A stretch of DNA of 57,097 bases, taken from positions 1-57,097 of the forward strand of contig CASFPO010000049.1 of assembly GCA_949296805.1 (NCBI GenBank), given 5' to 3'. This DNA comes from an uncultured Bacillota bacterium. Lineage in GTDB: Bacteria > Bacillota > Clostridia > Christensenellales > UBA1242. Position 1 is the first letter of the stretch; each line of letters starts with the position of its first letter. Positions 1 to 57,097 of this stretch are shown one piece after another. The notes under the pieces are model-generated. The model searched no databases. It was given only the letters and a program-made list of their open reading frames with translations, and was not told the origin of the DNA. The position numbers were made by a program, and so were the translations under genes.

Positions 1-128
1 ACTTCTCTGTTTGATTTGCACTGTACACTTTTGTGCTTGGCTCAATAACTTTAAAGTAAATTGACTTTGTTTGTACTTAATATTTAATTGTCATTGTTCC
101 CTAACTCTTTCCTTGAGTTAGCGTTATT

Positions 129-158
129 ATATTAACATATTCCTCTATCCATTGTCAA
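129..158 (-). promoter_or_regulatory. Strong sigma-A type promoter reading leftward
   Basis: On the minus strand TTGACA (153-158) is followed after 18 bases by TAATAT (129-134). The -35 box is perfect. No coding sequence follows within the window, which fits the leader of an rRNA operon or other gene lying to the left. Confidence 0.55.
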
Positions 159-422
159 CACTTTTTTCTAAATTTTTACCTTTTTTATTATCTTTTTTCC
201 ACTTTCTGCGATACACTAGCGCCCGTTGTGGATTAATGTGAGGAGATATTACTATTTTTTAAAATGATACGCTGTAAAAACTTATTTAATTAATATAGTT
301 TTTGAAAAACTTGGGTTGTCTTTTTCATCTATATATTATAAAAAAACTATGTCAGTAATTACACTTAAGACATAAGTTTGGCACAGCTTTTCCATAGATT
401 TTATGATTTTATATAAAAACAA

Positions 423-445
423 AAAAAGAGGCAACGCCTCTTTTT
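423..445 (-). terminator. Rho-independent terminator
   Basis: AAAAAGAGGC, loop AAC, GCCTCTTTTT: a 10-bp stem with A and T flanks. It lies a few bases beyond the stop of the small minus-strand gene at 450 and would work in either direction. Confidence 0.8.
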
Positions 446-449
446 ATTC

Positions 450-599
450 TTAACATTCAATTTCCTGTTCGGTGGTTTTTTGACGACCTATTTCCCCAAT
501 ATATGTTTTGGTAGGCGACTTTTTTATTGCCTCTTGTATGGCAGATTTATTAGCAACAATAGTGTTTGTTATGTTTATAGTACATGTTATTTTTGGCAT
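450..599 (-). CDS. Small hypothetical protein (49 aa)
   Basis: The start is the ATG at 599, because GGAGGT lies about seven bases upstream; the frame stays open further upstream but without any ribosome binding site. The product opens MPKITCTINIT and is rich in Thr, Ile and Lys, with no membrane segment or known motif. It has its own terminator directly downstream and stands apart from argS. I do not recognise the family. The good ribosome site and terminator make it a real gene more likely than not. Confidence 0.6.
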   Translation of the reverse strand: MPKITCTINITNTIVANKSAIQEAIKKSPTKTYIGEIGRQKTTEQEIEC

Positions 600-672
600 A
601 TATTTTACCTCCGCTAATCTGTCTTTATAATAGCATATTTTTTTGTTTTTGTAAATAGGTTTTTGAAAATTT

Positions 673-2433
673 TCACATTTTTTCTGGAATATCAATTGCA
701 AGTATATCTAGTGCTTGACATAATTTTTTCTTCACAAGCATTAATAGGGCTATATAGCTTTGTTTCTTTTTCTCATCCTTTTCATTAATTACATTTACAT
801 TATTGTAAAAGGTTGAAAAAGCACTTGCTAGGTTGTACGAGGCAAGACACAATGGAGAAAGGGTTTTGTTTGTATAGCATATTTCATAAGATGAGTTTAA
901 CTTTAAAATGTTTTTGATTATGTCTTTAGTCTCTTCATTATAAATTGCAAAATCTTTTGCCTCTGTTACGCCTGTTTTGTTCAATATAGAATTGATTCTG
1001 ACCGCTGTGTACTGTAGATATGGTCCTGTTTTACCTTCAAAAGACAAAAATTTATCTATATCAAATACATAGTCTTTATCAACATTGTTGATAAGGTCCC
1101 CAAATTTCATCGCGCCAACGCCTATAGCTAAAGCAAGGCTACGATTATATTTAACTCCGTTAGATTTTAGCTTCTCTCCTGCACGATTTACAAGAAGATC
1201 GATTATATCTTCAAGCTTTATTGTATCTCCCGAGCGAGTTTTAAATGGTTTCCCATCCTTGCCATTCATTGTACCATAGCCTATATGCAAAAGCTCTTGT
1301 TTCTCAGGCGATATGCCTGACATTTTGCAAACTCTAAAAACCTGTGTAAAATGATTCTTTTGCCTTAAGTCTACTATGTATTCTATCCTATCTAAGTCTT
1401 TAAACATTTGATTGCGCATAAGAATGGTTGCTATGTCAGTAGTTGCATACAACACTCCACCATTATATTTTTTTAGTATGGCTGGAGGCATTGGATTTTT
1501 ATATCTTTGCACTTCATCGTCGCTGGTTTTTGGAATTGGTATATTTTCGCCCTCTATTGCCACATCCACGACCAAAGCACCATCACTAAGCCTACTTAAC
1601 CCTTTATCTTCTATAATCTTAATTGCCTCATCTATATAATCTTGAGCATCACTTTCTCCGAACCACAAATCAAATTCCGCACCTAGTTCGCTATAATGTT
1701 TTTTAATCTCTTTAACTGATACTTCTCTTATTTTTTTATAAATAGTATAATAAGGCTCTTCTTTCTTTTGAATTTTTAGTGTCCACTCATCGGCCTCTTC
1801 TTTAAACTTGGCATCTGTATTTTTTCTTGCACTTGCTTTTGGATAAGCTTCATTAAGCATAGCTAAGGTTATTTCTTTTTCTTCTCCTTGATTAAAATAA
1901 TAATCAAGGTTTCCATCTAGAAAAAGTTGAAGCTCAGTAAGCCCCATCTGCAAACCCCAGTCTCCTAAATGCACATCTGCAATAACCTCGTCTCCTAAAA
2001 ATCTATAAAGTCTTTTCAAGCTCTCTCCAATTATAGGCGAGCGTAAATGCCCTACATGTAAGGCCTTTGCAACATTTGCTCCGCCATAATCTAATAGAAC
2101 CTTTTTCTTATCCTTATGGCAAGGCACACCACCTCGCTTATCAAGTAAAAATTCTTGTCCTAGTTTTTTAAGTTTTTCATCTGTTAGCTTGATATTTATA
2201 AAAGCCGGTCTTGCCACTTCAAAAATATAGTTGTCATTTTTATCAATATTTTTTACAATTTCTTCTGCCATCTCGAAAGGATTTTTTCCTAGTTTTTTCG
2301 CTAGCGCAAAACAATCATTGCATTGAAAATCACTCGCTTTTGGCAAATTAGAAAAAGTAGCGGATATATTTTCGTTATACCCCGCTTTTTTTGCACCATT
2401 GGTAAGCAAAAGATTGAGCTCATCAAAAATCAT
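673..2433 (-). CDS. argS: Arginyl-tRNA synthetase
   Basis: Class I aminoacyl-tRNA synthetase that charges tRNA-Arg with arginine in the cytoplasm. The HIGH-type signature is HVGH (about residues 126-129) inside AKALHVGHLRSP. The KMSKS loop is degenerate (KPFKTRSGD), which is usual for this family. An N-terminal additional domain precedes the catalytic core and a helical anticodon-binding domain ends the protein. Its 586 residues are normal for the family. GGAG precedes the ATG. The gene is last in the minus-strand order dnaX-ybaB-recR-argS, 15 bases after recR, so it is probably co-transcribed from the dnaX promoter. Confidence 0.95.
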   Translation of the reverse strand: MIFDELNLLLTNGAKKAGYNENISATFSNLPKASDFQCNDCFALAKKLGKNPFEMAEEIVKNIDKNDNYIFEVARPAFINIKLTDEKLKKLGQEFLLDKRGGVPCHKDKKKVLLDYGGANVAKALHVGHLRSPIIGESLKRLYRFLGDEVIADVHLGDWGLQMGLTELQLFLDGNLDYYFNQGEEKEITLAMLNEAYPKASARKNTDAKFKEEADEWTLKIQKKEEPYYTIYKKIREVSVKEIKKHYSELGAEFDLWFGESDAQDYIDEAIKIIEDKGLSRLSDGALVVDVAIEGENIPIPKTSDDEVQRYKNPMPPAILKKYNGGVLYATTDIATILMRNQMFKDLDRIEYIVDLRQKNHFTQVFRVCKMSGISPEKQELLHIGYGTMNGKDGKPFKTRSGDTIKLEDIIDLLVNRAGEKLKSNGVKYNRSLALAIGVGAMKFGDLINNVDKDYVFDIDKFLSFEGKTGPYLQYTAVRINSILNKTGVTEAKDFAIYNEETKDIIKNILKLNSSYEICYTNKTLSPLCLASYNLASAFSTFYNNVNVINEKDEKKKQSYIALLMLVKKKLCQALDILAIDIPEKM

Positions 2434-2448
2434 ATTATCTCCAAATTA

Positions 2449-3036
2449 TTATAGTTGCTTGCGATCTTCAAGCGCTTTAGATAATGTCACTTCATCAGCA
2501 TATTCAAGATCACTGCCCATAGATACCCCCTGAGCTAGCCTTGACACTTTAACACCAAGTGGTTTGAGAAGCTTTGCTATATACATAGCTGTAGCATCCC
2601 CCTCTACATCTGGATTGGTTGCCATTATCACTTCCTCAACATTATCTTCTTGCACCCGAGAAAGAAGCTCTTTTATCTTTATATCATTCGGTCCTCTTCT
2701 TTCTAGTGGACTAATTGTGCCAAAAAGCACATGGTAGACTCCATCATATGTTTTTACTTTTTCCATCGATAAAATATCTTTAGGCTCGGCTACCACACAT
2801 ATCACTTTATGATTTCTTTTTTCACAGATTGTGCACACATCTTGATCTGTAAAATTGCCACACACTTTGCAAAAACCTATCTTTTCTTTTGCCTCAAGTA
2901 TGGCATTTGCAAAATTTGTAGCTCTCTCCTTTTTGCCCTCGATGATTGAAAAAGCATAACGCTGAGCTGTTTTATACCCCACGCCCGGAAGCGACCTAAA
3001 CTGTTCAATAAGTTTTTCTATCAGATCTTCTTGCAT
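2449..3036 (-). CDS. recR: Recombination mediator protein RecR
   Basis: RecR acts with RecO and RecF to load RecA at gaps and damaged forks. The 195 residues show the family order: an N-terminal helix-hairpin-helix region ([14 protein letters not shown]), a four-cysteine zinc finger ([16 protein letters not shown], about residues 57-72), and a Toprim domain beginning [10 protein letters not shown] with the later acidic motif [11 protein letters not shown]. Length is standard. It sits between ybaB and argS, the usual Bacillota dnaX-ybaB-recR arrangement, and the short spacing suggests one transcript. Confidence 0.96.
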
Positions 3037-3055
3037 TAAATTTACCGCCTCTGTT

Positions 3056-3379
3056 TTACATCATCCCTGGAATATTAGGCATATTTTCTTTTTCTTTTCT
3101 ATTAATTTGCCCTAAGGCGTCATTAACAGCTGAAACGATTAGATCTTCAAGCATTTCAACATCTTCCGGATCAACTACTTGTGGATTAATAGTTATTGAC
3201 TTTAGGGTACGATTCCCCATCATCTTCACTTCAACCATTCCTCCACCTACAGAGGAACTAAATTCGCTTTCTTCAAGTTCTTGCTTTGCTTTCGACATAT
3301 CCTCTTGCATTTTTTGCGCTTGTCGCATCAAATTATTTAAATTTGCACCACCAAATCCACCAAAATTATTATATCCCAT
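3056..3379 (-). CDS. ybaB: YbaB/EbfC nucleoid-associated protein
   Basis: Small DNA-binding protein of the YbaB/EbfC family (107 residues). It has the typical start ([24 protein letters not shown]), the central [14 protein letters not shown] strand region and the acidic helix [20 protein letters not shown] chose the ATG at 3379 over an upstream in-frame start because AAAGGAGG lies at ideal distance. That ribosome binding site overlaps the last codons of the tau reading frame of dnaX, whose stop is at 3381-3383, so the two genes are probably translationally coupled. Confidence 0.93.
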
Positions 3380-3380
3380 T

Positions 3381-4831
3381 TTATTTTCCTCCTTTAATAA
3401 CGAGATTTTCTCCAAATAAATCTTTTAGTTTTTCTATATCTTTCTCTTGTGTGGAAAGTTCCTCTTTTTTTACATTTATATCAATTTCATGGTCTAAACC
3501 CTGCCATTTTAAAGCATTTTCAAGTTCACGCTTGCCTTCGCTAAGCAAGTTATATATCATTCCATCTGATATATTTATAATTAACTTATTTTCTTTTAAT
3601 TCTACATCTGTTATATCTCCGCACGCTACTTGAAGTGCTATCTGTCTTCTCTCTTTTAGGTATAATACAAGTTTTCCCCAAATATTTTTAGCACTAAGCG
3701 TGCCTGTATACGCTTGCGATTTCAGTTTTTTTTTACATCTTCACTAGGCAGGTCTTCTAGCAAGCCAAGCGCAAGTGTTTCGAGTAGCAATCTTGGTGAC
3801 AAGGTATATCGCAGTTCATTTTCTGCTCCACCAAAAGTCTGCATATATCTTATTAAAGTTTTTTCATCAAAGTTTTTTGCCTGCTCTGACAATTTTTGAA
3901 AAGCCTCCTCTGGCAAATTTAAAATTTCGTTAGGCTTTGCGCAAGACTTAATAACCAGCAAATTTCTCGCCTGTTTTGAAAGTTCTTTTACAAACATAGA
4001 AAGATTTTTTGAGTTGTCAATCTCATTTACAAACTCAAGCAAAGCACCAATGTTTTTATCCCTTAGTATATCAAAAAAATTAATAAGCAAATCATAGTCA
4101 GTTGTACCCAGAATACTTTGAACACTTTCACAAGTTATCTTATTTTCGTTATAAGCAACTACACTATCTGCAATTGACAGTGTGTCCCTCACGCTTCCTT
4201 CTCCAGCCGAAGCTATTAATCTTAAAGCATCGTTATCATATGGTATATTTTCTCTATCAAAAATATTTTGAAGAAGGCTTGTTAGCTTCTCGGTAGAAAC
4301 CAAACGGAAATCAAAACGGATACATCTTGACAATATAGTTGCAGGCAACTTATGTGCCTCTGTTGTAGCAAGAACAAATATCACATATGCAGGAGGCTCT
4401 TCCAAAGTTTTTAACAGTGCATTAAAGGCACTATCTGTCAGCATATGAACTTCGTCAATAATATAAACTTTATATTTTGCACCCACTGGGGTAAATTTTA
4501 CTTTTTCTCGAATTTCACGAATGTCATCAACTCGATTATTAGATGCGGCGTCGATTTCAATGATATTTATATCATTCTCACTTTCAAGACGTTTGCACGT
4601 TGGGCATTGTCCACAAGGCGAACCTTGTTTGTTGTTTTCGCAATTGACAGCCCTTGCCAAAATACGTGCAACTGAGGTTTTGCCAATTCCTCGTGCCCCT
4701 GTAAAAAGATAAGCATGACCAATCTTTCCGCTTGCTATTTGATTTGCAAGTGCCTTTGTGATATGTTCTTGCCCTATGACCTCTTGAAAGCTTCTTGGTC
4801 GGTACTTTCTATATAGTGCTAAATGCTCCAT
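3381..4831 (-). CDS. dnaX: DNA polymerase III tau subunit (frameshifted dnaX product)
   Basis: Shifting -1 at the A9 run (3726-3734) leaves an uninterrupted frame down to TAA at 3381-3383, which adds 114 codons and gives about 483 residues. I translated this extension by hand. It starts KLKSQAYTGTLSAKNIWGKL and ends GENLVIKGGK, as expected for the C-terminal part of tau that binds the polymerase alpha subunit and DnaB. Without the shift, 340 bases between dnaX and ybaB would be unexplained. A single-base sequencing error in the homopolymer would give the same picture, but programmed or transcriptional slippage at dnaX is well known (E. coli, Thermus). Confidence 0.75.
3696..3734 (-). promoter_or_regulatory. 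dnaX slippage site with downstream stem-loop
   Basis: Nine consecutive A residues (minus strand, 3734 to 3726) end at the gamma stop codon. Ten bases beyond the run a 6-bp stem (AAGCGT/ACGCTT, 3710-3715 with 3696-3701, 8-base loop) can form, at about the spacing used by -1 frameshift stimulators. I see no Shine-Dalgarno-like stimulator upstream. Nine A residues also resemble the Thermus dnaX case, where the polymerase slips instead of the ribosome. Confidence 0.6.
3722..4831 (-). CDS. dnaX: DNA polymerase III gamma form (DnaX clamp loader ATPase)
   Basis: Clamp-loader ATPase of the replisome. The frame-0 product of 369 residues carries the Walker A motif GARGIGKT (about 45-52), a four-cysteine zinc module (C64, C73, C76, C79), the Walker B box IIDEVHM and the SRC sensor (LSRCIRF). 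It ends right after the slippery run: GTA AAA AAA AAC TGA. That makes it gamma-like, containing the ATPase and collar domains but no tau tail. AAGGAG precedes the ATG and the promoter at 4852-4880 precedes that. First gene of the dnaX-ybaB-recR-argS operon. Confidence 0.93.
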   Translation of the reverse strand: MEHLALYRKYRPRSFQEVIGQEHITKALANQIASGKIGHAYLFTGARGIGKTSVARILARAVNCENNKQGSPCGQCPTCKRLESENDINIIEIDAASNNRVDDIREIREKVKFTPVGAKYKVYIIDEVHMLTDSAFNALLKTLEEPPAYVIFVLATTEAHKLPATILSRCIRFDFRLVSTEKLTSLLQNIFDRENIPYDNDALRLIASAGEGSVRDTLSIADSVVAYNENKITCESVQSILGTTDYDLLINFFDILRDKNIGALLEFVNEIDNSKNLSMFVKELSKQARNLLVIKSCAKPNEILNLPEEAFQKLSEQAKNFDEKTLIRYMQTFGGAENELRYTLSPRLLLETLALGLLEDLPSEDVKKN

Positions 4832-4851
4832 AACTCTCCTTAAGTATCTTT

Positions 4852-4880
4852 ATTATACATTTTTATTTTTTGTTTGTAAA
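4852..4880 (-). promoter_or_regulatory. Promoter of the dnaX-ybaB-recR-argS operon
   Basis: Minus strand: TTTACA (4875-4880), 17-base spacer, TATAAT (4852-4857), about 20 bases upstream of the dnaX ATG. Confidence 0.7.
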
Positions 4881-4881
4881 T

Positions 4882-4908
4882 AAAAAATCGGCGAATGCCG
4901 AATTTTAT
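4882..4908 (-). terminator. Rho-independent terminator
   Basis: TCGGC, loop GAAT, GCCGA, flanked by A and T runs. It directly follows the stop of the minus-strand gene at 4915 and separates it from the dnaX promoter. Confidence 0.75.
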
Positions 4909-4914
4909 TGTAAA

Positions 4915-5241
4915 TTATAGCCTTACACCATTATCAGCAATTAAGTTGTCCTTTTCATAAACAAGCATTTGCAATTTTGAGCCAAAAGAATTGCTTTTGC
5001 ACTTTAAGTTATATTCAATATTATCTATATTAAAGAAATAGCTTTCTCCTTGAATAAGATTAGGCATATAAAAACTTTTATTTAGTTTTTTATCTACATA
5101 AACTTTTATATATGCTCCAGCATTTTTAATCAATACTTCTCTCTTTCCAACTTTAAATTTAAAAGTTTTTCGCATAATAAAATATGTCGTAATCACAAAG
5201 CACGCAAACAATAAAAGTATAACAATAAATGCAATTAACAT
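4915..5241 (-). CDS. Hypothetical single-pass membrane protein
   Basis: The 108 residues start with one hydrophobic segment (about residues 2-23, LIAFIVILLLFACFVITTYF). A basic, beta-rich domain (KFKVGKREVLIKNAG) follows and probably lies outside the membrane or at its face. No family is recognised. AAAGGAG precedes the ATG. It is the last gene of a minus-strand group with the nitroreductase upstream (11-base gap) and is closed by the terminator at 4882-4908. Confidence 0.7.
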   Translation of the reverse strand: MLIAFIVILLLFACFVITTYFIMRKTFKFKVGKREVLIKNAGAYIKVYVDKKLNKSFYMPNLIQGESYFFNIDNIEYNLKCKSNSFGSKLQMLVYEKDNLIADNGVRL

Positions 5242-5252
5242 AAGTTTCTCCT

Positions 5253-5933
5253 TTAATCTACATAATGAAAATTATCTGCTCCAGCCCCTAATTCAAAGTG
5301 AAGTTTTACAATGCCATAGTCTATTTTGGAATATTCTCCTCCAAGATTTTTAATTCTCACTCCACTTTCGCCAACTCTTTCGATATAAAACTGTTGCTGA
5401 TTGCGAGCGGTAGGCGCTTTACTTGCTATTTCCACACCTTTTTTAAACCATTCAGGGCTATCGGCAGTTATACTTGAGAGTTCGATTAAACTTTTACTAT
5501 TATGAGCAAAACCTTGCGTTTTGCCATAACCTATTGAGATAATTGCAACCAATTTTTCTCCCTTTAAAATTTTGCACCTATCTAAAACACTCCTTTTATT
5601 AAAAGTAAGCGCTATCCAGCAACTGTTTAAACCTAAAGTTTGTGCTTTTAATAGACATTTTTGTCCATAATATCCAGTAAGCTCTTCAAGTTTTGGGTTT
5701 GACGTCTTTCCTATCAAGGCAATATAGCTATGCACACCTTCAAAAGTGCCATAATGAACCTCTAGCCCACAAAAAGCTTCTCGGTCATTTGATATAAGTT
5801 GAAATTTTAGTCCACTTTCATAATTTTGTGCATCAATATACTCTTGAAGAAGTTTAAGTTTGTCTTCCTCTATATCTTTATCAAGATAGTTTCTTACAGT
5901 ATGACGCTTGTCAATTGCCTCTAAAAAATCCAT
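5253..5933 (-). CDS. Putative nitroreductase (TM1586-type)
   Basis: FMN-dependent nitroreductase-fold protein of 226 residues. The start, MDFLEAIDKRHTVRNY, is the family's N-terminal motif, and KAPTARNQQQF late in the protein matches the PxAxNxQ cofactor-site motif. The overall pattern, with two half-domains in one chain and the ending YGIVKLHFELGAG, is that of the TM1586-like nitroreductases, which are probably single-chain versions of the normally dimeric fold. The substrate is unknown. Its start lies 18 bases after the end of the SecB-like gene upstream, so the genes may be co-transcribed. Confidence 0.85.
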   Translation of the reverse strand: MDFLEAIDKRHTVRNYLDKDIEEDKLKLLQEYIDAQNYESGLKFQLISNDREAFCGLEVHYGTFEGVHSYIALIGKTSNPKLEELTGYYGQKCLLKAQTLGLNSCWIALTFNKRSVLDRCKILKGEKLVAIISIGYGKTQGFAHNSKSLIELSSITADSPEWFKKGVEIASKAPTARNQQQFYIERVGESGVRIKNLGGEYSKIDYGIVKLHFELGAGADNFHYVD

Positions 5934-5951
5934 TTCCCCTCCCTTTTATAT

Positions 5952-6347
5952 TTATTGTGGAAACTGTACAACAGGTGCAGTAACCATTGGACCAATTTGA
6001 GACTGCACTGTCAGCTCACTTAAAACACATGAGATATGACTTGCAAGAACTCTTGACACTGGGCCATTTTTAAAAAATTCCACAGGGTCTTCAATGTTTT
6101 CATACTCAGTAGTGTTGATAATAATCTCCACTCCAATAGTAACCTCTATTGAAAAAATACAATCAGGCTCAGGTTTTACAAATCTAGTTAAAAACACTTT
6201 TACAGCATCAGAACGAAGCCTTTCCACCTTCATCTCATCCCAAACTCGCATATTGATAGTGCTACTTGGTTGAGGTTCTCCTAATCTTTGATAATCTACC
6301 TTTTCTAAAATTGGTTTAAAATTCATATTTCTAATTGCGTTTGCCAT
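5952..6347 (-). CDS. Hypothetical protein, possibly SecB-like fold
   Basis: The 131 residues have no signal peptide. The layout resembles the SecB export-chaperone fold: an N-terminal beta stretch, a central strand pair (CIFSIEVTIGVEI), an EFFKNGP turn, a helix (VSRVLASHISCVLSELTVQ) and a proline-rich end (GPMVTAPVVQFPQ). No residue signature proves it, and true SecB is rare in Bacillota, so this is a fold-level guess. AAGGAG precedes the ATG. It heads the group with the nitroreductase gene downstream. Confidence 0.5.
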   Translation of the reverse strand: MANAIRNMNFKPILEKVDYQRLGEPQPSSTINMRVWDEMKVERLRSDAVKVFLTRFVKPEPDCIFSIEVTIGVEIIINTTEYENIEDPVEFFKNGPVSRVLASHISCVLSELTVQSQIGPMVTAPVVQFPQ

Positions 6348-6438
6348 AATATTCTCCTTTATGCACTAAATGAATTAGTATTATTTTATCACATATTTAA
6401 AAATTAATCAATCGTTTTTTTATTTATCTTAATAAATA

Positions 6439-6459
6439 GACATCTCGCAAGGAGATGTC
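6439..6459 (-). terminator. Probable terminator hairpin
   Basis: GACATCTC, 5-base loop, GAGATGTC. It lies directly beyond the stop of the SDR gene (6472, minus strand); the T tract after it is weak. Confidence 0.5.
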
Positions 6460-6471
6460 CCTTTATAAGCC

Positions 6472-7260
6472 TTATTTATTTTTATACTTTTTCTTTAATT
6501 TTTGTTGACCTATCCAAGTTGCCATAACCAGCTTTTTAGGAAGAAGATTTACAAGGCGAACCTGACTTCTTGCTATAAACCCACAGATAGAAAGCTCCTT
6601 GCCTTTTCTACTATCTTTGATAGCTTTTTTAACTACCCTCTCAGGTTCATACATCGCCGCATAAAAAGTAACCACCTCATGTTTGGCTTTAGTATCCTTA
6701 GCCCTATTAAAGAAAGCTGTTTTTGTCCAAAATGGACAAACACAGGTTACCTTAATCTTTCTTGATTTAAGCTCTTGATTTAAAGCTCTTGAATAGCTTA
6801 CAACAAATGCTTTGCTAGCTCCATAAACTGCCATATATGGAATAGGTTGAAATCCTGCAACCGAGGCAATCTCTACTATCCTTCCGCCTTCGCTCATATA
6901 CGGCAAAACATACTCAGTCATTTGAAGAAGAGCCTTGCAGTTAAGATCAACCATATTTGCTGAGTCCTTAACGTCAATCTCATCATATCTGCCAAACTTT
7001 CCAAAACCAGAACAGTTTACAAGAAACTTTACATTAGGTTTTTCTTCTTCAAGTTTATTTCTGATTACATCAAAGCTTTCCTCTTTTGTAAGGTCAAGGT
7101 CAAAGCCTATAAAAGGCGTTTTTGTCTCTTCTTTTACCTTGTTAAGAGCCTCTTGCCCAAGACCTATTCCCCAAAACTCATCAAATTGACCATCAAGTTG
7201 TCTAACAAACTCTCTTCCCATTCCAGACGATGCCCCTGTAATTATTGCTATATTTTTCAT
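6472..7260 (-). CDS. Short-chain dehydrogenase/reductase
   Basis: NAD(P)-dependent oxidoreductase of the classical SDR family, 262 residues. The nucleotide-binding motif TGASSGMG is at residues 8-15, the NCSG strand in the middle, and the catalytic Ser (EIASVAG) and YxxxK (YGASK) follow in the right order. The basic tail (QQKLKKKYKNK) and the RSQVRLVNLLPKKLV stretch could form a peripheral membrane-binding end. The substrate cannot be told. A GGAG ribosome site precedes the ATG and a hairpin follows the stop, so it may be its own unit or follow the ARH gene 28 bases upstream. Confidence 0.88.
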   Translation of the reverse strand: MKNIAIITGASSGMGREFVRQLDGQFDEFWGIGLGQEALNKVKEETKTPFIGFDLDLTKEESFDVIRNKLEEEKPNVKFLVNCSGFGKFGRYDEIDVKDSANMVDLNCKALLQMTEYVLPYMSEGGRIVEIASVAGFQPIPYMAVYGASKAFVVSYSRALNQELKSRKIKVTCVCPFWTKTAFFNRAKDTKAKHEVVTFYAAMYEPERVVKKAIKDSRKGKELSICGFIARSQVRLVNLLPKKLVMATWIGQQKLKKKYKNK

Positions 7261-7288
7261 AAAATCTCCTTTTACCCATTAAATTGTG

Positions 7289-8425
7289 CTACTTTTTTAT
7301 TATTCCCTTTAAATAAGTATCAAGATACTCAAAGGCCTTATTTTTAAATTCTTTTGTCACTTTGTAAAATTGCCCAGCAATTGCACACGAAATTGCACAA
7401 AGCGTGTCGCTGTCTCCACCAATTGAAATGCTTGTCCTTAAACAGTCTTCAAAACTGTTTGAAATTAAAAAACAATAGATCGCTTGAGGCACTGTTCCTT
7501 GACAAGTTTCATTAAACTTGTAGTTCTTTCTTAAAGTTTCATAATCAAAGTCTAATTTGTAATAATTCTCTTCAATATACTTCTTGATCTCTTCTTTGCT
7601 TTTCTTCTTTTTTGCAAGAAAGATTGCAACCGCAGTAGCCTCTGCCCCTTTGATACCTTCTCGATGATTATGTGTTACTCTGGTCACTTCATTGCTAAGT
7701 TTTTTTACTTGATTTATATCTTGAGCAAACATCGCCACAGCACTTATCCTCATTGCCGAGCCATTTCCAAAACTTTCATATGGCGATTGACTTTCAGAAA
7801 ATAGCCAATTTTTAAAGTCAGTTCCATAGCCACAATTTTCATATTTTCTACCAACTTCATTTATGCAAATTTTTGTCTGCTGAAAAAGATTGCTATAATC
7901 TCCCTTGCAATCTCTGAATGCTTTGTACACTGCCAAAGAAAGCACTGTGTCGTCAGTAAATTTACATTCTTTTGTAAACAAAGGACACTCTTTTGTGCGA
8001 ATATTGTTATTTTCATATGTCGACCCTGCAATGTCGCCAACAATTGCACCAATCAGCGGGCTTTTATCCAATCTTTTTTTGCTGATTTTTTTATCTTTAA
8101 TCGCCTGCTTTTCTTCTATTTTCAACCTTTCAACTTCGGCAATCTCATCATCTTTTAAAAGCATATCTCCAATACGTGTAACCACAGAACCTGCAACAAT
8201 CATAAGTATAAAAGGCACTGCAACCATCCACGCAACAAAGGCATCTTCCGTTTTAGTCTCAAAGAAAAGCACAAAAAATGTTATAAACGAGGCAACAAAA
8301 CCTGCGAGTCCAATACCAAGCGTCAAACCACCAGCAATCAAATATATCTTTTTAATCTTTTTGGCTTGTTCTTCATTATGTTTTGCCCTTACCCTATCAT
8401 TAATCTTTTTAATATAACTCTCCAT
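7289..8425 (-). CDS. Membrane-anchored ADP-ribosylglycohydrolase
   Basis: The C-terminal 255 residues or so are an ADP-ribosylglycohydrolase (DraG/ARH) domain that would remove ADP-ribose from proteins or other targets. Binuclear metal-site motifs are in order: GDIAGSTYE, FTDDTV, the GNGSAMR loop, THNHREGIKGAEA and, near the end, GGDSDT. Unlike a plain DraG it has an N-terminal extension with two hydrophobic segments (about residues 27-53 and 63-85) and a charged linker, so the enzyme is tied to the inner membrane with its catalytic domain probably in the cytoplasm. No ADP-ribosyltransferase is visible next to it. Confidence 0.88.
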   Translation of the reverse strand: MESYIKKINDRVRAKHNEEQAKKIKKIYLIAGGLTLGIGLAGFVASFITFFVLFFETKTEDAFVAWMVAVPFILMIVAGSVVTRIGDMLLKDDEIAEVERLKIEEKQAIKDKKISKKRLDKSPLIGAIVGDIAGSTYENNNIRTKECPLFTKECKFTDDTVLSLAVYKAFRDCKGDYSNLFQQTKICINEVGRKYENCGYGTDFKNWLFSESQSPYESFGNGSAMRISAVAMFAQDINQVKKLSNEVTRVTHNHREGIKGAEATAVAIFLAKKKKSKEEIKKYIEENYYKLDFDYETLRKNYKFNETCQGTVPQAIYCFLISNSFEDCLRTSISIGGDSDTLCAISCAIAGQFYKVTKEFKNKAFEYLDTYLKGIIKK

Positions 8426-8604
8426 AACTTATCCTTTATATTTTTAATATTATCATAATTGTTTAAAAAAAGTAAACAAATTTACAAATCTACTTTAAAA
8501 TGTTACAAAAAATGTCAATTTATCAACAAGTATAAAATAATTACTAAAACTTTAAAAAATTTTGCTTTTACAAAATAAAGAATTTAACCTTTTAATAAAA
8601 ATAC

Positions 8605-8633
8605 TTGCAAAAAGATAAAATATAATGTATAAT
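8605..8633 (+). promoter_or_regulatory. Promoter for the tRNA-Leu transcript
   Basis: TTGCAA (8605-8610), 17-base spacer, TATAAT (8628-8633). The next gene on this strand is tRNA-Leu at 8848, so the transcript would carry a leader of roughly 200 bases. Confidence 0.6.
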
Positions 8634-8635
8634 AA

Positions 8636-8847
8636 AAAGGCAAACTAAATGCCTTTAATTTGCGGATATGGCGGTTTGGGTTCCCTTAAAATGTTATTTT
8701 AAGGGTAAAAGTGGCAGTTTGGAGTCCCTGCAAATTGCAAATTTGTGGGGTAAAGACGCGCTGGATTTAAAAATCCAGCGAAAAACAAATCAAATTGTTT
8801 CGTCGTCTGCCATTCCGCCTAAGTGAAAAATTGATAGTAAATGGTAT
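8636..8847 (+). repeat. Structured leader made of tRNA-Leu fragments and hairpins
   Basis: Bases 8661-8674 are identical to the 5' end of the following tRNA-Leu with its preceding T. Bases 8755-8769 equal its D-arm/anticodon segment (GACGCGCTGGATTTA). Bases 8804-8819 are an exact inverted copy of tRNA bases 8856-8871. Between them lie perfect stem-loops (CCCTTAAAAT/ATTTTAAGGG at 8683-8705; CGCTGGATTT/AAATCCAGCG at 8759-8780) and a repeated module, GGCGGTTTGG and GGCAGTTTGG, each followed shortly by TCCC. It looks like a split, decayed tRNA duplicate, but could be a regulatory leader. Confidence 0.6.
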
Positions 8848-8929
8848 GCGGATATGGCGGAATGGCAGACGCGCTGGATTTAGGTTCCAGTCCGAAAGGG
8901 TGCAGGTTCAACTCCTGTTATCCGCACCA
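8848..8929 (+). tRNA. tRNA-Leu (anticodon UAG)
   Basis: Acceptor arms GCGGATA and TATCCGC pair, and CCA is encoded at 8927-8929. The anticodon stem CTGGA/TCCAG encloses TTTAGGT, giving anticodon TAG, which reads leucine CUA. The variable region (TCCGAAAGGGT) is short for a class II tRNA. The T-arm is GCAGG TTCAACT CCTGT. A terminator follows directly. Confidence 0.93.
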
Positions 8930-8935
8930 GAGAAA

Positions 8936-8966
8936 AGCAATCCGAATCGCTGGGTTGCTCTTTTTT
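8936..8966 (+). terminator. Terminator of tRNA-Leu
   Basis: AGCAA and CC pair with GG and TTGCT around a short loop, followed by six T residues (8961-8966). Confidence 0.75.
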
Positions 8967-8973
8967 GTATAAG

Positions 8974-9351
8974 AAAACCACAAGCAGTGCTTGTGGTCCC
9001 AAAAGGTTTCTAGCTATGGACATCAAAAACCTCCTATGTTAAAGTATAGTTGAAGTTTTGCTGCTTTAACTAAAAACATAGGAGGTTTTTGTATATGAAC
9101 TTAGATATAAGTAGTTTAGCACATACAAAGTATAATTGCAAGTATCATATAGTATTTGCTCCAAAATATAGGAGACAATAATATATGGAAAGATTAAAAA
9201 GGATATAGGTGTAATGATTAGAAAATTATGCCAATATGAAGGAGCAAAGATAATAAAGGTCGAACAAGCGGCAGAACTTCGCCAAACATTTAAGATTATG
9301 CTGCAACAGGTCCTAAAAGGGCAGCGCCAACTACCAGTTAAGCTGGTAGTT
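8974..9351 (+). mobile_element. IS200/IS605-type element remnant
   Basis: The left end carries the typical long hairpin that hides the transposase ribosome site: CAAAAACCTCCTATGTT (9024-9040) pairs exactly with 9075-9091. The transposase frame starts at 9095 with the TnpA opening SLAHTKYNCKYHIVFAPKYR and is broken by a one-base deletion after 28 codons. The next frame continues KIKKDIGVMIRKLC and then diverges. AACTACCAG/CTGGTAGTT (9329-9351) may be the right-end hairpin. The catalytic HUH motif and Tyr are absent, so it is inactive. A related left end lies at 38206-38416. Confidence 0.75.
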
Positions 9352-9415
9352 ATGATTTTGAAAAAATATGGCATTAAAGATTGCAAATATTAAAATAAAA
9401 GGTTATAATAAAAAT

Positions 9416-9973
9416 ATGATTTACACAATAGGTTACGCAGGTGTCACAATTGACAGATTTGTTCAAATCCTTAAAAATATGAAAATCAGTCTTTTAATTG
9501 ATGTCAGGAGTGTCCCGAAAAGCCAATATTTTTATCAATTTAACAACAATCTTTTAAGCAGAATTCTTGCGAATGTTGATATTAAATATGAGAATTGGAA
9601 AGACGAATTTGGTGCAAGGCAAGACAATTTAAATTTCTATACTGACAATATTCTTGACTATGGCAAATTTGCAAAAAGTCAGCAATTTCAATCAGGGATT
9701 TCAAAGATAAAAGAACTAAAAAATAGAGGCGAAAACATTTGCTTGATGTGTGCAGAAATTGATCCTATAAATTGCCATAGGGCTATACTATGTGGAAAAG
9801 AAATCTCTGCAAATGGCATAAATATTACACACATAATTGCAAAGAGAAACGGCGAAACTTATATTGAAAATCAAAAAGATTTTGAAAAAAGACTTCTTCA
9901 AACAACAAAGGTAAACAACCTCTCCGAGGCTTACCTAAAACAAAATAAAAAAATTGGCTATAAACTAACTTAA
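9416..9973 (+). CDS. DUF488 family protein
   Basis: The 185-residue product has the family start IYTIGYAGVTIDRF, the motif LIDVRSVPKSQYFYQF, and CLMCAEIDPINCHRAIL, whose cysteines and histidine are conserved in DUF488. The biochemical role is not established. I chose the ATG at 9416 because the family starts there and AAAGG lies upstream; the frame is open further upstream into the IS remnant. The next gene, a dual-OB protein, lies 87 bases downstream on the same strand, a pairing I regard as probably functional. Confidence 0.85.
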   Translation: MIYTIGYAGVTIDRFVQILKNMKISLLIDVRSVPKSQYFYQFNNNLLSRILANVDIKYENWKDEFGARQDNLNFYTDNILDYGKFAKSQQFQSGISKIKELKNRGENICLMCAEIDPINCHRAILCGKEISANGINITHIIAKRNGETYIENQKDFEKRLLQTTKVNNLSEAYLKQNKKIGYKLT

Positions 9974-10060
9974 TTTTAAGTTGGTCAGCCATATTTAGAG
10001 TTAATCACAAAACAAATCGTGGTTAACTTTTTTGTTGCAAAAAATTAAAAGGAGAGAAAA

Positions 10061-10681
10061 ATGAAAAAACAAATTTGCATATTAACTAAATCACTAAAAG
10101 ACCGTGATTATTGTGTTGCTGGGATTGATATAACAACAGGGAAGTGGATAAGACTTGTTACATCAAAAGATGGCGGGGCATTTCCCAAAGAAAAATTAGA
10201 TGACAAACATTTTAAAGAATTAAATGTATTGGAAGTCGAGGTCAAAGAACATGTGCCATATCATGTTCAAAACGAAAATTGGCTTATTGCCGAAAAAGTT
10301 GAAATTAAAAAGATTGGGAGTTTATCAAGACAACAACTTTTTAATTTACACCCTATAGAAAAGCCTAAATTCATTTTTGGCAATCCAAAAAATGAACTTG
10401 AGTATAATGAAATTAAAATGCTCAATCATTCTTTAAAGATGATAAATGCAAAAGAACTGCAATTTGACACTTCAATGAAAGGAGATGGAAGACATCACTA
10501 TAAAGTCAAATTTCAATATAATGGCTATGAATACAATCTCGCTTTAACAGATCCAAAATATAGAAATGAAGATTTTGACCAAATTCGTATTCCGAGTGCG
10601 ACAATAATTGTGAGTATCCCAGCAGTTCCTTATGGCGAGAATGATTTATACTATAAGTTTGTTGCAAAAATTTTTATATAA
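10061..10681 (+). CDS. Dual OB-domain-like protein next to DUF488
   Basis: The 206 residues open KQICILTKSLKDRDYCVAG and continue ITTGKWIRLVTSKDGG. This pattern fits the 'dual OB-containing domain' proteins, which are predicted to bind nucleic acid or nucleotides and are often found near DUF488 genes. The assignment rests on these N-terminal motifs and the neighbourhood. There is no membrane segment. AAGGAGAG precedes the ATG, so it is well translated. A terminator follows at 10688. Confidence 0.6.
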   Translation: MKKQICILTKSLKDRDYCVAGIDITTGKWIRLVTSKDGGAFPKEKLDDKHFKELNVLEVEVKEHVPYHVQNENWLIAEKVEIKKIGSLSRQQLFNLHPIEKPKFIFGNPKNELEYNEIKMLNHSLKMINAKELQFDTSMKGDGRHHYKVKFQYNGYEYNLALTDPKYRNEDFDQIRIPSATIIVSIPAVPYGENDLYYKFVAKIFI

Positions 10682-10687
10682 AATTTA

Positions 10688-10716
10688 GAGAAGTCTAAAC
10701 TTCTCCCTTTTGTTTT
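10688..10716 (+). terminator. Rho-independent terminator
   Basis: GAGAAGT, loop CTAA, ACTTCTC (10688-10705), then a T-rich run. It closes the DUF488/dual-OB unit. Confidence 0.7.
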
Positions 10717-10895
10717 GAATTATATCTTTTGTGTAATATACTAAAAATATAGGACAAGTTATTTTATCTTAACCCTAACGCGTACATAACCAACGCCAAC
10801 CGTAACTTGTAGGCGGTTTGGATACTTTATCACTTGTTGCACCAAACAAAAAATAATCAAAAAAGTTTGAAAAATAATATCATTTTTATCTTAAC

Positions 10896-10927
10896 AAAAA
10901 AGTTATAAGTTTTTCTTATAACTTTTT
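10896..10927 (-). terminator. Terminator of the P-type ATPase unit
   Basis: An A-rich arm ending GTTATAAG, a T loop, then CTTATAAC and T residues: a long stem beyond the minus-strand ATPase stop at 10941. The 180 bases between this and 10716 show nothing else. Confidence 0.65.
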
Positions 10928-10940
10928 ATATTTTAGTTTA

Positions 10941-13556
10941 TTATTTTTTATCTTTCCTTTTTAATAAAATTTTCTCAAAGTACTTATATATTTCACTAAC
11001 TATAAGCATTAAAACCGAAAAGGCAAAGATTATTGTCCATTGCACTGCGTTAAGTGTTCGTAAACTTAACAAATATTTTAAAGGAGTAAAGGCGAAGAGT
11101 GCAACAAGTGCAAAACAAAAACATACTGCTAAAATAAAAAATTTATTTTTAAAGGGTTTGGATTTAAATATGCTGGCATTTGTTCTCATAGAGGCAAGAT
11201 AGAACATCTGAATGATATTTAAGGTATAAAAACTCATAGTAACCGCTATTCCCTCATTGTAATAACAAATACCTATAACGTATGCAAGCACAACAAAGAG
11301 CGTTTGAAAAAGACCGAGAACAACGATTGAAACCCCTATTCCATCTGAGAATAATCCTTTTTTAGAGTCACGAGGAGACACTTCCATCAAGTCATTCTCT
11401 GGCTGTTCAACCCCCAGTGCGATGGCTGGCAAGGTGTCTGTGATAAGATTGACAAATAATATTTGGACTGGAAAGAGAAAGATATACTGCGGAAAGATAA
11501 TTGTTACAAAGAACAGTGAAAACAGTTCGGCAAGGTTTGCAGAAAACAAAAATTTTACAGTTTTTTGAATATTTCGATAGATCTTTCTTCCCTCTTCAAC
11601 TGCAATTATAATAGTTGCAAAATTGTCGTCTGTAATGATTATATCTGACACCTCTTTTGCTACATCCGTTCCTGCTATACCCATCCCGATACCAATATTC
11701 GCCTTTTTTAAAGATGGTGCATCGTTTACTCCATCCCCCGTCATTGCAACAACTTTACCTTTGTCTTTAAAAGCCTGCACTATCCGAACTTTGTCTTGAG
11801 GACTAACTCTTGCAAACACGCAATATTTGTCTATGATCTTAGAAAGTTGGCTGTCGCTCATCTTGGATATTTCAGTACCTGTGGTAACCTGAGACAGCTC
11901 ACTTGCAAGCCCAATCTCCTTGGCTATAGCAAAGGCAGTTTGGCTGTAATCTCCTGTAATCATCACTGGTTTCATACCAGCCCTTTTGCATTTTTTAACT
12001 GCTTCCTTAATTTCTTTGCGAGGTGGATCTATCATTCCTGCAAGCCCAATAAAAATCAAGTCCTCTTCGTTTAAAATATCAGACTTTTTGTAAGCAAGGG
12101 CTAAAACTCTTAACGCCTTACTTGCCATAATGTCATTTGCTTTGAAAATGTTAGTTTTGTAAGTCTGTGACAGCGTTTCAACTTTACCATTTATCAAAAT
12201 AAATTTGCATTTATTTATAACCCTATCTAACGCACCTTTTACATAAACGATACTTTCCCCTTTTTCTTCTACTAATACACTCATCATCTTGCGATTGCTA
12301 TCAAAAGGAATTTCATCTTTTCGCTTGGCAATTTTTTCAAAATCCTCTTTTCTAACTTTGTTATCTCGGCAAAATTCTAGCAGTGCAACTTCGGTAGGAT
12401 CGCCTGCAAACTTGCCCTTATATAAAAAAGCGTCATTGCAGGCTAATGCACAATAAAAAAATGGATAACTTTCCTTTGAAAAAGCAAACTTTTTTTCTTG
12501 TAAGTTGTTGTTACAATAGACCGCTGTGACCGACATTTTGTTTTGAGTGATAGTGCCAGTTTTGTCAGAGCAAATAACTTCACAGCAACCCAAAGTTTCT
12601 ATAGAATGCATACGCTTAACTATTGCTCGTTGTTTTGCAAGCCTAGCAACGCCGAGGCTCATAATGATAGTTATTACAGCTGGCATACTTTCAGGAATCG
12701 CCGCTACCGAAATTGCAACCGAAGTCAAAAAAGCATCCATTATGTTGGAAGGATTGATAATTATCTCTATAATAAAAGTGATTATCGCTACCAAAAGCAC
12801 TATATAGGTTAACACCTTGCCTACATCCTTGATGGATTTTTGAAGAGGCGTCAACTCTTTTTGATTGTCTTTTATCGCACTTTCAATCTTGCCAAGCTCA
12901 GTATTTTTACCTAAAGCAGTCACAACACCAAGCCCTCGCCCGCAAACAACAACCGTGCCTTTATATCCCATATTACGTCTTTCTCCTAAAGGTGCATTAG
13001 CTTGGCAAATTGACGAGGCGTCTTTTTCTATCTGATGGCTTTCTCCAGTAAGCGAGGACTCGTCAAGTTTGAGCTGATTGGATTTGATAAGTCTAAGGTC
13101 GGCAGGCAAAATTGTTCCCGCCTCGAGTGAAACAATATCTCCTAGCACAAGCTCACTAGTATTTATCTTAAGCATTTGCCCATCTCGCAGAATATAACAC
13201 TCTGGCTGGGTAAGTTTGCCCAGTGCCTCAAGCGATTTTTCTGCCTTATACTCCTGAATAACGCCAAAGATGGCATTGATAAGCACAATAAACAAAATTA
13301 TACAGCCGTCAATAATCTCGCTAGTGGTTTTTTCAATAATTCCAATTACAATAGATAGTGCGGACGCAAACAGTAAAATTACAATCATAAGATCGTAAAA
13401 TTGCTCAAAAAACTTGCTGACAATAGAGCTCTTTTTGTCATAACTTAAAACTTCTGCCTTTTCTCGCTTAGTTAAATCACTACTCTTTAACCCTTGCGGA
13501 CTGCTATTAAGCTCCCTTAATGACTGCTCTATACTTTTACAATGAAAATTACTCAT
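10941..13556 (-). CDS. Calcium-transporting P-type ATPase
   Basis: P2A-type ATPase (871 residues) that pumps Ca2+ out of the cell using ATP. An N-terminal cation-ATPase domain is followed by the actuator motif TGES, the M4 ion-site motif VAAIPESMP (PEGLP in many relatives), the phosphorylation site DKTGTITQNKM, the hinge MTGDGVNDAPSLKKA and the M6 motif NLITDTLPA with its conserved Asn and Asp. Ten transmembrane segments fit the hydrophobicity. AAGGG precedes the ATG. uppP lies 33 bases upstream on the same strand, so the two may share a transcript; the link is not obviously metabolic. Confidence 0.92.
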   Translation of the reverse strand: MSNFHCKSIEQSLRELNSSPQGLKSSDLTKREKAEVLSYDKKSSIVSKFFEQFYDLMIVILLFASALSIVIGIIEKTTSEIIDGCIILFIVLINAIFGVIQEYKAEKSLEALGKLTQPECYILRDGQMLKINTSELVLGDIVSLEAGTILPADLRLIKSNQLKLDESSLTGESHQIEKDASSICQANAPLGERRNMGYKGTVVVCGRGLGVVTALGKNTELGKIESAIKDNQKELTPLQKSIKDVGKVLTYIVLLVAIITFIIEIIINPSNIMDAFLTSVAISVAAIPESMPAVITIIMSLGVARLAKQRAIVKRMHSIETLGCCEVICSDKTGTITQNKMSVTAVYCNNNLQEKKFAFSKESYPFFYCALACNDAFLYKGKFAGDPTEVALLEFCRDNKVRKEDFEKIAKRKDEIPFDSNRKMMSVLVEEKGESIVYVKGALDRVINKCKFILINGKVETLSQTYKTNIFKANDIMASKALRVLALAYKKSDILNEEDLIFIGLAGMIDPPRKEIKEAVKKCKRAGMKPVMITGDYSQTAFAIAKEIGLASELSQVTTGTEISKMSDSQLSKIIDKYCVFARVSPQDKVRIVQAFKDKGKVVAMTGDGVNDAPSLKKANIGIGMGIAGTDVAKEVSDIIITDDNFATIIIAVEEGRKIYRNIQKTVKFLFSANLAELFSLFFVTIIFPQYIFLFPVQILFVNLITDTLPAIALGVEQPENDLMEVSPRDSKKGLFSDGIGVSIVVLGLFQTLFVVLAYVIGICYYNEGIAVTMSFYTLNIIQMFYLASMRTNASIFKSKPFKNKFFILAVCFCFALVALFAFTPLKYLLSLRTLNAVQWTIIFAFSVLMLIVSEIYKYFEKILLKRKDKK

Positions 13557-13589
13557 ATTTTCCCTTTATATTTTTGATTTTACTTTTAC

Positions 13590-14336
13590 CTACAGGATAG
13601 CAGAAACTAAACTGATAAAAATTAAATACAAACAAAACCACTTGAAGTTTGCCTTTCCCGTTACGTTTAACATCAATTTTATTGTCATAATCCCTATAAC
13701 AAAAGCTATGACAAACCCTATAATTAAACCTAGCCAATTGATTTGTAGTTGTGCTCCGCAAGAGACCTCATACACTTCCATAACTAGAGAAAGCAAAATT
13801 ATAGGCACGCTCATTAAAAAAGAAAACTTTGCACACTCTTTCTTGTCAGCTCCGCTTAGAATTCCTGCACTTATTGTAGCTCCCGAACGAGAAATCCCCG
13901 GGAAGACCGCCAGCCCCTGACTTATCCCCATAATTATGGCAGTTTTGATAGAAAACCCTTGACCTTTTTTATTATATTTTTGACTGATAAATAAAAGAAG
14001 TGCAGTTATTAAAAAACATATAGCCAGTCCGCCTCCGCCAAAAGCTTTTTCTACCAATGGCATAAGTATTAACACAATTATGCAGGTGGGAATGGTCGCT
14101 AGTGCAAGATTTACGCTCTCTTCTGATAAGGGGTGCTTAATTAAAAAAAGCATTTCCTTCCTAAAAACTATTACAACCGCAAGCAATGTGGCTAAATGCA
14201 ATATTATACTTACCAAAAGCGAATCTTCCACCCCAAATAACGAGGATAAAAGCACCAAGTGACCACTTGACGAAATTGGCAGAAATTCACATAACCCTTG
14301 CACCAAACCAAGCAAGGCAAAAATCAATATCTCCAC
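13590..14336 (-). CDS. uppP: Undecaprenyl-diphosphatase
   Basis: Integral membrane phosphatase that recycles undecaprenyl pyrophosphate for cell-wall synthesis (BacA/UppP family, linked to bacitracin resistance). The two signatures EFLPISSSGHL and PGISRSGATI are intact and about eight hydrophobic segments are present. I chose the GTG at 14336 (248 residues): AAGGGGG (14342-14348) stands at good distance, and the protein then begins VEILIFALLGLVQG like its family. A TTG eleven codons upstream has no such site. Confidence 0.93.
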   Translation of the reverse strand: MEILIFALLGLVQGLCEFLPISSSGHLVLLSSLFGVEDSLLVSIILHLATLLAVVIVFRKEMLFLIKHPLSEESVNLALATIPTCIIVLILMPLVEKAFGGGGLAICFLITALLLFISQKYNKKGQGFSIKTAIIMGISQGLAVFPGISRSGATISAGILSGADKKECAKFSFLMSVPIILLSLVMEVYEVSCGAQLQINWLGLIIGFVIAFVIGIMTIKLMLNVTGKANFKWFCLYLIFISLVSAIL

Positions 14337-14416
14337 CCGCTCCCCCTTGCTATTAATATACAAAAACAAAAAAGCAATTATTACTACTTGCTTATCTAAG
14401 CTTGCCCGCTATAACT

Positions 14417-14449
14417 AAAAATAACAAAGCAAAAAGCTTTGTTATTTTT
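14417..14449 (-). terminator. Terminator of the leucine-rich surface protein gene
   Basis: AAAAATAACAAAGC (14417-14430), loop of A residues, GCTTTGTTATTTTT (14436-14449). Long perfect stem beyond the stop at 14489, usable in both directions. Confidence 0.8.
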
Positions 14450-14488
14450 AATATATTTGATATTCTTATTTTTCTCGTATTTTGACTT

Positions 14489-17143
14489 TTAAAGTAAATT
14501 ACCTTTAATTCTGGTAAATACATAGTAACCATCCACTGCAGTGTCACTTCTACTAAAGGTCGAACCATTAAGGTAGCTGTTTGTATATGATCCGCCATCA
14601 ATTATACTTGCAAGCACTCGGATGGTGTTGGCATTCTTAATCAAGTCTCCGCACGCTGTGTTACTAGTTAAATCCTCATATATATACCCGCTTTCAATTG
14701 TGACTGTTGCTAGACTTGTGCAACCATAAAATGCATAGGTCCCATTTATACTTCTCACGCTTGATGGGATTGTTATACTTGTTAACTTTGAACACCTAGA
14801 AAAAGCATAATTTCCTATACTTATCACACCATCCGGGATTGAGATATTTGTTAGAGATGCATTACTATCAAAAGCATTCTCATAAATAAACCTGCATCCA
14901 CTATTTACTGTATAAGTTGTACCTGTAAAGCCGCTACCATCATATAATACTACATAAGGATTACTATCATTTCCTAAATATTCTACTCCATTATCCGTTA
15001 CTGACGGTTGCAATCTTGTACAGTCGTCAAAAGCACCACTTCCTATGCTTGCAACCGTAGATGGAATTGTTATACTTGTTAATTTTGAACATCTATAAAA
15101 AGCATCCTCTCCTATACTTGTCACTCCCTCTGGAATTATTATACTTGTTAAATTTGGACACACATGAAAAGCATGCTGATTAATTTCAGTAGTATCTGGA
15201 TGCAAGGTCACACTTATTAAATTTTCTCGTGGCACAGCTGGCAAAAGAGCAATCCTTGTTGCACCATCTACATAATATTGAACATTATCATATGGTTCTA
15301 TCTTTGTAGCAGGTTTTTCTCCTTCTAAGTCTGAAGCATTGTGTATTACTCGAGCATACCTTCCTAAATGTCCATGGCGTCCTGTTTTATCTATTGTAAG
15401 GCTTGAATAATTATAAACTTCAGCTAAAGCAAAACAACCAGCAAAAGCACTCTCTCCTATACTTATCACACTTTCTGGGATTGTTATACTTGTTAAATTA
15501 TAGCAATAGTTAAATGCTTGGCTATGAATAAACTTGCATCCACTATTTATTGTATAGGTTAAACCTGTAAAGCCACTGTCATCCCATAATACTAAATACG
15601 GGTTGTTTCCATTACCTAAATATTCTACTCCATTATCTGTTGCTGATGGCTGCAAGCTTCTACAGTCTTCAAAAGCATCCCTTCCTATACTTATCACACC
15701 ATCCGGGATTGAGATATTTGTTAGAGATGCATTACTATCAAAAGCATCCTCATAAATAACCCTGCATCCACTATTTACTGTATAAGTTTTACCTCTAAAG
15801 CCACTACCATCATATAATACTACATAAGGATTACTATCATTTCCTAAATATTCTACTCCATTATCTGTTGCTGATGGCTGCAAGCTTGTACAACTACTAA
15901 AAGCACTACTTCCTATACTTATCACACTTTCTGGGATTGTTATATTTGTCAAATTACTACAGAAATAAAAAGCACGACTCCCTATACTTTTCAATTGACT
16001 ATCTGCTCCAAAATTTACTTCTGTTAGTGCATCGCAACTGTAAAAAGCACTACTTCCTATACTTGTCACACTATCTGGGATTGTTATATTTGTCAAATTA
16101 CTACAGAGAGAAAAAGCAACATTTCCTATATTTGTCAATTGACTATCTGCTCCAAAATTTACTTCTGTTAGTGCTTTGCAAGATTGAAAAGCACCATCTC
16201 CTATACTTGTAACACTATCTGGAATTGTTATGCTTGTCAAATTATTACATTGAAAAAAAGCATACTCTCCTATACTTGTCACTCCCTCTGAGATTGTTAT
16301 ATTTGTCAAATTATTACATTGATAAAAAGCATATGCTCCTACATACTCCAAAGTCTCTGGTAAAGTAATACTTTTCAAATTATCATTTTTTGCAAATATA
16401 CCTGTTGAAGAAGTTCCATCTACAATCGCTGTAATTGTATAGTCTGAGCCTTTTACATACTGCCCATCTACTATAGAAAAGGTTGATGGGATTACTAGGT
16501 TGGCATCAGAACCGTTATATGCTGTTATTGTTGCCTCGTTACCTGAGGTTGAAAATTCAAAATCACTTGGACTAGCTGGTGGCTCTGGCGCTACACTTAC
16601 GTCAAAGAGTTGTAGGTCATAGCCAAAGCTTGCGTTGCTTAGTGAGGTGTTTTTATCCTCTACTGATAGGGTTAAGGTAAACTCTACTGTATCGTTTGCC
16701 TGTCCTTGTGGGTCAAGGGTTATTATATCTCCGCTTGTGTATGCTCCGCTTGTAGTTGTAATAGTTTTTAGTAAGTTTGGTGTTTCAGCCGAGATTGTGT
16801 CTGTTAGCGTTACTGTTAGTGTACGCTCGGTACTTAAGTTCTCTACTGTGATAGAAAATACTACTGGAGTGGCCGAAGTGTCAAAGTTTAGGTTTAGCTC
16901 TTCCCATACTGTGTCATTTCCTGTAGTTTGTGTGGCACTGTAGGTTACATCTAGTGCTGAGGGCGGTACTGTTGCTCCGGTAACATTTCCTGTTACATGG
17001 GCATAGACCTCATCTGCGGTAAAGCTGATATTTCCGCCCATATTTACATTTACTTGACTTACTGCTAGTACTCCCATTATCAGCATACCTAGTACCAAGG
17101 TAAAGGCTGATATTACAGAGACTAACTTTGCTTTTAATGACAT
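14489..17143 (-). CDS. BspA-like leucine-rich repeat surface protein with TasA-like N-terminus
   Basis: An 884-residue exported protein. A signal segment (residues 6-30) is followed by VNVNMGGNISFTADEV and a beta-rich domain to about residue 190 that closely matches the C-terminal domain of the SipW fusion at 38487. After a short PEPPASPSD linker come many BspA-type repeats (LRR_5) of the form LTSITIPDSVTSIGDGAF, in several blocks interrupted by non-repeat segments (YVVLYDGSGF type). No LPXTG or membrane anchor is seen, so it may be held through the TasA-like domain. AGAGAGG precedes the ATG. Such repeats mediate adhesion in other bacteria. Confidence 0.85.
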   Translation of the reverse strand: MSLKAKLVSVISAFTLVLGMLIMGVLAVSQVNVNMGGNISFTADEVYAHVTGNVTGATVPPSALDVTYSATQTTGNDTVWEELNLNFDTSATPVVFSITVENLSTERTLTVTLTDTISAETPNLLKTITTTSGAYTSGDIITLDPQGQANDTVEFTLTLSVEDKNTSLSNASFGYDLQLFDVSVAPEPPASPSDFEFSTSGNEATITAYNGSDANLVIPSTFSIVDGQYVKGSDYTITAIVDGTSSTGIFAKNDNLKSITLPETLEYVGAYAFYQCNNLTNITISEGVTSIGEYAFFQCNNLTSITIPDSVTSIGDGAFQSCKALTEVNFGADSQLTNIGNVAFSLCSNLTNITIPDSVTSIGSSAFYSCDALTEVNFGADSQLKSIGSRAFYFCSNLTNITIPESVISIGSSAFSSCTSLQPSATDNGVEYLGNDSNPYVVLYDGSGFRGKTYTVNSGCRVIYEDAFDSNASLTNISIPDGVISIGRDAFEDCRSLQPSATDNGVEYLGNGNNPYLVLWDDSGFTGLTYTINSGCKFIHSQAFNYCYNLTSITIPESVISIGESAFAGCFALAEVYNYSSLTIDKTGRHGHLGRYARVIHNASDLEGEKPATKIEPYDNVQYYVDGATRIALLPAVPRENLISVTLHPDTTEINQHAFHVCPNLTSIIIPEGVTSIGEDAFYRCSKLTSITIPSTVASIGSGAFDDCTRLQPSVTDNGVEYLGNDSNPYVVLYDGSGFTGTTYTVNSGCRFIYENAFDSNASLTNISIPDGVISIGNYAFSRCSKLTSITIPSSVRSINGTYAFYGCTSLATVTIESGYIYEDLTSNTACGDLIKNANTIRVLASIIDGGSYTNSYLNGSTFSRSDTAVDGYYVFTRIKGNLL

Positions 17144-17311
17144 ATTTTTACCTCTCTTTTGTTTTTATTTTGTACATATTAGTAAAAATTATCTAGCTTA
17201 ATGCAAAATTTCGACTATTTTTGCATTATTTATGCCTATTTTATCAAGTAAAATATGGTCAGCAATAGGATTTTGTTTTAAAGGAAATACTATCAAAACT
17301 TACCCTTACCT

Positions 17312-17552
17312 AATAGGCGTTAGCCTATTTTACCCCCCCCGAATGTTTTGTCAAGCAATTTGGCGACTTTTTTGAAAATTGTTCAAATTTTTTGTTTTTT
17401 CTTATGTTTAACCCACCTTAATGCTCAAACCTTATCATATTTTCAAAAAAGTTTTTATCTGCCCGTCGTCACGGGCAGGACAAAATCATTCGGGGGATTT
17501 CTGAAAAATTGCACACGTGCAATTTTTGATTATGCGGGGTGGCTAAAGCCAC
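17312..17552. repeat. Cluster of four palindromes in a 540-base gap
   Basis: The region 17144-17681 has no convincing gene. It holds AATAGGC/GCCTATT (17312-17329) followed by eight C residues (17333-17340), CTGCCCGT/ACGGGCAG (17459-17478), AAAAATTGCAC/GTGCAATTTTT (17504-17527) and GTGGCT/AGCCAC (17539-17552). The order of GC-rich stems and one T-tailed stem could be a structured RNA or a dispersed intergenic repeat. The leucine-rich gene to the left reads away from it, and gltX ends to its right. Confidence 0.5.
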
Positions 17553-17681
17553 GTTTTAACATATTTACGGTAGTTAGAGCTATCTGTAATTTTTCTATAG
17601 TAATTTGATGCACCTTTTATAGTGGACAGAGAGTAACTAGAGACACTTTTTGTAATTTAATTTGCCGAGAAAAACAAAAAA

Positions 17682-17700
17682 CAACAGGTGGTACCTGTTG
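17682..17700 (-). terminator. Terminator of gltX
   Basis: CAACAGGT, loop GGT, ACCTGTTG. On the minus strand it is followed by TTTTTTG and more T residues, just past the gltX stop. Confidence 0.8.
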
Positions 17701-17713
17701 CTTAATAGAATAT

Positions 17714-19351
17714 TTAAAATCTTTTATTTAATCTTGACCTTACTTCCTTTTCTCCCAAAATTTCCATTATACTATAAAGGGTTGGCGAGTTCTTTTTGCC
17801 AGTAATGGCTAGCCTTACAAACTCACATGCTTTTGCAATATTTCCTTTAAACTTTTCAGGAGCAAGTTTATATTGCTTATTATCGGTAGCATAGCCAAGT
17901 TTTTCTGCCACTTGTTTAACCTTTGCAAACCACTCCTCATTACTTATTGGCATTTTAAAGGTTTTGCTGTATTCCTCTAAAAACTCGTTGGCATTTACCT
18001 TGTCTTGAGCGTCTAACTCAAAAACTTTAGGCGCTGAGAATATATAGTCAAAATTATCTTTTATCATTGCATAGTTAAAGATATCTTTTCTTGGCTTTAT
18101 TGTATTTTCTCTATCCATCTTGCAAAGTTTTATATATTTATCTTTATCCTGTTGCAATATTTCAGCGAGTGGTTTGTCATACTGCTTTGCATAAGAAAGC
18201 CATGTGGTATAAAGTTCCTCTCCGCTCATCTTTGCGATCACATTTTTTGAGATGTCATTTAGTTTAAGTAGGTCAAAGATAGGCGCTACTGTAGTTATAT
18301 CAGACACGCCAAACTCAAAATCTTGCCATTTTTTATCTGGATTGTTCTTTCGCCAAATTTCAAAACCAGAGTTAATCATATTTAGCAAATACTCAAGCAC
18401 GCTATCAATAGGATAACCTTGCTCAAAATAGTACATCATATTTGCTTCTGGATCTTTACGCTTTGATATCTTTCTTCTATTGCCTTCCTCGTCAAGCTTG
18501 CAAATAAGCGGATTGTGACAATATTTTATAAACGGAAAACCTAACGCCTCAAAAAGTTCAAGGTGGGCTGGGGTTGAGGAGATATATTCTTCTCCTCGGA
18601 CAACAACTGTAGTACCCATTAAAGTATCATCAATTGCGTGAGCAAAAGCATAAGGTGGGCGACCATCACTTTTTAAAATCACAAAATCCTTTGCATTTGC
18701 CTTTGCCTCAAGCTCTCCTTTGATAAGATCATAAAACTTTATTCTTTCCGTTCCCTTATTTTTTGTTTTTAATCTTATTGCAAAGCTCTCATTGTTGTCT
18801 ATATGTTTTTTTACTTCTTCGTAGCTTAAGTCTCGACAAGGATCGTATTCCTTTTCATCATCGTTAGCAAACTTGGTCTTTCTTTGATTGAGGACATCTT
18901 CTTTGCCTTGCGTTTTTTTGCAAAAGCAAGGAAAGGCTTTACCTTGAGCTACAAGTTCTTTAGCAAATGCCTTGTAAATCTCTAGCCTTTGGCTTTGAAC
19001 ATAAGGGCCATAACTGCCTATATCCTCTCCAGATAGCGTTTGGTACTCGTCAAAATTTATATTAAACCTGTTAAGTATAGAATATATTACCTCTTTTGCT
19101 TCCTTCAGCTCTCTTTTTTCATCAGTGTCCTCAATCCGCAAAAACAATATACCATCGGTGTTTTTTGCAAGGTTATAACTGATAAAAGCTTGAAAAAAAT
19201 TCCCTATATGCATAAGACCAGTTGGGCTAGGTGCAAATCTTGTTACCACCTGCCCTTCTTTTAAATTACGCTTAGGATATTTTTTGATGATATCCTTTAT
19301 CTTTAAAGTATTTTCTGGGAAAATTAGCTGTGCTATCTTTTTATTGTCCAT
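17714..19351 (-). CDS. gltX: Glutamyl-tRNA synthetase
   Basis: Class I synthetase charging tRNA-Glu. The HIGH motif lies in FAPSPTGLMHIGNF and the KMSKS loop is KISKRKD. Its 545 residues are longer than the usual 480 or so, because of an N-terminal extension (about 40 residues before VTRFAPSPTG) of the kind seen in many gut Clostridia. No zinc-binding cysteine cluster is obvious. AAGGAAG precedes the ATG. It is the last gene of a minus-strand run dnaB - membrane protein - lipoprotein - gltX, with a hairpin between the lipoprotein and gltX. Confidence 0.93.
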   Translation of the reverse strand: MDNKKIAQLIFPENTLKIKDIIKKYPKRNLKEGQVVTRFAPSPTGLMHIGNFFQAFISYNLAKNTDGILFLRIEDTDEKRELKEAKEVIYSILNRFNINFDEYQTLSGEDIGSYGPYVQSQRLEIYKAFAKELVAQGKAFPCFCKKTQGKEDVLNQRKTKFANDDEKEYDPCRDLSYEEVKKHIDNNESFAIRLKTKNKGTERIKFYDLIKGELEAKANAKDFVILKSDGRPPYAFAHAIDDTLMGTTVVVRGEEYISSTPAHLELFEALGFPFIKYCHNPLICKLDEEGNRRKISKRKDPEANMMYYFEQGYPIDSVLEYLLNMINSGFEIWRKNNPDKKWQDFEFGVSDITTVAPIFDLLKLNDISKNVIAKMSGEELYTTWLSYAKQYDKPLAEILQQDKDKYIKLCKMDRENTIKPRKDIFNYAMIKDNFDYIFSAPKVFELDAQDKVNANEFLEEYSKTFKMPISNEEWFAKVKQVAEKLGYATDNKQYKLAPEKFKGNIAKACEFVRLAITGKKNSPTLYSIMEILGEKEVRSRLNKRF

Positions 19352-19368
19352 ATTCTTCCTTTTAAATT

Positions 19369-19388
19369 AGGGCTATAAAAATAGCCCT
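19369..19388 (-). terminator. Hairpin between lipoprotein gene and gltX
   Basis: AGGGCTA, 6-base loop, TAGCCCT, with a weak T tract on the minus strand. It may terminate or attenuate transcription before gltX. Confidence 0.45.
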
Positions 19389-19405
19389 GACTGTTTTGTT
19401 TGGTT

Positions 19406-20404
19406 TTATATCTCATAGATGTTATTGGCAAGATACAAATAGTATTGATAAAGATAACTATTGTTATCAACATAATATTTTTGCAGTTGCCTATAATAAG
19501 CTAGGCTATTGCCTTGTGAGAGGATATTTTCATCCTCTACATAACTAATTAGCGAAACATTTTGATAAGCTTTAGCTGTAGTTTCTCTCTCATTTGCAAG
19601 ATGATTGCTGAGCTTGATAGTCTCCGCCATAGTATCAGCATCCAGCGAAGTGATAAAGCTTCCGCTTACAGCTAGATTTGAGAAATTTGTTAGCAACCTT
19701 ACCGTGCCGTCATAAACATCATTGCTAGCAAGAGCTTGTCCTTGAGCATTATTGATTATTATCTCCATTGCATCATCTATCGCATAAAGAATTTGCGTTT
19801 CTACATAAAAAGTAATTTGACTAAAGGTCTGATTGTATGTTCCAAGTTCTTTAGCCAGTTCTCGCTCTTCAATAAGAAAATCAGCAAGAGAAACTGCATT
19901 ATTAAAAATCGAATTTATAAATGTCTTTGCTTGTGCTTCATAAGTTATATAATAACTATTATATACGCTGACATTTGAAGAGTTGTCTGCAATTATCATA
20001 TTTTCAGACGCTCGGTCGATACTTACTAAGATTGAGTTGAGTTCGTCAAGCGAGTTGTTTAATGAAGAAAAGTTATACCCAGTAAGTCCCGAAAGATAGG
20101 TATAATATTTGTCAATATAGTTAAGCCCGTATGCGACGAAAAAAATTATATATCTGTTACCTTCTGTCTTCACACCCGCAAGATTTTTTGTATAAAAATT
20201 GTTAAGACAAAATTTGCTTTCAACCCCTCCATAAGAAGTAGCATCTTCTTTAAAAAGGCTGGAGTTAGTCTCCATAGCCTGCAAAGTTTGTTGATAGCCT
20301 AAATAAGGATTTTCTGAAGCTGAGTCATCCCCGCAAGCGACTAGTGTTAGCCCTGAAAAGACTACTAGCAAAGAAAGACAGATTACCAAAAATTTACTTT
20401 TCAT
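19406..20404 (-). CDS. Hypothetical lipoprotein, helix-rich
   Basis: The first 24 residues form a lipoprotein signal with lipobox LVAC, so the mature protein of about 309 residues would be tied to the outer face of the membrane. The rest is predominantly helical (LANHLANERETTAKAYQ) with many Tyr, Asn and Ser and no enzymatic motif. The upstream gene ends 7 bases before its ATG and encodes a membrane protein of similar size and helical character, so the two probably form one complex or are diverged duplicates. I do not recognise a family. Confidence 0.75.
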   Translation of the reverse strand: MKSKFLVICLSLLVVFSGLTLVACGDDSASENPYLGYQQTLQAMETNSSLFKEDATSYGGVESKFCLNNFYTKNLAGVKTEGNRYIIFFVAYGLNYIDKYYTYLSGLTGYNFSSLNNSLDELNSILVSIDRASENMIIADNSSNVSVYNSYYITYEAQAKTFINSIFNNAVSLADFLIEERELAKELGTYNQTFSQITFYVETQILYAIDDAMEIIINNAQGQALASNDVYDGTVRLLTNFSNLAVSGSFITSLDADTMAETIKLSNHLANERETTAKAYQNVSLISYVEDENILSQGNSLAYYRQLQKYYVDNNSYLYQYYLYLANNIYEI

Positions 20405-20411
20405 TTACACC

Positions 20412-21371
20412 TCACATTTTTAGATAAGCGATCACTGAATCTAATACACCAGTAGTGTCGTTTGAAATTTGCGAAAATTCTATCTCTAGACTTGAGTTTA
20501 TAGATGAAATGACACCTTCAAAATTAGTTTGAAGATAGGTGGAGTAAAAAGAGTCTACCTTTTGGTATTTTTCTTGTAGATAACTATCAAAATAATAACT
20601 ATAAATATCATCCACATCATTTAAATAGGTGTTTACAAATGAAGAAAATACACTTACTTTGCCAAAAGAGGTATAATCATAATCTGCTGCACTAGTGTCT
20701 TGAAGGTTAGTCTCTGTCAGAATAACAAATTCATTTGTTATAACACTAAGAAAGTTATCTACGGTGTTTAATATAGTTGTAGAAGCCAAATTGTTTGACA
20801 AGGTCTCTGTAAAACAGCCTTGATAACAATTATTTAAAGCCTCTACGGCACTTGCCATTGACAAAATGTAATCGGTAAAGGACAACCTAAAATCTATCCA
20901 TAAGCTTTTTAGATGAGTGTCTGAGCCTGTATTTAATGCCACCATTTGCGACATAATAGCATTCATATCTTGTTGGAAATTAACAGCTTCTTCAAGGTTA
21001 TTTTCAATTTGTTTGTGGTTGCTTTGCAAGGTTCTATTATCCTCTGCTAGTGGCAGATATTCATTATAAAAGTCAAGAATTATATTTATGGTGTTAGCAG
21101 TTGTTTCAACGTCATTATATTCAGTCACATAATAACTTAATGTGCTGTTTGAAAGCTTATTACCAATTTGCTCATACTTTTCCTGCTCACTTGTATTTTG
21201 CAAAAAAGAGGTTTGGCTTGCTTGCTTTAGCCTTTCTATAGCACCTTGAGTATCTCCAGGAATTACAAGCACTATTACGGTAACAATAATAGCAATTAAA
21301 ACCAATATTGCTATTGCAATTAGCCATTTCTTTCCCCCGCCCGAGCTTTTTGTCTTTTCTGCTTTTGCCAT
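20412..21371 (-). CDS. Hypothetical membrane protein with extracytoplasmic helical domain
   Basis: The 319 residues begin with a basic, glycine-rich tail (KTKSSGGGKK), then one strong transmembrane segment (about 15-37). A long helical domain (EDNRTLQSNHKQIENNLEEAVNF) follows, predicted to lie outside the cell. No catalytic motif is seen. Composition and size match the lipoprotein gene 7 bases downstream. dnaB ends 11 bases upstream, so the gene sits inside a replication/translation transcript although its product looks like an envelope component. GGAG precedes the ATG. Confidence 0.75.
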   Translation of the reverse strand: MAKAEKTKSSGGGKKWLIAIAILVLIAIIVTVIVLVIPGDTQGAIERLKQASQTSFLQNTSEQEKYEQIGNKLSNSTLSYYVTEYNDVETTANTINIILDFYNEYLPLAEDNRTLQSNHKQIENNLEEAVNFQQDMNAIMSQMVALNTGSDTHLKSLWIDFRLSFTDYILSMASAVEALNNCYQGCFTETLSNNLASTTILNTVDNFLSVITNEFVILTETNLQDTSAADYDYTSFGKVSVFSSFVNTYLNDVDDIYSYYFDSYLQEKYQKVDSFYSTYLQTNFEGVISSINSSLEIEFSQISNDTTGVLDSVIAYLKM

Positions 21372-21382
21372 AACCTCTCCTT

Positions 21383-22819
21383 TTAATTATCATTATCAAA
21401 AACATCTAAATCTATGTTTTCTATAGGTGTTTCTTCAATTTGCCTATAGTCTATATTCGCTTTTGGCATATCAACTTTCTGCCCAATATTGACAAAAGTG
21501 GTGTACTCTCCTATCCAGCGAAGCTTAACGGTCCCCGTTCTACCATTTCTATGCTTTGCTATGATAAGTTCAACTGTGCCAGGCTCATCTTCTTGAGGAA
21601 TATCATTGTATTTTTCAGGATTATACAAAAATAATACTATATCGGCATCTTGTTCTATTGCACCTGAATCTCTCAGGTCAGAAAGCATTGGTCTATGCCC
21701 ATTTTCAGTTCTGCTCTCAACACTTCTTGAAAGCTGAGATAATACTATGATTGGCACATTTAACTCTTTTGCGGTAATCTTTAAATTTCTTGAAATCTCA
21801 CTTACCTCATTGACTCTATTTTCATTTCTTCTTGAGCCACCTGAAGACATTAGCTGAATATAATCAATCATAATTAAATCAACATTTTGCTTTGACTTAA
21901 GACGTCTGCATTTTGTAAGCACATCTGAAGGTGTGGTCAGCGAAGAGTCATCTATATAAAGATTGCTCTGCTCAAGCTTTTTGGTTGCAGTCCAAATTCT
22001 CTTCCACTCTTCTTCTGTCATAGAACCATTTAAGGCTTTGCTCATACTAACCCTAGCAAGTGAGCAAACCGCTCTTTGCATAAGCTGTTCTTTGCTCATT
22101 TCAAGCGAAAATACAGCACAGGTTTTGCCTTCTTCTACCGCAGCGTTGACAAGTATATTCATTGAAAAAGAAGTTTTTCCAACGCCTGGACGAGCCGCAA
22201 GCAGAATAAGGTCGCTATTATGTAAGCCATTTGTAATCGCATCAAAATCTTTATACCCTGTAGGAATTCCATTTAGCGAGTCAGGATTTTTTGCGATCGT
22301 ATCAAATTTTTCTAGCACTTTTTTTATTGCGCCATCTGGCTTGCCTACATGTTCAAGAGCTGACCGCTCTTCCTTTTCAGAAATATCATAGATTTCTTTT
22401 TCAGCAAATTGTAAAGATGCATCTTTATCTTCATTTTCAAAAGCATCTTCAATTATATGCTGTCCTGCGGAAATAAGTTTTCTCCTAATAGAGTCAGCTT
22501 TTACAATATCACAATAGTATTTAAAGTTGACAGCCGATGGTACAACATTTGTTAAAGCAGTTATGTACTCAATACCACCAACCGAATCAAGCAATTTATC
22601 TTTTTCAAGCTGATTTGTTAAAGTAATAAAATCAATCGGCGTAGATTTTAAATAGATTTTTAACATTGTATTGTAAATATTTTTATGCGCTTCGGTATAA
22701 AAATCGCTTTCTTTAATCATGCCAAGTATATCGCCTTGAATTTGCACATCGATAAGAATACAGCCAAGTAACGCCTGTTCTGCTTCAATATTATGTGGCA
22801 ATATTTTGTAATCAGCCAT
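21383..22819 (-). CDS. dnaB: Replicative DNA helicase DnaB
   Basis: Hexameric 5'-3' helicase at the replication fork (DnaC in Bacillus naming). The N-terminal primase-interacting domain begins LPHNIEAEQALLGCIL. The RecA-like domain has Walker A ARPGVGKTS, Walker B-type LIMIDYIQLM, and the motif VIVLSQLSRSVE. A DSGAIEQDADIV box and arginine finger region complete it. Length (478) is slightly above the usual 450. No intein is seen. GAAGGA precedes the ATG; a small membrane protein gene lies upstream on the same strand. Confidence 0.95.
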   Translation of the reverse strand: MADYKILPHNIEAEQALLGCILIDVQIQGDILGMIKESDFYTEAHKNIYNTMLKIYLKSTPIDFITLTNQLEKDKLLDSVGGIEYITALTNVVPSAVNFKYYCDIVKADSIRRKLISAGQHIIEDAFENEDKDASLQFAEKEIYDISEKEERSALEHVGKPDGAIKKVLEKFDTIAKNPDSLNGIPTGYKDFDAITNGLHNSDLILLAARPGVGKTSFSMNILVNAAVEEGKTCAVFSLEMSKEQLMQRAVCSLARVSMSKALNGSMTEEEWKRIWTATKKLEQSNLYIDDSSLTTPSDVLTKCRRLKSKQNVDLIMIDYIQLMSSGGSRRNENRVNEVSEISRNLKITAKELNVPIIVLSQLSRSVESRTENGHRPMLSDLRDSGAIEQDADIVLFLYNPEKYNDIPQEDEPGTVELIIAKHRNGRTGTVKLRWIGEYTTFVNIGQKVDMPKANIDYRQIEETPIENIDLDVFDNDN

Positions 22820-22859
22820 ATTCCTTCTCCTTTTGCTTAAGCTTAAGCTTTAGTGCAAA

Positions 22860-23123
22860 TTATTTAGTAAATGGGTCTTTCTTCCCGCTTTTTTCTAACT
22901 TTTCTTTTTTCTTTTTATCAATTTTAGCACAAATCAAAGAAAAGAGCAAGTATAAAACAAAGGTAATGCAGATGATTATAAAACCACCCAGCACTGAAGA
23001 GATTGATGTATATTTAAAAAGAAGGAAGCATATAAAAACATCGAATATAAAGACAGACAATAAAAAGATTATAAGCCTTTTGGAACTTTTTTTTAAATTT
23101 CTGCTTTCCTTCGGATCTAACAT
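22860..23123 (-). CDS. Small two-segment membrane protein
   Basis: The 87 residues carry a basic start, two hydrophobic segments (about 18-37 and 43-67) and a very basic tail (KIDKKKKEKLEKSGKKD). The arrangement suggests a helical hairpin in the membrane with both ends in the cytoplasm. TAGGAGG before the ATG is an excellent ribosome site, which supports a real gene. It lies between typA and dnaB on the same strand. Family unknown. Confidence 0.75.
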   Translation of the reverse strand: MLDPKESRNLKKSSKRLIIFLLSVFIFDVFICFLLFKYTSISSVLGGFIIICITFVLYLLFSLICAKIDKKKKEKLEKSGKKDPFTK

Positions 23124-23204
23124 AATACCTCCTACCTTTTTTGTGTAATTTTCGGTTATGCTTTACTCTCTTTGTCGTTAACACTTAGCGTTTAATTGTT
23201 TAAA

Positions 23205-25034
23205 CTATATTTCTCCTCTTAACATTTTGCCTCGCTCTCTAAGTCTGAGGTTGTGATCAAGAATAATCTTTCTAATTCTAAAGCTTTTTGGGGTAACCTC
23301 TAAAATTTCATCATCTCCTAAAAATTCAATAGCGTCTTCAAGGCTCATTTTCTTTGGAGGAATAAGCCTAAGTGCATCATCTGTTCCTGCAGACCTACTG
23401 TTAGTCAAATGTTTCTTTTTGCAAACATTTACTACTATGTCATCGCCTTTTGGATTACGCCCTACAACCATACCCGCATAGACAGGCACACCTGCACCAA
23501 TAAAAAGTTCGCCTCGCTCCTGTGCATTATACAGTCCATAAACAATCGCTTCTCCAGTTTCATGTGCAATAAGCGAGCCATACTCTTTACGCTTAATCTC
23601 CCCTTTCCAAGGTTGATACTCAAAGAAAACTGAATTGATTACGCCTTCGCCTCTTGTATCTGTTAAAAGTTCACTTTTAAATCCAAACAACCCTCTTGAC
23701 GGAATGGTAAACTCCATCTTCATACGATTTCCATGTGGCGTCATTTGAACAAGCTCCCCTTTTCTAATCCCCATCTTTTGCATAACAACACCGGTGCAAT
23801 CTTCTGGCACATCAAGATAAAGCCTGTCAATAGGTTCACATTTTACACCATTTATTTCTTTAATTAAAACTTTTGGCATAGAAACTTGAAATTCATATCC
23901 ATCTCTTCTCATATTTTCTATAAGGATGGATAGATGCATTTCTCCTCGTCCGCAGACTTTGAATTGTTCTGCTGTCTGTCCATCGCTAACTTTAAGTGAA
24001 AGGTCTTTGATAGCTTCCTTATACAGTCGGTCTCTTAAGTGCCTGCTTGTAACATATTTGCCCTCTCTTCCAGCAAAAGGGCTGTCATTAACCATAAAAG
24101 TCATCTCAACAGAAGGCTCGGCAATTTTAACAAATTCAATAGGCTCTATTTTTTCACTATCACAAATTGTGTCGCCAATTTGCACTCCCTCAAGACCTGC
24201 CACACAGACAATCTCGCCTGGCATTGCACTGTCAACCGCCACCTTTTTTAGTCCTTCAAAAACAAAAAGGCTTACAATTTTAGCTTTTACTATATTTTCA
24301 TCATAATAATTGCATAGACATACACTCTTTCCTACCTTCAAAGTGCCTCTGGCAATTTTTCCGACGGCAAGTTTACCTACATAATCGTTATGCTCGGCAG
24401 AAGAGACAAGCATTTGACAATGTCCATTCTCGTCTCCTTCTGGTGCTGGGATATAATCTAATATCTTTTCAAAGAGAGGCGTCATATCCTTACCCATAAT
24501 ATCCTTATTATCAGATGCAACGCCCATTCTTGCTGAAGCAAAAATAAATGGAGAATTTAATTGCTCTTCATTTGCGTCAAGCTCTAAAAATAGTTCCAGT
24601 ACTTCATCAATAACCTCTGACACTCTTGCATCTTGTCTGTCTATCTTGTTTATTACAACAATAACTTTTAATTTTAAAGCAAGTGCTCTCTCAAGCACAA
24701 AGCGAGTTTGTGGCATTGGACCTTCATAGGCATCAACTACCAAAAGAACGCCATCTACCATTTTAAGCACTCTTTCAACCTCTCCACCAAAATCGGCGTG
24801 CCCTGGCGTATCAATAATGTTGATTTTTACATCTTTATATTGACAGGAGCAGTTTTTTGAAAGAATTGTAATGCCTCGTTCTCTTTCAAGGGCGTTTGAG
24901 TCCATAACTCTATCTTCAATCTGCTGATTTTCTCTAAATACTTGACCTTGTTTTAAAAGCTCATTAACAAGACTTGTCTTGCCGTGGTCTACGTGAGCAA
25001 TAATGGCAATATTTCTAATTTTATCGTTTATCAT
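23205..25034 (-). CDS. typA: Translational GTPase TypA/BipA
   Basis: Ribosome-associated GTPase of the elongation-factor family, needed for stress and low-temperature ribosome function. Motifs are in order: G1 [10 protein letters not shown]2 ERERGITI, G3 [14 protein letters not shown]4 NKIDR and the family-specific C-terminal region. I chose the ATG at 25034 (609 residues): AAGGA precedes it and the family starts at [14 protein letters not shown]; an upstream in-frame ATG would add 18 unrelated residues. A good promoter (25060-25088) sits directly in front. Confidence 0.94.
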
Positions 25035-25059
25035 AGTTTTATCCTTCTTTAACCTTATA

Positions 25060-25088
25060 ATATTAGCACAAAACCAAACAAATTTCAA
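25060..25088 (-). promoter_or_regulatory. typA promoter
   Basis: Minus strand: TTGAAA (25083-25088), 17-base spacer, TAATAT (25060-25065), about 25 bases before the typA ATG. It overlaps the upstream in-frame start, which supports the shorter TypA. Confidence 0.6.
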
Positions 25089-25324
25089 CTGCTTAGATAG
25101 ATTTTTAGACCAAAAAAAGAAAGTTATAGTCTACACAATTTGAAACTAGCGGAATAATTAACACTTTAATCAACTTTGGTTAAGGTGTTTTTTATTCTCT
25201 TAACCGCCACAAAAACAAATATTTCTGCAGTTGTCAAGGATTGTCGCAAAAGCGACATTTATTTTAACCTTGACAACAAAGAATATTCGTTTACCATAAT
25301 AAAAAGAGAAGAAAAAAAATAATA

Positions 25325-25368
25325 AAAAAGCGAAAGTGTGTTATGCTCTGTCAACACTTTCGCTTTTT
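25325..25368. terminator. Bidirectional terminator with 15-bp stem
   Basis: AAAAAGCGAAAGTGT (25325-25339) pairs exactly with ACACTTTCGCTTTTT (25354-25368). It would end minus-strand transcription of the FtsZ-like cassette. Confidence 0.75.
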
Positions 25369-25391
25369 GCTTTCATTTATTTGGTTGTAGA

Positions 25392-25447
25392 GTGTGCTTG
25401 TCTTCGGTGGAGCGAAGCGAAACCGACTTGTATCAAGACAAGCACAC
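25392..25447. repeat. Long inverted repeat with internal stem
   Basis: GTGTGCTTGTCTT (25392-25404) pairs with AAGACAAGCACAC (25435-25447). Inside, CGGT and ACCG can also pair around AGCGAAGCG. It sits just beyond the stop of the FtsZ-like gene, between it and the terminator. Confidence 0.6.
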
Positions 25448-25465
25448 GTTTAAATGCCAAATCGC

Positions 25466-26197
25466 TTAATTATTGCTGAAATATTCTATAATTGGATTTA
25501 AATTATTCTTTTTGTATATAATGTTACATAAATTATCATTTTTTAGTGTTTTTAAAATATCCTTCATTGATTTTTCTTCTATTTCCTGTGAATATATATA
25601 TTTAATTACATTTGTTATGCTTAACCGCAACATTTCATCTACTTTGGCATAAACTTCAAGTATAGAAATCTTTCTAAACTCAGGATTTTCAAATATTTTG
25701 CCTAGGGAAATCACTGCTAAAACATCAACAACCTTTTTCAATTGTTCAACGCAATCATCTGCGATTTTACACCTTCTCTTCCCTTCAAAATCAGGAGGAC
25801 TTGTTGCAAATGCAATAGTAGGGATATGTAATTCTTTTGCCACCTCACAAACAACTGGTGACGCGCCAGAACCTGTTCCGCCACCAAGACCTGCCACAAT
25901 AATTAGAAAAGAACAATCTTTTAACGCATCTTTTATTTCTTCACAGTCTTCTTCTGCTGCAATTTTTCCAAATTTGGGTAAGCCACCAGAGCCCAACCCT
26001 TTGGTTGTCTTTTTACCAATTTTTACAAACCGACTTGCTTGTTGGAATTGAAAATTCCAACCAACAACCCAATCTGTGTTGATGGCCATATATTCAATAT
26101 TTGGCGCTTTATTACTTCTCAAATTTTCTGTAATATGTACTCCAGCGTCACCAACGCCTACAATTTTAATTTTAAAATTTTTATTTTGTTCTCCCAT
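25466..26197 (-). CDS. Short FtsZ-like GTPase lacking the T7 loop and C-terminal domain
   Basis: The 243 residues match the GTP-binding half of FtsZ. The nucleotide loop is VGVGDAGVHI (12-22), followed by KGLGSGGLPKFG, the tubulin signature GLGGGTGSG (103-111), DFEGKRR (136-142) and the H6/H7 region LEVYAKVDEMLRLSI. In FtsZ the catalytic T7 loop (NxDFAD) and the C-terminal domain should follow; here the chain ends after about 45 unrelated residues. It should bind GTP, but a neighbour subunit could not be activated in the usual way. It is too short for cell division FtsZ. Last gene of a three-gene cassette; weak ribosome site, so perhaps coupled to the gene 9 bases upstream. Confidence 0.8.
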   Translation of the reverse strand: MGEQNKNFKIKIVGVGDAGVHITENLRSNKAPNIEYMAINTDWVVGWNFQFQQASRFVKIGKKTTKGLGSGGLPKFGKIAAEEDCEEIKDALKDCSFLIIVAGLGGGTGSGASPVVCEVAKELHIPTIAFATSPPDFEGKRRCKIADDCVEQLKKVVDVLAVISLGKIFENPEFRKISILEVYAKVDEMLRLSITNVIKYIYSQEIEEKSMKDILKTLKNDNLCNIIYKKNNLNPIIEYFSNN

Positions 26198-26206
26198 TGT
26201 TAATTC

Positions 26207-26776
26207 TCACAAAATATTTATTAAAATTCTTGTTAGCTCGTCTACATACTTATTCTGATTTCCGCATGAAGGGAAGGAAGTATTAAAAGCATTAATATTT
26301 TCTGAATAACCACTCTCCAAAATCGCCGCAAAAACTTTTTCCATGCAAGTTTTTTTTACGACAATAATATATTTTGGTGATAAAAGTTTAATTTCGTTTT
26401 TCAAATCTGGTATATATTTATTTATAATTTCCTTTTTTTTACTCTTGGAATTAATAAAACCTATGGGTTCTTTGCAAACATCATACAGCCAACATTCCAT
26501 TTCTTTAAATTTTGCAAGTGAAAAATCAATCCCTACATTTTCAAAAGATTCTTTTGTATATCTGTATAGATTTGAATTCTTATCATAGAAGAAAGTTCCG
26601 CCAGATGGTCTACTTTCTCCAACAAACAAAATTTTTGTTTTGCTTGGTTTGAAATCATTTCGTTTCTTTTCAAATTGCTCTGATTCAACAATGTTTTTTA
26701 ACAATAATGAGCTTTGCTCTGATTCTTTTGCTCTTTTTCTTTCTATTTCTAAATCTAATAATTCAATACTTTCCAT
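26207..26776 (-). CDS. Uracil-DNA glycosylase-like protein
   Basis: The 189 residues start with a charged helix (LDLEIERKRAKESEQSS). At about residues 48-64 comes ILFVGESRPSGGTFFY, the hallmark of a uracil-DNA glycosylase-like subfamily (GES near the first active-site strand), and then NLYRYTKESFE. A later strand PKYIIVVKKTCMEKVF fits the same Rossmann-like fold. Conserved catalytic water-activating residues of classical UDG are not clear, so activity is uncertain. AAAGGAG precedes the ATG. It lies between the HTH gene and the FtsZ-like gene in one tight unit. Confidence 0.65.
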   Translation of the reverse strand: MESIELLDLEIERKRAKESEQSSLLLKNIVESEQFEKKRNDFKPSKTKILFVGESRPSGGTFFYDKNSNLYRYTKESFENVGIDFSLAKFKEMECWLYDVCKEPIGFINSKSKKKEIINKYIPDLKNEIKLLSPKYIIVVKKTCMEKVFAAILESGYSENINAFNTSFPSCGNQNKYVDELTRILINIL

Positions 26777-26814
26777 TGATATCTCCTTTATATTTTACAA
26801 AATGCTTGTAGATT

Positions 26815-27063
26815 TTAATCAGTCCTTTCAAAATTTGGATACGACTTCATATAACAACCTTTACCTTTGATAGTAACAATCTCACAACCATACTCACGAA
26901 GATAGTTTATATTGCGAGCGATTGTTTTTCTATTACACTGTATTCCACAAAATTGACTTATTTGTTTTGCTATTTTTGTTTGATGTAACAAACATTTTTC
27001 AGAGCTTCCATATTTCAGTGCATCATAAACGTACAAAATAATAAGTTTTTTTATTTTTGTCAT
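26815..27063 (-). CDS. Small winged-helix DNA-binding protein
   Basis: The 82 residues look like a stand-alone winged helix: KIAKQISQFCGIQCNRKTIARNINYL is a helix-turn-helix in which the second helix would read DNA, and EIVTIKGKGCYMK forms the wing. This form resembles the N-terminal HTH of WYL/DeoR-type regulators without the ligand domain. GGGAGG precedes the ATG, with TATAAT at 27087-27092 upstream. It heads the cassette with the UDG-like and FtsZ-like genes and is the likely regulator. Confidence 0.7.
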   Translation of the reverse strand: MTKIKKLIILYVYDALKYGSSEKCLLHQTKIAKQISQFCGIQCNRKTIARNINYLREYGCEIVTIKGKGCYMKSYPNFERTD

Positions 27064-27086
27064 TTTTATTTTACCTCCCTACTAAT

Positions 27087-27092
27087 ATTATA
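27087..27092 (-). promoter_or_regulatory. -10 box of the HTH/UDG-like/FtsZ-like cassette
   Basis: Perfect TATAAT on the minus strand about 25 bases before the HTH start. A clear -35 box at normal spacing is lacking (TTGTTT at 18 bases is the best), so the promoter may need activation. Confidence 0.45.
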
Positions 27093-27128
27093 ACATAAAA
27101 CATGAGTCAAAAACAAACCATATAAAAA

Positions 27129-27152
27129 ATCTAAACATATTTTAGTTTAGAT
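27129..27152 (-). terminator. Terminator of the lipoprotein unit
   Basis: ATCTAAAC, 8-base loop, GTTTAGAT, followed on the minus strand by a run of T residues. It lies past the stop at 27226. Confidence 0.7.
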
Positions 27153-27225
27153 CTTTTTGCTAGTTTCAAAAGGGTTGACCCATTCTCTAACTTTCTTTTT
27201 TTATTTTCTATAACTTTCTTTATTT

Positions 27226-28110
27226 TTAATGATTTTTGTATTTTCTTTTAAAAACCTTTGCAATTTTTTTGCGCTCATAAAATATATAAAGAACTACCCC
27301 TACAATAAAAGTAATAACTACACACAGAATGTACCATAGCCCTATATTAACTTGATAGGTTGTCATACTTATTGTGTTTTCTGCTGTCAACTGGTTGTGA
27401 TTGACCATCCAAATATGGTGTTTATGTCCTAGGCTATCCGTCAATTTTAAGTCACTATCTGAATGAATTCGCTTTGAAAAGGTAGCATAATCATAAATTA
27501 ATGTTGGGCTATAACTATTGTCTATTTGAGCATTAAACGACAAGTCCTTTACTGCTTGCAAGTAAATTTGAACGTACCTATCTCCTACATATATGCTTTC
27601 ATCTTCTCCGACCTGCTGTTTGGCTGAAAAAGGAAAAGTCCCTTGCTGAGTATTTTTGCTTAGCAACACAGCACCATCACTAGCCTCAATCTGTCCGCTA
27701 TTATGGTAATAATTCCAACTTTGAATACTTGTGAAAAGCATATCAAAGCCAACACTATCCTGCCTCTCGTTATAAGTAACTGCACTTATTATAAGCCCTC
27801 TGTTTATTTTAAATTCTTCCACAGGATTTTGCAAATACAAAAGCGTAAAGTTCATCAAAAACTCATAACGAAGCTCTTCAACACCCTCAATAAGCGTTTG
27901 TTTAAAGCTTTCAAGGTCTTTTTCCTCGCCAAGCTCAGATATTCTTTGCGAATTAACAGAAAAGTCAAGTGTTTGCATAATCTGTCCGTTTGAAGATATA
28001 TCAAGTCCTAATAGAATGTAATCGTCAAGCTTAGGCAAGGCAGAGCTATTACACCCAGAAAAACAAAATAAAGAAAACATTATTGTTAACAAAAGCATAA
28101 ACTTTTTCAT
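27226..28110 (-). CDS. Lipoprotein with C-terminal membrane segment
   Basis: The signal peptide ends in lipobox FSGC (Cys about residue 20). The mature domain of about 225 residues is beta-rich with no enzymatic motif, then comes a transmembrane segment (about 256-278) and a basic cytoplasmic tail (ERKKIAKVFKRKYKNH). This lipid-plus-helix topology resembles LppM-type proteins, but I could not confirm homology. It lies 68 bases after the giant lipoprotein gene on the same strand and may be co-transcribed with it. Confidence 0.75.
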   Translation of the reverse strand: MKKFMLLLTIMFSLFCFSGCNSSALPKLDDYILLGLDISSNGQIMQTLDFSVNSQRISELGEEKDLESFKQTLIEGVEELRYEFLMNFTLLYLQNPVEEFKINRGLIISAVTYNERQDSVGFDMLFTSIQSWNYYHNSGQIEASDGAVLLSKNTQQGTFPFSAKQQVGEDESIYVGDRYVQIYLQAVKDLSFNAQIDNSYSPTLIYDYATFSKRIHSDSDLKLTDSLGHKHHIWMVNHNQLTAENTISMTTYQVNIGLWYILCVVITFIVGVVLYIFYERKKIAKVFKRKYKNH

Positions 28111-28178
28111 AACTATATAATATTCTCTTTATTTTATTTTTAAAACACTGGCTTGTAATTTTTATTGTTGAATAAGTG

Positions 28179-31100
28179 TTATCTACTTATTGAGGCTGTA
28201 TATCCATTTTCAACACTCTGAATTCTTAAGTAATATCCATCGCCACAGCTGATTGTAGTTGCAGTTATAGGAGCTGTGCTAATGACCGTTGCAGTTCCCG
28301 AGCCAACTGACGCATAGTTTGTACCAAGGTCAGCCGAAGGTGGCACAGGAGTTGTCACTACAAGAGCGTTGCCAGCGGTATCTACAAGATAGTTGATGGT
28401 TCCAGAAGAAAGCGAGTATACAATTCCAGCAAAGTATTGAGCTATGCTTGCAATTTCTGGCTTTGTAAATGTTCCATTATTGTAGCAATAGCTAAGGCTT
28501 CCGTTTGAGCTTATTGTTGCCACACCAGTAAAGTACACCGCACATCCAACAGTTGAGGTCAAAGTGAAGTTACCTTCATTGCCAACCTTATTGAGCGTTG
28601 AATTGTTGACAATTACAATTCCGCTTGCATAAACGTTGATATTGCTTTGTCTTACTTGAAGAGCAACATCTCCATAATTAAAGCAATTTTCGATCAATCC
28701 GTTATAGCCATCTCTACTAGAGTTTACTAATGCAATTCCACCATAGACAAAATTGATGTTTACCTGTGGCATATTATATGAAAGGTCAGCATAATTATTG
28801 CAATTTGTTATCTGCCCATAATTAATACTTACTATTCCACCCACAAAGATGTCATTTGAGTAACCAGTGCCCTGCAGACTTGTTATAGTCATTGTGCGAG
28901 TAGTCACATTGTCAATTTGTCCATAGTTATAAAGTGCTAGCGGGCTTATTAGCACGTCACTACCATCAAGCGAGGTAATGTTAAGCTCCATATTCAACTC
29001 CAAATCCTTCACTGTTGCACTTGGAGACAAACTTTCAAACAAAGCAAAATATTTAGTAAAGTAAAGACCGCTAAGTCCTGGCACTGAAGTAGAATAAGTT
29101 TCATTCATGGCTATAAGATCGCTGATTTGCAAAGTTATACTATAGCCATCTCCATCAAGCGAGCCATAGAATTGACTAATAAACAAAGCGTCATCTACAA
29201 TAAGTCTATCTTGTTCTAATATAATATCTGACGTTAAGATAAAATAGAAAGCTTGTTGTAGCCTATTTCTACGTGCAATATTGTAAAAATCCTCAGCATC
29301 AGCAATTCTGTAAGGATCACTTTCGCTTCCATTTCCTCCCGAGAATAGATCAAACTCAATTCCGCCCTCAGGCATATTGAATTGAATGGAATCACTATAC
29401 AGATACAATGTTTCAGCGGTTATTTGAGCAGTTCTGCGAGCTTTTAATGAGAAGGAAGTGATCATACCTCTTTCTTGAGGCATATAGAAATTGTCTGTTG
29501 TGCTTGTAGTTATTGTATAAAGATTGTCTGTTGTAACCTCAATATAATACTCAAAATCATTTATATTGTTGCCGTTATTCCACTCCCATGCAAACATATA
29601 GTTTTCGCTATCCCAAATTATATCAACAAGAGCCTCTCCATTTTCCGAAATCATAGTATTTGCAATGTTAAAATGCAGTGTGTCACTATAGAGGATTAAA
29701 AGTCTATTAACTGTACTAGCCTCCTGTCCATCTCGCACTTGAATTCTAAGCTCTGTCATATCATTTGTAATCGTAAAGGTCTTTGAAGAACTATTTCTAT
29801 CTAGAAGTGTAGTGAATGTACCTGCCCCCGTAGTATACTCGATAGCAATTTCATAGAAGGAATTATCTCCTGCTATGGTCACATATCTAAAGTAACTACT
29901 AAAGTCAAGAATTGTTTGTTCTCCATTTAAAGTTATTTGATAGTTACCGTCAAGAGAGGTCATTTTATAGACTGAGTTAATTTCAAGCGATTTTGAAATC
30001 AATCCATTTTCAGTATAGATTTGAACAGTTATATTAAATGGATTAATATTGTTTAACTGTCCTTCATCTAAAGTAAACGCAACTAGCACATAACCTGCAG
30101 TGTAGGAAGATGAGCTTACGCTATACTCATGACTTCCAGTAAGTTCTATCGATTGTGTCCTGCCATTTTGAATATAATTTGCTCTTATTAAAGTTCTTGA
30201 GCTTGCACTTTGATTGTTCTCATCAGTTATAACTTCTCCACCATAGCTTGCGGTTGAAATATAATAGATGATTTTTCCTTCAGCCACGCCGTTATTGTTT
30301 ATGTTCTCATTTGGACTTAAGATTGGCGCCGATGTCCTTGTAATAGGCTGATTGCTTGAACCAAGTTGCAAGGAAGCTCCCCTTAAAATATGAGTAGTCT
30401 GGTCGCTGTAATAGACACTATCTGCTATCAAATAGCTTTCGTTTTCAAGCGTTGTAATACTTCTAACATCATCACTTGCTTGACCTGCTAACGCAACAAC
30501 TTCCACTGAATAATAGTCATAATCTTGACTGATATGATCTGCACTGAGGAAATTGTTTACAGTGTAATAAATTTCTCTATCTATATAGCTATATGAAGTA
30601 TCTAATTCATTTTCGCCAATCACTTGATTATAATAATTTACGGTCACTTGATAGAGGATACTGCCTTGCTCAATATTGTCAGGATTTTGCACAATATCCC
30701 ATTTGATATTACCTTGATCTATATATGGCAAGCCATCAATAATATTTAGCATTCTTGCTGAAATCTGAGATTCCTCCGATGAGAAAAGCATTGTTGCAGA
30801 CGTCAGTCCTGTATTTTCGTTTTCAACATAGAAAGTCCAAATATAGTCCGCTCCGTGGCTAGTCTGCCCTATACTTTCACTTGCTACAATTTGTCCGCTA
30901 TTTCCTAACAAATAGGTAAAGAAAGTATCGGCAATAAGCTCAGATGGATAGGAAATCTCTCCACTCTCCACATCAATAGAACCGACTCTGTAGGTTATAA
31001 AACTGTTAGCTCCTCTTCTAAGGATGTTTTCATAATAATAGCCATCTCCCTGTTGTCTAGATATGTTATTTGCTAGCAAGTAATGCAAGGATTGATCTTG

Positions 31101-34100
31101 AGTATAATTAAAATCTGCATTATTATAAGTTATATATAAATTATTATCAGATGTGGATAAGGCAGGCTGATTTAGTTTGTATAAATTTTCTATTGCATAG
31201 GTCTTACTTTCCACATTTATTGTATTATATGATATCGAGCCATTCACTGAAAGAACAATATATTCATAAGCTCCTACTCTTGGTAAATCTATGTAAGCAA
31301 TACCATTGTTGATTTGAATTGTCCTTTGAGCAACGCCAGAGCCAACTGCCAAATATCTCATTAAGATATAATTATTGTCATTTAAAGACGTAGTTACTAG
31401 CATCTGCCCATTTTGGAAAGATACACTATCTGCTGGCAAGTCAAGGTACCTTAAATTAAATACCGCACTCTTTCCATTTGGAACATACCCATCATCTTCT
31501 GAAAGAGCATAGATATCAACTCTCATTAAAGTATTTACATCAATTGGCTCAACATTTAGGCTATCATACGCCAAACGTAAAGCGGTTAGATTAATTTTAA
31601 ACCCAGGAACTTCTGCAGTGCTTGACTGGTCACTTACGACACCCTCTAAGAAATTGCTATTACTGTCATAAATTTCCCAACCAGTGCCATCTGAGTAAAC
31701 TAAATCAAATCTAAGGGTTTTATCTGTATAAATTGTGCCATTTATTACCGTGTAGTTAAATCGCATTATCATCGCATAATGAGTAACATATTGATAGCTA
31801 TAACTTGCTCCCCCATTATTTATATAAGTTTGAGCATTGCCCAACGTTGCAAAATAATTATTGTGATCGCCTTCTACTTCAGACGAAAGACTAAGGGACG
31901 GACTTGCGGTAACATATATTGTAGTTGAGCTGGATATATCAGAGTCAATATATCTTCGCAGTGAACCTTTGTGATATACCGAAAGAGCATATTTTCCAGA
32001 TGGTATAATATTTCCAAAATCGTCAAAGAGCAAACTATCGCCAGAGATACCTTTGTTTGACTCGCTCAAAGTTTGAACCATATTTTTAAAATATGTAGCA
32101 TTTGAAGTCGAAAGATTTTGAATAGTGCTAGCATAAGCCTCTAGTAAATCAAAATAGGATGCCTGTGGCTGAGTAAGTACTGTGCTGTTGTTATTTATAA
32201 CTATATCTGGCAATAATTGATAGCCATAGATTGTAACTTCATAGTAGGTGTTGGTCTCAGCCCCTGTTCCACTATCAAGAGCGGTAAAACGCAAAGTTAA
32301 CGTTTGCTGTTCTATAGTTGAAGTGTGGAAGTAGAATGGAGAGGTATATATAACGTCGCCCATTAAATTATACAAAAGCTCGTCGTGAGTAGTATTTGCA
32401 AAGTAATCTGAAATAGTTTGCATAAATTGAGTATTTGCAAAAGCTCCCCTTTCAAACACTATCTTTCCATTTTCCACATCAAGAGGAAGAGGTTGAGTAT
32501 ATTTGAGTGCCTGAGTTTGATTTTCTGTCTCCTCTGAAGCAATAACTTGTAATGAGGATGAAACAGCTTTCACAGTTATGTTATAGGTCTTACCTGGAGT
32601 TAAGTTTGCCTGTCTTAAGTCAAAAGCTGAAGCATATGAAAGCAAACTATATGACTGCGAATCATTAATCTCAGCAGAAGTAAATGTAATATAATATGCG
32701 GTAGGAGTGTATTGGTTAAGCCCTATCATACTTTGCTCAGCACTCCATTGCCATATTAAATTGTTGCCATCAATTTGTAGGTAATTTGAAGTTGTTGTAT
32801 CGTCATTGACCTTATTGAGTTTTAGCAGTTCATAACTTTGCAGTGAATATTGGTTAAACACTTCTCCTCTGCCAACTCGGGCTATTTCAATATAGAATCT
32901 GCCATACTGATATTCTGCTAATAGATCGTTTATGCTAACTGCATAGCACTCTGTTTGAGTCACATTTGTCAGTGATGCATCATAAGTCTTTGAAAAATAA
33001 CTTGTTCCATCATTATTATTTACGCACCAATAGCCTCGCAACTCCTCTGCTGAAAAGAAAGTATTTCCCTGAAATAGATAAGCCTGCTGACTGTCATCAT
33101 AAAGATTAATTTTCATCACAACGCCTAAAGTGTCATCTTCAGCTGGTATATCAAATAAGAAATAATCGTGAGCCATATCTGCTCTTGTTCTATTTGGTGT
33201 GCTGTCGATTGTGTAGTCAAAGGCGAATGGAACAAAATCTGACCTTATGCAACCTTCTTTAGTAACCGCCACCTCAAACTCATATCTTGCTTCCAATAAA
33301 GGCAAATATTGTCCTATGGAACTTAAAAGGTCTATAAGTAGCATTGTAAAGTTTGAAGTACTACCTTCCTCACTTGGCGAAGCACTAATTCTATATTCTC
33401 TGCCCAAATAATCTACTTTAAATATAAATAGCAAGTCGGTAAAATTGTCAGGGTATAAGGATATTTCTACTCTACCATTATCAGCTATATCAATTTCTCT
33501 TATACCTTGAAGTTTCGTGCCTGTTATAGATAAAAGATTGCTAGAAGGTAAAATTGTTCTGTTTTCATCATAGGCAATAACACTGATAGTGTAATAGCCA
33601 TATCTATCTTGAAGTAAGCCTTCTTGCATAAGGTCTATGACCTTATTGTCCTCTCCTTGATATATAAGTTTCTCGCTAACAAGACGATCGTTGATTGAAA
33701 TTTCAATTAAATATGAACTTGTTTGCTGGCTAGTTATAGTTAGTACGCCGTCTTGAGAAACAGAAATATCTTCTACAGTTAAATAACGATTGATTGTTAT
33801 TTCGTTTGATTGAGAGGTTATATATCCAGTGCAATGCACTTTTATCGAGATATCACTACTGCCCTTGCCTAGTAAATTTTTGTTAAGTCGAAGATTATAC
33901 TGCCCATCTATATTGCTTATGCTATAATCAGCTGAACTTGAAGTTATAAAGATGTTGCTCTGCTCGTTATTATTTGTTATGCTAACTTCAAAATATACGC
34001 CACTAAAAGTAGACCATCTGTCGTCAAAGGTTATTAAAAGATAACTATTGAGCTTATTTTCCATTTCAGTAGTATATGCATCGTTGTCATTTACGATATA

Positions 34101-37100
34101 GCTAATTTCTCCTACAGGAAGAAGCTTTTGAGTTTGCTGAAGTTGTCCTGTCTTTTCTCCATAATAGCCTTTAGCTAAGCCATTTGCAAGAGTTAAGGTA
34201 TATGCCTGGTCTACCTTTGCCTCCACTGTAATTGACACGTCTCCTTCAAGTACAGCCTCTATCTTTGCTTCAATATCCTGAATGTCATAAGAGGTATCAG
34301 TGGTTGTAATCAAATAAGTGCTCTCTCCGTTTGCTACCGTTAAATAATAGGTAACCGGATAAATATTGTTGCCTATAAAATCGCTAGCAATATTATTCCA
34401 AGATATAATATCTCCAGCAAGAGCTACGTTAAATGCCATACTATCTAAATCGACAAGTTCAAAGGTTGTAATGGCAGAATCAAAGTAGAACTGTGTTTGG
34501 CTATTATTTTGAGCCAAAACTTGAAAAGTAAAGCTGGTTGTAGCAAAGTTTGAAAGAAGGAAGCTCCCATTTTGGCTAGCTGATGTATAATTAACATTTT
34601 CGCTACTGTTATTTACTAACACACCTTCTGTATTTGTTATATCAGAGCTAAGAGTAAAGGAAACTACCGCCTCTCCGTCTGCATTATTTGAGACACTTAT
34701 TGACTGAATAGATGCTAGTTGCTTAATTTTTATAACATTTGAATTTTCTGAAGTTAAATAATTTACATTTTTGCTTTTTACATATACTTGTTGATTGTCG
34801 GTAAAATCAAATTCACTTAAATTAGAAAGTGCTATTGAAGTAGCAGTATAATCTTCTTTAGCAAGAATATCTCCGATATAAAGATCATAAGTTGTGCCTT
34901 GTGCTACATCATTCCAGCTAATAACTAAGGTATCTGGATTAAAAGTAACCGTTGGGGCTCCAAGTTTATAAAGCGTAAGGCTTGTCTGTCCAGAAATCGT
35001 TGTGCCATCGGCTGAAGGTAGTATATATATCCCATCTGCAAAGGAATTTTTAAATGCACTTAACCTAACCTCTATACTCTCCGCTTGGCTGTATGCCCCA
35101 TTAAAGAAGTCATCGCTAAGGCATAAATTATTTATATATGTTTGCAAATCAAGGTTAAGCTGATTGGTGTTGATGTATCTTCTAAAATACCCATCTCCAT
35201 TAGTTTGATGTTTTGTTATTAAGGTTAAGTAATAGCCTTCCACATTGACATCAGCGTTATTCCAACTTAACAGACCATCGTTATAATTTATGTTTGTCGG
35301 AACAGCCAGTCGCTTAAAATCAACATCTCGTTGAAGTCCATCAATATAGTAATTGTTGCCTTGTCTTTGTCCTGCCTTGAAATAGAACGAAAGGGTAAAT
35401 TCATTATCATATACAGATTGGTCAATAATATTGATGCTTTGCTCATTGTTTAAATTGACAACTTCGCCTTCTAGCATAATTACTGGGTAACTGGCATTTT
35501 CAATCATTGTAACCGCAAATTCCTCTGCCGATTTTAATCCGTAGCTGTCAGTCCTTTCAGTAACTGTAAACTCTGGCTGAGGCAATCTTGTCACGGTCAA
35601 AGCAAAAGGCAGGGAATCTGTATGCAAGTTTCCATCCTCGCTTTGCCCAACATTTGCTATAACTTCAATTTCATAGGTGTCTGCTTGAGTAAATTCATTT
35701 TCAATCTGATAGACTGCTTGTCTGCTTTCGCCATTATAATATATAGATTTTTCAAGAGCTCCATCTATGTACACATCAAAGCCACCCGCATACTGTGGAC
35801 AATCTATAATTAATTGATAGCCACCCACATCTGTAAACGTCACGGTAGGCATCTCAATTTGTTCATAGACCAAGAACTTATCTTCAAAATAATTGCTATC
35901 ACTATAAAAATCACTATCAAGATAAAGGTTGTCATTTATTGAGACCGACCTAATTCTTATTATATAATAACCAAATTCAAGAGCCTCAAGCGTTTGTCCC
36001 TCACTCGTTCCTCCGCTAAGTATTGGTGTCGGGTTTGTAATAACATAATCTTGATCTGCTTGATAAATATCATAATAATACATTGCGTATTCATTATTTA
36101 AAGTGTTCCAAGAATAGTAGCCATTCGTTTGCTCTTCAGCTTTGGTCACAAGTTCAAGCAGTGAAAGAGTTTTTTCAATGGACACAAGAGGTGCAACCTC
36201 AGTTTCGTTCTCAACTCTTCCTGCCTCTATTTTTATAATATATTTATTGTCTAGTGGAGCAAACTCATGTAAATTTGTAATGCTTAAGTTTACAAAGCCT
36301 AAGTTTGAACTTACAACAGTATCCTCTACCAATACACCGTTTATATAAAGATTATAATAATTTGCATCAAATACTTGATTAAAGGTAAAAGTAGAAAGGT
36401 AGTTATCTTTATTATAACGATGAGTCACTTCTTCAATTTCGTTAAGTATTTTAAAATCAAAAGTATAACTATCAGAAGATATAATATTTTGAGTGCTACG
36501 AGTGCCATCCGTAAAGGCTACAATCTCTCCATTTGACAGTGTTGGAATAGCCTTAATTGCAAAGGTGTAATCTCCAACTGTTAAGTCTGAAAGGTCTATT
36601 TCGTAACGATCGCCTTCTATAATAAGACTTTCCTTTCCATAAGTCACAAGGTATCTGTTGTTGTAGCTATCCTCTGCAAAGACAATCTCAGCAGTATTGC
36701 CAGTAAAGGTTATATCAACAATAGGAATGGAAAGTTTAGCAATATACTCCATATCTGTTGATTTGCTGTTTAAGTATAACTTATCTCCACTTCCACCAAC
36801 TGAGATAACCTCCATACTATACAGTCCGCTCTCAAGCCCTTCAAGGAATATTGTATTTTCCTGTCCCTTTTCTATTGTTTGATATTGATATGTTTCCTGT
36901 GCAATATTTTGAAGGTAGGCTAAGTAACTACTTGCATTTTCAATTTCACTAAAAGTTAAATGGCTATCTTCTTCACTAACATACGTTATCTCAGTACAAG
37001 CTAATTTTTCAATTGAAAGTAAAGAAGCTGAAGAAAGTTTTTTACCGTTTTTATCTTTTGCAATCACTCGAGCTTCAACGCTTTGCCCATTAGCTACATT

Positions 37101-37916
37101 AACAAAGTCATACTCAAAGTAGTCAAGCCCTAGTTGATTTTGCTCAAGATCAGAATATACCTTTAATCCATCAAGATATACATCATAAAGAGCATCTGTT
37201 TTTGCAGTCCAGCTTATTGTAGCCCGCTCATCACGGATAAGTTGTTTATTTTCAATAGATACATTTTCAAGAAGTCCCATCACGCCATAGTTGACAATAT
37301 AACCTTGACTTTCTTGAGAATTGTCTATATATTCTCCCTCGCCCATTGCCGTGAGTTTTACATAGTAAGAGCCTTCCTCTTCCAGCTGAAAACTATTGCC
37401 ATTTATTGTTTTTTCATCAAACACTAAATCGCTTTCTACTATAGTTTCAAGCCCTGTAATATTTGCTATTTTTAAAATATAATTTTGTGCATAGATAGTA
37501 TTCCCATCAGTAAACGTGCCATCAGTAAAGGTGTAGGAATAATCCCAGGACATAAGTCCATTTTCATCACAGGTAGGTTGCAACGGCGTTGAAAACTGAT
37601 ATTTCACTATCACATCTGTTTTAGCAAACACCCTGTCATTGTATTTTGCAAAAATTATACTTTTGCCCGAGCTAAGAGCCAAAAATCCATCTTCTTGCTT
37701 TTGCAAAACTTCGGAGTTAGAGGAGACAAACTCTATATCACTAATATTTGCTCCTTTAATTATTGTAAGTTCGTCATAAAAATCTTTTGTATCTCCAATT
37801 GATACAGTATACTCAGACCTTTTAAATTCTCCGCTTACACTTGGACTACTACTGCATGCAGATAGCATAATGGCAGAAGTAAATAAAAGTGTAAAAAGTG
37901 CCAATAATTTTTTCAT
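28179..37916 (-). CDS. Giant surface lipoprotein with repeated Ig/FN3-like domains
   Basis: The 3,245 residues begin with a lipoprotein signal (LSAC, Cys about residue 21). The body is a long series of beta domains of about 90-110 residues with the FN3-like pattern LxxPTVxFxxxxLxISWNxV and Tyr-rich strands. Near the C-terminus GNGSESDPYRIADAEDFYNIA opens a GLUG-like beta-helix region with short repeats such as LENCFNYGDVAL. No protease, cell-wall anchor or LPXTG is seen. I chose the ATG at 37916 because the signal peptide starts there. It likely forms a long fibre for adhesion or binding at the cell surface. Confidence 0.85.
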   Translation of the reverse strand: MKKLLALFTLLFTSAIMLSACSSSPSVSGEFKRSEYTVSIGDTKDFYDELTIIKGANISDIEFVSSNSEVLQKQEDGFLALSSGKSIIFAKYNDRVFAKTDVIVKYQFSTPLQPTCDENGLMSWDYSYTFTDGTFTDGNTIYAQNYILKIANITGLETIVESDLVFDEKTINGNSFQLEEEGSYYVKLTAMGEGEYIDNSQESQGYIVNYGVMGLLENVSIENKQLIRDERATISWTAKTDALYDVYLDGLKVYSDLEQNQLGLDYFEYDFVNVANGQSVEARVIAKDKNGKKLSSASLLSIEKLACTEITYVSEEDSHLTFSEIENASSYLAYLQNIAQETYQYQTIEKGQENTIFLEGLESGLYSMEVISVGGSGDKLYLNSKSTDMEYIAKLSIPIVDITFTGNTAEIVFAEDSYNNRYLVTYGKESLIIEGDRYEIDLSDLTVGDYTFAIKAIPTLSNGEIVAFTDGTRSTQNIISSDSYTFDFKILNEIEEVTHRYNKDNYLSTFTFNQVFDANYYNLYINGVLVEDTVVSSNLGFVNLSITNLHEFAPLDNKYIIKIEAGRVENETEVAPLVSIEKTLSLLELVTKAEEQTNGYYSWNTLNNEYAMYYYDIYQADQDYVITNPTPILSGGTSEGQTLEALEFGYYIIRIRSVSINDNLYLDSDFYSDSNYFEDKFLVYEQIEMPTVTFTDVGGYQLIIDCPQYAGGFDVYIDGALEKSIYYNGESRQAVYQIENEFTQADTYEIEVIANVGQSEDGNLHTDSLPFALTVTRLPQPEFTVTERTDSYGLKSAEEFAVTMIENASYPVIMLEGEVVNLNNEQSINIIDQSVYDNEFTLSFYFKAGQRQGNNYYIDGLQRDVDFKRLAVPTNINYNDGLLSWNNADVNVEGYYLTLITKHQTNGDGYFRRYINTNQLNLDLQTYINNLCLSDDFFNGAYSQAESIEVRLSAFKNSFADGIYILPSADGTTISGQTSLTLYKLGAPTVTFNPDTLVISWNDVAQGTTYDLYIGDILAKEDYTATSIALSNLSEFDFTDNQQVYVKSKNVNYLTSENSNVIKIKQLASIQSISVSNNADGEAVVSFTLSSDITNTEGVLVNNSSENVNYTSASQNGSFLLSNFATTSFTFQVLAQNNSQTQFYFDSAITTFELVDLDSMAFNVALAGDIISWNNIASDFIGNNIYPVTYYLTVANGESTYLITTTDTSYDIQDIEAKIEAVLEGDVSITVEAKVDQAYTLTLANGLAKGYYGEKTGQLQQTQKLLPVGEISYIVNDNDAYTTEMENKLNSYLLITFDDRWSTFSGVYFEVSITNNNEQSNIFITSSSADYSISNIDGQYNLRLNKNLLGKGSSDISIKVHCTGYITSQSNEITINRYLTVEDISVSQDGVLTITSQQTSSYLIEISINDRLVSEKLIYQGEDNKVIDLMQEGLLQDRYGYYTISVIAYDENRTILPSSNLLSITGTKLQGIREIDIADNGRVEISLYPDNFTDLLFIFKVDYLGREYRISASPSEEGSTSNFTMLLIDLLSSIGQYLPLLEARYEFEVAVTKEGCIRSDFVPFAFDYTIDSTPNRTRADMAHDYFLFDIPAEDDTLGVVMKINLYDDSQQAYLFQGNTFFSAEELRGYWCVNNNDGTSYFSKTYDASLTNVTQTECYAVSINDLLAEYQYGRFYIEIARVGRGEVFNQYSLQSYELLKLNKVNDDTTTSNYLQIDGNNLIWQWSAEQSMIGLNQYTPTAYYITFTSAEINDSQSYSLLSYASAFDLRQANLTPGKTYNITVKAVSSSLQVIASEETENQTQALKYTQPLPLDVENGKIVFERGAFANTQFMQTISDYFANTTHDELLYNLMGDVIYTSPFYFHTSTIEQQTLTLRFTALDSGTGAETNTYYEVTIYGYQLLPDIVINNNSTVLTQPQASYFDLLEAYASTIQNLSTSNATYFKNMVQTLSESNKGISGDSLLFDDFGNIIPSGKYALSVYHKGSLRRYIDSDISSSTTIYVTASPSLSLSSEVEGDHNNYFATLGNAQTYINNGGASYSYQYVTHYAMIMRFNYTVINGTIYTDKTLRFDLVYSDGTGWEIYDSNSNFLEGVVSDQSSTAEVPGFKINLTALRLAYDSLNVEPIDVNTLMRVDIYALSEDDGYVPNGKSAVFNLRYLDLPADSVSFQNGQMLVTTSLNDNNYILMRYLAVGSGVAQRTIQINNGIAYIDLPRVGAYEYIVLSVNGSISYNTINVESKTYAIENLYKLNQPALSTSDNNLYITYNNADFNYTQDQSLHYLLANNISRQQGDGYYYENILRRGANSFITYRVGSIDVESGEISYPSELIADTFFTYLLGNSGQIVASESIGQTSHGADYIWTFYVENENTGLTSATMLFSSEESQISARMLNIIDGLPYIDQGNIKWDIVQNPDNIEQGSILYQVTVNYYNQVIGENELDTSYSYIDREIYYTVNNFLSADHISQDYDYYSVEVVALAGQASDDVRSITTLENESYLIADSVYYSDQTTHILRGASLQLGSSNQPITRTSAPILSPNENINNNGVAEGKIIYYISTASYGGEVITDENNQSASSRTLIRANYIQNGRTQSIELTGSHEYSVSSSSYTAGYVLVAFTLDEGQLNNINPFNITVQIYTENGLISKSLEINSVYKMTSLDGNYQITLNGEQTILDFSSYFRYVTIAGDNSFYEIAIEYTTGAGTFTTLLDRNSSSKTFTITNDMTELRIQVRDGQEASTVNRLLILYSDTLHFNIANTMISENGEALVDIIWDSENYMFAWEWNNGNNINDFEYYIEVTTDNLYTITTSTTDNFYMPQERGMITSFSLKARRTAQITAETLYLYSDSIQFNMPEGGIEFDLFSGGNGSESDPYRIADAEDFYNIARRNRLQQAFYFILTSDIILEQDRLIVDDALFISQFYGSLDGDGYSITLQISDLIAMNETYSTSVPGLSGLYFTKYFALFESLSPSATVKDLELNMELNITSLDGSDVLISPLALYNYGQIDNVTTRTMTITSLQGTGYSNDIFVGGIVSINYGQITNCNNYADLSYNMPQVNINFVYGGIALVNSSRDGYNGLIENCFNYGDVALQVRQSNINVYASGIVIVNNSTLNKVGNEGNFTLTSTVGCAVYFTGVATISSNGSLSYCYNNGTFTKPEIASIAQYFAGIVYSLSSGTINYLVDTAGNALVVTTPVPPSADLGTNYASVGSGTATVISTAPITATTISCGDGYYLRIQSVENGYTASISR

Positions 37917-37979
37917 ATCCCTACCCTTAGTATTTTCATAATAACACTTTTTTAGTCTTATAAGCAAATGTTTTGTCAA

Positions 37980-38205
37980 ATTTTGAGGGAAAATAAATTA
38001 AATTAATAAATAATATATATTATTTTTAAAGAAATAGGTTGTTTTTTAAACCCAAAAAATAATTTAAAAAATTTAAAATAATTATTAATTTATTAAAAAA
38101 TTAATAAAAAATTAAAAAAAATCAAAAAAATATTAAAAATTAGATAAATATTAAAAAAATTAATTATTTTTAATCATTAGACCTTATTTATTTTTTCCAT
38201 ATTAT
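37980..38205. other. Extremely AT-rich spacer
   Basis: The stretch between the giant lipoprotein gene and the IS200 remnant is almost entirely A and T, with many TTAAAAAATTAA-like words and hardly any G or C between 38060 and 38170. No ORF or stable hairpin is seen. It may hold the promoter of the giant gene and bent or nucleoid-bound DNA. Confidence 0.5.
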
Positions 38206-38416
38206 TTATCTTTTATATTTTGGAGCAAATACTATATGATATTTGCAATTATACTTTGTATGTGCTAAACTACGTATGCCAAAATTCATAGACAAAAACT
38301 TCCTATGTTTTTAGTTAAAGTGACAAAACTTCAACTACATTTTAACATAGGAGGTTTTTGTTAATCTTTGCTGTAAGCTTTTTGATGTCATAGGCAGTGG
38401 TTGTGGTTTTCTTATA
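38206..38416 (-). mobile_element. Second IS200-type left-end remnant
   Basis: Reverse-strand relative of the element at 8974. The ribosome-hiding hairpin is present (arms 38293-38309 and 38344-38360, one mismatch). The transposase frame starts at 38289 (SLAHTKYNCKYHIVFAPKYK) and stops after about 27 codons at 38206. The shared sequence continues outward to about 38416 (TATAAGAAAACCACAA). No catalytic part remains. Confidence 0.7.
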
Positions 38417-38425
38417 CCAACAAAA

Positions 38426-38451
38426 AATCATATAGGTAACCCTATATGATT
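38426..38451 (-). terminator. Terminator of the signal peptidase/TasA fusion gene
   Basis: AATCATATAGG, loop TAAC, CCTATATGATT: a perfect 11-bp stem followed on the minus strand by TTTTTTG. Confidence 0.85.
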
Positions 38452-38486
38452 CTTGTCGCAGATTTTTTCCTCTAACTTAGCTTAGA

Positions 38487-39794
38487 TTAAGCGTTAGCAA
38501 GAGCTAAAGTAGCTGTCCAAGCAGCAGAAGAAACACTAAGGTTTTCATCATCAATAGTGAAGGTCATAACATATACTACATCTTCGCCAGGAGCAACTGT
38601 TGTTCCTGAAGTAGCTACACCAGCTGTGATAGGTTCGCTATCCTCAGTTGTAGCACAAGCCAAGTTTGAAGTTAAAGCTGCTGGAGCTGTGAAAGTAGAA
38701 GTTAAGCTACGAGCAGTATCAGCGTTATGTACAGTTACAGTAACAGTGATTGTTCTTGCATCGTCAAATGTCCAATCCTTACCATTCCAAGTTTCAGTAT
38801 CGGAACCTTGTTCAGCGTTAAATGTGAAAGTTTTATCATCATCAGTATCAGTAGAACCTGTAGTTCCTTCTACATTGATTGCAACAGTAGCATTAACGTC
38901 TGATGCAGTAAATGAAATTTGACCTCCCATATTGACATTGCTATCTTCAGAGTCGCTTGCTGGCGTTTCTATTACAGCTATAACCTTACCAAGAATGTTC
39001 TCTGCTGTCACATACCATGCATCAACATAACTATTGCTATCGCCTTTCGTGATATATCTCGTCTGTCCTTCAACCTCGTTAATCTCTACTATTCTGTGAC
39101 AGGTATAGGATGAACTTTCGTCATAAGAAAATACTATTATATCATCAACCCGCAACTCTTGATAATCGCTTGTTGTAATAACCGACTGACCTACTGCTAA
39201 TGCCGGTTCCATAGAGCCTGACTTTACCACATAAAGCCCGTACTCATCTTTAACTACCCACTTTGCATATAAATCAACTTGACTTTCACGTCCTTTAGGT
39301 ATTGTAGTAATTTGAGTTTCAAATTTGCTGTCAGTAAACCAGCCATCAAACTTTAAGTACTCGTTTGGCGAAGTTGGTTCAGAAAGTACAAATTCTTGTC
39401 CGCTAGGCAGACTATCTACATTATTTGGCGAGTTTACCCCTCCATCTAAGTTGTAATTGATTGTCCTTAAAATGCTTGGCTCAAATTTAGCATATAAAGA
39501 TAACTCAACCGTCAATTGTTGTTTAATAAAATCGGTTTCCTCAAACACAAACTCAAAAGTCTGATCATCATAATACCAACCGGCAAAATCATAACCATCT
39601 TTAACAGGCTCGTCGGGCAGAGTAATCCTTTCAAAGCCGTCTGTCTCAACACTTTCGTAGGTTTGGGCGTCTACTATAAAGTTAATCTTGCCAGTATTTA
39701 CACTTCCACATCCTATTAGTATAATTGAATAAGCAAATAACATAACAAACATTAAACTTATTAAAATAACTTTTTGATTAACAACTTTTTTCAT
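38487..39794 (-). CDS. Lipid-anchored SipW-type signal peptidase fused to InlB repeats and a TasA-like domain
   Basis: The 435 residues hold four parts. (1) A lipoprotein signal, LIGC, with Cys29. (2) Two InlB/Flg_new beta repeats (GYDFAGWYYD, then FDGWFTDSKF with DLYAKW; about 60-180). (3) A signal peptidase S26B domain (about 188-276): SGSMEP with nucleophile Ser194, LRVDDIIVFS, CHRIVEI with His233, and TKGDSN. (4) A TasA-like domain opening NVNMGGQISFTASDV (286-435). SipW normally has membrane helices and acts on TasA-type proteins; here the lipid anchor replaces the helix and a substrate-like domain is attached. Start at ATG 39794 (GAGG upstream), not the TTG before it. Confidence 0.85.
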   Translation of the reverse strand: MKKVVNQKVILISLMFVMLFAYSIILIGCGSVNTGKINFIVDAQTYESVETDGFERITLPDEPVKDGYDFAGWYYDDQTFEFVFEETDFIKQQLTVELSLYAKFEPSILRTINYNLDGGVNSPNNVDSLPSGQEFVLSEPTSPNEYLKFDGWFTDSKFETQITTIPKGRESQVDLYAKWVVKDEYGLYVVKSGSMEPALAVGQSVITTSDYQELRVDDIIVFSYDESSSYTCHRIVEINEVEGQTRYITKGDSNSYVDAWYVTAENILGKVIAVIETPASDSEDSNVNMGGQISFTASDVNATVAINVEGTTGSTDTDDDKTFTFNAEQGSDTETWNGKDWTFDDARTITVTVTVHNADTARSLTSTFTAPAALTSNLACATTEDSEPITAGVATSGTTVAPGEDVVYVMTFTIDDENLSVSSAAWTATLALANA

Positions 39795-39811
39795 ATTCAA
39801 ACCTCATTAAG

Positions 39812-39840
39812 ATTATAGCCTTTAGTCGTAAATATGTCAA
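39812..39840 (-). promoter_or_regulatory. Consensus promoter of the signal peptidase/TasA fusion
   Basis: Minus strand: TTGACA (39835-39840), 17-base spacer, TATAAT (39812-39817). Full consensus, about 18 bases upstream of the start codon. The rest of the gap up to 40046 shows no gene. Confidence 0.8.
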
Positions 39841-40046
39841 TAAAATTTTTTGATGTAACTATCTGAGTTATACAAAGCTTATATAGCAAAAATCTCTTGA
39901 TAAAATTTTTTGCTTGACAGAAAGATCGCCTAGCCACAATGGGCAATTAATTGTTGGCATGACAATAATAAACTTTGATCGCAAAACAAATGGTCTTTTA
40001 ACCTTTCTATTTTTAATTCTAAGCAAATAATTTTTATGCAAAACAT

Positions 40047-40074
40047 AAAAAGCAGATACCCTTATCTGCTTTTT
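40047..40074 (-). terminator. Terminator of tRNA-Asn, now separated from it
   Basis: AAAAAGCAGATA, loop CCCT, TATCTGCTTTTT: a 12-bp stem. It lies six bases outside the left attachment repeat. In the empty site it would directly follow the tRNA-Asn 3' end on the minus strand. Confidence 0.75.
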
Positions 40075-40079
40075 AATAC

Positions 40080-40089
40080 TGGCTCCCCA
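40080..40089. repeat. Left attachment site core
   Basis: TGGCTCCCCA, identical to the 3' end of tRNA-Asn (TGGGGAGCCA on the minus strand). Reading frame on the plus strand: (T)GGC TCC CCA, in phase with the downstream frame. Confidence 0.75.
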
Positions 40090-40308
40090 CAAATCTTTGA
40101 CCCAATAAAAATACTTGAAATTACTAAATTTGCAAAGTTAAATCGTGGCAAGTATATTGCACAAAAATATAAAAGTCAAGAAATTCTCACAAAACAACAA
40201 AAACTTTGGGGCATTTTTACAATTCGCTATGTTTATGATAAAAGAAAATTTTGTGAATTGAGATTTGTAAAGCACTCTTCTTATGAAAAGGCGGTGCAAT
40301 ATGACTAG
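40090..40308 (+). other. Detached C-terminal segment of the recombinase frame
   Basis: An open frame without its own convincing start: 72 codons from CAA at 40090 to TAG at 40306-40308, beginning QIFDPIKILEITKFAK and ending SYEKAVQYD. The only ATG in frame (40036) lies outside the element in front of a terminator. The phase across GGC TCC CCA is the same as in the recombinase gene at the other end, so in the circular form this is the recombinase C-terminus (658 residues in total). Its stop overlaps the start of the next gene (ATGACTAG), which suggests coupling. The segment is basic and Tyr/Lys-rich. Confidence 0.7.
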
Positions 40309-40963
40309 ACAACAATATATTTGGAGACAGCAAGAAAAACACAAAGAATATGAAAACATAAACGCATTGGTTCACCAAATGGTAAAGTTAAGTGGATTTG
40401 TGTTAGAGCCTATCATTTTAGGTGAAGTCTTTTTTAGATATTTACAACAACAAAAAGCAAGTGATAAGAATAAACAGACGGCACGCAATATGTCAAAAGT
40501 TTTTTCTATACTCTGTCAATATAACTTTATCAATGGAAAACTTTATTACAATGAAAATGGTTTTTCAGTTTCTCCAAGTGTTTGGCAAAAACATTGTATA
40601 GGTAGGGACGCACTTGATACAAGCATAAAAAAACTTAAAGCTATGAATTTGATTGATTTTGATAACTCTTGCTATTACGGCAAAAAAGAAAGACGAAAAA
40701 GATTTTACACAGTCAATAGAAACGGACTTGAATATCTTTTACACCAAGCAGAGAAAATCAAAGGCGAAGAACACGAGCAAGATTTACAACTTTACGAAGA
40801 TTTTTTAGACTACACAAATCGCAAAGACTTTGACACTGCTTACCAAGAAGAACAAGCATTCAAAGAATATAAAGCACAAAGAAAATGCGGTGCTATCAAA
40901 GTTGCACCAAAAGAAATAAAAAGTTTTCAAAAAAATTTAGAGAATTTAGAAGAAATCATATAG
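40301..40963 (+). CDS. Winged-helix DNA-binding protein, possible replication or control protein
   Basis: The 220 residues contain a winged-helix-like core: PSVWQKHCIGRDALDTSIKK would be the recognition part and the following LIDFDNSCYYGKKERRKRFYTVNRNG the wing. A charged C-terminal region ends the protein. The ATG at 40301 has AAGGCGGTG before it and overlaps the stop of the preceding frame. An ATG six codons earlier lacks a ribosome site. Its place as the first full gene of the element suggests a replication initiator-like or regulatory role; no specific family is recognised. Confidence 0.6.
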   Translation: MTRQQYIWRQQEKHKEYENINALVHQMVKLSGFVLEPIILGEVFFRYLQQQKASDKNKQTARNMSKVFSILCQYNFINGKLYYNENGFSVSPSVWQKHCIGRDALDTSIKKLKAMNLIDFDNSCYYGKKERRKRFYTVNRNGLEYLLHQAEKIKGEEHEQDLQLYEDFLDYTNRKDFDTAYQEEQAFKEYKAQRKCGAIKVAPKEIKSFQKNLENLEEII

Positions 40964-41079
40964 TTGCCGAAATGAATCCCGTATACTTTAATACTAAAGG
41001 GTACGATTGCTTGATGAAAGCCGAAGAAAAGAAGTTGAAAAGTTGTAAAAGAAATTAGTTGAAGAATAGAGAAAGTCAG

Positions 41080-41107
41080 CCACCCCGCAGGTTTTGGGTG
41101 GTTTTTT
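41080..41107 (+). terminator. Rho-independent terminator
   Basis: CCACCC, 10-base loop, GGGTGG and six T residues. It closes the first unit of the element. Between 40964 and this site no further gene is seen. Confidence 0.75.
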
Positions 41108-41297
41108 CTATATGTTATCTATATGGTGTCTATATATTGTGGGTATATAGTTTTATCAATTTTAACTCCCAAAATACATACAAAACACAAAGTTTTATCC
41201 TTTTATACATAAGTGTATGCAACTATTGCCGTTATACAGATTTTATAAGTTTTACGAAATGCTTGTAAATTTTTTCATTTTGTGCTATCATAAAGTT

Positions 41298-41389
41298 GCG
41301 ACACAATTGAATAGTTTTACCCAAAGAGTGAAAGATTTTTTTGCTATTCATACAAATGCTTCCACACCCTTTGGGTTCAATTGTGTCGC
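41298..41389 (+). ncRNA. Long structured stem-loop upstream of the GIY-YIG gene
   Basis: GCGACACAATTGA (41298-41310) pairs with TCAATTGTGTCGC (41377-41389), and ACCCAAAG (41319-41326) pairs with CTTTGGGT (41369-41376) further in: a bulged hairpin of about 92 bases. The paired arms are perfect, which implies selection or a recombination site. Whether it acts as RNA or DNA cannot be told. Confidence 0.5.
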
Positions 41390-41420
41390 AGCAATTGGAA
41401 GGTTTGTTTTTGGATAGACT

Positions 41421-41442
41421 GTGCCTTCCGTTTGGGAGGCAC
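41421..41442 (+). promoter_or_regulatory. Hairpin that covers the ribosome site or attenuates
   Basis: GTGCCTTCC, loop GTTT, GGGAGGCAC (one wobble pair), then TTTTATTTT. The GGGAGG that could serve the ATG at 41452 is inside the stem. It can be read as a terminator (attenuator) or as translational control. Confidence 0.5.
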
Positions 41443-41451
41443 TTTTATTTT

Positions 41452-42105
41452 ATGGAAAAGAAAGGTTTTGTTTATATTTTAACCAACCCTTGTTTCAAAG
41501 AAAATTGGGTAAAGATTGGACAAACAGACAATTTAGATAGAAGAATTTGGGAACTTTCTCAAGCAACAGGAATTCCCTTGCCTTTTGAAATGTATGCAGT
41601 ATTAAAAACTACTAAATATAAACAAGCAGAATATATGATACATAGACTTATTGGTAAACTTGCACCCGATAAACGCATAAACCCAAAACGAGAATTTTTC
41701 AACATTGAACCAGAAGATGCGGTTTCAATTATGAAAGATATTGCAAGCCTTATTGATGACGCTGAAATTATTTACAATGAAAAAATAACTATTGAAAAAA
41801 CATCAAAACAACACGGAAAGAAAGCCCCACCAAAAACATTTTATAGTATGGGCATAAAAAATGGAGACATAATAGAATTTACACTTGACCCACAATATAA
41901 GGCAACGGTGTGTGGAGAGCGAACTGTAATGTTTGAAAACAAAGAATACTTTTTAACCCCACTTGGAATTATACTCTTGCAAAGAGTTGGACATAGCGAA
42001 GAACAAGCAAGGCAACTTGGAAGCGGTTTTGGAGTTTTCAAATTTGATAATCAAGACAACAACCTTTATGACCGTTGGGAAAGGTTAAACGGAAATAAAT
42101 ATTAA
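41452..42105 (+). CDS. GIY-YIG (T5orf172/MUG113-type) nuclease-like protein with RAMA-like C-terminus
   Basis: The 217 residues have an N-terminal T5orf172-type GIY-YIG domain: FVYILTNPC, then WVKIGQTDNLDRRIWELS and a conserved EREFF-like patch (KREFFNIEP). The C-terminal 75 residues (NGDIIEFTLDPQYKATVCGE, then ENKEYFLTPLG) resemble the RAMA domain, predicted to sense methylated DNA. A nuclease reading modified DNA fits element maintenance or interference with rivals. I chose the ATG at 41452 because the domain starts there; the open frame before it is only the hairpin region. Confidence 0.7.
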   Translation: MEKKGFVYILTNPCFKENWVKIGQTDNLDRRIWELSQATGIPLPFEMYAVLKTTKYKQAEYMIHRLIGKLAPDKRINPKREFFNIEPEDAVSIMKDIASLIDDAEIIYNEKITIEKTSKQHGKKAPPKTFYSMGIKNGDIIEFTLDPQYKATVCGERTVMFENKEYFLTPLGIILLQRVGHSEEQARQLGSGFGVFKFDNQDNNLYDRWERLNGNKY

Positions 42106-42295
42106 GCAATTTACCGCCTGCCCTCGTTGTTTATCGATTGCTTTCTTGTTTTATCTCAACTCAATAAAATATACCACAAAGAGAAAAAGACACTGCCAAG
42201 CAAAGATTTAAGAAAACAAAAAAGTTTAGGTTGCAAGGCTTTACAGCCGTATTTTGCTTTAATATAATCAAACTAAATTAAAAGGAGAAAAGTTT

Positions 42296-42511
42296 ATGAA
42301 ATGGATAAAATGGCTTAATCTCGCTCAAACAATTTTACTAGTTATTGTTGGCATTTTACTTGTTAATTTTAAGACTATCACAGAAGCGGGAATGATAGTA
42401 TTTGAAATATTCGTTATATTATCTCTTGTTTTGTCTATTGTAATGCTTGTTATGCACTTTAAGAAAAACAAAAAGCAAAAGAAAGAAGAAAAACCGAGCG
42501 AAGAAAAATAG
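42296..42511 (+). CDS. Small membrane protein with two helices
   Basis: The 71 residues hold two hydrophobic segments (about 9-24 and 32-53) and a highly charged Lys/Glu tail. AAAGGAG before the ATG is a strong ribosome site. The size and shape fit phage or plasmid membrane peptides (holin-like, superinfection or toxin), but nothing decides between these. It lies alone between the GIY-YIG gene and the small-RNA region. Confidence 0.65.
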   Translation: MKWIKWLNLAQTILLVIVGILLVNFKTITEAGMIVFEIFVILSLVLSIVMLVMHFKKNKKQKKEEKPSEEK

Positions 42512-42664
42512 ATTACACTAAACCCACTATTTATATATTATAGTGTGCGGGAAACCACACATATTTTGAAAAGTTTAGGTCAAATCTCTTTACATTGCTC
42601 AATGCCTATTCTATACTTTATTGTGGGGAACAAAAGATATTTCAAAATTTTTTTAGAAAAAGTA

Positions 42665-42693
42665 TTGACTTACGATAAAGTATGTGATAATAT
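42665..42693 (+). promoter_or_regulatory. Promoter inside the element
   Basis: TTGACT (42665-42670), 17-base spacer, TAATAT (42688-42693). No start codon with a ribosome site follows before the terminator at 42766-42809. Confidence 0.6.
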
Positions 42694-42699
42694 ACTGGC

Positions 42700-42809
42700 A
42701 TACGCTTGTGGAACAAAATGTAAAAAACATTTTGGATACCGCTTTATGACAGGTTTTATTATAAAGGCATCGTTAAAACCAAAAAATTGGTTTTTGCGGT
42801 GTCTTTTTT
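42700..42809 (+). ncRNA. Candidate small RNA
   Basis: Start placed about seven bases after the -10 box. The RNA of about 110 bases would contain hairpin CAAAATGT/ACATTTTG (42714-42734) and end in a terminator (outer stem GGCATCG/CGGTGTC with wobble pairs, inner AAAACC/GGTTTT, then TTTTTT). The 94-codon frame through this region has no ribosome site and is probably spurious. Confidence 0.5.
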
Positions 42810-42841
42810 GTTTCTCCGCAAAGACTTAAAAGGAGGTTAAA

Positions 42842-42970
42842 GTGAAAAGAAAAACACAAGTTATTATTATTGAAAATCACAATCACAAAGAAATTGGAAT
42901 TCCATTTTATCAATTTATTTTAAAAACATTACAAAATCAAAAAGGAGAAACAAAAAATGAAGAAAAATAG
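42842..42970 (+). CDS. 42-residue protein overlapping the recombinase start
   Basis: GTG start at 42842 with AAAGGAGG five bases upstream. The product begins MKRKTQVIIIENHNHKEIG and ends GETKNEEK. It is basic, with an amphipathic IPFYQFILKTL helix. Its stop lies 14 bases inside the recombinase gene (ATG at 42957), so the two are probably translationally coupled. Role unknown; small basic proteins in this position can act as directionality factors. Confidence 0.65.
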   Translation: MKRKTQVIIIENHNHKEIGIPFYQFILKTLQNQKGETKNEEK

Positions 42971-44768
42971 AATATTAAACGATAAACAAAAATATGTTGT
43001 GGGTTATTGCCGTTTTAGTAGTGATAATCAAGGAATAGAAAGCATAGAAGGACAACAAAAGGAAATTTTAAGATATGTAGAGAATAATGGTTTGATACTT
43101 TTAAAATGGTATGTTGATGAAGCAAAAACAGGAACATCAGCAAATAGGAAATCATTTTTACAAATGATTGAAGATGGTAAAAAACAAGAATTTGGACAAG
43201 TCCTTGTTTATCAATTAGATAGATTTGCAAGAGATGAAGAAGATAAGGTTATCCATTTTGTAAGTTTAAGAAAAAATGGTATTAAAGTAGTTTCTGTAAC
43301 TGAACATTTTGACGACACGCCAGAAGGAAAGCTAATGGAAGCAGTTGTGAGTGGTATCGCCGCATATTATTCAAGAGATTTGGCGAGAAAGACACTGCGA
43401 GGTATGAAACTTAATGCTGAAAAAGGATTTAGTAATGGTGGCACAACTCCATATGGTTATAAACTTGTCCCAAGACTTGACGAAAACAATAAACCTATGT
43501 TCCACAAAAAAGGTCACGCGTTACACAATATAGCAATCAACCCAGAACAAGCAGAAGCAGTTAAAATTATGTTTGATATGACAATAAAAGGTTATACAAG
43601 GCACGAAATTATAGAGCAACTAACCAAACAAGGTTTTAGAAAAGAAAACGGCGAAAAGATAACAGGAACTTTTATTGACCATATATTAAGAAATGAAAGA
43701 TATACGGGTGAATATTGGTATTACTATAACAAAAAGAACATAAATTTTAACCCAGAAAGTGATGATTATAGAATTCGTATCACAAAAGGTTTTGACCCTA
43801 TTATTTCAAAAGAAGATTTTAATACTGTTCAAAAAATCTTGGAAACAAGAAGACACAAAACACCAACAAATGCACAAGAAGATTACTTATTAACTGGCAA
43901 AATTATATGTGGAGAATGTGGTTCAAATTATAACGGAATGCGATGTAAAAGACACGGAAGACCCTATGTTTATTATCAATGCACTGACCAACATAGTTAT
44001 AAAAACGGACAAAAAAGAGAAAAATATTGCCATAATAACACAATTCGTAGAGATGAGATTGAAAAACTTGTTATAGATAAAATTAAAGAAATTGTCTTTA
44101 CTGATAATCTAGTTGAACAAGTTTTAGATAACTATAACAAATTTGCCATTGAAGAAAGTAAAAATAATTCTATGATTGAAATGCTTGAAAACAAAATAAA
44201 AGACTATGATAATCAAATGAAAAACATTACTAATGCTATCGGTCAAAATACTGCAAGTTATTCAATACAAGTGCTACTTGATAGATTACACGAACTTGAA
44301 CAAAATAAAAAACAAACAACAGAATTACTTGAAAAAGAAACGATTGGAAATAATTCTTTAACCACAACCGTAAAAGAAATATTAAAAGTTTATCAGAAAG
44401 CTCAAAAAATTCTTGATGGAGATGATATTCCAGCAAAACGAGCTATTATAAACAACTTTCTTAATAAAGTAGTTGTCAAACAGGATACAGTTGAAGTTTA
44501 CCTTAATTTATTGCCTTTAACTTGCTCTGCTTTCCTTGATATTGACATATTAAAAAATAACTTATTTATGGGAGATTTAAGTGTTGGAGATTGGGATTTT
44601 GCTGAATACCCAGATTACCCAATTACAACATTAAAACAATATAGGGAGTATAAAGAAAAACCCAGCACAAGATTTATTCCATCTTTTACTGGGCTAAATA
44701 CAATTGGCTCCCCAGGTAGGATTCGAACCTACGGCCTATCGGTTAACAGCCGAGCGCTCCACCACTGA
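42957..44768 (+). CDS. Large serine recombinase (integrase of the element)
   Basis: Catalyses integration and excision of the element. N-terminal resolvase domain: YCRFSSDNQ with nucleophile Ser21 and QLDRFARDEED. Recombinase domain from about residue 170 (PYGYKLVP, PEQAEAVKIMFDMTIKGYTR). Zinc ribbon with CGECG and a later CTDQHS...YCHNN (about 315-365). Coiled coil (about 400-455). The last 17 residues (GRIRTYGLSVNSRALHH) are encoded by the tRNA-Asn gene read backwards, so the gene crosses the attachment site at residues 584-586. In the excised circle the frame continues instead into the segment at 40090. AAGGAG precedes the ATG. Confidence 0.92.
   Translation: MKKNRILNDKQKYVVGYCRFSSDNQGIESIEGQQKEILRYVENNGLILLKWYVDEAKTGTSANRKSFLQMIEDGKKQEFGQVLVYQLDRFARDEEDKVIHFVSLRKNGIKVVSVTEHFDDTPEGKLMEAVVSGIAAYYSRDLARKTLRGMKLNAEKGFSNGGTTPYGYKLVPRLDENNKPMFHKKGHALHNIAINPEQAEAVKIMFDMTIKGYTRHEIIEQLTKQGFRKENGEKITGTFIDHILRNERYTGEYWYYYNKKNINFNPESDDYRIRITKGFDPIISKEDFNTVQKILETRRHKTPTNAQEDYLLTGKIICGECGSNYNGMRCKRHGRPYVYYQCTDQHSYKNGQKREKYCHNNTIRRDEIEKLVIDKIKEIVFTDNLVEQVLDNYNKFAIEESKNNSMIEMLENKIKDYDNQMKNITNAIGQNTASYSIQVLLDRLHELEQNKKQTTELLEKETIGNNSLTTTVKEILKVYQKAQKILDGDDIPAKRAIINNFLNKVVVKQDTVEVYLNLLPLTCSAFLDIDILKNNLFMGDLSVGDWDFAEYPDYPITTLKQYREYKEKPSTRFIPSFTGLNTIGSPGRIRTYGLSVNSRALHH
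44705..44714. repeat. Right attachment site core in tRNA-Asn
   Basis: TGGCTCCCCA: the CCA end, discriminator and first acceptor bases of tRNA-Asn. It contains the codons GGC TCC CCA of the recombinase (residues 584-586). Confidence 0.75.
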
Positions 44769-44779
44769 GCTACTGGGGA
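44705..44779 (-). tRNA. tRNA-Asn (anticodon GUU)
   Basis: Minus strand from 44779: acceptor TCCCCAG pairs with CTGGGGA, D-arm GCTCAGTGGTGGAGC, anticodon stem around CTGTTAA (anticodon GTT), T-arm GTAGGTTCGAATCCTAC, and CCA encoded. The gene is intact after integration but has lost its nearby terminator, which lies 4.6 kb away at 40047. Its transcript would therefore run antisense into the recombinase gene. Confidence 0.95.
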
Positions 44780-44887
44780 ATATTGAATAATTACCCTTCT
44801 CCTACCCCCTACACTTTCAGTCTTTTACCAATCTTTTTATGAGGGAAATATGAGGCAAACATTCCATAAAGGAATGATTGCTCTATT

Positions 44888-44916
44888 ATAATATCAAATA
44901 ATTTTTTCTTTGTCAA
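44888..44916 (-). promoter_or_regulatory. tRNA-Asn promoter
   Basis: Minus strand: TTGACA (44911-44916), 17-base spacer, TATTAT (44888-44893). Bases 44917-45138 hold nothing else recognisable. Confidence 0.7.
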
Positions 44917-45138
44917 CAATTTTTTTAAATTTTTCCAGATTTCTTTTTGATAATATTTTATGCTTTTTTATGATATAAATACCTAGTCGCGTTTACCCCA
45001 TTGTTTATCTTTTCTTGCCTTTGTCTTCACTTAAATTTGCTTGCCTCTTTATTATTGCGGTATTGCTTCCATCATTGACTTTCCTTAAATTTCAAAACAC
45101 CTTATTGTTATGTTTTGCAAACTTTTATACGCCTAACA

Positions 45139-45761
45139 TCATATTTCTAACTCGCTACACAATTTATCCATTATTTTGTTGTGTGTCTCTGTGTTTTGCC
45201 TCTGTCCTAAATCAAGACCTCGGAAGTATGGAATAAAAATACTGCTATCTCCCACTTTGTATGATAATTCTATTCGCTCCGAACTATATGATTCTTCTAT
45301 TTTTCTATTAGTAGGGTCAACCAAAACCCATTTGCCATTAATATAACACTCGCAAAAAGCATGTCCTTTATGAGTCTTAAAGGCTTGGTTCTTCTTTAAC
45401 TTGAGTAGCCAATTATACTCCGCAGTATGCAAAAAAGTTGTGGCAAAACCTAGTTGGCGAGCAAAGGTAACAAATAAATTAGCGTAATCGGTACAACCAC
45501 TCGTCTTTCCACTTTCCCAAATTTCTTTGGCAGACCGCATAAATTTTTGCTTTTGAATGCTTTCTTCTTGCGAGTATTTTACACAATGATTGATCCACAA
45601 ACAAAGACCATTTAAAAGTTCCAAACTGGTTTCATCTTTTTGCTTATTTTTCAAATCAGTTGCCACTTTTCTGTAAACATAATCCCTATCTAAAAAGGTT
45701 GCGATAGAACCCCAAAATTTTTATACTGTTCAACATCCTCGAAATTATTAAGTGCTTTCAT
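45139..45761 (-). pseudogene. Transglutaminase-like protein, frameshifted
   Basis: The downstream frame has the transglutaminase core: SGCTDYANLF with the catalytic Cys, KGHAFCECYINGKWVLVD with His, and VDPTNRK with Asp. The gene should start at ATG 45761 (AGAAGGAG upstream): MKALNNFEDVEQYKNF reads well, then the frame breaks at TTTTGGGG (45710-45717) and resumes as GSIATFLDRDYVYRKVATDL. The total of 623 bases is one short of 208 codons, consistent with a single missing base. A sequencing error in the run is the alternative. Confidence 0.75.
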
Positions 45762-45934
45762 CAAAATGTTCGCTCCTTCTTAAAATATTGCAAATAGTGA
45801 TAATATATTAAATAATTTTCAGTTAAGTTTCTGTTTTTCTCAATTAAACAAACTTTTTCTTTTATTTTTACGCACGCTTTATAAATTTAAAAATTCAAAG
45901 CTCTATTTTGCGATAAAACTATAAATTTTAGTAT

Positions 45935-46468
45935 TTATTTGTATATATCTGACTTTAAAATTTCATAATATACTACATCATGATATTTATCAAACTTAAA
46001 CTCGTGTTCTCTCATTATGCCAACATATTTCATTCCAATTTTTTGCATAACTTTTCCACTTGCTGGATTAATATCCATATGCCTAGCATAAATGCTATTT
46101 AAATTTAAATTGTCAAACCCATATTCTACGATGGCTTTCGCTGCTTCTGTTGCTATTCCTCTGTTCCAGTATTTTTTTGCCACCCAATATCCTAACTCCG
46201 CTTTGTTTGAAGGTCTTTTAACGCTCAAACTAATGCTACCAACAACTTCATTAATATTTTCTTTTAATGCTATTGCAAAGGTGTATGCCGTTTGATCGTC
46301 AATTGCCTTTGAGGTATGTTTAATAAAGCTTTTTGCATCTTCAAGTGTGTATGGAAAAGGCATAGCTTATGTTGTCTTAGCCATATTAATGTCATTGCAC
46401 GCTTCGTAAACTTTTTTAGCATCTGCATCTTTGAACAGCCTCATTATAAGCCTATTTGTTTCTATCAT
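45935..46468 (-). pseudogene. GNAT acetyltransferase (RimJ-like), premature stop
   Basis: An N-acetyltransferase of the RimJ/RimL type with the acetyl-CoA region YWNRGIATEAAKAIVEYGF and NPASGKVMQKIGMKYVG. The natural start is ATG 46468 (TAGGAG upstream), giving MIETNRLIMRLFKDADAKK, a typical family start. Codon 34 is TAA (46367-46369) in phase with the rest, where a TTA Leu would fit (KTT-Leu-AMPFPYTLEDA). One base change explains the break. The remaining 142 residues from 46363 lack the first strand and are probably not functional. Confidence 0.75.
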
Positions 46469-46792
46469 AATTTCTCCTAATAAATTTATAGCATATGCAA
46501 ATTTGCTTGTCAAGAAAAATTATAACTTACAAAATTGGTAACACAAAAGTAAAAAAAAATCCCCGATTTGTTCTAAAACTAAAAATGTTGCTGAATTCTT
46601 GGTTCAAAAGAGCAACTAAAATGTAAACAATATTGTATTACAGTATGGACATATAAATTACATCATTATTCCACATACACCATGTATAACAATTTAAAAC
46701 GATACAAACTAAAAAGATTCCAATCTTTGCAGTGGAGATAAAAAACTCAATAAGAAAAGGTTGGTTGAGCATATCTGTCGGTTAGACCACTA
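46469..46792. other. Intergenic region without a recognised gene
   Basis: No ORF with a ribosome site is seen. A 26-codon open stretch on the plus strand (about 46712-46797) encodes KKRLVEHICRLDHYYS and looks like the end of a protein, but has no start. It is probably debris from an earlier insertion. Confidence 0.35.
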
Positions 46793-47101
46793 TTATTCCA
46801 TATAGCTCACTTTTTTACCCGTTTTTATTGCATATTCAATTTCTGATTTTGTGCTTTCTCCAATATATCCACCCTTATTTATAACAAAAACTTCGTCAGC
46901 CATATCTATTTTTCTTTTATGCATATCGTCAAGCATTTCTTTTGTATTTTCTGTCCAAACCTCGTCATTACCAGAATGACCAAATAGACCTACAGAAATA
47001 ACAATATTACCTTCAAGCGTAAGTCTTTTTTGTTCTTTTAAAAAATCATCTTTAAATTTAGTGCTACCACAAAGAGTAATAACTTTATATTTCCCAACCA
47101 T
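46793..47101 (-). CDS. Nucleoside 2-deoxyribosyltransferase-like protein
   Basis: The 102 residues have the Rossmann-like pattern VITLCGSTKFKDDF (nucleotide-binding start), DDMHKRKIDMADEVFVIN and GGYIGESTKSEIEYAIKTGKKV, where the Glu in GES/SEIE is the likely nucleophile region of deoxyribosyltransferase/DUF4406-type proteins. Short for an enzyme that salvages nucleosides; many homologues are found in phages and defence loci. Its stop lies immediately before the debris region, and TAAGG lies close upstream of the ATG. Confidence 0.75.
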   Translation of the reverse strand: MVGKYKVITLCGSTKFKDDFLKEQKRLTLEGNIVISVGLFGHSGNDEVWTENTKEMLDDMHKRKIDMADEVFVINKGGYIGESTKSEIEYAIKTGKKVSYME

Positions 47102-47505
47102 ACCTTACCTCTAAGCATATTTTATCACAATTATAAAAAATCTCCAATTAAAAAACACGAACTCTAACAAATTCCTAAAGTTTGTATTTTCACTAATGGT
47201 GGGCGTTAGATTGTCGAACCGTACCAAATATGCCCTAAAATAAAGGGTTTTAGCAATTTGAAGGTATCTATTTTGTCATTTTTCAAACTGCCTTAAATTT
47301 AGATAAATACTGTTATATCTCTCGCCAAATCAAAACTTTTAAATTTTGTTTTATACACTTTTTCATAGTGTTCTTTTTTTATTATATCATAGTTTGTGTA
47401 ATTGTCAAAATAAAGAAAACAATCTCTATTTTGAATATGGTTGTCAATATGAAAAAATTGCTGTTGACGATTTTGAAACAGTAAACGATTAAAAGGAGAA
47501 AAATT
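47102..47505. other. Intergenic region before the ArdA-like gene
   Basis: No complete gene is seen. A plus-strand frame ending at TAA before 47490 (KENNLYFEYGCQYEKIAVDDFETVND) reads like the tail of a small protein but lacks a clear start. A short stem (CCCTAAAA/TTTTAGC region, about 47232-47254) is present. Confidence 0.35.
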
Positions 47506-47793
47506 ATGTGCGAAATACAAATGGTTATTGGCTCTTGGGGTTCATACAATGAATGCAACGAAAGAGCATTAGGTTCAAAATGGCTAAATCTTTCAGATTA
47601 TGAAGATTGGAACGAGGTTGAACCATTACCTTCAAAAAGTATTATTCCTGACAATATAGCCGAATTGGAACAAAAAGCAATAGATAAATTAGAACTTTTA
47701 ACCGAAGATGATATAAACAAAAATACTAACTTATCATTTTTCTGTTCAAATCAATATTTTGCAATTAAATCAAAACGAAACAAAAAAACATAG
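47506..47793 (+). CDS. ArdA-like antirestriction domain protein (short)
   Basis: The 95 residues begin MVIGSWGSYNECNERALGSKWLNL (after CEIQ), which follows the ArdA pattern in which a short strand, a YN(E) turn and a 'G-K-W-hydrophobic' motif recur. ArdA proteins mimic DNA and block type I restriction enzymes; full ones have about 165 residues, so this would be a single domain. The segment EVEPLPSKSIIPDNIAELEQKAIDKLELLTEDD is strongly acidic. AAGGAG precedes the ATG, and the terminator overlaps its end. Confidence 0.5.
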   Translation: MCEIQMVIGSWGSYNECNERALGSKWLNLSDYEDWNEVEPLPSKSIIPDNIAELEQKAIDKLELLTEDDINKNTNLSFFCSNQYFAIKSKRNKKT

Positions 47794-47818
47794 AGAACTC
47801 AAAACTCTATGCTTTTTT
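47789..47818. terminator. Convergent bidirectional terminator
   Basis: CATAGAG, 9-base loop, CTCTATG, then T residues on the plus strand and, read the other way, seven T residues. It serves both the ArdA-like gene and the minus-strand nuclease gene. Confidence 0.8.
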
Positions 47819-47850
47819 GTAAAAATTCGAGCAAAAAACAATTATTGCGA

Positions 47851-48639
47851 TTATTTTATAATTTTAGGGTCTATTCCATTAATACCATATTTACTATATT
47901 CTATAGCAGGGACATTACCTAAGTCTTGCAACATCCTTAATAATTTAAAATAAGTAAATATCAATGGTGAATTTTCTTTATCTGTTATAATATTAAAATT
48001 CGCCAAATAAATTGGTTTATCATAAAATTTAGAAATCTCTGCATTATGTTTTATTTCACATGCATAGCAGGATAGACAGCAAATAAAATCAATTTCTTCA
48101 TTTTTAGATTTTGTAATTTCCGAAATATTCTTTTTTAAATTTTCCTCAACATTACCTACAGCCCATGAGCTTTTATATGTTAAAAGACCGCCAATTATTA
48201 TAGGTGCAGGTTTACCAATTTCATATCCTCTTATTGTATTAATTGGTGCTGATGTTCGAATAAGAGATTTTACACTATTAATTTTATTTTTGCAATAAAT
48301 TAATTGTTCCTTGCTTAAATCTTGTTTTACTTCAAATACAGCATAAACACTTTCTGCAGGAATGTACTTTTGTCCGTTGTTTTCAAATATTTTTGGTGAA
48401 AAGTGAGTATCGTATATAACAATATCCATTTGATCGCTACAATTTCCTTCGCAATCTATTACAAAAGCCTTTTCAGCACAATATCTTTTGGGGAAATTTT
48501 CATTAAACCATTTTCTCCATTCTTCTTCAGTTGCATCTCCTTTTGTCGGAGCATGCTCAAACCCATCATTTAATCCAAAGCTTGCCAGCATTTGGGCTTG
48601 TTTTAATTTAAATAATTCCTTAATGTCAACTTTTCTCAT
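47851..48639 (-). CDS. DUF6602-like protein with PD-(D/E)xK nuclease motif
   Basis: The 262 residues show KGDATEEEWRKWFNENFPKR, then DQMDIVIYD (Asp72) and, 30 residues later, AVFEVKQDL (Glu103-x-Lys105): the arrangement of a PD-(D/E)xK nuclease active site. The surrounding pattern (YIPAESVYAVFEVK) is that of DUF6602 proteins. It lies 7 bases after the nucleotidyltransferase gene with no ribosome site of its own, so translation is probably coupled. Likely the nuclease effector of that two-gene system. Confidence 0.7.
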   Translation of the reverse strand: MRKVDIKELFKLKQAQMLASFGLNDGFEHAPTKGDATEEEWRKWFNENFPKRYCAEKAFVIDCEGNCSDQMDIVIYDTHFSPKIFENNGQKYIPAESVYAVFEVKQDLSKEQLIYCKNKINSVKSLIRTSAPINTIRGYEIGKPAPIIIGGLLTYKSSWAVGNVEENLKKNISEITKSKNEEIDFICCLSCYACEIKHNAEISKFYDKPIYLANFNIITDKENSPLIFTYFKLLRMLQDLGNVPAIEYSKYGINGIDPKIIK

Positions 48640-48646
48640 TTACTTA

Positions 48647-49489
48647 TTACCATACAATTTTGTTCATAGTTACTTCATTACCATAGTCGTAACTTAAAGA
48701 ATCAATTGCTGCCTTCCTTATATTTTCTTTTTCTGAATATGTCAATGTATCTGCTATATTATTATTAGTATTAGCAGGATCGATAATTCTTCTATAAAGT
48801 ATAGTATCTCTCAATGTTTCAAAAACTTTTTTAACATTATTATAAAGAGATGAAGTTCTTTGATGTTTTAAAACTTCACAAGTTATAATTTCGATTGCAA
48901 TAGATGGCAATTCAAGATTGTGGCAATCTCTCCAAATTTTTAAAACCATCATTTCATCCGTTAATCCACTATTTCTTACCATGTCGATATGCAATTGGAT
49001 GTTTGTTAATGTATTACTATCATTTTTTCTTGAATAAATATTATGGTCATTATAATATCTATAATTTACATATGTAGAGTGATTCACTCTTTTTCCCGGA
49101 GTAACATCAATGCTACACCCATTATATGTAATTCCAATGGAAACATTTTGTTTACGTAAAGAATTTGTGGCGAAGCGTGGCTTTAAAAACGAGTAGAGGT
49201 CTTCATAATATTCCTTTACAGTATGTTGATTGTTTGGATCAGTAATGGATACAAAAATATCAACATCAGACTTGCCTTTAATTGCATCTCCCTTTGCTTT
49301 TGACCCAGATTTCATAGTTTCAATTGTTATACCGTTTCCCCAGTAATAATTTTGTGAATTATATTGTTGTTTCCATTGGTTAATTAGATCACAAAGATAT
49401 CTATAAGATTGTTCTTCATTACGATTGTATTGATAGTTGTTTGATTTTTTGTATAATAAATTTCTCAAATAATCATTTACGGTCTCCAT
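48647..49489 (-). CDS. CD-NTase/OAS-like nucleotidyltransferase
   Basis: The 280 residues contain the polymerase-beta type active site GSKAKGDAIKGKSDVDIFV (Gly62-Ser63, Asp75 and Asp77) and the third acid in CSIDVTPG (Asp128). The C-terminal OAS-like helical part includes MLKIWRDCHNLELPSIAIE. These enzymes make oligonucleotide second messengers in CBASS-type defence. I chose the ATG at 49489 (AAGGAG upstream; TATAAT further up near 49530). It is followed by the PD-(D/E)xK gene, so together they look like a short anti-phage signalling system. Confidence 0.8.
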   Translation of the reverse strand: METVNDYLRNLLYKKSNNYQYNRNEEQSYRYLCDLINQWKQQYNSQNYYWGNGITIETMKSGSKAKGDAIKGKSDVDIFVSITDPNNQHTVKEYYEDLYSFLKPRFATNSLRKQNVSIGITYNGCSIDVTPGKRVNHSTYVNYRYYNDHNIYSRKNDSNTLTNIQLHIDMVRNSGLTDEMMVLKIWRDCHNLELPSIAIEIITCEVLKHQRTSSLYNNVKKVFETLRDTILYRRIIDPANTNNNIADTLTYSEKENIRKAAIDSLSYDYGNEVTMNKIVW

Positions 49490-49768
49490 ACTTTTCTCCT
49501 TGCCTACCCAATATAAGACATTATAACATATTTTCAAAATTTTTCAATATTCAAAACAAAAAAGAAAAATATTCTTACTAATTTTTGTATCATTTAATTG
49601 TATATCAAACATTAAATGATATTTTAAAAAAGTTATCATTTATTTCATTATAGTAATTTAAAACATGGTTAAAGAGAAAAAATTATTTAAGTTTCTTTTA
49701 GTTTAAATTGACTTTATCTATTTTTAAAATTCTTTAATTAAATCATAAGCATTAATTTTATAAATAAA
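49490..49768. other. AT-rich gap with promoter of the nucleotidyltransferase unit
   Basis: On the minus strand TTGAAA, about 16 bases and TATAAT lie about 45 bases before the gene start (region 49515-49550). The rest is AT-rich without ORF or strong hairpin. Bases 49797-49880, beyond the Avs-like terminator, hold nothing recognised. Confidence 0.45.
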
Positions 49769-49796
49769 AAACGTACCAAAGAGCATTTGGTACGTT
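49769..49796 (-). terminator. Terminator of the Avs-like gene
   Basis: AACGTACCAAA, loop GAGCA, TTTGGTACGTT, followed on the minus strand by TTTTTTATTTA. Confidence 0.8.
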
Positions 49797-49880
49797 AAAA
49801 GAATTCATGGCGGCACCAACACTATCCAGATTGAACTAAAATTCTGTAATAATTGTATTTTAAAGATTTTATCTAGATAG

Positions 49881-52800
49881 TTAAATGGGTCGTGTCAGAA
49901 CTTCACATAAGGATACAAATCTTTCAAATAACATGGTCGATATTTCTTTGTTTCCTTGGTAAGATAATATTGACATATATAAACCACAATATCCAGAATT
50001 TTCAATTAAATAATTGTTCATTTTATTTTTAACTTCTTGGTTTGTACAGTTTAAAGAAAGAGAGATAATTGGGTGTAATGTTTTTCCTACCATGTATTCA
50101 TTAGGGAAATATTTTTCTTTCAATATTTTGAAAAATAAATCCACATCTATATTTTCATCGTTCAATATATTGTTCCAATAATTATAAGACGCCTGGGTAT
50201 AATCAATTTTTGAATTCTTGTTATCTACTTTTGTTTTTAAATTTGAAACATTGTTGTTAACAATATTTAAATCCTTTGTTAAGTCTAATTTTGATAAAGT
50301 ATAAATTTCAGTAGCATCTAAATATAATTTCCCTGATTTTGATAGGTGCTGTTTTAAATCAGACAATAAATTATCAAATTTATCAAAATTTGTATTATAA
50401 TTAATTGCATGTATTAAATATTTAGCAAAATATTCGTGATATTCCTCGGGGTCAGACGATATGTTTTTTATATATGAATTTGTGCGAATTTCTTCAACTT
50501 GTTCATATGGTATTCCATTTTTCAGTAGTCTTATAAAGAAAGAGAATATTATATTGCTATAATTATAATCGTTGTTTTCTAGCCATTTTAAAATATGAAT
50601 GATTTTCTTTTTATCAATCACATTAATATTTTGAAATAGATGTTCGATATTTTTATAATGACAACATTCATAAGAATTTTTATCAATCCACTCTATCATT
50701 TTTAAGATTTTGCAAATATATTTAAATTCTGTATTGCTGTTAAAATAATTGTGTGATATTAATGTAACAAAAGAGTCAATTAAATATCTTTCAACTATAA
50801 CATCGCCTTTCCAACCATGATAAAGATAAGATTTTGAATATCCTTCCATAAAATAATATAAACTTTTAGATTTGTTTTTCTCAACATACAAATATGATAA
50901 CTGAAAAAATAAATCTACTCTTTCTTGTAGAGAAGAAAATTCGTTTATGTTTTTTATAGAATCAAAATCGTAAATATCTTTAATTTTATCAAAAATAGAA
51001 CGATTCTTTTCTTTTAATATAGCTAATAATTGAATGTTTAAAAATTCAAAATTTAGCAAATTTTCAATTAAACTTATAGAGAAATTGACATCTATTAATT
51101 TTGAAGTGACAAGCATTATAATGTATTGTGCATAAATATTGCATATTCCTGTTGAATATCTATGTTTTAGTTCATTAAAAAACTTAATAAATTCAGGGAT
51201 AAATGCAGAAGTACTAATTGTTTTATTAAGTAGGTTACCAAGCAAATCACTAAAATGAACCATATCGTAGTTTTTAATTTTCCACTTGAAATAATGAGAA
51301 GCATAAATTAAATCGGCATCTTCAAATATGTTTAAATATGCTGTTGTTTTATTGATTTTATTTAAAAGTTCATTTTCATCAATTAAAATATCAATTGTGT
51401 ATATTCTTAATATATCATAATAGGAATCGCCTTTATTTTGACTTAATAAATTATATACAAAAGTTTTAATTCGTTCATTGTTTGGCATGTAAACTAAATT
51501 AGGACAGAATATTGCTTTTGCAAATAATTTATGAAACTTTGCAGGTATAATTTTATCAAGATTGTTTAAGGAGTTATTAAACGAAAAAGCATTTTCAAGA
51601 TATTGTGAAAAAATTTCAATTCTGTTATAATTCATATTATCAAGCAATATATCTTCAAAATTTTTCATAAACGCTTTTATAAAACTATTAAGATTTTTAA
51701 AATCTTTATTTTTTAACCAAACCAAAGGAGAAACACTTATTTCTTTTGGTAAAAGTGTATTAAATTTGCTTGTCAAAATTGGAGATTTAGATATTTTATT
51801 AAAAATAGGTGCTATTCGATTCCCATATTCCATTTCAATATTTGAATATTTTGTATTGAAAATAGAATTAACGTCAATAACCTTTTTTATGAGATTATTA
51901 TTTTCTATTAAATTACAAAACGTATTATCGTCGTAATTATTTAATGTTGAATAAAACCAATCGCTTAACATAAATGCTGGTAAGTCAAAGCCGAATAGTT
52001 TATCATTGCCGATATAAGCGTTATATATGTTATATTCTAATATATCTGATAATTCTTTTCTTTTTAATACATTATCGTGTAATTTTCTCATAAATATATT
52101 TTCAAATAATTCTATATCTTCAACAATTTTATATGTTTTTAAAATACTTAAATTCGTTTTATAAAGTTCATATATTTTGTTGGATAAAAAGTATTCATAC
52201 ATGCGCTTATGGGTAAAGTATAAATTATTGTCAGTTATGGATAATATCGAACTATCGGTTAAAAGTCTGTTTATTTCGTTATACAGTTGGTAGTTGCCTA
52301 ATTTTAAAACACTGTGACAAATTTCATAAAATGACCTTAAACTCACAACTGAGGACTTATTCTTGAATAGCAAAATTGCAACTTCTTCTAAAATATTGTA
52401 TAAATACTGCATTTGAGGCAAAGGAAGTTTCATATTCTTGTTGCAATCTTTTAATTTTAGATTAATTATTTGAGTTATAATTTCGTTTGTGTTTTCTTCA
52501 TATTTTATTCCTTCAAAATTACTAGCAATCAAATCTAAAAAGTATGGTTCAGATAAAACATCTTTTAAACTTTCATTATTTATAAAAATTTTCGTAAATA
52601 GTTCATAGTTATTTTCGTCTAAAATTTTTTCAACATATGATTTCTTTTGGTTTTCATACAATGGTTCAATTGTAAACTTTTCGCAGTTGTCAATGTTGCT
52701 AATAATGTTATTTGTCAAAGAAGATGTTCTACAACTAATGAAGATGGTAGAGATTGATTGATTTAATGATAATTCAGATAAGTATGTAAAAAATTCATTT

Positions 52801-53681
52801 CTTTGTTCGTTATTTAATTCGTCTATTGCATCAAAAAATATTTGGATTTTATGATGACTTTTATCAGTAGTCAAATTTGATAGATAAAGATTTAACACAT
52901 CTTTATATTTTTTAGAGTGAATTTTAAAATCAAAAAACACATTAAAAGTTTTATTGTTTATAGATGTCGCAACAAAGTTTTCATCTGTATCAAAAATTGT
53001 ATCTTTGTAATTATAGAGATAATATAAACAAACAGATTTGCCTAGTCCAGCATTACCTAATATTATATTAATTTTCTTATAAAAATTATATTTGGGCAAC
53101 TCTGAAAGTTTATATGATGATGATTTCAAATTTAAATCAATTAATTTTGTGCTTATAATCTCGTCTATTTTGGGATTAGTGTAACATGTGTGGCTTTCAA
53201 AATAGGTTAATCTAGCATCTTTAAAAAAGATGTTATAAACAATATTATAATCATTGTCTGCAATTTCTTTTAAAATAGAGTCGTTTGAAATTTCTATTAA
53301 TTCAACATTTATTTCTTTGAGTTTTTTAATTATTTTAGAATAACCCACTGATGTTTTTGTTAAATCTTGATTACAATACAAGACCAAATAATCCAATTTC
53401 TTATCAAATTTATTTAAGTAAGTTTTTAAAGACTTTATTGATTTTAATATTTGCTTATAATCAATTTTATTTTTGAAATATTTTGATTGAAAACCATAAT
53501 ATTTTTTATCTTTATCAAATAATATAGGTTCAGTTTCAATTCCTGGATTGTTATGTGATTTTATTAATAAAGGTGCATTAAATTTGTAAGAAAAAAGATA
53601 ATAACACATTTTTTCAAATGCATTCTCAATATTTTTACTATTTTTATTATTAAAACTTTGCCAGTCAATTAATTCTTCCAT
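49881..53681 (-). CDS. Avs-like STAND NTPase with N-terminal nuclease domain
   Basis: The 1,266 residues have an N-terminal Mrr/Cap4-like PD-(D/E)xK region (DWQSFNNKNSKNIENAFE, GIETEP with Glu49, GFQSKYF with Gln65/Lys67). A NACHT-type ATPase follows with Walker A GNAGLGKS (209-216), Walker B IQIFFDAIDEL and sensor FISCRT. A long helical repeat C-terminus (about 500-1266) would recognise the target. This order is that of Avs antiviral STAND proteins, which detect a phage protein and switch on the nuclease. TTTGAGCC/AAAGGGG precedes the ATG. No partner gene is in frame with it. Confidence 0.8.
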   Translation of the reverse strand: MEELIDWQSFNNKNSKNIENAFEKMCYYLFSYKFNAPLLIKSHNNPGIETEPILFDKDKKYYGFQSKYFKNKIDYKQILKSIKSLKTYLNKFDKKLDYLVLYCNQDLTKTSVGYSKIIKKLKEINVELIEISNDSILKEIADNDYNIVYNIFFKDARLTYFESHTCYTNPKIDEIISTKLIDLNLKSSSYKLSELPKYNFYKKINIILGNAGLGKSVCLYYLYNYKDTIFDTDENFVATSINNKTFNVFFDFKIHSKKYKDVLNLYLSNLTTDKSHHKIQIFFDAIDELNNEQRNEFFTYLSELSLNQSISTIFISCRTSSLTNNIISNIDNCEKFTIEPLYENQKKSYVEKILDENNYELFTKIFINNESLKDVLSEPYFLDLIASNFEGIKYEENTNEIITQIINLKLKDCNKNMKLPLPQMQYLYNILEEVAILLFKNKSSVVSLRSFYEICHSVLKLGNYQLYNEINRLLTDSSILSITDNNLYFTHKRMYEYFLSNKIYELYKTNLSILKTYKIVEDIELFENIFMRKLHDNVLKRKELSDILEYNIYNAYIGNDKLFGFDLPAFMLSDWFYSTLNNYDDNTFCNLIENNNLIKKVIDVNSIFNTKYSNIEMEYGNRIAPIFNKISKSPILTSKFNTLLPKEISVSPLVWLKNKDFKNLNSFIKAFMKNFEDILLDNMNYNRIEIFSQYLENAFSFNNSLNNLDKIIPAKFHKLFAKAIFCPNLVYMPNNERIKTFVYNLLSQNKGDSYYDILRIYTIDILIDENELLNKINKTTAYLNIFEDADLIYASHYFKWKIKNYDMVHFSDLLGNLLNKTISTSAFIPEFIKFFNELKHRYSTGICNIYAQYIIMLVTSKLIDVNFSISLIENLLNFEFLNIQLLAILKEKNRSIFDKIKDIYDFDSIKNINEFSSLQERVDLFFQLSYLYVEKNKSKSLYYFMEGYSKSYLYHGWKGDVIVERYLIDSFVTLISHNYFNSNTEFKYICKILKMIEWIDKNSYECCHYKNIEHLFQNINVIDKKKIIHILKWLENNDYNYSNIIFSFFIRLLKNGIPYEQVEEIRTNSYIKNISSDPEEYHEYFAKYLIHAINYNTNFDKFDNLLSDLKQHLSKSGKLYLDATEIYTLSKLDLTKDLNIVNNNVSNLKTKVDNKNSKIDYTQASYNYWNNILNDENIDVDLFFKILKEKYFPNEYMVGKTLHPIISLSLNCTNQEVKNKMNNYLIENSGYCGLYMSILSYQGNKEISTMLFERFVSLCEVLTRPI

Positions 53682-53782
53682 ATATTCCCCTTTGAGCCAT
53701 TATATCATATCAATTGAATAAATTAATGAAAATTGAGTAATTTTTATAAAATATGTGTTATAATGTCCGTAGGAGCAAATTT

Positions 53783-54109
53783 ATGAAAATATATAACAAA
53801 CTTGTTAGAGATAAAATTCCAGAGATTATTGCTGGTGATAACGGAAAAACTTGTGTAACAAGAATTATGGAAGATGATGAATATTTAGAAACTCTTAATA
53901 CAAAAATGAAAGAAGAATTGAAAGAATATTTAGAAAGTGGAGAAGTGGAAGAACTTGCTGATTTAGAAGAAGTTTTAAGAGCAATTCTTGATGTTAAAGG
54001 TGTTTCTTATGAAGAATTTGAAAAAATAAGAAATTCAAAGGTTGAAAAAAGAGGTGCTTTCAAAAAGAAAATCTTTCTTGAAAGCGTAAGCGAAAAGAAT
54101 GATAAATAA
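53783..54109 (+). CDS. MazG-like nucleotide pyrophosphohydrolase
   Basis: The 108 residues begin KIYNKLVRDKIPEII, the standard start of small MazG-like/phosphoribosyl-ATP pyrophosphohydrolase-fold proteins, and contain the metal-binding acidic helices EELKEYLES and EELADLEEVLRAILD. They hydrolyse NTPs and are common in phage defence and housecleaning. Start at ATG 53783 (TAGGAG upstream); an in-frame ATG ten codons before has no such site. Its stop overlaps the start of the next gene (ATGATAAATAA), so they form one unit. Confidence 0.85.
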   Translation: MKIYNKLVRDKIPEIIAGDNGKTCVTRIMEDDEYLETLNTKMKEELKEYLESGEVEELADLEEVLRAILDVKGVSYEEFEKIRNSKVEKRGAFKKKIFLESVSEKNDK

Positions 54110-55460
54110 AAGTGCAATTTGTAATTTAGGACTTACATTTGTAGATGAGTATTCATTTGATGATACCCATTCTTCTTTTGTGTTCAAAAAAGACAACACT
54201 TGTGTAATAGTTGATAATAACATTTGTGAAAATGATAAAGAAGTTGTTTTTGATTATTCAAAGTATTGCGAAATGCAAAATAAATATATGGCAGAATATG
54301 AAAAACTTTATAGGTTTAATTTCACAAGTGAAAACATTTACCCTCAAATTTATGATTGGTTAAATAAAACTCCAGCAGATATTGAAATTAAAGATAATGG
54401 TGGTTCTTTTCATAATGCACATTTAGACAACACACCACTTGAAAAAACTTTTGAAGATTTGTTTGTTGAGTCCTATGGAGATAATGCAACAGAATATTTA
54501 AAAAAGGAATATTCAGTATCGCTAAACAATGGTAGAAATGCTTTTATTGATTATGTTGTAGAAACTAAAAATGGCAACTATGCAATAGAAGAAAATGGAG
54601 TTCATTATCATCACCCTTGCTTAATTGGAAACAGTGCTTATGAAAGGCAATTAGAAAAACAAAACACATTAGTTTTGTATGGTTTTAAAGTTTTCCGTTT
54701 TTCTAGTCAAAATTTATCTTTTAAAGAGCAAACCATTGACAACATAAAATCATATTTAGGAGAAAAGGATAACTTTATTAATTCTATTGTTGTAAAAGAA
54801 CAAAGAAAATTTAAACTCTATGAACATCAAGAGAGAATTCTTGAAGATATAAATAAATCGAGAAAAGAAGGTATTAATACATCACTTGTTGTTATTCCAA
54901 CGGGAACAGGAAAATCTCAAATAGTCATAGAAGATTTAAAACAATTAGCAGAAGATAACAAAATTAAAAGAGTTTTGATAATGGTGCCATCAATTCCAAT
55001 TAAAATGGAAGTAAAACTTAGAATTTACAGTTATGGAACAATTGAAAGGTTAAGTAAATGTTTTGAAAAGCACAGGGCTGATTTTAGAAACAAAAACGAA
55101 TTTCTTGTTCATGTTATTACAAATGGTTTGGATATTTTAGAATTGCAAGATGAAAATTTTAAAGATTACTATCAAAAAATGGAGAGTATATCAGAGAAGA
55201 TAACACACTTTGAAAATCACTTATCAGTTAAAGAAAATATGTATATTCAAGATTTGAAAATGATAAATGTTCAACAAATATTTATAGAAAAATTATTGTC
55301 AAGAATATATAATTTGGTTCTTGCTCATGATGATGAAAGAACCTTGCAAGCAACATATGTTGAAGCTGGAATGTATGACAGATTGCCAGAAGGTTTGCAG
55401 GAACTAAAAAATGAATATTTAAAGGCAATTGGGATAGAAGAAGATAAAAATGATGACTGA
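54099..55460 (+). CDS. Nuclease fused to a truncated SF2 helicase-like domain
   Basis: The 453 residues begin with a unique region (1-110), then a Vsr/DUF559-type nuclease: NAFIDYVVETKNGNYAIEENG (Asp151, Glu164/165), YERQLEKQNTLVLYGFKVFRF. A helicase start follows: KLYEHQERILEDI and PTGTGKS (Walker A, 267-273), RVLIMVPS. After about residue 300 no DEAH box or later helicase motif is seen, and the end is helical (EFLVHVITNGLDILEL). Either a deletion removed most of the motor or the C-terminus is a new domain. It overlaps the MazG-like gene by 11 bases. Confidence 0.65.
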   Translation: MINKSAICNLGLTFVDEYSFDDTHSSFVFKKDNTCVIVDNNICENDKEVVFDYSKYCEMQNKYMAEYEKLYRFNFTSENIYPQIYDWLNKTPADIEIKDNGGSFHNAHLDNTPLEKTFEDLFVESYGDNATEYLKKEYSVSLNNGRNAFIDYVVETKNGNYAIEENGVHYHHPCLIGNSAYERQLEKQNTLVLYGFKVFRFSSQNLSFKEQTIDNIKSYLGEKDNFINSIVVKEQRKFKLYEHQERILEDINKSRKEGINTSLVVIPTGTGKSQIVIEDLKQLAEDNKIKRVLIMVPSIPIKMEVKLRIYSYGTIERLSKCFEKHRADFRNKNEFLVHVITNGLDILELQDENFKDYYQKMESISEKITHFENHLSVKENMYIQDLKMINVQQIFIEKLLSRIYNLVLAHDDERTLQATYVEAGMYDRLPEGLQELKNEYLKAIGIEEDKNDD

Positions 55461-55530
55461 AATAGATGAATTTATTAGAAGCAGGATAAGGAATGGGGAT
55501 ATTTTGAAAAATTATGCTCGTTTTTGCTAG
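55450..55530 (+). CDS. Short frame overlapping the end of the nuclease gene
   Basis: ATG at 55450 (or 55453) overlaps the previous stop; 26 residues (MTEIDEFIRSRIRNGDILKN) to TAG at 55528-55530. It looks like the start of a longer protein cut off early. No ribosome site apart from coupling. Bases 55531-55659 hold only AAACGGG/CCCGTTT (55604-55620), a weak hairpin. Confidence 0.3.
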   Translation: MMTEIDEFIRSRIRNGDILKNYARFC

Positions 55531-55659
55531 TAAAATAAAGCATTTTACTGGAGCAAAATAAAAACTCGCAGAATCAAAATTGACCCATTCCCCTTATGCG
55601 ACAAACGGGATACCCGTTTTCGTTATTTATAAAGAATTAAACAAGCAAAAGGAGTAAAA

Positions 55660-55854
55660 ATGAAGAAAATAAAATATGCAAAAAACATACAGAGTATAAA
55701 TCTTAAAACAAACAAAGAGAGAAAAGGACAAGCAAAATTCTATCCGTCAGTGACCAAAAGTGTTGGCGAAACTTTAAGCAATTATTTAATTGATTACATT
55801 AAAAAAGGTGGAGATATTAATAATCTCACACCCGATAATGTTTTTAAAAATTAA
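55660..55854 (+). CDS. Small basic hypothetical protein
   Basis: The 64 residues are Lys/Asn-rich (MKKIKYAKNIQSINLKTNKE) with a helix SVGETLSNYLIDYIKKGG. AAAGGAG stands before the ATG. It ends four bases from the stop of the convergent HEPN gene. No family recognised; the middle resembles the tails of small antitoxin- or ribbon-type proteins, without a clear DNA-binding motif. Confidence 0.55.
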   Translation: MKKIKYAKNIQSINLKTNKERKGQAKFYPSVTKSVGETLSNYLIDYIKKGGDINNLTPDNVFKN

Positions 55855-55857
55855 TTT

Positions 55858-56826
55858 TTATAATTCAACAATTTTTATATCATCATTATATATTTTTAAT
55901 TGAGTAATAATTTGGTTTGAATACATTTTTAACAAGTTAAATTCTTCTTGTGTTACATTAGCATTATGGGCAACTTTATTCCTAACTTGATATAATTCTT
56001 GTATTCTAATTCTAAGAAAATCTTGATTTGGGAAGTCTTTTTCAAAAATTGACCAGTTATCATTTTGAATAATAATTTTTTTTAATTCATCAAAATCTAA
56101 ATAAGAAAGTAAAGTTTTGCCCCTTGGTTCAGTCCACCCATTTTTGTCGTCTTCTTCTTTTCGAGATATAGCTTTCTCTTGTACTTTTTTACAATTCTTA
56201 AACAATTCAAATAAACTTTCATTTCCAAATTTTGATTTATATTTTACAAGTATGTAAGCTCTTAAATAATTTTCAATTGTAAAAGCTTCTATATAAGCAT
56301 CAGAGTTTAATGCTAAAGTATTTATTAACTTTCCTGATAACTTTTTGTAGTTTTTACTTATTCTATTTTCTACTTGCTCAACATTCCCAGTATTATATTC
56401 AACAATAGTATCATAAATTAGAATATATAGTTTTTTTAGGTATTCATCAATTTTGTAATATGTTTTAAGCAAAAAATCTCTATTAGAGAACAGCATAAAT
56501 CCATAACTTTCTTTTGGATCTTTTTTGTTGTGATTTTCATTATATGTATGTAAATCAAAATCTTGTTCAGTAATTTCAGTTAATTTATTTAGATAAAAGT
56601 CAGAATAAAGTTTAGATAATGTCTTTATGGAATTACATTTTATTTCGTTTTTTGTAAATAACATTTCAATATCAAAAAAACAATTTTTAACTTCAGCTAA
56701 TTTATTTTTTAATTTGGGAATTTCTTCAAAAAAGTAATCTCCAACATTAGGAATGGTTTTATTTTTTTTGTAAATAGAAATTGCTTTGTTTCTAACTTTA
56801 ATTGCTTTTCTTTTTTTCTTATCCAT
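55858..56826 (-). CDS. HEPN domain protein (Swt1-HEPN/DUF4145-like)
   Basis: The 322 residues are mostly helical and basic. Near the C-terminus lies the HEPN ribonuclease signature R-x4-H: QVRNKVAHN (Arg282, His287), in the helical context FLRIRIQELY...NLLKMYSNQI. HEPN proteins of this kind are RNA-cutting toxins or effectors. The gene starts one base after the stop of the XRE repressor (TAG T ATG), so it is translated from the same message. The N-terminal 220 residues are unique. The pair looks like a toxin with its transcriptional repressor. Confidence 0.75.
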   Translation of the reverse strand: MDKKKRKAIKVRNKAISIYKKNKTIPNVGDYFFEEIPKLKNKLAEVKNCFFDIEMLFTKNEIKCNSIKTLSKLYSDFYLNKLTEITEQDFDLHTYNENHNKKDPKESYGFMLFSNRDFLLKTYYKIDEYLKKLYILIYDTIVEYNTGNVEQVENRISKNYKKLSGKLINTLALNSDAYIEAFTIENYLRAYILVKYKSKFGNESLFELFKNCKKVQEKAISRKEEDDKNGWTEPRGKTLLSYLDFDELKKIIIQNDNWSIFEKDFPNQDFLRIRIQELYQVRNKVAHNANVTQEEFNLLKMYSNQIITQLKIYNDDIKIVEL

Positions 56827-56827
56827 A

Positions 56828-57031
56828 CTAATCCTCCAATCCTATTAAATAATCAGCAGAACAATTAAAGAACTTGCAAAGAATGATAATACTGTCAATG
56901 TTTGGAATTCTTAAATTTTTCTCCCAGCGATTGATACAAGCAGTGCTTATTCCTATTTGTTTTGATAATTCATATTGAGTAAGATTTTTTTCTTCTCGTA
57001 ATTCTTTTAATCTTTCTGCAAACTTATTCAT
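56828..57031 (-). CDS. XRE-family HTH repressor
   Basis: The 67 residues form a classic XRE domain: FAERLKELREEKNLTQYELSK, then QIGISTACINRWEKNLRIP as the recognition helix, and a tail ending CSADYLIGLED. The ATG at 57031 has AAGGAG eight bases upstream; an in-frame ATG 21 codons before lies inside the operator repeats. It precedes the HEPN gene with one base between stop and start, so it probably represses its own two-gene operon. Confidence 0.85.
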   Translation of the reverse strand: MNKFAERLKELREEKNLTQYELSKQIGISTACINRWEKNLRIPNIDSIIILCKFFNCSADYLIGLED

Positions 57032-57059
57032 ACAAAAACTCCTTATATATAGGAGTATA

Positions 57060-57097
57060 TACCAAATGGTAATAAAATACTTGACTTTTACCAAATG
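57060..57097 (-). promoter_or_regulatory. Operator repeats and promoter of the XRE-HEPN operon
   Basis: CATTTGGTA occurs twice on the minus strand (57060-57068 and 57089-57097) with a 29-base period, about 30 and 60 bases before the start codon. ACCA/TGGT arms make the first copy partly symmetrical. The spacing (nearly three helical turns) suits co-operative repressor binding. Confidence 0.55.

Follow-up and report, generated by a model that had tools for sequence, protein, structure and literature searches.

Integration of a family of small bacterial mobile elements removes a conserved C-terminal domain from their own integrase gene, because the attachment site lies within the coding frame, and excision would restore it. 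The case that led us to this family is a 4.6-kb element in the 3' end of a tRNA-Asn gene, found in a stretch of 57,097 nucleotides from an uncultured Bacillota bacterium (contig CASFPO010000049.1; this whole stretch is referred to as the window). A preliminary description of this DNA had observed that the recombinase gene runs through the attachment site and that joining the element's ends gives one continuous frame. This observation is confirmed at the stated coordinates, and it applies to a family rather than to one locus.

The 10-base sequence TGGCTCCCCA occurs exactly twice in the window, at 40080–40089 (left copy, attL) and at 44705–44714 (right copy, attR), both given on the plus strand. 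Shuffled sequences lead to an expectation of 0.03 occurrences and none of 100 shuffles contained two, which rules out a chance repeat. The right copy is the 3' end of an intact tRNA-Asn (gtt) on the minus strand at 44705–44779, and on the plus strand its GGC TCC CCA are codons 584–586 of the recombinase frame at 42957–44768. In this integrated form the gene has 603 codons and ends in 17 residues and a stop read from the antisense strand of the tRNA (44715–44768). When the ends are joined, the frame from the ATG comprises 658 codons: 586 of the recombinase plus 72 from 40090–40305, with a stop at 40306–40308 that overlaps the ATG at 40301 of the next gene. Relatives inserted at other tRNA-Asn alleles allow one refinement, as they narrow the crossover to the first seven bases, TGGCTCC (40080–40086).

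The recombinase is a large serine recombinase (LSR) by its domain composition, with a Resolvase domain (PF00239, E 4.6e-28) followed by a Recombinase domain (PF07508, E 1.9e-18) and a zinc ribbon (PF13408, E 8.5e-13). Occupied and empty sites imply past insertion: congeners without the element hold the empty site, in which a hairpin directly follows tRNA-Asn. In the window, such a hairpin with a 13-pair stem and a T-run was found by a pattern scan in the left host flank (40046–40075, minus strand) and represents the displaced terminator of tRNA-Asn. The same element was also found in another genus at another tRNA-Asn allele. Across the family at least six tRNA types serve as targets, in both orientations, yet the arrangement persists. 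While the tRNA-Asn of the window is intact, the tRNA beside the element is broken or not recognised in the relatives L079 and L087/L090/L093 (L numbers denote individual loci).

How general is the tail swap? In 18 of 18 non-redundant relatives with both ends in hand, the window included, the recombinase joins in phase to homologous tails of 57–73 residues at the far end of the element, although eight of the 18 cores were picked by eye. This set includes L117, whose N-terminal frame is broken and which is not part of the tree. The integrated forms carry 1–77 unrelated residues instead. In the tree, one clade with 100/100 support holds all 17 tail-bearing rows, while target polarity changed at least twice. 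Seven rows were labelled as lacking the left end; of these, L091 holds a partial tail at its contig edge, and the genome of L080 has a tail on another contig. Two loci do not fit a simple story: L089 lies within the clade with 10 kb of upstream sequence in hand and no tail found, and L070 has the C-terminal part of the recombinase and the tail adjacent but in different frames.

The tail itself evolves under purifying selection, with dN/dS values of 0.12–0.56 in 30 listed pairs, and it has no start codon at a conserved place. In the window an ATG at 40036 opens the frame, but it lies in host DNA. A natural remnant, L269, has the C-terminal half of the recombinase and the tail in one uninterrupted frame of 323 codons, although it lacks the N-terminal half. 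Tail homologues occur in 26 of 297 family genomes including the window's own, while among 391 genomes of the class only two matched, the window's own and one of the same order. The tail could not be assigned to a known domain: there was no Pfam hit at E 0.1, no NCBIfam hit, and a single chance-level PHROG hit at E 0.087. Phage and plasmid records gave no match at E 0.01. Among viral contigs the 658-residue query found none, and a profile search returned 80 LSR loci of at most 36% identity, none of which held a tail in a later scan. A structural model of the tail is poor (pLDDT 63) and was too uncertain to search, so no function can be read from the fold.

In elements whose recombinase gene ends on the antisense strand of the tRNA, the coding end appears to have a further role. 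In 15 of 15 antisense-type right ends examined it carries, on the other strand, a terminator-like hairpin for the tRNA. The finder was written after the sequences had been seen and its control consists of single-base shuffling only. In the window this hairpin lies at approximately 44656–44696 on the minus strand, inside the recombinase coding end, and it was not listed by the standard scan, which allows loops of 3–8 bases only.

We interpret these elements as tRNA-targeting integrative elements with attP inside the LSR gene, a reading to which we assign a probability of about 0.75. What the sequences establish is that the joined form encodes a recombinase of roughly 600–670 residues with a conserved C-terminal domain of 57–73 residues behind a linker, Gly-x-Pro in 17 of 18, whose codons are the attachment core, and that insertion into a tRNA 3' end detaches this domain and leaves a tail-less enzyme with an arbitrary short end. 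That the circle exists as a molecule, that the enzyme catalyses recombination, and that the tail is needed for, or strongly favours, integration (attP x attB), the function we favour for it, remain inferences from sequence; no circle was seen. In this view insertion would end the production of integration-competent enzyme and uncouple the recombinase from the downstream genes, and circularisation would restore both; the tail-less form may be an excision enzyme or an off state. In antisense-type elements the same coding end would also supply the interrupted tRNA with a substitute terminator.

The interpretation offered in the preliminary description is thus partly supported. Its claims that the attachment site lies inside the recombinase gene, that excision would swap the C-terminus, and that recombinase, tail and winged-helix gene would form one unit in the circle are borne out by sequence, whereas its suggestion that integration changes the activity or direction of the recombinase remains a hypothesis. 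The outcome it had named as refuting, namely no circular junction or empty site in related genomes together with recombinase homologues that all end before residue 580 with no match to the tail, was looked for and not met, given the empty sites, the tail homologues and the contiguous frame of L269. The overlap of stop and start with a downstream ORF was seen in five of 18 elements (window, L074, L075, L082 and L083); in seven the gap is 64–72 bases, and in six no ATG-initiated ORF of 80 codons was found within 150 bases.

Several alternatives can be considered for what the loss of the tail means. It is possible, though tentative, that the tail-less enzyme is inactive in both directions and that the element leaves only when a related circle supplies full-length enzyme in trans. 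The arbitrary replacement ends would be expected if the resident form needs no function, and the archaeal parallel is excised by related intact integrases (PMC8371274). The tail-less part of the recombinase stays intact in the elements used for the join, L117 excepted, but this does not decide the matter, since the gene is also used by circles. A somewhat less likely view is a direction switch, in which the tailed enzyme integrates and the tail-less enzyme excises without a separate directionality factor. The C-terminus is indeed state-dependent, and C-terminal fusions alter direction in phiC31 and Bxb1 integrases (PMC5737554), showing that an addition at this end can set direction in other serine integrases. 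However, in those fusions an added domain promotes excision, whereas here the domain is present in the circle, so that the sign would be opposite. More broadly, we cannot exclude, though we hold it only tentatively, that a bacterial serine integrase carries its own direction switch: a domain encoded across attP that drives integration in the circle and is removed by each insertion in the same stroke, turning the enzyme into an excision-only or silent form without a separate directionality factor. The same stretch of DNA would thus serve as protein linker, attachment core and, on the other strand, tRNA end and tRNA terminator.

A passive arrangement is about as doubtful as the direction switch: the core might have drifted into the gene, and the tail might stabilise or fold the protein while its loss changes nothing of note. 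An att site at the 3' end of LSR genes is common in the wider group, where 29 of 125 complete genes overlap an antisense tRNA, and one such element joins to only six residues. Yet the tail is conserved although it is detached in nearly all copies seen. A degradation or targeting signal present only in the circle, as in integration-dependent immunity, is unlikely; the C-terminal position would fit, but 50–70 residues are conserved while the last residues differ between lineages. That the tail is a separate gene sharing the frame by chance is contradicted by the 18 of 18 in-phase joins, the natural fusion L269 and the lack of a conserved start.

Our literature searches found this logic only in the archaeal suicidal tyrosine integrases of the SSV, pTN3 and pT26-2 types (PMC8371274). 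There, too, attP lies inside the integrase gene and insertion into a host site, a tRNA in the cases read, splits the gene, so that the intact gene exists only in the circle. Those are tyrosine enzymes whose catalytic domain lies in the detached C-terminal part, while the recombinase described here has serine recombinase domains only, keeps its catalytic, DNA-binding and coiled-coil parts and loses only a C-terminal domain. Large serine integrases of phages and mobile elements (phrog_95 type; A118 integrase in PDB 4kis) share the Resolvase, Recombinase and zinc-ribbon domains; what differs here is attP inside the coding frame with a conserved domain beyond it, and insertion in tRNA 3' ends. In the integration-dependent immunity of mycobacteriophages, which the preliminary description had named, insertion also swaps the C-terminus of a regulatory protein, but attP lies in the repressor gene and not in that of the recombinase. 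Some tyrosine integrases have an attP that overlaps the 3' end of int, where only a few last residues change, whereas here a conserved domain of 57–73 residues is exchanged.

The family looks like a bacterial, serine-family counterpart of the archaeal systems, with a conserved domain that exists only in the excised state. It offers natural matched enzyme forms, with and without the domain, to explore how direction is set in serine integrases, a question of direct use in genome engineering. The arrangement also explains the antisense-tRNA peptides at the ends of many such recombinase frames, and it warns that genes taken from integrated copies may lack a functional part.

The remaining genes of the element in the window all lie on the plus strand. 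The gene that overlaps the stop of the tail (40301–40963) is winged-helix-like, and its homologues are found behind the tail in several relatives. Its structural model has a pLDDT of 78, with only weak winged-helix matches in the PDB (best E 8.3e-3); for a possible role as replication initiator, the search likewise gave only weak, regulator-like matches. Further along are a cargo gene with a GIY-YIG-like T5orf172 domain (41452–42105; PF10544, E 6.4e-14) and a small hydrophobic ORF at 42296–42511.

The 10-base repeat TGGCTCCCCA described in the preliminary description occurs twice in the window, at 40080-40089 and at 44705-44714, while 0.03 matches are expected and 0 of 100 shuffles contained two. 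ARAGORN finds an intact tRNA-Asn on the minus strand at 44705-44779, so the right copy is the 3' end of this tRNA read antisense. The recombinase frame at 42957-44768 reads the core as codons 584-586 (Gly-Ser-Pro) and ends with 17 residues from the antisense tRNA. Joining 44714 to 40090 gives one frame of 658 codons, whose stop at 40306-40308 overlaps the ATG at 40301. The observation made in the preliminary description, including its coordinates, holds.

The 4.6 kb between the cores carry a winged-helix-like gene, a T5orf172-domain gene, a small hydrophobic ORF and a large serine recombinase (LSR) with Resolvase, Recombinase and zinc-ribbon domains. The left flank holds a 13-pair hairpin with a T-run on the minus strand (40046-40075). 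A 135-base query made of the two host flanks was compared with 112 genomes of the genus and matched 94 of them at E 1e-5, although most of these matches cover only the tRNA. Seven (genomes G206, G220, G288, G239, G280, G187 and G193) start at query base 12 or earlier and run across the join; G261 does so as well, but is an occupied site. Of the loci made from this search, L235-L245 were checked for the recombinase, and only L243 has one, a distant LSR of about 25% identity. L236 (from G220) and L238 (from G288) are thus empty sites, with a terminator hairpin directly behind tRNA-Asn. In congeners tRNA-Asn is accompanied by a 133-bp unit, present in 3.2 copies in locus L242 (1545-1963) and in fewer copies in L238, L240 and L243, which consists of a degenerate tRNA-Asn 5' part, an insert of about 55 bases in the anticodon arm and an inverted copy of that arm.

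Of 297 genomes of the family, 52, including the window's own, hold a recombinase match at E 1e-60. In 32 loci the C-termini agree within subgroups up to one point and then differ, and in several of the 24 loci scanned tRNA-Asn, -Arg, -Glu or -Leu lies on the opposite strand beside the recombinase. A tblastn search with the 72-residue tail then hit the far end of the elements of relatives, with identities of 54% (L038), 53% (L039, on the same contig as L040), 51% (L034), 46% (L037), 40% (L042) and 39% (L041) and E values from 8e-20 to 3e-7. Profile searches found the tail in 26 of 297 family genomes, 8 of 396 order genomes and 2 of 391 class genomes, the latter 2 both within the order; the window's own genome is one of each count. 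The tail at 1501-1713 of locus L066 looks recombinant, being L037-like for most of its length and window-like at its end, and the recombinases of loci L074 and L075 differ in the N-terminal part but are nearly identical in the C-terminal part, which suggests a chimera.

For 18 non-redundant elements with both ends in hand, the window included, joining at the shared core puts recombinase and tail in phase in 18 of 18, with tails of 57-73 codons. In 10 of these the core was the longest shared word found by script, or one of equal length, while in 8 we picked the core with knowledge of tRNA ends, which is a source of bias. Near-copies reduce the 18 to about nine lineages by our own grouping. In the integrated forms the replacement ends are 1-77 residues long, and in 17 of 18 the joined core codes for Gly-x-Pro. 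Thirty tail pairs, namely those above 45% identity with more than 5 differences out of 136 pairs among 17 tails, have dN/dS values of 0.12-0.56; as synonymous change is near saturation in many of them, these values are rough. No start codon stands at a conserved place in the 18 tails.

A natural case of the joined gene is provided by locus L269 (contig 96 of genome G033), which carries the recombinase from its zinc ribbon through the core into the tail in one open frame of 323 codons. This is followed by a 71-codon frame and by a frame with an H-x-H motif, read by eye, that looks like a rolling-circle Rep. The N-terminal half is missing, so L269 is a remnant, but it shows the joined gene independently of our scripts. 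Locus L070 is a second adjacent remnant, with the frame broken. In an earlier scan of 234 sources no tail shared a frame with a recombinase.

The core is a tRNA 3' end either in antisense (tRNA-Asn, tRNA-Glu) or in sense (tRNA-Met, -Ile, -His, -Leu, -Glu), leaving aside loci L087, L090 and L093, for which the tRNA was not assigned. In the sense type the tail lies directly behind the tRNA end and the recombinase runs out into host DNA. At the right end of the elements in loci L051 and L052, the target tRNA next to the recombinase is interrupted near the anticodon loop by an insert and is not recognised by ARAGORN. A tree of 43 recombinases places the 17 tail-bearing rows in one 100/100 clade of 25 rows; polarity needs at least two changes.

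In the antisense type the insertion parts the tRNA from its terminator. In 15 of 15 examined right ends of this type, the only type scanned for this feature, the 90 bases behind the tRNA, which are recombinase codons on the other strand, hold a stem of 7-15 pairs followed by a T-run. At most 5% of single-base shuffles were as good, and 0 of 200 in 12 of the 15. Six of the 15 share one hairpin, and one (L053) is the other LSR element of the window's genome. Loci L112 and L080 differ by a paired change, while the hairpin in L078 shares a 24-base stretch with the host terminator of the empty site in L236, as if captured from a host. The standard hairpin scan, limited to loops of 3-8, did not list the hairpin of the window.

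In a wider setting, 29 of 125 complete LSR genes from the two collection scans overlap an antisense tRNA at their 3' end (17 of 58 genome loci and 12 of 67 viral loci). Ten of the 17 belong to the tail clade, and L101 and L164 appear to be one sequence. The second LSR element of the window's genome (L053, contig 43, positions 934 and 4141) sits at tRNA-Leu with an 18-bp repeat and an attachment site at the very end of its gene, and joins to only 6 residues. What sets the clade apart is the conserved domain beyond the site.

What do these observations say about the mechanism? The sequences establish a C-terminus that depends on the state of the element, whereas it is our inference that the tail serves integration and that its loss silences or redirects the enzyme. 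The preliminary description, which had proposed that excision would swap the C-terminus and that integration may change the activity or direction of the recombinase, is thus supported in part. The data are assemblies, mostly from metagenomes, in which no circle was seen, and the structural model of the tail is poor (pLDDT 63). Published integrase-RDF fusions show that a C-terminal addition can set direction (PMC5737554). Archaeal suicidal integrases are split into fragments that are inactive or much weaker, and related intact enzymes can excise the elements (PMC8371274). Searches of the open-licence literature named no serine integrase with attP inside its coding frame, an absence that is only weakly supported because it rests on titles and the starts of abstracts, with PMC8371274, PMC5737554 and PMC12884075 alone consulted further.

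The same element is also held by G121, a genome of another genus, where the right end is 100% identical over 798 bp and the left end 99.2% over 364 bp, beside another tRNA-Asn allele. This places the crossover in TGGCTCC and indicates recent transfer. When positions 40090-40103 of the window are compared with locus L252, the same element in two genera is identical over 338 bp but differs in a block of about 5 bases just behind the core, so the attP arm itself differs. Elements of different lineages also carry similar cargo ORFs of about 380-410 residues (L082 4372-5613, L087 6201-7340 and L088 6201-7340), which share an H-S-[DN]-F-L-A-[FW]-L motif as read by eye.
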